DNA of 30,805 nucleotides from the IMG/VR virus record IMGVR_UViG_3300042691_036128, positions 1 to 30,805 of that record. One strand, written 5' to 3'. The notes beneath the pieces were generated by a model. That model was not told the DNA's origin and did no database searches. It was given only the letters and a program-made list of their open reading frames with translations. The position numbers and the translations under genes are program-made. The number at the start of each line of letters is the position of its first letter. Position 1 is the stretch's first letter. This stretch comes from a virus. Below, one piece after another: positions 1-30,805 of the stretch.

Positions 1-2
1 AA

Positions 3-416
3 GAAGGTGTCCTTGATAAAATCCTTCCTATTTGGAAAGCAAAAGGAAACGTTACTGACCCTGAAGTTGGGCGTGACTTGATTATTGAGTTAATTAAAGC
101 AAAAACACCACAAGGTAAAGAATATACGGTAGTACAAACTATTATGTACGATGACCCAGCACCAATCCACACTGACAAAGATATTATGGATGGATGGGTA
201 ACTGACGAACTTACTTGGAATGATGTTTATTCTAAAAAACCTGTTGAATACTTAGAGGCAGTTGCAATTGGAGAAACACCAATTTGGAACTCTGAACTTA
301 AAAAGTATGTTTATGGTGAAGAAGCTGAGATTTCATTAGGTGGAAACAAAAAAGAGGAAGTGTCAGTAGTTGACAAACAAGCAAATGACGAACCATCAGA
401 AGACCTTCCATTTTAA
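3..416 (+). CDS. 32: gp32-like single-stranded DNA-binding protein, 3' part only
   Basis: The gene is cut by the left edge of the window. The frame is open from base 3, and 137 codons precede the TAA. The visible part has a GRDLIIEL segment near residue 25 and a later TWNDVYSKKPVEYLEAVA stretch, which I read as the distal part of the gp32-type OB-fold core of T4-like phages. A low-complexity charged tail follows and ends in EPSEDLPF. The protein would coat single-stranded DNA at the fork and work with the recombinase, nuclease and helicase encoded just downstream. The acidic tail with a terminal Asp-Leu-Pro-Phe resembles the tip of bacterial SSB (Asp-Ile-Pro-Phe) more than the T4 gp32 tail. 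Assignment rests on the pattern, tail and neighbourhood; the zinc-binding and N-terminal parts lie outside the window, so another OB-fold protein is possible. Confidence 0.6.
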   Translation, partial: EGVLDKILPIWKAKGNVTDPEVGRDLIIELIKAKTPQGKEYTVVQTIMYDDPAPIHTDKDIMDGWVTDELTWNDVYSKKPVEYLEAVAIGETPIWNSELKKYVYGEEAEISLGGNKKEEVSVVDKQANDEPSEDLPF

Positions 417-427
417 TATAACACAAC

Positions 428-467
428 AACTTGGGTGTCTTTGTTGATACCCAAGTTTTTATTTTTT
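428..467 (+). terminator. Rho-independent terminator after the SSB gene
   Basis: A perfect 9-bp inverted repeat (AACTTGGGT at 428-436, ACCCAAGTT at 449-457) can be extended inward with a G-T pair and two more pairs, leaving a 6-nt loop. It is followed by a T-rich run (456-467). It lies 12 bases after the SSB stop and 20 bases before the recombinase start. It therefore probably ends or attenuates the abundant SSB transcript. Confidence 0.8.
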
Positions 468-486
468 ATCATTCATTAAAAAAAAT

Positions 487-1494
487 ATGGCAATTAAAAA
501 AAATGATTTTACATCACTGAAGAAGAAGTTTTCTACTTCAGCAAAATACAAACCACAAAGATTTTTTGATTTAGGTCAACCATTTTTAGATGCAGTTGGT
601 TTACCAGGTCCTGCTATGGGGCATATTAATATGTTTTTGGGTCACTCTGATACAGGTAAGACAACAGCACTTGTTAAAACTGCGGTTGATTCACAAAAGA
701 AAGGAATTCTTCCCGTGTTTATTATCACAGAACAAAAATGGAGTTTTGAACACGCAAAACTTATGGGGTTTCAGTGTGAAGAAGTTGTTGATGAAGAAAC
801 GGGAGAACTTGAATGGGACGGGTTTTATATATTCAACAATAACTTTGATTATATAGAACAAATTACCGACTACATTAATAGTTTGTTGGATGCACAAGAA
901 AAAGGTGAATTGGATTATTCACTATGTATTATGTGGGATTCAGTAGGTTCTGTTCCTTGTAAGATGACTTATGAAGGTAAGGGAGGTAAACAACACAATG
1001 CAAGTGTTTTAGCTGACAAGATTGGAATGGGAATCAACCAACGAATTTCAGGTTCACGTAAATCTGATTCTAAATACGAAAATACATTAATCATCGTTAA
1101 CCAACCTTGGGTTGAATTACCTGACAATCCATTTGGTCAACCAAAAATTAAGGCGAAAGGGGGTGAAGCTATTTGGTTAAACTCATCATTGGTATTCTTA
1201 TTTGGAAATCAAAAAGGTGCGGGAACGACAAAGATTACCGCAACTAAAGACAAAAGAACCGTGAAGTTTGCATCAAGAACAAAAGTGTCAGTTATGAAAA
1301 ACCACATCAATGGACTTGGTTTTGAAGATGGAAAGATTATCGTAACTCCACACGGGTTTTTACCCGGAAAAGAATCATCTGAAGAGAAGGCTTCAATTGA
1401 ACAATACAAAAAAGAATACGCTGAGTATTGGAAAGAAATAATCGGAGTTGATGGCGACTTTGATTTGAAAGCAGAAAAAGAAGAAGTAGATTAG
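487..1494 (+). CDS. uvsX: UvsX/RecA-family recombinase
   Basis: Strand-exchange ATPase of phage recombination-dependent replication and repair. The 335-aa product carries a Walker A motif GHSDTGKT at residues 52-59 and a Walker B strand LCIMWDSVG ending at Asp151. A conserved Glu (TEQKWSFE, 81-88) sits where RecA/UvsX has the catalytic glutamate that follows the second strand. A GGEAIW segment corresponds to the DNA-binding loop 2 region, and an acidic Glu/Lys-rich tail closes the protein. T4 UvsX is 391 aa, so this is a somewhat short version. The start ATG is preceded by an A-run with no Shine-Dalgarno sequence. It lies between an SSB and an RNase H-like nuclease, matching its role at the fork. 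Stop codon is TAG. Confidence 0.9.
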   Translation: MAIKKNDFTSLKKKFSTSAKYKPQRFFDLGQPFLDAVGLPGPAMGHINMFLGHSDTGKTTALVKTAVDSQKKGILPVFIITEQKWSFEHAKLMGFQCEEVVDEETGELEWDGFYIFNNNFDYIEQITDYINSLLDAQEKGELDYSLCIMWDSVGSVPCKMTYEGKGGKQHNASVLADKIGMGINQRISGSRKSDSKYENTLIIVNQPWVELPDNPFGQPKIKAKGGEAIWLNSSLVFLFGNQKGAGTTKITATKDKRTVKFASRTKVSVMKNHINGLGFEDGKIIVTPHGFLPGKESSEEKASIEQYKKEYAEYWKEIIGVDGDFDLKAEKEEVD

Positions 1495-1515
1495 TAACCC
1501 TTTGAATAATCTTAA

Positions 1516-2523
1516 ATGATTAAAACACTTTTGGTTGACGGAAACAACCTAGTTAAAATTGGATTTCACGGAGTAAAAGATTATTTTCACAATGGTGAAC
1601 ACGTTGGTGCTATTTGGCACTTTCTGAATACTTTACGTAGGTTCTTAGAGGAATCTAACTTTGACAAAATAGTTGTATTTTGGGATGGAGAAAACAGCAC
1701 TTCACCAAGAAGAATCGTCTATCCCAAATACAAACTTAATAGAAAACCGCTTGACAACGAGTTTAAAGAAGAATCCTTTGACAAACAAAGACAACGGGTT
1801 AAACAATACCTTGAAGAAATGTTTGTAAGACAAGTTGAGTTTGAAAATTCAGAAGCAGATGATTTGATTGCATATTATTGTAAAATATCAGAAAATGAAC
1901 ATAAAACAATTTTTAGTTCAGATAGGGATTTAACACAACTTATATCAGAAAAAGTAACCATCTATTCACCATCCGCTAAAAAGTATTACAGGAATGGTGA
2001 TAAGATTAAACTACATAATGTAGAGATACCACACTACAATATAAAAACATTCAAAATTGTATCGGGAGATAAATCAGATAACATTGATGGGATTTATTAT
2101 TTAGGTGAGAAAACTTTCGTTAAATTATTTCCTGAGATACTTGAAAAAGAGATTTCTTTTTCAGATATTTTAAAAAGAGGTGAAGAACTTTTAAAAGAAC
2201 AAAAAGATAATACTGCATTAAAAAATTTATTAACAGGAAAAACAAAAGAAGGTATTTTTGGAGATGAGTTTTTTGAAATAAATAAAAAAATTGTTGATTT
2301 ATCTGAACCACTAATAAGTGATGAAGGTAAAGAACTTGTTGAGTCTTATTACTCAGAATCATTAGACCCTGATGGGAGAGGTTATAAAAACCTTATAAGG
2401 ATGATGATGGAAGACGGACTCTTTAAGTACCTCCCAAAAGGAGACGAACAATGGGTTTACTTCTTAAAACCATTTTTAAAACTAACAAGAAAAGAAAAAT
2501 CAAAATTCAAATCAAACAAGTAA
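1516..2523 (+). CDS. rnh: T4 RNase H-like 5'-3' exonuclease (FEN family)
   Basis: Flap/5'-3' nuclease that removes RNA primers and trims 5' ends of Okazaki fragments. The 335-aa protein shows the acidic metal-binding residues of the family in order: Asp8 (VDGNNL), Asp57 (FWDGEN), Glu113-Asp115-Asp116 (SEADDLIAY), Asp136 and Asp138 (SSDRDL), then the helix-hairpin segment GDKSDNIDG (184-192) with Asp185 and Asp188. There is no polymerase domain, as in T4 RNase H (305 aa), so it is a stand-alone nuclease rather than a Pol I fragment. It starts 21 bases after the recombinase stop, and a 150-aa gene follows after 5 bases, suggesting one transcript. Confidence 0.88.
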   Translation: MIKTLLVDGNNLVKIGFHGVKDYFHNGEHVGAIWHFLNTLRRFLEESNFDKIVVFWDGENSTSPRRIVYPKYKLNRKPLDNEFKEESFDKQRQRVKQYLEEMFVRQVEFENSEADDLIAYYCKISENEHKTIFSSDRDLTQLISEKVTIYSPSAKKYYRNGDKIKLHNVEIPHYNIKTFKIVSGDKSDNIDGIYYLGEKTFVKLFPEILEKEISFSDILKRGEELLKEQKDNTALKNLLTGKTKEGIFGDEFFEINKKIVDLSEPLISDEGKELVESYYSESLDPDGRGYKNLIRMMMEDGLFKYLPKGDEQWVYFLKPFLKLTRKEKSKFKSNK

Positions 2524-2528
2524 AATTT

Positions 2529-2981
2529 ATGAAAGAGCAAAATGACGTAACAAAGGCAGAATTTTTAATCACGTTGAATGAAAATTTTGTTGTACAAAGA
2601 TTCTTCAATATTAAAGGATTTAACAACAAGGCAAAAAATAGTGTTGAGTTGTGTGAATTTATGAAAGAGTTATCCGATGATTTACAACTGAAGTTAAGAA
2701 ACAAGTCAGTTGTTTATATGTTAGAAAACAGATTTCAAATTGAAGAAGACCCATCTGTTTTAGAAACATCAAACACAGAAGGTCCTGAAGTATTTAACAT
2801 TATTTTAAGGATAGGTAATGAGACAATTTTTCATAGAATCATTGATGCTAAATTATACCCACCGAAGGTAAGATATACACTGGACATACGACCATCCATA
2901 AAAACAATATTGAGAGACCTCACTGACATTCTGTCAGGTAAAAATTTATCTTTCAACTACTTGAATTATTCATTTGCTTAA
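2529..2981 (+). CDS. Hypothetical 150-aa protein between rnh and helicase genes
   Basis: I do not recognise this protein. I choose the ATG at 2529, five bases after the nuclease stop, over an in-frame ATG at 2451 that would overlap the nuclease gene by 73 bases and add a lysine-rich run not typical of its neighbours. The protein is mixed alpha/beta in composition with no signal peptide, membrane segment or Cys motif. It has a helical KNSVELCEFMKEL stretch and a C-terminal part (IRPSIKTILRDLTDIL) that looks like an amphipathic helix. Its place between the primer-removal nuclease and the replicative helicase suggests a replication accessory role, perhaps a helicase loader or late-transcription/clamp partner, but nothing in the sequence proves this. 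Confidence 0.7.
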   Translation: MKEQNDVTKAEFLITLNENFVVQRFFNIKGFNNKAKNSVELCEFMKELSDDLQLKLRNKSVVYMLENRFQIEEDPSVLETSNTEGPEVFNIILRIGNETIFHRIIDAKLYPPKVRYTLDIRPSIKTILRDLTDILSGKNLSFNYLNYSFA

Positions 2982-2984
2982 TAC

Positions 2985-2999
2985 TATTTATTAATAAAT
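2985..2999 (+). promoter_or_regulatory. TATTTAT-type motif upstream of helicase gene
   Basis: TATTTATT at 2985-2992 lies inside a perfect 14-bp palindrome (ATTTATTAATAAAT, 2986-2999), 17 bases before the helicase ATG in a 28-base gap. The same core recurs ahead of several structural genes, and it may be a promoter element. The sequence is AT-rich, so chance remains possible. Confidence 0.3.
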
Positions 3000-3009
3000 C
3001 ACACAATTT

Positions 3010-4392
3010 ATGTCGGAAAAAATAAACTTCGGTTATTTAGGAAATACCTTTCAAATACAACTTTTAAACAACATAATAACATACAAAGATTTCTCAAATT
3101 CCATTATTGAAGTTATTGACCCACATTATTTTGATAATCAATATTTCAGAATCATTTGCCAAATGATAAAGGAATATTATACAAAATACGAACACACACC
3201 CACATTTGATACCCTTGAACAATTAACTAAGTCTGAAATTAGTTCGGCGATGGCACAAAAAAATATCTTGGACACAATCAATCAAGTCCAAGAAGTATCA
3301 GACGAAGGTTCAATATTTGTTCAAGAAAAGGCCTTAAAATTTTGCAAACAGCAAGAGCTCCAAAAAGTAATGACAAAAGCACAATCAATCATCGACAAAG
3401 GTGATTTTGAGAGTTATGATAAGTTAGAAGAAATGGTTAGGGGAGCACTTCAAGTAGGTGAAGTAGATAAGGGAACATCAGATGTGTTTTTTAATTTAGA
3501 TGAGGTATTGGATGACGATTACCGACACCCCATTCCAATTGGTGTCCCTGGCATTGACAATCTTTTAAAAGGAGGGTTAGCAAAAGGGGAAATCGGAGTA
3601 ATCCTTGCACCAACAGGGGTAGGTAAATCAACGTTTACAACCAAAATTGCAAATCACGCATTTAACTTAGGGTACAATGTCCTTCAAGTATTTTTTGAAG
3701 ACAACCCAAAAATTATCCAAAGAAAACACTTTACACTTTGGACTGGTATCCATCCTGATGATTTATCTGAAAGTAAAGATGAAGTAATGAGTAAGGTAAG
3801 ACACATTCAAACAACAAGAAAAAATAAGTTGATATTGAAAAAATTACCCTCAGATACTATTACAATGAATCAGATTAAAAATCAGATAAGAAAAATGATG
3901 GCTGAAGGGACTAAAATTGATATGGTCATTTTAGATTATATTGATTGTGTTGTACCAGACAAAATGTTAGGTGACGAATGGAAAAGTGAAGGTTCGGTTA
4001 TGAGAGGATTTGAAGCGATGTGTCACGAATTGGATATCGCGGGTTGGACGGCAACACAAGGTAATAGAAATTCAATATCATCTGATGTGGTAACAACAGA
4101 CCAAATGGGTGGGTCAATTAAAAAAGCACAAGTGGGGCACGTTATAATTACGGTAGCAAAGTCGTTACAACAAAAAGAAATGAATTTGGCTACAATTGCA
4201 ATTACAAAGTCCCGAATAGGTAAAGATGGAATAATATTTGAAAACTGTAAATTTGACAACGGTATGTTGGAAATTGATACAGAACAAAGTGTAACTTTCT
4301 TAGGTCTAGAAGAACAAAAAGAAGAAAGAAACCGTAGCAGAATTAAAGAGCTGTTAGAAAAAAAGAAACAAAAAGAACAACAAGAATCATAA
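3010..4392 (+). CDS. 41: Replicative DNA helicase, T4 gp41/DnaB type
   Basis: Hexameric 5'-3' helicase that unwinds the fork and partners a primase. The 460-aa length is close to T4 gp41 (475 aa). Residues 1-150 form a helical N-terminal domain. The RecA-like motor starts about residue 175 (IPIGVPGIDNLLKGGL). It has Walker A APTGVGKST at 200-208, the FFED segment at 228-231 with the catalytic-type glutamate, Walker B DMVILDYID at 304-312, and the sensor segment TATQGNRNS with Gln350. The C-terminus is a highly charged Lys/Glu/Gln-rich tail. No primase gene is visible in the window. A 24-base A/T-rich gap separates it from the ribonucleotide reductase gene. Confidence 0.9.
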   Translation: MSEKINFGYLGNTFQIQLLNNIITYKDFSNSIIEVIDPHYFDNQYFRIICQMIKEYYTKYEHTPTFDTLEQLTKSEISSAMAQKNILDTINQVQEVSDEGSIFVQEKALKFCKQQELQKVMTKAQSIIDKGDFESYDKLEEMVRGALQVGEVDKGTSDVFFNLDEVLDDDYRHPIPIGVPGIDNLLKGGLAKGEIGVILAPTGVGKSTFTTKIANHAFNLGYNVLQVFFEDNPKIIQRKHFTLWTGIHPDDLSESKDEVMSKVRHIQTTRKNKLILKKLPSDTITMNQIKNQIRKMMAEGTKIDMVILDYIDCVVPDKMLGDEWKSEGSVMRGFEAMCHELDIAGWTATQGNRNSISSDVVTTDQMGGSIKKAQVGHVIITVAKSLQQKEMNLATIAITKSRIGKDGIIFENCKFDNGMLEIDTEQSVTFLGLEEQKEERNRSRIKELLEKKKQKEQQES

Positions 4393-4416
4393 ATTAAATT
4401 ATTAAATTATATTAAA

Positions 4417-6276
4417 ATGGATATTTCGCAAAAAATATTAAGTGACATCACCGTCCATATGAAGTACGCTAAGTTTCTTCCAGAAAAACAAAGAAGAGAA
4501 ACGTGGGAAGAACTTGTAACACGTAATAAAGAAATGCATCAGAAAAAATACCCCCATATCAAAAACGAAATTGAAGAGGTGTATAAAATGGTGTACGATA
4601 AAAAAGTTTTACCTTCTATGAGGTCGTTACAATTTGGTGGAAAACCAATTGAGATTTCACCAAACAGAGTTTACAACTGTGCATATATGCCAATTGACCA
4701 CGTTGATGCTTTTTCTGAAACAATGTTTTTATTGTTGGGTGGAACAGGTGTGGGATATTCTGTACAAAAACACCACGTAGAAAAATTAGGTGAGATTAAA
4801 AAACCTAATCCAAATAGAACAAGAAGATACCTCATCGGAGATTCAATTGAAGGGTGGGCTGACGCAATCAAAGTATTAATGGAGTCCTACTTAGGTGCAA
4901 AATCATCAACACCAATTTTTGATTTTTCAGATATTCGTCACAAAGGTGCGATGCTTGTAACATCAGGAGGTAAGGCACCTGGACCACAACCACTAAAAGA
5001 TTGTATTCACAATATTACACGAGTACTTGACAACAAAAGTGATGGTGATAAGTTAACACCTATTGAAACTCACGATATTGTATGTCATATTGCAGATGCT
5101 GTACTTGCTGGTGGTATTCGTAGAGCTGCTCTTATTTCATTGTTTTCTGCCGATGATGAAGAAATGATTTCTTGTAAGTCAGGAAGTTGGTGGGAATCAA
5201 ATCCACAAAGAGGTAGAGCAAATAACTCAGCGGTTCTTCTTCGCCACAAAATCACAAAAGAATACTTTTTAGATTTGTGGAAAAGAATTGAATTATCAGG
5301 AGCAGGTGAACCTGGTATATATTTTTCTAACGACAAAGATTGGGGAACAAACCCTTGTTGTGAGATTGGACTTCGTCCTTATCAGTTCTGTAACTTATGT
5401 GAAGTAAATGCATCAGACATTGAATCACAAGAAGATTTTGAACAAAGAGTTAGAGCGGCAGCATTCATCGGAACACTTCAAGCAGGATATACCGATTTCC
5501 ATTATCTACGTGACATTTGGAAAAGAACTACAGAAAAAGATGCACTTATTGGTGTTGGTATGACTGGTATTGGTTCAGGGGTTGTTTTAGGATACGATAT
5601 GAAAAAAGCGGCAAAGGCAGTTAAAGAAGAAAACGAAAGAGTTGCAAAACTTATTGGAATTAACAAGGCAGCAAGAACAACAACCGTAAAACCTTCAGGA
5701 ACTTCATCATTAGTATTGGGAACATCATCAGGTATTCACGCTTGGCACAATGACTATTATTTAAGAAGAATCCGTGTAGGAAAAAATGAAGCGATTTATA
5801 ATTACTTATATATTAATCATCCTGAACTAATAGAAGATGAGTTTTTCAGACCACACGATACCGCAGTAATTACCATTCCACAGAGAGCACCTGAAGGTTC
5901 TATTATTAGACACGAATCTGTGTTCCAAATGTTAGAAAGAGTTAAGAAAGTATCACAAGAGTGGGTTAAGTTTGGACATCGTGGTGGGCAAAATTCACAC
6001 AATGTATCAGCAACCGTTTCAGTTAAAGAAGATGAATGGGAACTTGTTGGTGATTGGATGTGGAATAATAGAGATTTCTATAACGGACTTTCAGTACTAC
6101 CGTACAATGGGGGAACATACACACAAGCACCTTTTGAAGATTCTACAAAAGAACAATTTGAATCCTTGTTAGCGACACTTAAAGACGTTGACTTAACAAA
6201 AGTAGTTGAGTTACAAGATAACACAGACTTACGTGGTGAAGTGGCTTGTGCTGGTGGTGCTTGTGAAATTGTATAA
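4417..6276 (+). CDS. nrdJ: Adenosylcobalamin-dependent (class II) ribonucleotide reductase, monomeric type
   Basis: Makes deoxyribonucleotides for phage DNA using a radical generated from coenzyme B12. The 619-aa protein carries all residues expected from the Lactobacillus leichmannii enzyme (739 aa). Cys88 (VYNCAY) and Cys325 form the redox pair. Asn312, Cys314 and Glu316 in NPCCEIGL are the substrate-binding Asn, thiyl-radical Cys and catalytic Glu, with the same spacing (Cys314 to Cys325 is 11 residues). A C-terminal CxxxxC pair (Cys611, Cys616 in CAGGACEIV) relays reducing power. The phosphate-binding region is KPSGTSS. It is about 120 residues shorter than the model enzyme. Whether it prefers tri- or diphosphates cannot be read from the sequence. 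It depends on B12 supplied by the host or environment. No glutaredoxin or thioredoxin gene is nearby. Confidence 0.9.
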   Translation: MDISQKILSDITVHMKYAKFLPEKQRRETWEELVTRNKEMHQKKYPHIKNEIEEVYKMVYDKKVLPSMRSLQFGGKPIEISPNRVYNCAYMPIDHVDAFSETMFLLLGGTGVGYSVQKHHVEKLGEIKKPNPNRTRRYLIGDSIEGWADAIKVLMESYLGAKSSTPIFDFSDIRHKGAMLVTSGGKAPGPQPLKDCIHNITRVLDNKSDGDKLTPIETHDIVCHIADAVLAGGIRRAALISLFSADDEEMISCKSGSWWESNPQRGRANNSAVLLRHKITKEYFLDLWKRIELSGAGEPGIYFSNDKDWGTNPCCEIGLRPYQFCNLCEVNASDIESQEDFEQRVRAAAFIGTLQAGYTDFHYLRDIWKRTTEKDALIGVGMTGIGSGVVLGYDMKKAAKAVKEENERVAKLIGINKAARTTTVKPSGTSSLVLGTSSGIHAWHNDYYLRRIRVGKNEAIYNYLYINHPELIEDEFFRPHDTAVITIPQRAPEGSIIRHESVFQMLERVKKVSQEWVKFGHRGGQNSHNVSATVSVKEDEWELVGDWMWNNRDFYNGLSVLPYNGGTYTQAPFEDSTKEQFESLLATLKDVDLTKVVELQDNTDLRGEVACAGGACEIV

Positions 6277-6279
6277 ATT

Positions 6280-6363
6280 ATGGAAGTTAAATGGGGTAAC
6301 GATATAGCACTGACACAACAAATAATGTTGGCGTTATATAACATCAGAAAACAAAATGGATAA
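6280..6363 (+). CDS. 27-codon micro-ORF between nrdJ and the DUF5522 gene
   Basis: This short frame starts 3 bases after the reductase stop with ATG in an A/T context (ataaattATG). It encodes 27 residues beginning MEVKWGNDIALTQQ and ends at a TAA that overlaps the next gene's start by 8 bases. The overlap size is the same as at three other junctions in this window (14032-14039, 15764-15771, 24258-24265), and the gap would otherwise be 79 bases of unexplained sequence. The peptide would be one amphipathic helix. Function unknown; it could also be a leader that couples translation of the following gene. Confidence 0.45.
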   Translation: MEVKWGNDIALTQQIMLALYNIRKQNG

Positions 6364-6577
6364 TATGATACAGTCGGTACACAAAGATTGGATACAAGAA
6401 ATGTATATTAGGGAATTTGTAAAACCTAAATTACAACAGACAGATTTCTATTGGGAAAATGGTAAGATGGTTATGACAGAATCTTACCATAAACGTAGAG
6501 GAAGTTGTTGTGGTTCTGGATGTTTACATTGTCCGTATGAACCAAAACATCAAAAAGGTAATACCACTCTTAAATAA
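6356..6577 (+). CDS. DUF5522 family small Cys-motif protein
   Basis: A 73-aa protein with the signature of the DUF5522 family: YWENGKMVMTESYHKRRG followed by CCGSGCLHCPYEP (Cys at about residues 51, 52, 56 and 59, His58). Family members are small proteins common in Bacteroidota, with no experimentally established role that I know of. The four closely spaced cysteines suggest metal binding or redox chemistry. Position directly behind the ribonucleotide reductase makes a link to thiol supply conceivable, but that is inference from context only. An additional in-frame ATG follows at codon 4. It is the last gene before the terminator at 6583-6614. Confidence 0.8.
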   Translation: MDNMIQSVHKDWIQEMYIREFVKPKLQQTDFYWENGKMVMTESYHKRRGSCCGSGCLHCPYEPKHQKGNTTLK

Positions 6578-6582
6578 AAATT

Positions 6583-6614
6583 AACCCCACTACTAACGTG
6601 GGGTTTTTTGTTTT
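6583..6614 (+). terminator. Rho-independent terminator closing the replication module
   Basis: An 8-bp stem (AACCCCAC at 6583-6590, GTGGGGTT at 6598-6605) with a 7-nt loop and a following T-run (TTTTTTGTTTT to 6614) forms a textbook terminator. It marks the border between the nucleotide/replication genes and the baseplate genes. Confidence 0.9.
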
Positions 6615-6618
6615 AATG

Positions 6619-6652
6619 TATTTATTAGAAAATATATTACATTATATTTATT
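6619..6652 (+). promoter_or_regulatory. Two TATTTATT motifs upstream of the baseplate module
   Basis: TATTTATT occurs at 6619-6626 and again at 6645-6652, between the terminator and the gp25 start at 6657. A new promoter is expected here because the terminator separates the modules. The motif is shared with other gaps ahead of structural genes. Only one of the two copies need be functional. Confidence 0.4.
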
Positions 6653-6656
6653 TTAT

Positions 6657-7121
6657 ATGGCAAATGGTATTACATATGGTATAAATTTCCCGTTCCGAGA
6701 AAGTTCAAGAGGGGATTATTTATTGTTAACTGAGTTGGCAAGTGACGAGATTCGCACCAATTTATTACATTTGATTTTAACAAGAAAAGGTAGTAGATAT
6801 TATCTACCTGATTTCGGAACAAGAATTTATGAATACTTATTTGAGCCTTTAGATGGTGAGACTTTTGAATCAATAAAGGCCGATATTGAACAACAAGTTC
6901 AAACCTATATCCCAAATTTAACAATTAATAGTATAACAATACAACCCTATACTGAAACAGATGAAGTTGCAGGTCAGTTGGATTATGAATTACTTGGACA
7001 AGCAAGTATTTATAGAGTTCCTGGTGCTAATACGGCTGAATATACAGCAAAAATTAAAATTGACTACACCGACGAAAACAAGGCGTTTGGTGGAAGAGAG
7101 TTTGTTATTATAAACATATAA
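6657..7121 (+). CDS. 25: Baseplate wedge protein, gp25/TssE-like
   Basis: A 154-aa homologue of T4 gp25 (132 aa), the small wedge subunit that links the baseplate to the contractile sheath. The family core is clear: an N-terminal helix region (LASDEIRTNLLHLILTRKG, about 27-45), then RYYLPDFGTRIYEYLFEP (47-64), which contains the Pro-Asp-Phe-Gly and Phe-Glu-Pro signature. A short beta-rich C-terminal extension follows, ending FVIINI. The gp6 gene starts two bases after its stop, as expected since the two proteins assemble into the same wedge. Confidence 0.9.
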   Translation: MANGITYGINFPFRESSRGDYLLLTELASDEIRTNLLHLILTRKGSRYYLPDFGTRIYEYLFEPLDGETFESIKADIEQQVQTYIPNLTINSITIQPYTETDEVAGQLDYELLGQASIYRVPGANTAEYTAKIKIDYTDENKAFGGREFVIINI

Positions 7122-7123
7122 CT

Positions 7124-8962
7124 ATGGCAAATCAAAAAATTAATTACACAAATAGAGACTTTGCAGGTCTTAGACAAGACTTAATAAATTATACAAGACA
7201 GTATTATCCAGAGTTAGTACAAAACTTTAATGATGCTTCGGTATTTTCAGTATTAATGGATTTAAATGCTGCGGTTGCTGATAACTTACATTTTCACATA
7301 GATAGAAGTATTCAAGAAACTGTATTACAATACGCACAACAAAGGTCATCTATTTATAATATTGCAAGAACTTATGGGTTGAAAATACCTGGTTATAGAC
7401 CATCAGTTGCTGTGGTTGACTTTTCTATTGTTGTTCCACCATTAGGAGATAGTGAAGATTATAGATACTTAGGTATTTTGAGAGCAGGTTCTCAATTTAA
7501 TGGAGGAGGTAATACGTTTGAAACGGTTTATGATATTGACTTCTCAACACAATACAATCAAGAAGGATTTGTTAATAGAACAAAGATACCAACGTTTGAT
7601 GCTAACAATAAAATAATAAACTATGTAATTACCAAAAGGGAAGTAGTTGTTAACGGGACAACAAAAGTTTTCAAAAGAGTGATTAATCCAAGTGATGTGA
7701 CACCTTTCTTTGAGTTCTTCTTACCCGAAAGAAATGTATTGGGAGTAACTGCTATTATTCAAAAAGATGGAACGAGTTACCCAAGTATACCTACTTATTC
7801 TGAATTTTTAGGTGAACAAGGAAGATGGTATGAAGTGGACGCTCTTGCTGAAGATACGGTTTTTATAGAAGATACCACAAAACCGACAGACAATGCGGGA
7901 ATCAAAGTTGGAAAATACATTAAAACGGATAATAGGTTCATAACAGAATATACACCCGAAGGATTTTTGAGAGTTCAATTTGGTGGGGGAACAACAACAC
8001 CAAACCAACAATTACAAGAATTTGCAAAAAATGGAATTAAATTAGATTTGGCGAACTACCAAAATAATATTGGTCTCGGTCTAACCGTTCAACCTAATAC
8101 AACAATCTTTGTTCAATATAGAATAGGTGGGGGTATTTCTACGAATGTGGGTGTTGGTGTAATCAATCAAGTGGGTACTATTGATTTTGCTGTAAATGGT
8201 CCATCAGACGCAATTAACACAAGTGTTCAACAATCCCTCGCAACTACCAATGTTACTGCAGCAATTGGAGGCGCAAATCCACCAACAACTGAAGAAGTAA
8301 GAAATATGGTGTCATTTAATTTTGCTGCTCAAAAAAGAGCAGTAACAGTAAATGATTACAAATCAATAATTGATACAATGCCAGGAAAATTTGGAGCACC
8401 TGCAAAAGTTGCTATTACAGAAAATAATAACAAAATTAATATTCAAATTCTTTCTTATGATACGGGAGGTAAATTGACACAAACCGTACCTAACAACCTT
8501 AAAACAAACTTAGCAAATTACTTATCAAAATATAGAATGATAAATGATTATATATCAATTGATGTTGCAAAAGTCATTGACTTGGAATTTGAAATATTTG
8601 TTGTTTTAGAATCTGATAGAAATCAAGGACAAGTTATCACTGAAATTATTAATTCTATTACAAATTATATGGCACCTGGTAATAGAGAACTTGGTCAAAA
8701 TGTGAATGTATCTGACGTTAGGAGATTAATTCAAAATACGGGAGGAGTTTCAACGTTGTCTGATTTAAAAATTTTCAATAAAGTTGGGGGACAATATTCA
8801 TCATCAGAAACCTCGCAAAAGTATGTTAACAAACAAACAAGAGAAATCGCTTTAATAGACGACACAATCTTTGCCGAACCATCACAGGTGTACCAAATTA
8901 GGTTTGATAATAAAGATATCAAAGTAAGGGTTAAAAACCTTAAAACCGTAGACTTCCGATAA
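7124..8962 (+). CDS. 6: Baseplate wedge protein, gp6/Baseplate_J-like
   Basis: A 612-aa protein of the gp6/Baseplate J family (T4 gp6 is 660 aa), which forms the ring that holds the baseplate wedges together. Residues 5-95 show the family N-terminus: YTNRDFAGLRQDLINY, a QNFNDASVFSVLMDLNA segment and a helical LHFHIDRSIQETVL, followed by ARTYGLKIPGYRPS. A beta-rich middle (about 100-390) precedes the typical C-terminal part (TVNDYKSIIDTMPGKFG near 405, then EIINSITNYMAPG and DVRRLIQNTGGV). The start ATG lies two bases behind gp25. A 73-base gap follows, with two TATTTATT motifs. Confidence 0.87.
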   Translation: MANQKINYTNRDFAGLRQDLINYTRQYYPELVQNFNDASVFSVLMDLNAAVADNLHFHIDRSIQETVLQYAQQRSSIYNIARTYGLKIPGYRPSVAVVDFSIVVPPLGDSEDYRYLGILRAGSQFNGGGNTFETVYDIDFSTQYNQEGFVNRTKIPTFDANNKIINYVITKREVVVNGTTKVFKRVINPSDVTPFFEFFLPERNVLGVTAIIQKDGTSYPSIPTYSEFLGEQGRWYEVDALAEDTVFIEDTTKPTDNAGIKVGKYIKTDNRFITEYTPEGFLRVQFGGGTTTPNQQLQEFAKNGIKLDLANYQNNIGLGLTVQPNTTIFVQYRIGGGISTNVGVGVINQVGTIDFAVNGPSDAINTSVQQSLATTNVTAAIGGANPPTTEEVRNMVSFNFAAQKRAVTVNDYKSIIDTMPGKFGAPAKVAITENNNKINIQILSYDTGGKLTQTVPNNLKTNLANYLSKYRMINDYISIDVAKVIDLEFEIFVVLESDRNQGQVITEIINSITNYMAPGNRELGQNVNVSDVRRLIQNTGGVSTLSDLKIFNKVGGQYSSSETSQKYVNKQTREIALIDDTIFAEPSQVYQIRFDNKDIKVRVKNLKTVDFR

Positions 8963-8965
8963 GAT

Positions 8966-9022
8966 TATTTATTTTATGTAACTTACGTCTACCTTTAAAA
9001 AGTGGCAACATAACTATTTATT
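8966..9022 (+). promoter_or_regulatory. TATTTATT motifs in the gp6-to-giant-protein gap
   Basis: Two copies of TATTTATT lie at 8966-8973 and 9015-9022. The second ends 13 bases before the ATG of the 1667-aa gene. No hairpin with a T-run is present in the gap. Candidate promoter elements by recurrence only. Confidence 0.35.
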
Positions 9023-9035
9023 TTTAAAGTAACCA

Positions 9036-12000
9036 ATGACCAAAAGTTATAGGATAAGAACAACTCCCGGAGTTGATAAAAACATACGTGTAAACTTAAA
9101 TCAAGACTTTGATTTTTTAGAAATATTGTCTTTAAAAATAAGACAAGATGATGTTTATACAAGATTTTGTGCGGACTATGGTGTCGTGGCAGGAAGAGTA
9201 ATTGTTAATGGTGGATATGGTGTGCCTAACGCAACCGTATCAGTATTTGTACCATTACAACCTGAAGACGAAGATGACGTAGTAACATCAACATTATATC
9301 CATATAAGACTGTAGACCAAAAAAATGAGGATGGATATAGATATAATCTTTTACCATATAGAAAAGAATATAACGGACACACACCGACAGGTACATTTCC
9401 TGACAGAGAAGATGTTTTAACAAGAAGAGAAGTTTTAGAGGTATATGAAAAATATTATAAGTATACAGTAAAAACTAATGAGAGTGGGGACTTTATGATT
9501 ATAGGAGTTCCACTTGGAGTTCAAACCGTAGTATTAGATTTGGACTTATCAAATATAGGGTGTTTTTCATTAAGACCTGCGGACTTGATAAGAATGGGGT
9601 TGGCTGGTCCTGAACAATTTAATGGAGACCAGTTCAAGTCCTCAACAGACTTGGGGTCACTTCCTCAAATTGTAAACATTAAAACAGATGCGGATGTTAC
9701 TCCTTTTTGGGGTGAACAAGATTTATGTGATATTGGTATCACACGAGTTGATTTTGATTTGAGAGATTTCGGAATAGAAATCAAACCTCATTCGGTTTTT
9801 ATGGGTTCAATATTCTCAACACCTGAAGAAGATTATTTAAAAACAAATTGCAAACCAAAAAAAGACACAGGTAATTTGTGTGATTTGGTAACTGCACCTG
9901 GTACGATATTATCCATAAGACAAACAATTGATTATGATGTTGATGGTAGACCAATACTTGAACAATTCCCATTACCTGAAGGAGGAAAAATTATAGACGA
10001 TAATGGAACTTGGTTGACAGAAGTTCCAATGAATTTAGACTATGTTACAACAAATGAATTTGGAGAACAGGTATTATCAAACGACCCTAAAAATGGAATA
10101 CCAACAAAAGGTAGATATAGATTCAGAATACAATACCAAAATGAAAACGGTTTAGATAATAACATTTTAAGAGCGGATTATTTAGTTCCAAATATTAAAG
10201 AGTGGGGATGGTCATCTACAACACCACCTGTGGGTTCACAAGCACAATTGAAGTCTTACGCTTTTAGTTTGGATTGGAATGACTACGGAGATACCACAAC
10301 TTCAGTAGGTCTTCAAATGATTAACGAGGCAATTAATTGTGAGGATAGATTTTATGAATTTAATTACAATAAAGTTTACACAATTGCAAATTTCGTAGAT
10401 AGATGGAAGTGGGGTTATAATAGATACCGACACTTAGGTATTAAAGAAATTACAGATAGAAGATGTACAACAACAAACAATCGTTTTCCGGTTAATGATG
10501 GTGTAAAAAACTTTGATTTCATTTTCTTTTTGTTCAATTTGTTTGTTACGATTTTTACACCTGTATTTGTTGCATTAATTCCAATATTACACGTTTTAGC
10601 ACTTGCGTGGCCAATTTTAAAATGGGCACTTGCAATTGCAATTCCTGCATTATTACTTTATTTGGCGGTACAAACTGGATTGGCTGCGGCCGCTGCGTTT
10701 CCTGCTGTTGGACTTACAATCGTTTATGGTTTATCTACAATTGTTTTGGGTGCGGCGGCGGCTCTATTTGCGTTAAAAGTGTCCCCGTTATTGACGCAGT
10801 TTAAATTCAAAGGATTGAACCTACCAATGATGTCTTATCCCGATTGTGAGGCATGTCCTTGTGATGTTCCTGATGTTGAAACAGATGAAATACAAGGAGG
10901 ACTTTTTGAAAGTGAAGGAGGTAATCAACAAAACCAAATTGGTAATTACAATGTTAATTCAAGAGGAAATGGTTCTTTACTTGCTGACGTGAATTCTAAT
11001 ACTTTTTGGAATGCAGTACCAAATACAACTTTATGTACATTTGATAATAATGGTAATCAAAACCAACAAGGAGGTTACCCTAACTATTTTTGTTATTTAG
11101 ACCCATCACAATATGGGGGTAGTAATTCAAATCAGACTCAAAAATACTTAGCGGATAGTTACGGAATTAGATATGGTATTGCAGGATACCCTACGGCACC
11201 TGAAATTGGGATGCCTGTAGTCGCTAATTTAACAAGTGGTGATTATATCCCACAAAGAGACATAACTTACTCACACTCTTTAAATTTGGCAAATTTGAAG
11301 ACAAGGTATTTTGATACAACCGCACCGAATAGAATACAAACAACTATCAATGGGGGTACGTCAATTTTTGATAATATGTTAATATTGTTAGTTGACCCCG
11401 GAACCGCAACCCAATTAACTTCAGGTTCTTTATTAACATTTAGAAATCCCGATGCCGTTCCTGACAATAATATTACAGGTCTTACAATTGCAAATCAGTT
11501 CAGTTCAAATGCGGTTACAGGCTCTTGTTTTACAACGACCACATCAGTCCCTGTGACATATGCGGACTACTTGAATGGTAACTCTGTCACAGTAAATGTT
11601 CAAGTTTCAGGAACAACAGATGAAAAAGAATATCTTTACAAAACGGGGATTGAATATTTCCAAGTGGTTACAGGTATGACTACGTTTGTTGCCGATTCGT
11701 TGGCGAGCGGAATCAGTATTGAATCAAATCCAAACCCTTTGAATCAATTAGACCAAACAAGTTTACTTAGAAAGTACTTTTTAAATAAGTTACAATTAAT
11801 ACAATATGAAGATGCAAATAACAATGACCGTTCAGAAATAATAAATCCATTAACACTTATTGGTGATTCTTGGAAAAACCAAGAAATAATATTTTTGGTA
11901 AGAGGGGTTGACCCATATACAGATAAACAATTTATTGAATATGATTTATCACTTTTGTTTGGTCAAACTTTAGGTAATGGTCCTGTTGTGAGCGGGAACT

Positions 12001-14039
12001 TCTACTTAAACGTACCTGTACAACCTAATTCAGGTGGTGTACAATATTATGTAAATGCAAAATCACCTGAATCGCATGAAGAGCAGTACCTAACATCCAC
12101 ACTATATCACCAGCCTTTCAACTTCCAAGTTGATAATACTCAATTTAGTTCAGTCACCACAAATTCAATAAGATTTTATTCGGCATTGGATAAGTCAGTT
12201 TATAGTACATACGCACCAAGCGGTGGTAACTCTTTATCATCATATTTAAATTTTTCTACATTCAGTGACGATGCGAATTCAAATCAGACTTTACGTTTTT
12301 ATAGTTCACAATATCAAGGAGTTGTTGAAGGAGGTTCTTTAATGGCATCAACAAATCAACCAAACAATAATGTAAATTCATTAAGTAATTACAATGGTAG
12401 AAATTATTCGCCATCATACCTTACTTTGAATAATGCACTTGTAGTTACTATTGCCGGACCAAATCCAAAATTAGTATTTAGGTCAGATAGACTACCTACA
12501 TCTGATAAAGTACAAATATTTGGAAATATTACAAATTTACTACATCAGAATGACAACTTTGCAATATATGTTTACAATGATGAGGGCGCTTCGTCAAACT
12601 TCTTAGTTCAAGCGACGGACACCACAAATAACGCACAAGATTTTGGACCAGATAATACAGGAGTAACGAGTAGTGTCTTAACTACATTTGATTGTGAAGG
12701 AATGGTTCCACTTGATTGTTATGAAGTTGACCCTGTTACAAATACCTTTACGGTTCAAACACCTTGTGCTCAAAATGAAGACCCAACAAAAGTTAAGGGA
12801 GGGTGTTATCAGTTTATACAAAAACCATTTTTGTTAAACATACCTAATGACCTTCAAAACTTTTCAGAATGGAAGGCAAGATTTAGAATGATGTTTGGTG
12901 CTTGTAGAGGAATATTTGCACACGTATTTCAAAACAACTGGGTAAACGGTACCCTTTATATGTTCTCATTTAAGAAACAACAAACATTTAGTATTACAGG
13001 ACAACCCAAAAAATATAAATTCTGTGGTACTTATGACTCAACTTTAAGGCCGGGTCAAGGACCAATATTTTATACATCAGGAAGTACTAATTCTTTCTTC
13101 TATCGTTCTACGCCTTATAATGGTACTGATTTCGTAGGTCAAGTTCCGTTACAAGGAAATATTATAGACCCTAATCCTCAACCTGTTGACTTTGGAGGTG
13201 CTAATGAAAGAAACATAATGTTTCCCACTACAATTATGGATTTAGGGCCAAGAGACGAGTTCACATTAGAAATCTGCGCAAACCCACAGTTCCAAGGATA
13301 TATTGTAGACACAATACGTTCAACCTCATTCAATGACACATCCGACCTTTTACAATTGTTTATTATCTCAAGGTTACTTAATACAAACTTTTTGACCGCA
13401 CTTATTGGTTTAGGTGATGCATCAATTAATAAAATGTTTAGTAGGAGTGATGATAGACTTGATGGTGACATTGTTCAGTTATTTAGTATAAATTCTGAAT
13501 ATGGTGTTGCAGGGTTTAGTGAAGACGAATATGATGGTGCTGGTGACATTTACTTAGCAACGTCAGGACCAGCAACTGTCGGGGTTTTCTTTACGTCAAG
13601 TACCGAAAATAGAATAGTATTAAGTCCGGGAATAACGACCTTTACTCCGACACTTACCAACTTCTTTGGTTATCCAAAAACACAAGAAGTTCCTTTTTAT
13701 CAATGGAACTTACAACAACAATCAGTTCCTACAATATTTGGTTCGGATACAAATGATTGGGATACAGGACTACAAGGAAACGGGTTTTATAGTGTAAAAT
13801 ACCAAGACTTGAGTTTTTATCAATCACCAATTTCCAATTATTTTAACAACCTATCACCTGATGGTAGAAGAGGTTTTATTTACAACTCAAACTCAACAGG
13901 TACTGACGAAACATTCCCTAACGGACAGGCTGATACCTTTTTAGTTGGTGCTCCATATCATTTCTACTTTGGATTGAATATTGGAAAAAGTGCAATAAAC
14001 AGATATATAACAAAATATATATTGAACCAAGATGTCTAA
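9036..14039 (+). CDS. Giant tail/baseplate protein with internal membrane-helix region
   Basis: A 1667-aa protein, the largest in the window. Residues about 48-180 resemble a carboxypeptidase-regulatory-like Ig fold (VAGRVIVNGGYGVPNATVSV, later TNESGDFMIIGVPLGVQTVV) with a long insertion. Residues 493-582 are almost uninterrupted hydrophobic sequence, long enough for three or four membrane helices, including an Ala-rich GLAAAAAFPAVGLTIVYG stretch. A Cys cluster (DCEACPCD, Cys604, 607, 609) follows at once. The remaining 1050 residues are Asn/Ser/Thr/Gly-rich and look like beta structure. Position directly after gp6 argues for a baseplate or tail-tip component. A membrane segment suggests it could contact or enter the host inner membrane during injection; a tape-measure role is possible but the beta-rich composition speaks against it. 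Its last 8 bases overlap the next gene. Confidence 0.75.
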   Translation: MTKSYRIRTTPGVDKNIRVNLNQDFDFLEILSLKIRQDDVYTRFCADYGVVAGRVIVNGGYGVPNATVSVFVPLQPEDEDDVVTSTLYPYKTVDQKNEDGYRYNLLPYRKEYNGHTPTGTFPDREDVLTRREVLEVYEKYYKYTVKTNESGDFMIIGVPLGVQTVVLDLDLSNIGCFSLRPADLIRMGLAGPEQFNGDQFKSSTDLGSLPQIVNIKTDADVTPFWGEQDLCDIGITRVDFDLRDFGIEIKPHSVFMGSIFSTPEEDYLKTNCKPKKDTGNLCDLVTAPGTILSIRQTIDYDVDGRPILEQFPLPEGGKIIDDNGTWLTEVPMNLDYVTTNEFGEQVLSNDPKNGIPTKGRYRFRIQYQNENGLDNNILRADYLVPNIKEWGWSSTTPPVGSQAQLKSYAFSLDWNDYGDTTTSVGLQMINEAINCEDRFYEFNYNKVYTIANFVDRWKWGYNRYRHLGIKEITDRRCTTTNNRFPVNDGVKNFDFIFFLFNLFVTIFTPVFVALIPILHVLALAWPILKWALAIAIPALLLYLAVQTGLAAAAAFPAVGLTIVYGLSTIVLGAAAALFALKVSPLLTQFKFKGLNLPMMSYPDCEACPCDVPDVETDEIQGGLFESEGGNQQNQIGNYNVNSRGNGSLLADVNSNTFWNAVPNTTLCTFDNNGNQNQQGGYPNYFCYLDPSQYGGSNSNQTQKYLADSYGIRYGIAGYPTAPEIGMPVVANLTSGDYIPQRDITYSHSLNLANLKTRYFDTTAPNRIQTTINGGTSIFDNMLILLVDPGTATQLTSGSLLTFRNPDAVPDNNITGLTIANQFSSNAVTGSCFTTTTSVPVTYADYLNGNSVTVNVQVSGTTDEKEYLYKTGIEYFQVVTGMTTFVADSLASGISIESNPNPLNQLDQTSLLRKYFLNKLQLIQYEDANNNDRSEIINPLTLIGDSWKNQEIIFLVRGVDPYTDKQFIEYDLSLLFGQTLGNGPVVSGNFYLNVPVQPNSGGVQYYVNAKSPESHEEQYLTSTLYHQPFNFQVDNTQFSSVTTNSIRFYSALDKSVYSTYAPSGGNSLSSYLNFSTFSDDANSNQTLRFYSSQYQGVVEGGSLMASTNQPNNNVNSLSNYNGRNYSPSYLTLNNALVVTIAGPNPKLVFRSDRLPTSDKVQIFGNITNLLHQNDNFAIYVYNDEGASSNFLVQATDTTNNAQDFGPDNTGVTSSVLTTFDCEGMVPLDCYEVDPVTNTFTVQTPCAQNEDPTKVKGGCYQFIQKPFLLNIPNDLQNFSEWKARFRMMFGACRGIFAHVFQNNWVNGTLYMFSFKKQQTFSITGQPKKYKFCGTYDSTLRPGQGPIFYTSGSTNSFFYRSTPYNGTDFVGQVPLQGNIIDPNPQPVDFGGANERNIMFPTTIMDLGPRDEFTLEICANPQFQGYIVDTIRSTSFNDTSDLLQLFIISRLLNTNFLTALIGLGDASINKMFSRSDDRLDGDIVQLFSINSEYGVAGFSEDEYDGAGDIYLATSGPATVGVFFTSSTENRIVLSPGITTFTPTLTNFFGYPKTQEVPFYQWNLQQQSVPTIFGSDTNDWDTGLQGNGFYSVKYQDLSFYQSPISNYFNNLSPDGRRGFIYNSNSTGTDETFPNGQADTFLVGAPYHFYFGLNIGKSAINRYITKYILNQDV

Positions 14040-15771
14040 TGAAAACGAAATAAGGATTGTTTTAGGTTCTAAAAGATTCGCATCCAATACGGATAAAGAT
14101 GTTTGGATTCAACCACCATTGATTGGTGATATGAGAACTATGGTTGAGGGTGACAGGTCTTTTGTCATCAATCAAGCCGAACAATTTGATAAAGAAAGAC
14201 AAGAAAGTGATGTTTTTAGAATTGCTGGAAAAATTGTTAATCTATTTCATAATACGGTTTCAGGTCAAACAAATTATACACCATATAAGAATGATTTGTA
14301 TTATACAAATGCAATAACAAATGCTTCTGCATTACCTGGCTCACCTTGGGAAGGTTACCCACAATTTAGTGAGTTTACGTTTATTAGAAGTAGTGGTATA
14401 ACGGGTCACATTGAATTTGCGCCAAAAAGTTCAACAACATACAATTGGTCAATATATGTTTCATACCCATTCAGTAGCGACACACAACAACCAATGTCCT
14501 ACACAAATGAACAATTCAATGTTACCAATAACTTTATTGTTTCTGATGGTATACCATTTGTAATGGATACAGGAACATTAAATGGTAAGGCGTTAGTTTA
14601 TTTTTATTGTGCCACTAACCACAATTTGTCGGTAGGTCAATACGTGGAGTTAACAATTCCATCAAACCCTGGTGGATTAGGAGGGAAGAGAGTTCATCAA
14701 GTCTATAGTTTAGGTGATGGTAGTTACGATTCAGAACGAAACGTGTTTACCCTATATGATTTGAAATTCCCAACAACACAAACAACGACAGGTACATACG
14801 GAAACTTTAAACGTATTTCTAACTTACAAAATAGTGGTGAAACAAAATCAATATATTATGTAAGGTTACACAAAATTTTAACAAACGGGGACGATGGAAA
14901 TTTAGTCCAAGCGGGTTTTGAAACGAATCCTTTTTCAGTTAAAAACAAATTGGAATATTCTGCATTAACACCAAACCAAACACAAAGAGTTTCAACAAAA
15001 GATGGTTCAAAAAGTTTTACGTTTAGTTTTGATAAAGATATAAGAATTGCCGGATTAAAAGATAATAATGGAAAACCAGTCACAAGTCTGTTTTTAACGT
15101 TTGTTCAAAGGGGTTATATGGGTTGGTTCAATCCACCTGCTATTAATTTAGAAGGTAATCAAGTTGCACTTGATATAGGATGGGGATTTAACTTTCAAAA
15201 CAATAGTGTTGATACTTGGTGGAATCACACGTCTTTATCAAATAAAGATAACATACTTACAGACTCCTATGAGTACCCTGCAGCATCCAATCAAAACTTT
15301 TATTACAATAGACTATTGAATGAAAACGACGTGATAAAAGGTGACTTTTGTGAGTTTAATTACTATGAACAAAGAGAATATGTTTTATCACCATTGTACC
15401 ACAAATATTCCTTTAATCCAATATATTTTTCAGATAATGCACCATTAGAGTTCCCAAGTGGATATGCCTATGAGGCTCATCACGAAATACCGATAAGGGT
15501 TTTTAGTGATTATTTAGAATATGGTAATAGAAGAGAAGTAACCAATATACCTAAATACGCATGGTTTTCAGAGTACGAACAAGTATTTGTTTGGAGGGAT
15601 ATATATACATATGGGTTTATTGATGGTGATGGAAGAGGATTGGATTACCCATTCACAAACGGAGCTCATTATCCGTTTAAAGACACATTATTTATGCAAA
15701 AACCAATACAAAGAACAAATGTAATTACAACCAATTTGATAAACCAACCAATAACTGACGATTGTGAATAA
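14032..15771 (+). CDS. Putative structural protein (579 aa), unknown
   Basis: Not recognised by family. The start ATG overlaps the preceding stop by 8 bases (ATGTCTAA), implying translational coupling. The N-terminus is charged (VLGSKRFASNTDKDVWIQPP, then VEGDRSFVINQAEQFDKERQ) and looks suited to docking on another structural protein. The bulk is aromatic-rich beta sequence with many Tyr, Phe and Asn. No signal peptide, membrane helix or catalytic motif is visible. Its place inside the baseplate run suggests a tail or baseplate component that is present in the virion. Confidence 0.72.
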   Translation: MSNENEIRIVLGSKRFASNTDKDVWIQPPLIGDMRTMVEGDRSFVINQAEQFDKERQESDVFRIAGKIVNLFHNTVSGQTNYTPYKNDLYYTNAITNASALPGSPWEGYPQFSEFTFIRSSGITGHIEFAPKSSTTYNWSIYVSYPFSSDTQQPMSYTNEQFNVTNNFIVSDGIPFVMDTGTLNGKALVYFYCATNHNLSVGQYVELTIPSNPGGLGGKRVHQVYSLGDGSYDSERNVFTLYDLKFPTTQTTTGTYGNFKRISNLQNSGETKSIYYVRLHKILTNGDDGNLVQAGFETNPFSVKNKLEYSALTPNQTQRVSTKDGSKSFTFSFDKDIRIAGLKDNNGKPVTSLFLTFVQRGYMGWFNPPAINLEGNQVALDIGWGFNFQNNSVDTWWNHTSLSNKDNILTDSYEYPAASNQNFYYNRLLNENDVIKGDFCEFNYYEQREYVLSPLYHKYSFNPIYFSDNAPLEFPSGYAYEAHHEIPIRVFSDYLEYGNRREVTNIPKYAWFSEYEQVFVWRDIYTYGFIDGDGRGLDYPFTNGAHYPFKDTLFMQKPIQRTNVITTNLINQPITDDCE

Positions 15772-16609
15772 TAATTATTATAGATTTTCATTGAATGTTA
15801 GTGATAAAGACATCATTATTCCTGTTGAACTTTCGTTTGATATGGAAGGTAGAGAACAAGGTGTTGAGGAATATCAAAACAACATACTTGAAGAAGTTAT
15901 AAATGGTATTGATGATTTTGAAACAAGTAAATTTGCTCATGCGCCTTGGGGTACAAATCAAAATAAGACTGAACTTCACTATCAGTTTAATTTTTTCAAT
16001 CCCGCAACCCCAACAAATTTTATAGTAAATCCACCAGCGACTACTGAGTGGTTAGATGATTATCAATATGCGACATTTACGGATAGTGAGATTTATTATT
16101 TTGCAAATTCATTTAAGGCGAGTTTCTTCAAGTTAGATTTTTATGATACAAAAAATAGTGAGACACAAAAAAATCTTTTTTCTGTGGTTTTACCAACACA
16201 ACAAGGACTAAAGGAATCAGGAACAATTGGACCAGGACTTAGTCCAACACCTGTTATGGTTAAAAAACCAAAATACGTTTTGGATTATGTCGGAGCAGAT
16301 AAAGAAGGTTTCTTTTTATATTGGTTGAAAAACCCATCATATTTAAGTGCTACTACATTTTATATGACCGCTAAATTCTTTAATGCAAAAAAAGGACAAT
16401 TTGTAAGAATGATGAATGTCCCACAATCTCAATTTGTTGGACCAAGTAAATTTAACTTTGATAAAGGAAACCATTTTTATTACAAAGTAGAATTAGATTA
16501 TAATAATTACGAATATAAAGTATACAGAGAATACCCCACATCAACAAGAGTTGGTGTTGGTTCGTCGGCAACAGAAGCCATAATTTGGTATGAATACGTT
16601 AACCCATAA
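15764..16609 (+). CDS. Putative structural protein (281 aa), unknown, GTG start
   Basis: Not recognised. The frame opens with GTG at 15764, overlapping the previous stop by 8 bases (GTGAATAA); no in-frame ATG occurs before codon 27, so GTG is the best start. The protein begins NNNYYRFSLNVSDKDIIIPV after the initiator and is aromatic-rich and beta-like. A central ESGTIGPGLSPTPVMVKKPK linker divides it into two halves of similar size. The stop shares a base with the next ATG (TAATG). Context makes it a tail or baseplate component. Confidence 0.7.
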   Translation: MNNNYYRFSLNVSDKDIIIPVELSFDMEGREQGVEEYQNNILEEVINGIDDFETSKFAHAPWGTNQNKTELHYQFNFFNPATPTNFIVNPPATTEWLDDYQYATFTDSEIYYFANSFKASFFKLDFYDTKNSETQKNLFSVVLPTQQGLKESGTIGPGLSPTPVMVKKPKYVLDYVGADKEGFFLYWLKNPSYLSATTFYMTAKFFNAKKGQFVRMMNVPQSQFVGPSKFNFDKGNHFYYKVELDYNNYEYKVYREYPTSTRVGVGSSATEAIIWYEYVNP

Positions 16610-17745
16610 TGGAAGCTGATAAATATAGTATATTAATTTCACCCGAAACACTTTCGTCTGATTTTGTTAAGACGTTTTATAGTGCAGATACAAGTAATAG
16701 GGGTTCATTATTTCCTTGTTCTGATGTTGCGTATCCAAGCCAAACGGTTTTATCAATTGAAAGTTACACAGGGTTAACTTATATTTTAAGTGGTGGAACA
16801 GGTGGAACCTCTTTACTCACAGGATTAACAATCCCTGTTGTGTTTACCCAAACTTATAATGACATTGGTTACTACTCTGAGTTTGATGGTTTAATGTACC
16901 AAAAAGATATTGTAACAAATTTCTTGTATTCAGGAGCAAACCAATCAAATCCTTTTGAAGTTGTGTTGTACAACACTTCAGGTGATTTTACTTTAAGTTA
17001 TTTAGATTTTACCACATATAGTGTAGATTGGGGTGATGGACAAATTACTCCACTTACGACTCAATTTTTGAATCATTCTTATGTCGGTGCTGGCAATTAT
17101 ACAATAAGTTTATCAGGTTCAAATCCTTGGGGTACAACAATAATACAAAAACCAATAACAATACCTCTTACAGGAGTTACGGTACCAAACCCAAACGGAG
17201 ACATCGTTTTTGTTCCCCAACAAGGAAATTGGGCTGACATTCCAATATCATACCAATATATTTACCCTTTTGATTCAGACAACACAATACAAGGACAAAC
17301 ATCAAACAATTTCACCAATATACCCTTTTCAATTTCAGGGTTTACAACATCAAAAATACAAGACCTTAAAAGATACGGGTCTATATCATATACTCCTGGA
17401 TACGTTTTTACCAAAAATAATCAAGTGTTTGGTCAAGTTGATTCATTTACACCTGAGTATACTGCCTATACCATTAATAATGTAAACTATTTTGATTTAG
17501 TTGATGGTTCTACATTTTATATAATAAACAGCAGTGGTATAACTGAAAATGATATTGTTGCGTCTGCAATAACTAAAAATGAATACTTGTTAGATTTTGT
17601 GATGGCACCTGAATTACAAACAGATGCATTCATTGAACGGGGAAAGTATTCACCATTTGAAGGACTACAAAGATTAGGAGAAGTGGACAATATTGGTGAT
17701 TTAGTAAGATACGGGTACGGATATTTCAACCTAAGAACAACTTAA
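16609..17745 (+). CDS. PKD-domain structural protein (378 aa)
   Basis: A tail-module protein with one PKD domain at about residues 120-185: YSVDWGDG (137-144), the domain hallmark, then NHSYVGAGNYTISLSG (155-170). PKD folds are Ig-like beta-sandwiches used as spacers or for protein and sugar contacts on exposed proteins. The C-terminus (FIERGKYSPFEGLQRLGEVD, then LVRYGYGYFNL) is compact and charged, unlike the rest, and may dock on the baseplate. Start ATG overlaps the previous TAA by one base. Whether the PKD domain is surface-exposed cannot be told from the sequence. Confidence 0.75.
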   Translation: MEADKYSILISPETLSSDFVKTFYSADTSNRGSLFPCSDVAYPSQTVLSIESYTGLTYILSGGTGGTSLLTGLTIPVVFTQTYNDIGYYSEFDGLMYQKDIVTNFLYSGANQSNPFEVVLYNTSGDFTLSYLDFTTYSVDWGDGQITPLTTQFLNHSYVGAGNYTISLSGSNPWGTTIIQKPITIPLTGVTVPNPNGDIVFVPQQGNWADIPISYQYIYPFDSDNTIQGQTSNNFTNIPFSISGFTTSKIQDLKRYGSISYTPGYVFTKNNQVFGQVDSFTPEYTAYTINNVNYFDLVDGSTFYIINSSGITENDIVASAITKNEYLLDFVMAPELQTDAFIERGKYSPFEGLQRLGEVDNIGDLVRYGYGYFNLRTT

Positions 17746-17760
17746 AAAAAGAATATAAAC

Positions 17761-17775
17761 TATTTATAAAATAAA
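17761..17775 (+). promoter_or_regulatory. TATTTATAAAATAAA motif upstream of the 302-aa gene
   Basis: This 15-base sequence is repeated exactly at 24772-24786. Its TATTTATA core ends 10 bases before the ATG. The exact repetition in two short intergenic gaps supports a regulatory role, probably promoter or ribosome-entry. Confidence 0.4.
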
Positions 17776-17778
17776 AAA

Positions 17779-18687
17779 ATGGCATTAGGAACATATGGTA
17801 TCACAAGACCTGCAGATGTATCACCAGATGATGTAGATGTAATATTACATTATACTGAATCAAGAGATGTTACGACTAATTTTACTTTAAAGAAGTTAAA
17901 TTCAAGAAGTATATTGACTCCTTATTTTCATAACGCACAAACTGGCGGTAATGCTAACGTTGAAATACTTGGTGGTTTATATTCTCTTAAATTACCAGCA
18001 TCTGAATTTAATAAAAAAGGAATCTATACGGTTTATTTAAGACCTGCTGAAATAAGAACAACAATAAGTGATTGTGGTGTGCTATCGTCACTACCAAACG
18101 TAAAAGGTATTGTAATCAATCTCAATCAAGTACCTGCGGTATTTAGAAATAAATTTACAAATCAGGGTTTAGTTGGATTTAGAGTTGAATATTTAAATCA
18201 AGACGGAACTAAAATACCTAATTTTTATAGAATTGTAACATCTTCATTTTTTTGTGAACCTGTTGTAACCGAACAAGTAAACTCATCACAGAAATCTATC
18301 AGATATAGATATGTTGAGGGAGGAAGTGATTTAGTTTTTTGTACACTTTCACCATCATCATCACCAACTAACAAACCAAATGCAACACCTTTCATTGGTC
18401 AACCTAATCAAAATATTATAGTAACAAATACTTTTTTTAATCCAATTACAATAGATATCCAAATGGCGGATTACGATATTGATACGTTGGCGATTGCCCT
18501 TTATGGGAACCAAACCAAGAGTATTGAAGACGGCATCTACACTCTTTATGATAGTGCTGGAAATATATATAAACAATATAACTTATTTGAAGTCAGAGAT
18601 AACTTTAATGAATTACTTTATGAAGTAAGACAAGATAGAGGAAATAATATAGACTTTAGTAAAAACTTTACAAATATTATTAGTTAA
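17779..18687 (+). CDS. Putative structural protein (302 aa), unknown
   Basis: Not recognised. Begins MALGTYGITRPADVSPDDVD and is beta-rich throughout, with no catalytic or membrane signature. A Ser/Pro/Asn stretch (LSPSSSPTNKPNATPF, about residues 190-205) may be a flexible linker between an N-terminal and a C-terminal domain; the latter ends in a charged EVRDNFNELLYEVRQDRG helix-like segment. It is preceded by the TATTTATA motif and is coupled to the next gene by a one-base TAATG overlap. Probably a small tail or neck component. Confidence 0.7.
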   Translation: MALGTYGITRPADVSPDDVDVILHYTESRDVTTNFTLKKLNSRSILTPYFHNAQTGGNANVEILGGLYSLKLPASEFNKKGIYTVYLRPAEIRTTISDCGVLSSLPNVKGIVINLNQVPAVFRNKFTNQGLVGFRVEYLNQDGTKIPNFYRIVTSSFFCEPVVTEQVNSSQKSIRYRYVEGGSDLVFCTLSPSSSPTNKPNATPFIGQPNQNIIVTNTFFNPITIDIQMADYDIDTLAIALYGNQTKSIEDGIYTLYDSAGNIYKQYNLFEVRDNFNELLYEVRQDRGNNIDFSKNFTNIIS

Positions 18688-21600
18688 TGGCAAACAAGAT
18701 ATTCTTTCCACCGGGAGGGGTTAAAACATTTTCTGATAACCTTGTAGGATTCCAAATTGTGGATGGGGGTGGACTTACGCAAGGAAACTTTGAATTTACA
18801 ACTGCAATTTATGAAAAAACAAATAGAAGTTTTGACAATGGTGTTTTTTCAGACCCATATACTTTAGAGAATCTCAAAATAGATAACATACAAGAAACCA
18901 AAAAATTAATTGAAAACACATTTAAAGTTTACCCAAACTTTGATATTGCCGAAATTACTAGTTTTTCTTTATATGGTTCACTATCAAAAAGACTTTCAAG
19001 TTCAATAATCAATATCATAAATAAGTTTCCAGCGGCAATACAAGTTAACCAAAGACAACAATCAGGTTTATATACAGGAAACACAGCTTTCAACATTCAG
19101 TATGATAGGGTAAACGATGAAACTAACTTTGATTGTGATTTGGGGTTATTTTTCAATCCGTTTGGTATTGATTGCTCAGTAAATGCCCAAAGAAACATTG
19201 GAACAAATCCTTTCGGTGTAAGTAAATACCGAGACCTTACAACATACTTTGAAAATTATGCGGTTTATTTCAGGGACTTAGTAAAAGGATATGATATTGT
19301 TGATATTGTACCAACACCGACAATGACTGGTGGTACTTTGAATGTCACAATAAAAGGGGAAATGTTCCCACAACAAACAGCAAGTACTTTCACCTTAATA
19401 ATAAAACCAAATAATCTAAAAACAGATGAGGTTTTTACAAATGATTTTGATGAAATTGAAAAATATCTATTAAATAGGCAAAGTGTTCCAATATATACCG
19501 CCGCGTTTTCTTATCCTGATTATGATTCAGATGGTAAGTACACAATTTATAACAAGAATTTGACTTGGCCAATAGGTGATAACTGGAACATATCAATTGA
19601 AGGTCAATTATTTACTCAATACATTAATAACTTACAACTTGTTGGTGAAAAATTAGATGAATATAAAACAAATCTAATAAGTAGATTCTTAATCACGGGT
19701 TCATTCAAAGAGTTTGATACCCCCGACCAAAAAATAGAAAAAGTCTTACAAATTTATGGTAGAGGTTTTGATGAGGTTAAAAAATTCATTGATGCGTTGG
19801 CAAATATGAACTCAGTTAACTATAATGTTAAAAACGACATACCATCACAATTACTTACCAATTTAGCACAAACTTTAGGTATTAATAGTAATATATCACC
19901 TATAACCAACACAGGATTTCTTGATTCAGTTTTTGACCCAAATGCAAAACAAATATATCCTGGACAAAGTATTACTGACACCCCAACTGAAATTAATTAT
20001 CAATATTATAGAAACGTTATCTTGAATGCGGCATATATGTTCAAGACAAAAGGTACGAGACAATCTTTAGAATATGTTATGAGATTCATCGGAGCACCTG
20101 ATGCATTACTTGAAATGAATGAAGTAATTTATGTCGCAGACACAAAAGTTAACTATGACGATTTCTATGAACAATATTGTAAAATATCAGGCGGAACTAC
20201 ATATGTTGAAGTACCTCAGTTAGACCCAAATAATACTTTTAGTTTAATGGGTGTGACTTATACGGGATACACAACTACAGGTTTCATAAAATTAGTTGAC
20301 AATAGTATTGAAGACTACGGAATAGATAGTGAAGGATTTCCAACAAGTCCCGCACAAACTGATAGTACATTCTTTCAACAAGGTGCTGGATGGTTTGAAC
20401 AAACACCTGAACACAGGTCAGGTGAGGTTTTTGATAATGAAAATTCATCATTTAACCCGACAAACCCATATGCAGTAACTACTTTAAAACCATTTACCTA
20501 TGGTCAAGAATATATGGATAAATTCCGTAAATTTCCTGATATTGGTGAAGGTTACACATTGACAAGAATTGCGGATAATAAAAAATCTTGGGCAGTTAAT
20601 GACGTTGGTACAAGAAAAGACGGGGCAAATTTTAACGGGGTTGATTATAAAGTTACTAATGATAAGTTAGTAATTAATTCCAAAAATATAGAACTATATA
20701 CAAATGTAGGTCAAGGTATTACTTATGATATTTGGGATATGTCTGTTAGACTAAACTACCCAATACCAAGTTCAGGACTTACTGCTCCATATCCATATCC
20801 TGGTAATGTTGATTGGACAAAAATCAACCCAAAACCAAACGAAAAAACATTCTTTGAATTTGCACAATCTTTTTATAATAATTTTATAAATGTAAGAAAT
20901 AGACAAACAATCTTTGATGGGAAAACAGGTGGGTACCCAACTTTGCAATCTGTTTTTTGGAGATACTTACAATCTGAACAAACCGTAGGGTTGATTTCAA
21001 ATAAGTACACTTATCAAAAAATGATTGATTTCACTTTAGGTTTGGGTGACCATTGGCAAAGATTATTAGAACAAGTTGTTCCTGGTACGACTTTATGGTT
21101 AACAGGTCAAAAAATGGAAAACTCCATCTTCCACAGACAAAAATTTGTTTGGAGAAGACAAAGAGGTTGTACATTTATGCCTGTAAGTTGTATCCCGTGT
21201 CAGTACAATGGAGAACCATTTAGTTATGATTGTATTGACCAAACTTTGAGTTGTGATGTAAGTACTGATGGTTCAGGTATTTTATCATATGCGATTTCGG
21301 GAACTTTGAATGAAAGTGGATTTACCCAAAACGATTGTGATTTAAATTCTATTGTTACAAATTGGTATATTGATTTGAGATTAGATTCTCAAGTTTTAAT
21401 ACAAGGATTGTTTTATACTGGGTATGGGATGATGGACTATCCGACACCAACACAAATAATAAATGCGATTAATAACAATCTTACTAATTTATATAACTAT
21501 GGGTTGAATTATTACTTTGCTGGAAATACACTTGTAATAAGTAACTCAACTTGTTATGATGACTTCACAAATAGTACTTTGTATTTGAATATAGGTGTTG

Positions 21601-21866
21601 ATTTACAAATTAATTGTGTTCAACCTGTCGCAACAACTCCAACCCCCACACCTACTCCAACACCTACTCCAACCCCGTGCGTAAATACATTATATGCGGT
21701 AACATTTAACGCACCGGGAGGTACTTACGAAACGTATGATTGTAATGGTAACCCATCAACAAGTAGTTATTTGGGTGCTGGAACATTTAATGTTTGTTCT
21801 TCACAGATGATAACAAGTACATCACCAAGATTTGTATCCGCAATAAACGCAGGACTTTGTCCATAA
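18687..21866 (+). CDS. Tail/baseplate protein with P2 gpI-like segment and C-terminal TP linker module (1059 aa)
   Basis: A large structural protein. Around residues 439-470 a YRNVILNAAYMFKTKGTRQS segment, running into LEYVMRFIGAP, resembles the conserved helix of the P2 gpI/tail protein I family, whose members sit at the baseplate edge and carry fibres. Before it lies a helical region (DEYKTNLISRFL, VLQIYGRGFDEVKKFIDAL). Residues about 847-976 form a Cys-containing domain that has a relative in the next gene. A Thr-Pro tract (983-997) then leads to a 62-residue Cys module (YETYDCNGN) at the C-terminus. The layout suggests a baseplate-anchored protein with an added exposed module. A gp7-like role in T4 terms (1032 aa) is possible but not shown. 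Confidence 0.72.
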   Translation: MANKIFFPPGGVKTFSDNLVGFQIVDGGGLTQGNFEFTTAIYEKTNRSFDNGVFSDPYTLENLKIDNIQETKKLIENTFKVYPNFDIAEITSFSLYGSLSKRLSSSIINIINKFPAAIQVNQRQQSGLYTGNTAFNIQYDRVNDETNFDCDLGLFFNPFGIDCSVNAQRNIGTNPFGVSKYRDLTTYFENYAVYFRDLVKGYDIVDIVPTPTMTGGTLNVTIKGEMFPQQTASTFTLIIKPNNLKTDEVFTNDFDEIEKYLLNRQSVPIYTAAFSYPDYDSDGKYTIYNKNLTWPIGDNWNISIEGQLFTQYINNLQLVGEKLDEYKTNLISRFLITGSFKEFDTPDQKIEKVLQIYGRGFDEVKKFIDALANMNSVNYNVKNDIPSQLLTNLAQTLGINSNISPITNTGFLDSVFDPNAKQIYPGQSITDTPTEINYQYYRNVILNAAYMFKTKGTRQSLEYVMRFIGAPDALLEMNEVIYVADTKVNYDDFYEQYCKISGGTTYVEVPQLDPNNTFSLMGVTYTGYTTTGFIKLVDNSIEDYGIDSEGFPTSPAQTDSTFFQQGAGWFEQTPEHRSGEVFDNENSSFNPTNPYAVTTLKPFTYGQEYMDKFRKFPDIGEGYTLTRIADNKKSWAVNDVGTRKDGANFNGVDYKVTNDKLVINSKNIELYTNVGQGITYDIWDMSVRLNYPIPSSGLTAPYPYPGNVDWTKINPKPNEKTFFEFAQSFYNNFINVRNRQTIFDGKTGGYPTLQSVFWRYLQSEQTVGLISNKYTYQKMIDFTLGLGDHWQRLLEQVVPGTTLWLTGQKMENSIFHRQKFVWRRQRGCTFMPVSCIPCQYNGEPFSYDCIDQTLSCDVSTDGSGILSYAISGTLNESGFTQNDCDLNSIVTNWYIDLRLDSQVLIQGLFYTGYGMMDYPTPTQIINAINNNLTNLYNYGLNYYFAGNTLVISNSTCYDDFTNSTLYLNIGVDLQINCVQPVATTPTPTPTPTPTPTPCVNTLYAVTFNAPGGTYETYDCNGNPSTSSYLGAGTFNVCSSQMITSTSPRFVSAINAGLCP
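21633..21677 (+). repeat. Thr-Pro coding microsatellite
   Basis: A run of ACN-CCN codons encodes (Thr-Pro)7 after an extra Thr. It is a flexible linker between the body of the 1059-aa protein and its C-terminal Cys module. Similar tracts occur in the gene at 28559-30190. Confidence 0.9.
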
Positions 21867-21877
21867 AAATTTAGAAT

Positions 21878-24265
21878 ATGTCTTTTGCATGTGTTTCAGG
21901 TCAAACAACAGGGGCTTATAGTTACACCGACTGTTGTGGTATATTAAGAAAAGGAATATCTTTTGGCGAAAGTATTTGTTTAGATGAGGGGTTTACCGGT
22001 TCATCAACAGGTGTTTACATTGCTACAGGTGTTACTTGTACTCAAAACTGCACACAAGGAAACTTAGGATACACTTTTAGTGTGACTGGATTATGTTCGG
22101 CGTCAAGTGGAACAACAATAATAACACCATTTGGAGGAACACCACCATATACTATTGATAATGTCTCACCTGGGTCAATAAGTGCTCAAACAAGTACAGG
22201 TTCTATGACCTTTACAGGTTTAACAGGTGGTACTTATGTTTTTAGGTTGAATGATAGTTTAGGGTTACAAAACAATGAAATATATATAAATGTTTATATT
22301 GGTGATTGTTATAACGCGAGTATTGATGCTAGTGGAACTAATTGTGGTCAAGATGATGGTATTCTATCAATATCTGCGATTACTTCAGGTGCTCCATACA
22401 ATATTGTTCTATACAAAGATGGTAATTACTACGATAATCAAACAACAAACACAATGCCGTTTGATTTTGTCGGGTTACCAAGTGGGGTATATAATGCAAT
22501 TTTATACGATTCAAGTTCAACAACCGCATCAACAGGAAATGCTTTAATAATAACAAGTACTACAATAAATTTTGGTTTTTGGAAAGTAGATACTTCTAAT
22601 TGTGTAATTGATAAAGGTAAATTGTCGGTTACAGGAGTAACGGGTACTGGTCCTTATACTTATTTGTGGAGTAATGGTGAAACGGGACAAACAATAACAG
22701 GACTAACCATTGGGACTTATAGTTGTACTGTGACTGATATTTCTGGATGCACACTAACCCAATCTGAATATGTTGGTGTTGCCGACCCTTTAGGTATAGG
22801 GTTATTGTCGGCATCTACCCCAAGTTGTTTTACATCTGATGGTAGTTTAACATATTTTTTAACAGGTGGAACTGCTCCATTTTATTTTTCAGCATCAACG
22901 GGGCAAGTTGGTTTTACTCTTTCAAATCAATTCACATTAACAAATCTTTCTGCGGGAAGTTACTTAGTAAATGTAAGAGATGCCAATTTCTGTGAAGTAA
23001 CTTTACCTGGATATTTGACATCAGTTAACGGATTTAGTGTTGTTGATACCATTGTAACAAATTCTAATTGCAATCAAAGTAACGGAAGTGTATATGTAGA
23101 AATAAATGGATTGAATGGGGTTTATACCTATTCATTGTCAGGACAAGCAACAAATACATTATATACTGACACCAGCCTCAATCAATCGTATACTTTTCCA
23201 TTTTTACCAAATGATACATATGAACTAACAATTTCAGGTGCGGGTACTCAATGTGTTTACACAACTACCATCAATTTAAATTCCTTACAGAAGTTTTCAG
23301 TTTCAGCAACAACAAGTGGGTCAACTTGCGGAGGAACTAATGGTTTTGCAAATATTTCAGTTAGTAGTGGATATACGGGTGTTTTGAGTTATGTTTTAAG
23401 TAATGGTGATAGTTTAATTAATACAACAACCACGGCTGTTACGTATAATAATTTAATCGCAGGTTCATACACTATAACAGTAACTGACGGTTCAGGTTGT
23501 TCTGTCACTGAACCATTTACTATAATAACTGCTGGTCAGTTAATTACCGCTTTACAAACAACTAATTGTGTCAATGGAAATGATGGTGCTGCTGAAGTTT
23601 TAGTTTATGGAGGTGAACCTACGTTTAACTATAATTGGTCAAATGGACAAACAGGCTCAACCGTGAGCGGGTTAAGTTCTGGTAATTACTATGTTGAAAT
23701 TACTGATAGTAATGGGTGTTATAACATTCAGTATTTTGAAATTAAATGTGTTGGAACACTAACAACATCCTATCAATTGTTCAATCTTTGTAATGACACT
23801 TTTACAACGACGGTAGGAACTAAAAGAGGGTTTTTTGAAATGTTAAATGAAGGATATATTGATATTACTTCAGGTATTACTGGTTGCCAACTTTCAGGTT
23901 CAGTATTTACTTGTGAAATAGAAATTAGTTGCCCTGATTCAGGTTCTACCACATATTCAGTACCTTTTTACACTGGAACAACATTAACTGATATCCCACA
24001 AGATACTTTATGGCAGACAACAATTGAAAGTATTTTAAGTTCAGCAACAACAATAAGTAGTTATTCTATAGACCTATTAAATAACACTTTACAAATATTA
24101 TCAAACTGTAGTGGTGATTATGACCCACTTTCTGATTGTACAATATATCTTAGACTCAAAATTGATTATACTGTTAGTTGTAATGATTGTGGAACTACCT
24201 TTATTTTAACAGAAGATAGTTACTACTTGATAACTGAAGATGGGTTTCAATTAATATATGCCTAG
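21878..24265 (+). CDS. Adhesin-like protein with seven SprB-type repeats (795 aa)
   Basis: A likely host-recognition protein. An N-terminal Cys module (GAYSYTDCCG, residues 1-60) is followed by seven units of about 70-85 residues: 64-142, 144-227, 232-303, 305-383, 386-468, 472-551 and 554-624. Each has the SprB repeat pattern: an early NC or SC, a Gly-rich GGTPPYT-type turn, a GLxxGxY strand and a late Asp-x-x-Gly-Cys. The third (YLWSNGETGQTITGLTIGTY) and seventh (YNWSNGQTGSTVSGLSSGNY) are closest to the consensus. SprB repeats are known from the Flavobacterium gliding adhesin. Residues 625-770 form a domain shared with the preceding gene. The tail ends in a two-fold TED motif (ILTEDSYYLITEDGFQL). 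It overlaps the next gene by 8 bases. No signal peptide, so it is phage structural rather than secreted. Confidence 0.85.
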   Translation: MSFACVSGQTTGAYSYTDCCGILRKGISFGESICLDEGFTGSSTGVYIATGVTCTQNCTQGNLGYTFSVTGLCSASSGTTIITPFGGTPPYTIDNVSPGSISAQTSTGSMTFTGLTGGTYVFRLNDSLGLQNNEIYINVYIGDCYNASIDASGTNCGQDDGILSISAITSGAPYNIVLYKDGNYYDNQTTNTMPFDFVGLPSGVYNAILYDSSSTTASTGNALIITSTTINFGFWKVDTSNCVIDKGKLSVTGVTGTGPYTYLWSNGETGQTITGLTIGTYSCTVTDISGCTLTQSEYVGVADPLGIGLLSASTPSCFTSDGSLTYFLTGGTAPFYFSASTGQVGFTLSNQFTLTNLSAGSYLVNVRDANFCEVTLPGYLTSVNGFSVVDTIVTNSNCNQSNGSVYVEINGLNGVYTYSLSGQATNTLYTDTSLNQSYTFPFLPNDTYELTISGAGTQCVYTTTINLNSLQKFSVSATTSGSTCGGTNGFANISVSSGYTGVLSYVLSNGDSLINTTTTAVTYNNLIAGSYTITVTDGSGCSVTEPFTIITAGQLITALQTTNCVNGNDGAAEVLVYGGEPTFNYNWSNGQTGSTVSGLSSGNYYVEITDSNGCYNIQYFEIKCVGTLTTSYQLFNLCNDTFTTTVGTKRGFFEMLNEGYIDITSGITGCQLSGSVFTCEIEISCPDSGSTTYSVPFYTGTTLTDIPQDTLWQTTIESILSSATTISSYSIDLLNNTLQILSNCSGDYDPLSDCTIYLRLKIDYTVSCNDCGTTFILTEDSYYLITEDGFQLIYA
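22067..23749 (+). repeat. Seven tandem SprB-like protein repeats
   Basis: This stretch encodes the seven repeats of the adhesin. The copies are diverged at DNA level, with no long identical blocks between units 3 and 7 on inspection. They are therefore old or diversifying rather than freshly duplicated. Confidence 0.8.
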
Positions 24266-24470
24266 TCAAATAAGTATTTCAGGAGTAACAGGAGGGACAC
24301 CACCATTAACTATTTATCTTTGTGACGAATACGGAAATAATTGTTACCCAATAAGTGTAACAGGAGGTACTTATACTTTGAACACCTTTTACTCGTCTGC
24401 AAGTACCTTGATGGTTAAGAGTATTGATAGTACTGGTTGTGAATATTTTGAATTAGTAAATTGTAGTTAA
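24258..24470 (+). CDS. Single SprB-like repeat protein (70 aa)
   Basis: A 70-residue protein equal to one repeat unit: GVTGGTPPLTIYLCDEYGNN with Cys at the CD position, a second Cys shortly after, and IDSTGCEYFELVNC at the end. It is a relative of the proteins at 24472-24759 and 30192-30473. Start ATG overlaps the adhesin stop by 8 bases (ATGCCTAG), so it is probably made in proportion to the adhesin. It may be a stand-alone cap or an accessory subunit of the fibre; the function is unknown. Confidence 0.75.
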   Translation: MPSQISISGVTGGTPPLTIYLCDEYGNNCYPISVTGGTYTLNTFYSSASTLMVKSIDSTGCEYFELVNCS

Positions 24471-24471
24471 T

Positions 24472-24759
24472 ATGATAATAGAAATAACAGGAGTAACAAG
24501 TGGTCAGTCTCCATATGATTTTTTTATATGTGATGTAACAAACACAGCCTGTTTTTTTGTTTCAGGTAATACAACATTTCCAGGTACAGTGTCTTTCGAT
24601 ACTGAAAATTACTTTCCTAACATTGATATTTTATATTTGAGGGCAATTGATGCAAATGGATGTGTATTTTTACAATTATTAGATTGTGGAACGTATAAAA
24701 TATTTCAGGACGATAATTTTTTCTTATTTATGGATGGATTAAATTATTTGTTCCAATAA
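24472..24759 (+). CDS. Single SprB-like repeat protein with C-terminal FQD/FMDG tail (95 aa)
   Basis: A 95-residue relative of the preceding gene: ITGVTSGQSPYDFFICDVTN, a Cys about seven residues later, and AIDANGCVFLQLLDC. It adds a C-terminal tail KIFQDDNFFLFMDGLNYLFQ made of two similar units (FQD-x4 and FMD-x4). The same tail closes the protein at 30192-30473. The gene starts one base after the previous stop. The tail may be a beta-hairpin used for assembly onto the fibre or baseplate; that is inference. Confidence 0.75.
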   Translation: MIIEITGVTSGQSPYDFFICDVTNTACFFVSGNTTFPGTVSFDTENYFPNIDILYLRAIDANGCVFLQLLDCGTYKIFQDDNFFLFMDGLNYLFQ

Positions 24760-24771
24760 CATAATTAATAG

Positions 24772-24786
24772 TATTTATAAAATAAA
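24772..24786 (+). promoter_or_regulatory. TATTTATAAAATAAA motif directly before a fibre gene
   Basis: The second exact copy of the 15-base sequence found at 17761-17775. It abuts the ATG at 24787. If the TATTTATA core were a -10 element, transcription would start at or next to the start codon, giving a nearly leaderless message. Confidence 0.4.
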
Positions 24787-25248
24787 ATGCCGGTTAATCA
24801 GTATCTAACAGATAGGAATTTTGTTGCTAGCTCAGCGTTAACAATGACTTCACAAGTTCACATAGTTGTGACTGGTGATACTTCACAAAATCCTGCGGGT
24901 TCATCGTATAAATCAAACCTTGAGCAAATAAATAATTTGTTTGAGTCAATGCCGAGTCTTTTGTATTATAAAACAACATCTATTACTGGTGCGACAGAAA
25001 ATATAAATTATAACTATAATTATTACGGAGTGACATTCTCAGGGAATTGTGGCATTACACTACCAAACCCAACAGGAAAAGACGGATTTACATTTAAAAT
25101 AAAAGATGAGAGAGGAACGTCCGTAACATATCCCATAACTATAACACCATCTTTTGGTTTGATTGACGGAAGCGGTTCTGTAATAATGAACATAAACTTT
25201 ATGTCACTTTCATTTGTGGCAAGAAATAATAATTGGTGGTTAATATGA
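24787..25248 (+). CDS. Short tail-fibre protein (153 aa) with GDTSQNPAGSS N-terminal module
   Basis: Residues about 15-50 (HIVVTGDTSQNPAGSSYKSN plus a short helix) form a module that recurs at the start of the truncated gene at 30496. The rest (GITLPNPTGKDGFTFKIKDE, then PITITPSFGLIDGSGSV and a final NNWWLI) matches the small beta domain seen at the tip of many phage fibres, with its LP, IKDE, IDG and closing Trp positions. The protein is probably a short fibre or fibre tip. The stop overlaps the next start as ATGA. Confidence 0.75.
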   Translation: MPVNQYLTDRNFVASSALTMTSQVHIVVTGDTSQNPAGSSYKSNLEQINNLFESMPSLLYYKTTSITGATENINYNYNYYGVTFSGNCGITLPNPTGKDGFTFKIKDERGTSVTYPITITPSFGLIDGSGSVIMNINFMSLSFVARNNNWWLI

Positions 25249-26465
25249 GTTTTATTTTTAATAATCAAGTATCTTATAGTGATAGTGCAAATTTGGACGC
25301 ATTCGGAAGGTTAAGAACAGCTGCGGTTCAAAATTTAGTGGATATTAAACACGTATATGATAAAAATCCATTACAAATTAATGAGGTTACGGCAGGAACT
25401 GCAACGTCTGTTTTTGACCAACAATACGCAAGAGTTAGAATGTCAACATCGGCAAATAACGATTTAGTTATTAGACAAGGTAAAACACACCCAATTTATC
25501 AACCAGGGAAGAGTCAATTATACCAAGCAAGCTTCTCAAATTTTCAATTAGAAACAAATATTATAAAAAGGGTTGGTGCTTTTACGACAATAACAGGGTC
25601 ACCATACAATTCGGTTTTTGATGGATACTTTTTGGAAAGTAATGGGGTTACAAATGAAATAAGTTTTCAGATATGGAGGTCGGGTACAACAGTTTACACT
25701 GCTGCAACAACCACATGGAACACTAATGAATTTGACCCAATAAATTTAGATTGGTCTAACACTAATTTAATGTCGGTTGATTATCAATGGTTAGGTGTTG
25801 GTAGAATGAGATTTGGTTTAGATTTAGCGGGAATATTAATTTACTTTACAGAGCATAATTGTGCTAATAACGAACCTGATGTTTATATGTCATCACCAAA
25901 TCAACCTATCAGGTACGAAATAAGACAGGTTGGGGTTGGTTCAGGTTATTTTGATATGATATGTTCACAAGTATGCTCAGAAGGAGCATTAAACGGATTA
26001 TATTCAACCGTAGGTGTTATAAACTCAACAACGGCAGATTTAAATTCATCAGGTACAAAATATCCATATATTGGTTATAGGCTTAAACAAGGTTATAAAT
26101 CTGTGACATCACAATATAATAGTTTGAGTATTTTAAACACCTCAAATGATAATTACTTACTAACTGTTGAGTATAACCCTACATTATCTGTAACCCCAAG
26201 TTGGACTGATATACCAAACTCACCATTTCAATATTCAGTTTACAACGGAACTGTGACGGCAACAATAACATCACCAGGACATATTATGTCATCCTTAATT
26301 GGTGAGGCTGGAACATCCGCTCTTACAACCCTTAAAATTGACGACAATCAAATTAGAGTTGGTTCTAATGTTAATGGAACACTTGATGAAATGTGGGTAT
26401 GTATAACACCATTAAGTGCGATGGCGACATTTTTGGGAACAGCAGAAGTATTATATTACTTGTAA
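25245..26465 (+). CDS. DAFGRLR-motif virion protein (406 aa)
   Basis: A beta-rich protein starting at the ATG of an ATGA overlap. The in-frame GTG/TTG codons upstream would only add a few residues from the coding end of the preceding gene. Near the N-terminus is SANLDAFGRLRTA, followed by VYDKNPLQINEV. This AFGRLR pattern recurs in uncharacterised structural proteins of tailed phages. The middle has alternating beta strands (EISFQIWRSGTTVY, RMRFGLDLAGILIYF). The C-terminal part ends in a hydrophobic TAEVLYYL. Its position among fibre genes suggests an exposed tail or capsid-decorating protein. No enzyme motif is visible. Confidence 0.68.
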   Translation: MSFIFNNQVSYSDSANLDAFGRLRTAAVQNLVDIKHVYDKNPLQINEVTAGTATSVFDQQYARVRMSTSANNDLVIRQGKTHPIYQPGKSQLYQASFSNFQLETNIIKRVGAFTTITGSPYNSVFDGYFLESNGVTNEISFQIWRSGTTVYTAATTTWNTNEFDPINLDWSNTNLMSVDYQWLGVGRMRFGLDLAGILIYFTEHNCANNEPDVYMSSPNQPIRYEIRQVGVGSGYFDMICSQVCSEGALNGLYSTVGVINSTTADLNSSGTKYPYIGYRLKQGYKSVTSQYNSLSILNTSNDNYLLTVEYNPTLSVTPSWTDIPNSPFQYSVYNGTVTATITSPGHIMSSLIGEAGTSALTTLKIDDNQIRVGSNVNGTLDEMWVCITPLSAMATFLGTAEVLYYL

Positions 26466-26475
26466 AAATTATCTT

Positions 26476-26483
26476 TATTTATT
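26476..26483 (+). promoter_or_regulatory. TATTTATT motif upstream of glycosyltransferase pair
   Basis: The motif lies 35 bases before the ATG at 26519. It is part of an imperfect AT-only inverted repeat (26471-26481 with 26504-26517) whose right arm runs up to the start codon. It could act as a promoter or as a weak hairpin over the start; support is recurrence only. Confidence 0.3.
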
Positions 26484-26518
26484 TTGATTTATAATTAAAA
26501 TTGTAAATAAAAAAGATA

Positions 26519-27715
26519 ATGAAAATATTTGTACAAATCGCGTCATATCGTGACCCCGAATTATTACCAACAATTAGGGATTGTATTAGTAAAGCAAAGC
26601 ACCCTGAAAATCTAACATTTGGTATTTGTTGGCAAAGAGATGAAACAGAATCTATGGAAGAATTTTCCGACGATTCAAGATTCACAATATTGGACTATCA
26701 TTGGAGTGAAAGTAAAGGATTGTGTTGGGCAAGAAGTGAAATTCAAAAACTTTGGAAGGGTGAAGAATACACTTTACAACTTGACTCACATCATAGATTC
26801 TTACAAGATTGGGATGTGATTCTAATTGATATGATGAAACTCACAGGTTCAGAAAAACCAATTCTGACATCATATGCTAGTGTCTATAATCCAGCAACAA
26901 ACGAACTTGTCACAAATGAACCATATAAAATGGTTGCCGATAAATTCACACCAGGAGGGACAATTTTATTTAGACCACACCCAATACCTGATTGGGAGAC
27001 ATTAACAAAACCAGTACCTGCTAGATTTGTGAGCGGACACTACTTTTTTACTTTAGGTAAACATTGTGAAGAGTATAAGTATGACCCAAATATATATTTT
27101 GCAGGTGATGAAATTAGTTTATCTATTCGTTCATTCACATTAGGATATGATTTATTTCACCCACATATTAATGTTGTTTGGCATGAATATACACGAGAAG
27201 GAAGAACAAAACATTGGACAGACTTTAATGAAGAAAATCAAAAAAGTGGAGTAGTTGAAAAACCTTGGTGGGAAATGGATAATGAGTCTAAAAGAAGACT
27301 TCGTCATATGTTACAAGAAGAAGATAACAAAATAGATTTAGGAATATATGGTTTGGGTAATGTGAGAACTCACAAAGAGTATGAAGACTATGCGGGAATA
27401 AATTTTGAAAAAAGAAAATTACACCCAAACACAACAAAAGGTATAGACCCACCAATAAACGATTTAACCGATTGGTGTAAAATAGTTGAAGAAGAATATG
27501 AGTTTGACATAGTAATTCCTGAAAGTGAAAACTTTAAGTTCCTTTATATTGGGTTTGAAAATGAAAAAGGTGAGGTAATTCACAGAAAAGATATGGTTAA
27601 TTTCAAAAGAAATGTTACAATAAAATTCAAAAGTTATGATAAACCAGTAAAGTGGATTTATTGGTTACATACAAATGAGGGTGAATGGAGAAATAGATTA
27701 GAATTTAAATTATGA
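26519..27715 (+). CDS. GlcNAc-transferase family glycosyltransferase (GT60-like)
   Basis: A 398-aa cytoplasmic enzyme of the PF11397 GlcNAc-transferase type. The N-terminal GT-A strand is IFVQIASYRDPELLPTIRDC, typical of the family. The metal-binding position is LQLDSHHRF (86-94, Asp89 and His91) in place of a classical DxD. Later come FVSGHYFF and AGDEISLSIRSFTLGYDLFHP, the acceptor-side Asp/Glu region. Residues from about 300 add a beta-rich extension without recognised function. Known relatives transfer GlcNAc from UDP-GlcNAc to hydroxyproline of Skp1 or to Thr in mucin-like peptides. Here the target is unknown. It sits among fibre genes, one of which is rich in Thr-Pro, and is coupled by ATGA to a second transferase. 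Modification of host surface sugars or phage DNA are alternatives. Confidence 0.82.
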   Translation: MKIFVQIASYRDPELLPTIRDCISKAKHPENLTFGICWQRDETESMEEFSDDSRFTILDYHWSESKGLCWARSEIQKLWKGEEYTLQLDSHHRFLQDWDVILIDMMKLTGSEKPILTSYASVYNPATNELVTNEPYKMVADKFTPGGTILFRPHPIPDWETLTKPVPARFVSGHYFFTLGKHCEEYKYDPNIYFAGDEISLSIRSFTLGYDLFHPHINVVWHEYTREGRTKHWTDFNEENQKSGVVEKPWWEMDNESKRRLRHMLQEEDNKIDLGIYGLGNVRTHKEYEDYAGINFEKRKLHPNTTKGIDPPINDLTDWCKIVEEEYEFDIVIPESENFKFLYIGFENEKGEVIHRKDMVNFKRNVTIKFKSYDKPVKWIYWLHTNEGEWRNRLEFKL

Positions 27716-28509
27716 AAATAGGTGCATTTTATCAATCAGGACACAAATTAGTTGCTTGTTACAAAGCATTAGAGCAATTAAGAAAAATATACCCCGATAT
27801 TCCGGTGGCGTTATATGAAGACGGGTCTAAATTATTAGAACCTGTTGCAAAAAAATTCAATTGTGATTATACGTGGATTAAACAAGAGGGTGAAAACCAT
27901 AGTCATTCAGGAAGACCTGTGAAGGGGGTTGAAAGTAACTTATCTTGGTTAAAAAGAATTTATGATGCTTGTACAACTACACTTAAAGATGTGGATTGGA
28001 TTTTACACTATGAAGATGATGTGTGGTGTAAAATGCAAATTACTAAACACCCTAAATTCCATATTGCAGGGGCAAATGGACCATTGTACACAAATGAACT
28101 ATATCAGTATTTGAAAGACAGATTCAAAGTTGCAGACGATTCTAGAGGTCATTGGTCATCAGATGGTTCTTTACAAAGTTATGGTGGTTGTGGAGGAACA
28201 ATTTTTAATAGGTTAGCATTTATGCATTCTTATCATAAATTACACGAGATTGATTGGGAGGAAATTAGAAAATTAGATTCAAGACCTCTTGAATGGTCAG
28301 ATGCTAGTTTGTCTTTTATAATGCAACATGCCGGATTTACAAGTGGCGTTTGGGACGATTGGGCTCAATATGATAGTAAAGATTTAGGTAATTGGTTTGA
28401 TAAAACTGGATGGACAGTACCAATGGAAGAACAACCTGAAGTTGCATTTATTCACGCTTACAAACATTATTACAATTATCAACCATCAGAAATAGAATTA
28501 GAATTCTAA
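27712..28509 (+). CDS. Second glycosyltransferase-like protein (265 aa)
   Basis: Overlaps the first transferase by four bases (ATGA), so the two are made together. The GT-A pattern is visible: an N-terminal MKIGAFYQSGHKLVACYKAL strand and helix, a nucleotide-sugar site ending in WILHYEDDVWC with the Glu-Asp-Asp acidic triad (near residues 99-101), a Gly-rich SYGGCGGTIFNRLAF segment and a later acidic helix LEWSDASLSFIMQHAG. The specific family was not identified. It most likely extends or modifies the product of the first enzyme. The substrate is unknown. Confidence 0.68.
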   Translation: MKIGAFYQSGHKLVACYKALEQLRKIYPDIPVALYEDGSKLLEPVAKKFNCDYTWIKQEGENHSHSGRPVKGVESNLSWLKRIYDACTTTLKDVDWILHYEDDVWCKMQITKHPKFHIAGANGPLYTNELYQYLKDRFKVADDSRGHWSSDGSLQSYGGCGGTIFNRLAFMHSYHKLHEIDWEEIRKLDSRPLEWSDASLSFIMQHAGFTSGVWDDWAQYDSKDLGNWFDKTGWTVPMEEQPEVAFIHAYKHYYNYQPSEIELEF

Positions 28510-28537
28510 AATAAGTTTATAAAAATAAACATCCTGT

Positions 28538-28545
28538 TATTTATA
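28538..28545 (+). promoter_or_regulatory. TATTTATA motif upstream of TP-linker gene
   Basis: The core ends 13 bases before the ATG at 28559, in a 49-base gap. A short AT hairpin (GTTTAT/ATAAAC, 28515-28530) sits just upstream and has no T-run, so it is not a convincing terminator. Confidence 0.35.
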
Positions 28546-28558
28546 TTAAAAACAATAA

Positions 28559-30190
28559 ATGTCTTTAGTTAATATACAAAGTTGTAGTTACTCAAGTGTA
28601 ACTTTTGAATTAACATCGGGTTGGAGTTATTCTACTACCCCTGGTGATGTTTTTTCAATAACTGGAGATTCTTCTATTCCTGAAGGGTGTTATACGATTG
28701 TTGTACCTACAGGTAGTAATAGTATAGTTTTTAGTGGTACTGCAACATCTGTCGTTGATTGTAGTGATGCGTTATGTGTGGATTTGTGCTCAAATTATTT
28801 ATGTATATCAATTGAGGTTCCCTATGATATTAACTATGATGGGACTTATGAAGTTGCTGGCTCATATAATGGTTATTTATATTGGACTGGAGGGACAGAA
28901 CCCGGTTTTATATATTTTGATGGGTCACAATGGGCACTATCTGTAAGTTTGGGTATGCCGGGAGATTTTTTCGGTCCTAATCCAACAACTTCTGTTTGTC
29001 CTGATTTTGATGAAACAATAATGACATTGAGTGCTTGTACACCAACACCAACACCTGTTGACCCTTGTTCTGCTTTGGATTTTGAGATATTACTACAATG
29101 TGATATCTCAACACCAACACCTACTGCAACACCAACCCCAACACCTACTGCAACACCAACCCCAACACCTACCATAGACATTTGTAGTGGGTTTAGTGCT
29201 GACATAAGCTTTTCATCATATACTATTACACCAACACCGACAATACCGCCAACTCCAACACCTACAGAATGTATAGTAATACCGCCACTTAGTAGTGTTA
29301 CGTTTGTTGTTGATAGTGGGGATGTTGTTTGTTCAAGAGTAAAAGAGTTGTTAGATTGTAACACTGGTGAATATTACTACGTTAATGACCCATTAGTTTA
29401 TAGTGGAGTGCCAATCACCACAGGAACTACGATATTGGCGGTTCTTTATGGTAATAGTTCAAATCAAATACAATGTGCGACGTATATTCAAGATGTTACG
29501 GCATCAACAAATAGAAATATTGTAGATATTTTAAGTGCGTATACTGCTTGTACTTTATGTGTTGCACCAACACCGGCACCAACACCAACACCTACACCTA
29601 CGCCGACCCCAACACCTACACCTACTCCAACACCTACTTACGCAATGGGAACACAATTTGTATTTACTTCTTGTACTTCAACATCAATGATAGTTCAAAC
29701 TGCATACCCACCAACAAATTATGTTGCGGGTAGTGTCGTTAAATATTCAGCAGAATGTTATACATATATTGGTAATTATGTTTCATATATTCCACCTTCA
29801 GGATTTATTGTAAGTACAATAGATGCATTTACAGGAACAACAGGAACTACTACCGCAACAACATATACAACTTGTATAGAATGTTTAACACCTGAACCAA
29901 CACCAACACCAACATATAGACAATGGAGAGGTAAGGGAGAATTTTCACTTTCTTGTCCTATTTGTCAATTAACTAATTTTGGGGTACCTGTGACATTCTA
30001 TACTAATTTCAATGATTCAACGTTACAAACGGGTGTTTATGTTTATGAAGATAGTTCGTTAACTATTCCATTATCAGTAACATACATAAGTTCACAAATA
30101 AACCAAACCGCAAATGCGGTGTCTCAAATATTTGAAGTAGATAAGTTAGGAAAACTTACCTTCAGATGTGTACCAAACGGAAATTGTTAA
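28559..30190 (+). CDS. Mosaic fibre protein of Cys modules joined by Thr-Pro linkers (543 aa)
   Basis: A modular, Cys- and Thr-rich protein. Module A (residues 1-80, with EGCYTIV) is related to module D (361-443, with AECYTYI). Module B (85-160) has a YNGYLYWTGGTEPGFIYFDG segment and SQWALSVSLG, resembling small sugar- or surface-binding beta modules in phage fibres. Module C (237-335) has LLDCNTGEYYYVNDPLVYSG. Module E (453-543) closes with RCVPNGNC. Thr-Pro tracts lie at 161-166, 185-205, 224-236, 336-360 and 444-452. There is no signal peptide. The architecture of beads on a string with mucin-like linkers suggests an extended, exposed fibre. A relation to the C-terminal TP-plus-Cys module of the 1059-aa protein is evident. 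The next gene starts one base after its stop. Confidence 0.75.
   Translation: MSLVNIQSCSYSSVTFELTSGWSYSTTPGDVFSITGDSSIPEGCYTIVVPTGSNSIVFSGTATSVVDCSDALCVDLCSNYLCISIEVPYDINYDGTYEVAGSYNGYLYWTGGTEPGFIYFDGSQWALSVSLGMPGDFFGPNPTTSVCPDFDETIMTLSACTPTPTPVDPCSALDFEILLQCDISTPTPTATPTPTPTATPTPTPTIDICSGFSADISFSSYTITPTPTIPPTPTPTECIVIPPLSSVTFVVDSGDVVCSRVKELLDCNTGEYYYVNDPLVYSGVPITTGTTILAVLYGNSSNQIQCATYIQDVTASTNRNIVDILSAYTACTLCVAPTPAPTPTPTPTPTPTPTPTPTPTYAMGTQFVFTSCTSTSMIVQTAYPPTNYVAGSVVKYSAECYTYIGNYVSYIPPSGFIVSTIDAFTGTTGTTTATTYTTCIECLTPEPTPTPTYRQWRGKGEFSLSCPICQLTNFGVPVTFYTNFNDSTLQTGVYVYEDSSLTIPLSVTYISSQINQTANAVSQIFEVDKLGKLTFRCVPNGNC
29111..29173 (+). repeat. Thr-Pro/Thr-Ala coding repeat with perfect 24-bp tandem copies
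   Basis: Two perfect tandem 24-bp units (29117-29140 and 29141-29164), each encoding TPTATPTP, are followed by a partial third. The perfect identity implies a recent duplication and a site where linker length can change. Confidence 0.9.
29228..29266 (+). repeat. Short Thr-Pro coding repeat
   Basis: Encodes TPTPTIPPTPTPT, the third linker of the mosaic fibre protein. Codons vary (ACA, ACT, ACC, CCA, CCG, CCT), so this tract is older than the one at 29111. Confidence 0.8.
29564..29638 (+). repeat. Longest Thr-Pro coding microsatellite
   Basis: About 25 residues of alternating Thr (or Ala) and Pro. It is built from ACACCTACN and ACACCAACN units that also occur in the tract at 21633-21677, giving short stretches of shared DNA between the two genes. 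Confidence 0.9.
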
Positions 30191-30191
30191 A

Positions 30192-30473
30192 ATGTCAACA
30201 TTAGTTACACTTAATTCAATAATATCAGGGACATCAGATTATGATGTCTGGGTATGTGATACTTGTTTCGGAACTTGTCAATACATTGATACAATTTCAT
30301 CAGTACCGTATTCGTTTACCCTACCATCAATATATGAAACATACCCAAGTTATGTGATAAAAATAATTGACGCAAACGGATGTATTTATTGTGAAGATAA
30401 TCCATTCTACAAACAATTTCAAGACGGAGATTTGTTTGAATTTATGGACGGAGAAGAGTATGAATTTCAATAA
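30192..30473 (+). CDS. Single SprB-like repeat protein with FQD/FMDG tail (93 aa)
   Basis: The third small member of the family. The start at 30192 lies one base after the mosaic gene's stop; upstream in-frame codons overlap that gene. It shows ISGTSDYDVWVCDTCFGTC, IKIIDANGCIYCED, and the C-terminal KQFQDGDLFEFMDGEEYEFQ tail almost as in the gene at 24472-24759. Five cysteines. As in the first cluster, it follows a large adhesin and precedes a fibre gene with the GDT-SS-YK module, so the gene order adhesin, single-repeat protein, fibre is duplicated. Confidence 0.75.
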   Translation: MSTLVTLNSIISGTSDYDVWVCDTCFGTCQYIDTISSVPYSFTLPSIYETYPSYVIKIIDANGCIYCEDNPFYKQFQDGDLFEFMDGEEYEFQ

Positions 30474-30495
30474 ACTTATATATAATTAATTAAAA

Positions 30496-30805
30496 ATGGC
30501 AAAATTAACATCAAGAGGATTAGCATCTGGAGTAACCCGTGATGATTTAATACATATAGTAATAACGGGAGACACGACACAAGACCCTTCAGGTTCATCA
30601 TATAAGGCGAGTATTCAACAAGTTTTAGATTCTATTGGTGGTACATCAGGAGGGTGTGTTTCAGATTTTTATGTTACAAACATACACGGATGTTCACCTA
30701 TAACTATACACAGTGAAGTTCAAACATCAGGAGCAACAGCAAATGGATATTTATCATATTCACTTGGAGACCATACTGTAACTAGTGGTGATTTTTCAAT
30801 TGCGA
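30496..30805 (+). CDS. Tail-fibre protein with YadA-like repeats, 5' part only
   Basis: The frame is open from the ATG at 30496 (A-rich context, no Shine-Dalgarno) to the window edge, giving 103 codons. The N-terminus (DLIHIVITGDTTQDPSGSSY followed by KASIQQVLDSI) matches the start of the protein at 24787. After a GCV spacer, NGYLSYSLGDHTVTSGDFSI begins the ladder of short G-x-x-x-x-S-G-x-x-S repeats typical of YadA head-like beta-rolls in trimeric fibres. The rest is outside the window. A trimeric long or short tail fibre is likely; a C-terminal chaperone domain might be present beyond the edge. Confidence 0.75.
   Translation, partial: MAKLTSRGLASGVTRDDLIHIVITGDTTQDPSGSSYKASIQQVLDSIGGTSGGCVSDFYVTNIHGCSPITIHSEVQTSGATANGYLSYSLGDHTVTSGDFSIA

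Follow-up and report, generated by a model that had tools for sequence, protein, structure and literature searches.

The window, a 30,805-nucleotide stretch covering positions 1 to 30,805 of the IMG/VR virus record IMGVR_UViG_3300042691_036128, encodes a 795-aa protein with a fixed array of seven SprB-type repeats, whose gene is linked to the cassette gene directly before it and whose C-terminal domain is shared with the product of that gene. We favour, with moderate confidence and on the strength of sequence relationships, the reading that this protein is an old, phage-owned, baseplate-linked fibre for host-surface contact. From the same relationships we infer that it is present in the virion, docks there and binds the host surface.

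The SprB-repeat protein and its gene neighbourhood

The preliminary description of this DNA had assigned the repeats to the SprB type, and profile searches confirmed the assignment. Against Pfam-A, the protein matched SprB (PF13573) at E=6.8e-11, scoring 42.1 bits where the gathering threshold is 28; no rival family came anywhere near it for this ORF, the runner-up, Y_Y_Y (E=0.016), falling under its own cut-off. A six-frame search recovered four SprB stretches (E 2.5e-7 to 2.0e-5) and matched none of 14 control genomes. Because the single repeats each score below 28 bits, the SprB assignment stands on the summed score together with the relatives, 18 of the 19 aligned phage relatives also carrying the Pfam match. 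Pfam sees 3-4 repeats in the window protein, and the count of seven derives from the strand pattern of the AlphaFold model and from index-by-index orthology across phages. The claim that the SprB motif runs through seven repeats therefore stood as to their number, but only repeats 3 and 7 show the literal motif (PYTYLWSNG with DxxGC) clearly, the remaining repeats having diverged. Nearly invariant cysteine pairs were seen in repeats 3-7 (C242/C291, C317/C372, C398/C459, C484/C541 and C564/C614). Disulfides between them might arise only after release; virion proteins are made in the cytoplasm.

In the AlphaFold model, built with 19 phage sequences (mean pLDDT 78, pTM 0.31), an N-terminal beta domain is followed by a string of beta-sandwich-like repeats and then by an alpha/beta domain at the C-terminus; at this pTM the model does not predict how the domains are arranged relative to one another. 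Its top PDB fold match was GhpA of Aureispira (E=3.5e-20), with eukaryotic (vertebrate) Ig chains at 1e-12; full-length TM-scores to GhpA are low (0.16-0.17), so that only the local fold is supported. A PHROG search of the protein gave no match. The N-terminus (MSFACVSGQTTGAYSYTDCC) shows no visible hydrophobic leader when read by eye, which agrees with the earlier statement that a secretion signal is lacking. Neither Pfam nor NCBIfam matched a C-terminal sorting domain of the type IX secretion system (T9SS), type A or B, in the window protein; it has no NCBIfam match at all and hence no T9SS sorting domain. PF18962 was matched weakly in 2 of 19 relatives (best 2.2e-5).

Placement in a tail cassette, likewise proposed at the outset, was borne out by gp25-like and gp6-like wedge genes upstream, a phrog_1645 gene downstream and the linkage described below (Table 1). 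The baseplate genes are preceded by genes for a UvsX-like recombinase, a DnaB-like helicase and ribonucleotide reductase. The gp6-like protein is 27.8% identical to the baseplate wedge protein of Flavobacterium phage immuto, which has gp25 and gp6 in common with the window but in which the SprB core and both end domains were not found. Five large ORFs without PHROG assignment (1667, 579, 281, 378 and 302 aa) follow the gp6-like gene, and 11 bases separate the end of the 1059-aa gene from the start of the SprB ORF. A fold comparison did not identify the 1059-aa protein as any known baseplate part: its model is mostly of low confidence (pLDDT 46) and had no PDB match. Downstream, homologues of the 70-aa ORF occur in 67 loci, including 40 of the 46 with enough downstream sequence, a match that does not separate this ORF from its 95-aa paralogue. 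The phrog_1645 gene is present in only one related locus, marking a variable slot. The glycosyltransferase gene recurs in 37 of the 46 related loci with enough sequence, and its product might modify a tail protein with sugar. The ORF after it (region 26519-28509) recurs in 14 of 46 loci.

Table 1. Features of the tail cassette and of the SprB-repeat protein, in window coordinates.
Feature	Coordinates	Strand	Basis or remark
gp25-like baseplate wedge protein	6657..7121	+	phrog_261 E=7.1e-19
gp6-like baseplate wedge protein	7124..8962	+	phrog_219 E=3.3e-23
1059-aa tail-cassette protein, baseplate-type, directly upstream	18687..21866	+	precedes SprB ORF, 78/79 loci
SprB-repeat tail-cassette protein, 795 aa	21878..24265	+	ORF; Pfam SprB; AlphaFold mean pLDDT 78
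N-terminal Cys-rich beta domain, about residues 5-62	21890..22063	+	HMM; phage relatives only
Seven Ig-like SprB-type repeats	22064..23761	+	index orthology; strands in AlphaFold model
Repeat limits, about residues 63-143, 144-232, 233-307, 308-387, 388-473, 474-554, 555-628			
C-terminal alpha/beta domain, residues 629-769	23762..24184	+	relative of upstream protein's C-terminal domain
Short C-terminal tail, ends ILTEDSYYLITEDGFQLIYA	24188..24262	+	similar ends on few neighbouring small ORFs of relatives
Small ORF, 70 aa	24258..24470	+	overlaps SprB ORF by 8 bases
Small ORF, 95 aa, same kind as 70-aa ORF	24472..24759	+	homologues in 65 loci
phrog_1645 virion structural protein	25233..26465	+	E=1.5e-49
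GlcNAc-type glycosyltransferase in tail cassette	26519..27715	+	PF11397 E=1.3e-66; phrog_24687 E=7.9e-103

Linkage to the upstream gene, flanking domains and proposed role

In IMG/VR, 42 relatives of the 1059-aa protein were found; searches of 50,697 phage records and of 395 Bacteroidota genomes gave no match, the latter search carrying low weight as it was run without a positive control. On every contig of sufficient length, the SprB core was encoded downstream of these relatives, either as an ORF of its own or as part of a longer one; in the most distant loci (L039, L044 and L046) no core was detected and single SprB matches were present. An independent search of IMG/VR with the repeat pattern, in which an alignment query worked and a single-protein query did not, returned 79 loci, comprising a total of 392 stretches, the longest contig reaching 297 kb. 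A 1059-type gene lies upstream of the SprB ORF in 78 of these 79, the remaining locus being truncated, so the linkage was recovered independently from both directions and the SprB gene is a standard part of the lineage. Together, these gene-order data support its place among the tail-cassette genes of a large lineage of phages, and the combination of SprB-type repeats with this location makes it very likely that the product is a virion protein.

The domains that flank the array are phage-specific. The HMM of the N-terminal Cys-rich domain matched 94 phage core ORFs, the domain being absent from L025, L028 and L043, and neither this HMM nor that of the C-terminal domain had any match in 79 bacterial SprB loci. 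With hmmsearch, the C-terminal HMM matched 62 upstream-gene ORFs, including the window's own upstream ORF at 2e-4, and alignment of the C-terminal domains of the two proteins with hhalign gave 97.6% probability (E=3.2e-12). In the upstream protein, the counterpart spans roughly the final 120 residues of the conserved portion, and in both models the elements follow the same order, helix-strand-strand-helix-strand-strand-strand. This homology suggests that the common domain is a shared docking part of the two proteins, though its binding partner could be something other than the baseplate. Beyond this domain, a FILTED...LITEDG-type tail recurs on the SprB ORF or on small neighbouring ORFs in L047, L054, L069, L070, L081 and L097; a strict pattern for the tail motif finds 9 ORFs only.

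In the arrangement we propose, the seven Ig-like repeats would form an elongated rod that the C-terminal domain, a relative of that of the adjacent cassette protein, would dock to the baseplate region. The rod would point outward, with variable end modules sharing in contact, and rod and modules together may provide a weak, multivalent touch of the host surface prior to irreversible attachment. Such modules are seen in relatives, where the extensions around the core range from 0 to 2424 aa on the N-terminal side and from 0 to 873 aa on the C-terminal side, and where the N-terminal part of the SprB ORF that precedes the core carries vWA domains (L021:12907-16737, E=8.5e-16; L017:12907-21741, E=1.9e-20). 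Receptor binding by the array would be plausible.

The same variation fits a second reading, which we regard as unlikely but take seriously, namely that the repeats are a passive Ig-like spacer rod and that contact is made by the variable end extensions or by other tail genes. The length and order of the array are fixed while the ends vary, the vWA domains are located in the extensions, and the repeats are not hypervariable, as many receptor-binding tips are; repeat 3, the most conserved, roughly equals the upstream protein in conservation. This lack of hypervariability also counts against a fibre for contact. However, a spacer would be left tipless in the window and in the many relatives with short or no extensions, and the core overall changes somewhat faster than the upstream protein, repeat 2 being among the least conserved.

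A position elsewhere on the particle was also considered, because the PDB sequences that the profile matched best were those of a putative neck-whiskers protein from a phage (E=5.2e-6) and of decoration proteins, matches that we count for the favoured reading as well. The protein would then be a neck or head whisker, or a decoration protein, giving the particle a weak, general hold on glycans or mucus, the role proposed for Ig-like domains of phage capsids, and Ig-like domains together with mucus binding are known from a Flavobacterium phage (PMC6867891). We consider this improbable, since the gene follows the baseplate cassette, the head genes lie about 80-90 kb away in the relative G031, and the C-terminal domain is common to the SprB protein and the upstream cassette protein.

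Age of the array, host and secreted SprB proteins

Repeat order and gene history indicate that the array is old, phage-specific and vertically inherited. Across 26 diverged phages, the best partner of a repeat in another phage was the same-numbered repeat in 91% of 4,550 comparisons. When 1,678 bacterial repeats from 79 loci were added, all 182 phage repeats remained nearest to a same-numbered phage repeat and none was nearest to a bacterial one, even though the bacterial loci had been picked as best matches to the phage profile, a sample that favours closeness. It is phage repeats 3, 4 and 7 that the bacterial repeats mainly resemble; phage repeats 1, 2, 5 and 6 seldom come out as the best match to a bacterial repeat, and the bacterial repeats follow no 1-to-7 order. 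The distances of the core correlated with those of the upstream protein (Mantel r=0.85, 0/999 permutations). Not hypervariable and tracking the upstream gene in this way, the array is unlike a part that switches host range.

These results bear on the suggestion in the preliminary description that the phage had captured the host adhesin fold. Homology to adhesins at the level of the repeats would be compatible with the window phage having recently captured a fragment of a host adhesin gene. Three observations leave that practically no room. First, no phage repeat was nearest to a bacterial one (0 of 182), on which ground the candidate was ruled out. Second, the seven-repeat array recurs in 74 distinct phage sequences, whose identity falls as low as 29%. 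Third, the array is linked to the upstream gene and has a history in common with it. Capture holds up as an ancient event only: we propose that the array was taken from Bacteroidota adhesin repeats, or has common ancestry with them, before the lineage diversified, and that it would since have been inherited with the baseplate genes. Its likeness to host adhesins should thus not be taken as recent theft.

The preliminary description had also raised the possibility that the phage mimics the adhesin. On that account the array would engage the partners of the gliding adhesin, and the particle would be carried along the cell or enter via the gliding or type IX machinery. The repeats are indeed homologous to SprB-type repeats, and in Flavobacterium columnare phage resistance goes with loss of gliding, parts of the gliding machinery being the suspected receptors (PMC7345892). 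But the protein showed neither a secretion signal nor a T9SS sorting domain, its two flanking domains do not occur in the bacterial adhesin loci, and four of the repeats (1, 2, 5 and 6) are rarely any bacterial repeat's best match. We therefore did not retain mimicry, which we judge very unlikely.

The carriers of the array form a widespread group of freshwater phages of very large (jumbo) size, probably myophages with Bacteroidota as hosts. A bS21 gene was present in 5 of 10 tested long-contig relatives, and in G031 it lies amid major capsid (MCP), protease, portal and terminase genes, on the opposite strand; this region is known from G031 and is outside the span of the window. Huge phages with such a bS21 arrangement have freshwater Bacteroidetes as predicted hosts, including one Flavobacterium spacer match (PMC9723584), and the agreement of the G031 arrangement with theirs points to a Bacteroidota host for the window phage. 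A Bacteroidota promoter motif, examined as host evidence, was not enriched (3 found versus 5.0 expected). CsgG, suspected by eye from one protein, was found in 0 of 10 jumbo relatives.

SprB repeats also occur in these phages in proteins of a secreted type. G031 encodes, among phage genes, an 819-aa protein (L206:2756-5215 on the minus strand, corresponding to G031 202,755-205,214) that has a leader peptide, contains SprB repeats and matches the T9SS type B sorting-domain model TIGR04131 at 44.5 bits, above the cut-off of 35. Its best relative in the searched sets comes from the 634-kb phage LR745206 (46.7% identity over 99%), and among 395 Bacteroidota genomes its best match reaches 35% over a part of the protein. 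Near 287-290 kb, G031 also encodes a 636-aa protein (L205:7641-9551, minus strand) with a leader peptide and a T9SS type A domain (TIGR04183, 50.7 bits), which sits among several other leader-peptide ORFs. In the 82-kb G045, three consecutive small ORFs (L215:39-1773) resemble pieces of the 819-aa secreted SprB protein, the second and third having leader peptides of their own and the last ending in a CHU_C domain. ORFs with single SprB-type repeats were seen elsewhere in related phages (L217, L218 and L219), some with PT-rich linkers and with no obvious leader peptide. A match in the huge phage LR756502 was rejected as a tail protein, as its ends mark it as a secreted, adhesin-type protein instead.

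T9SS cargo encoded by phage is already known (PMC7468147). It is conceivable, if a long shot, that the lineage uses SprB twice, as a virion fibre on the adhesin-coated gliding surface and, in some members or more, as a separate secreted T9SS type B SprB protein on the infected cell. If so, the secreted protein could block further phages or change the host surface, and the phage lineage would be built around the host gliding-adhesin system.

Comparison with known systems

It is common for tail proteins to carry Ig-like domains in tandem. The closest named relative is UniProt A0A6J5LD72, a 714-aa protein of an uncultured Caudovirales phage that far outranks all other viral fold matches (E=6.2e-56) and is 33% identical over about 730 columns; its name, 'SprB repeat', comes from the repeat alone, and no description of the family was found in the papers searched. 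In the open-access literature searched, we found no study of SprB repeats from phage tails, and the paper on bS21 huge phages (PMC9723584), to which the present group is likened by gene arrangement alone, makes no mention of SprB or adhesins.

The solved structure closest in fold, the grappling-hook adhesin GhpA (PDB 9flp and related), is 14-19% identical; it differs in being a secreted bacterial protein of thousands of residues, and the sequence profile did not pick it up at E<=1. The SprB adhesins of bacteria match the same Pfam model (PF13573), and phage repeats 3, 4 and 7 are like most of their repeats, whereas the phage protein has no signal and no T9SS domain, a fixed array of seven repeats and end domains found only in phages.

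The nearest described parallel is in crAss-like phages, whose tails carry tandem BACON domains, a Bacteroidota-associated Ig-like domain with a proposed role in host-surface binding (PMC6949934). As here, a tandem Ig-like domain lies amid tail genes; unlike here, the domain family and the phages are others, and in two BACON lineages the repeats arose largely through horizontal transfer of separate domains, whereas the SprB array is fixed. The 'SprB repeat' label on a phage relative and the BACON precedent in Bacteroidota phages are thus already known. What is new is a precisely fixed SprB array in a large lineage of uncultured jumbo phages, tied to one cassette gene with which it has a C-terminal domain in common. 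The array marks where host contact may occur in a group predicted to infect freshwater Bacteroidota, the upstream protein is a testable docking partner for it, and through it a repeat family best known from gliding can be seen from the side of the phage.
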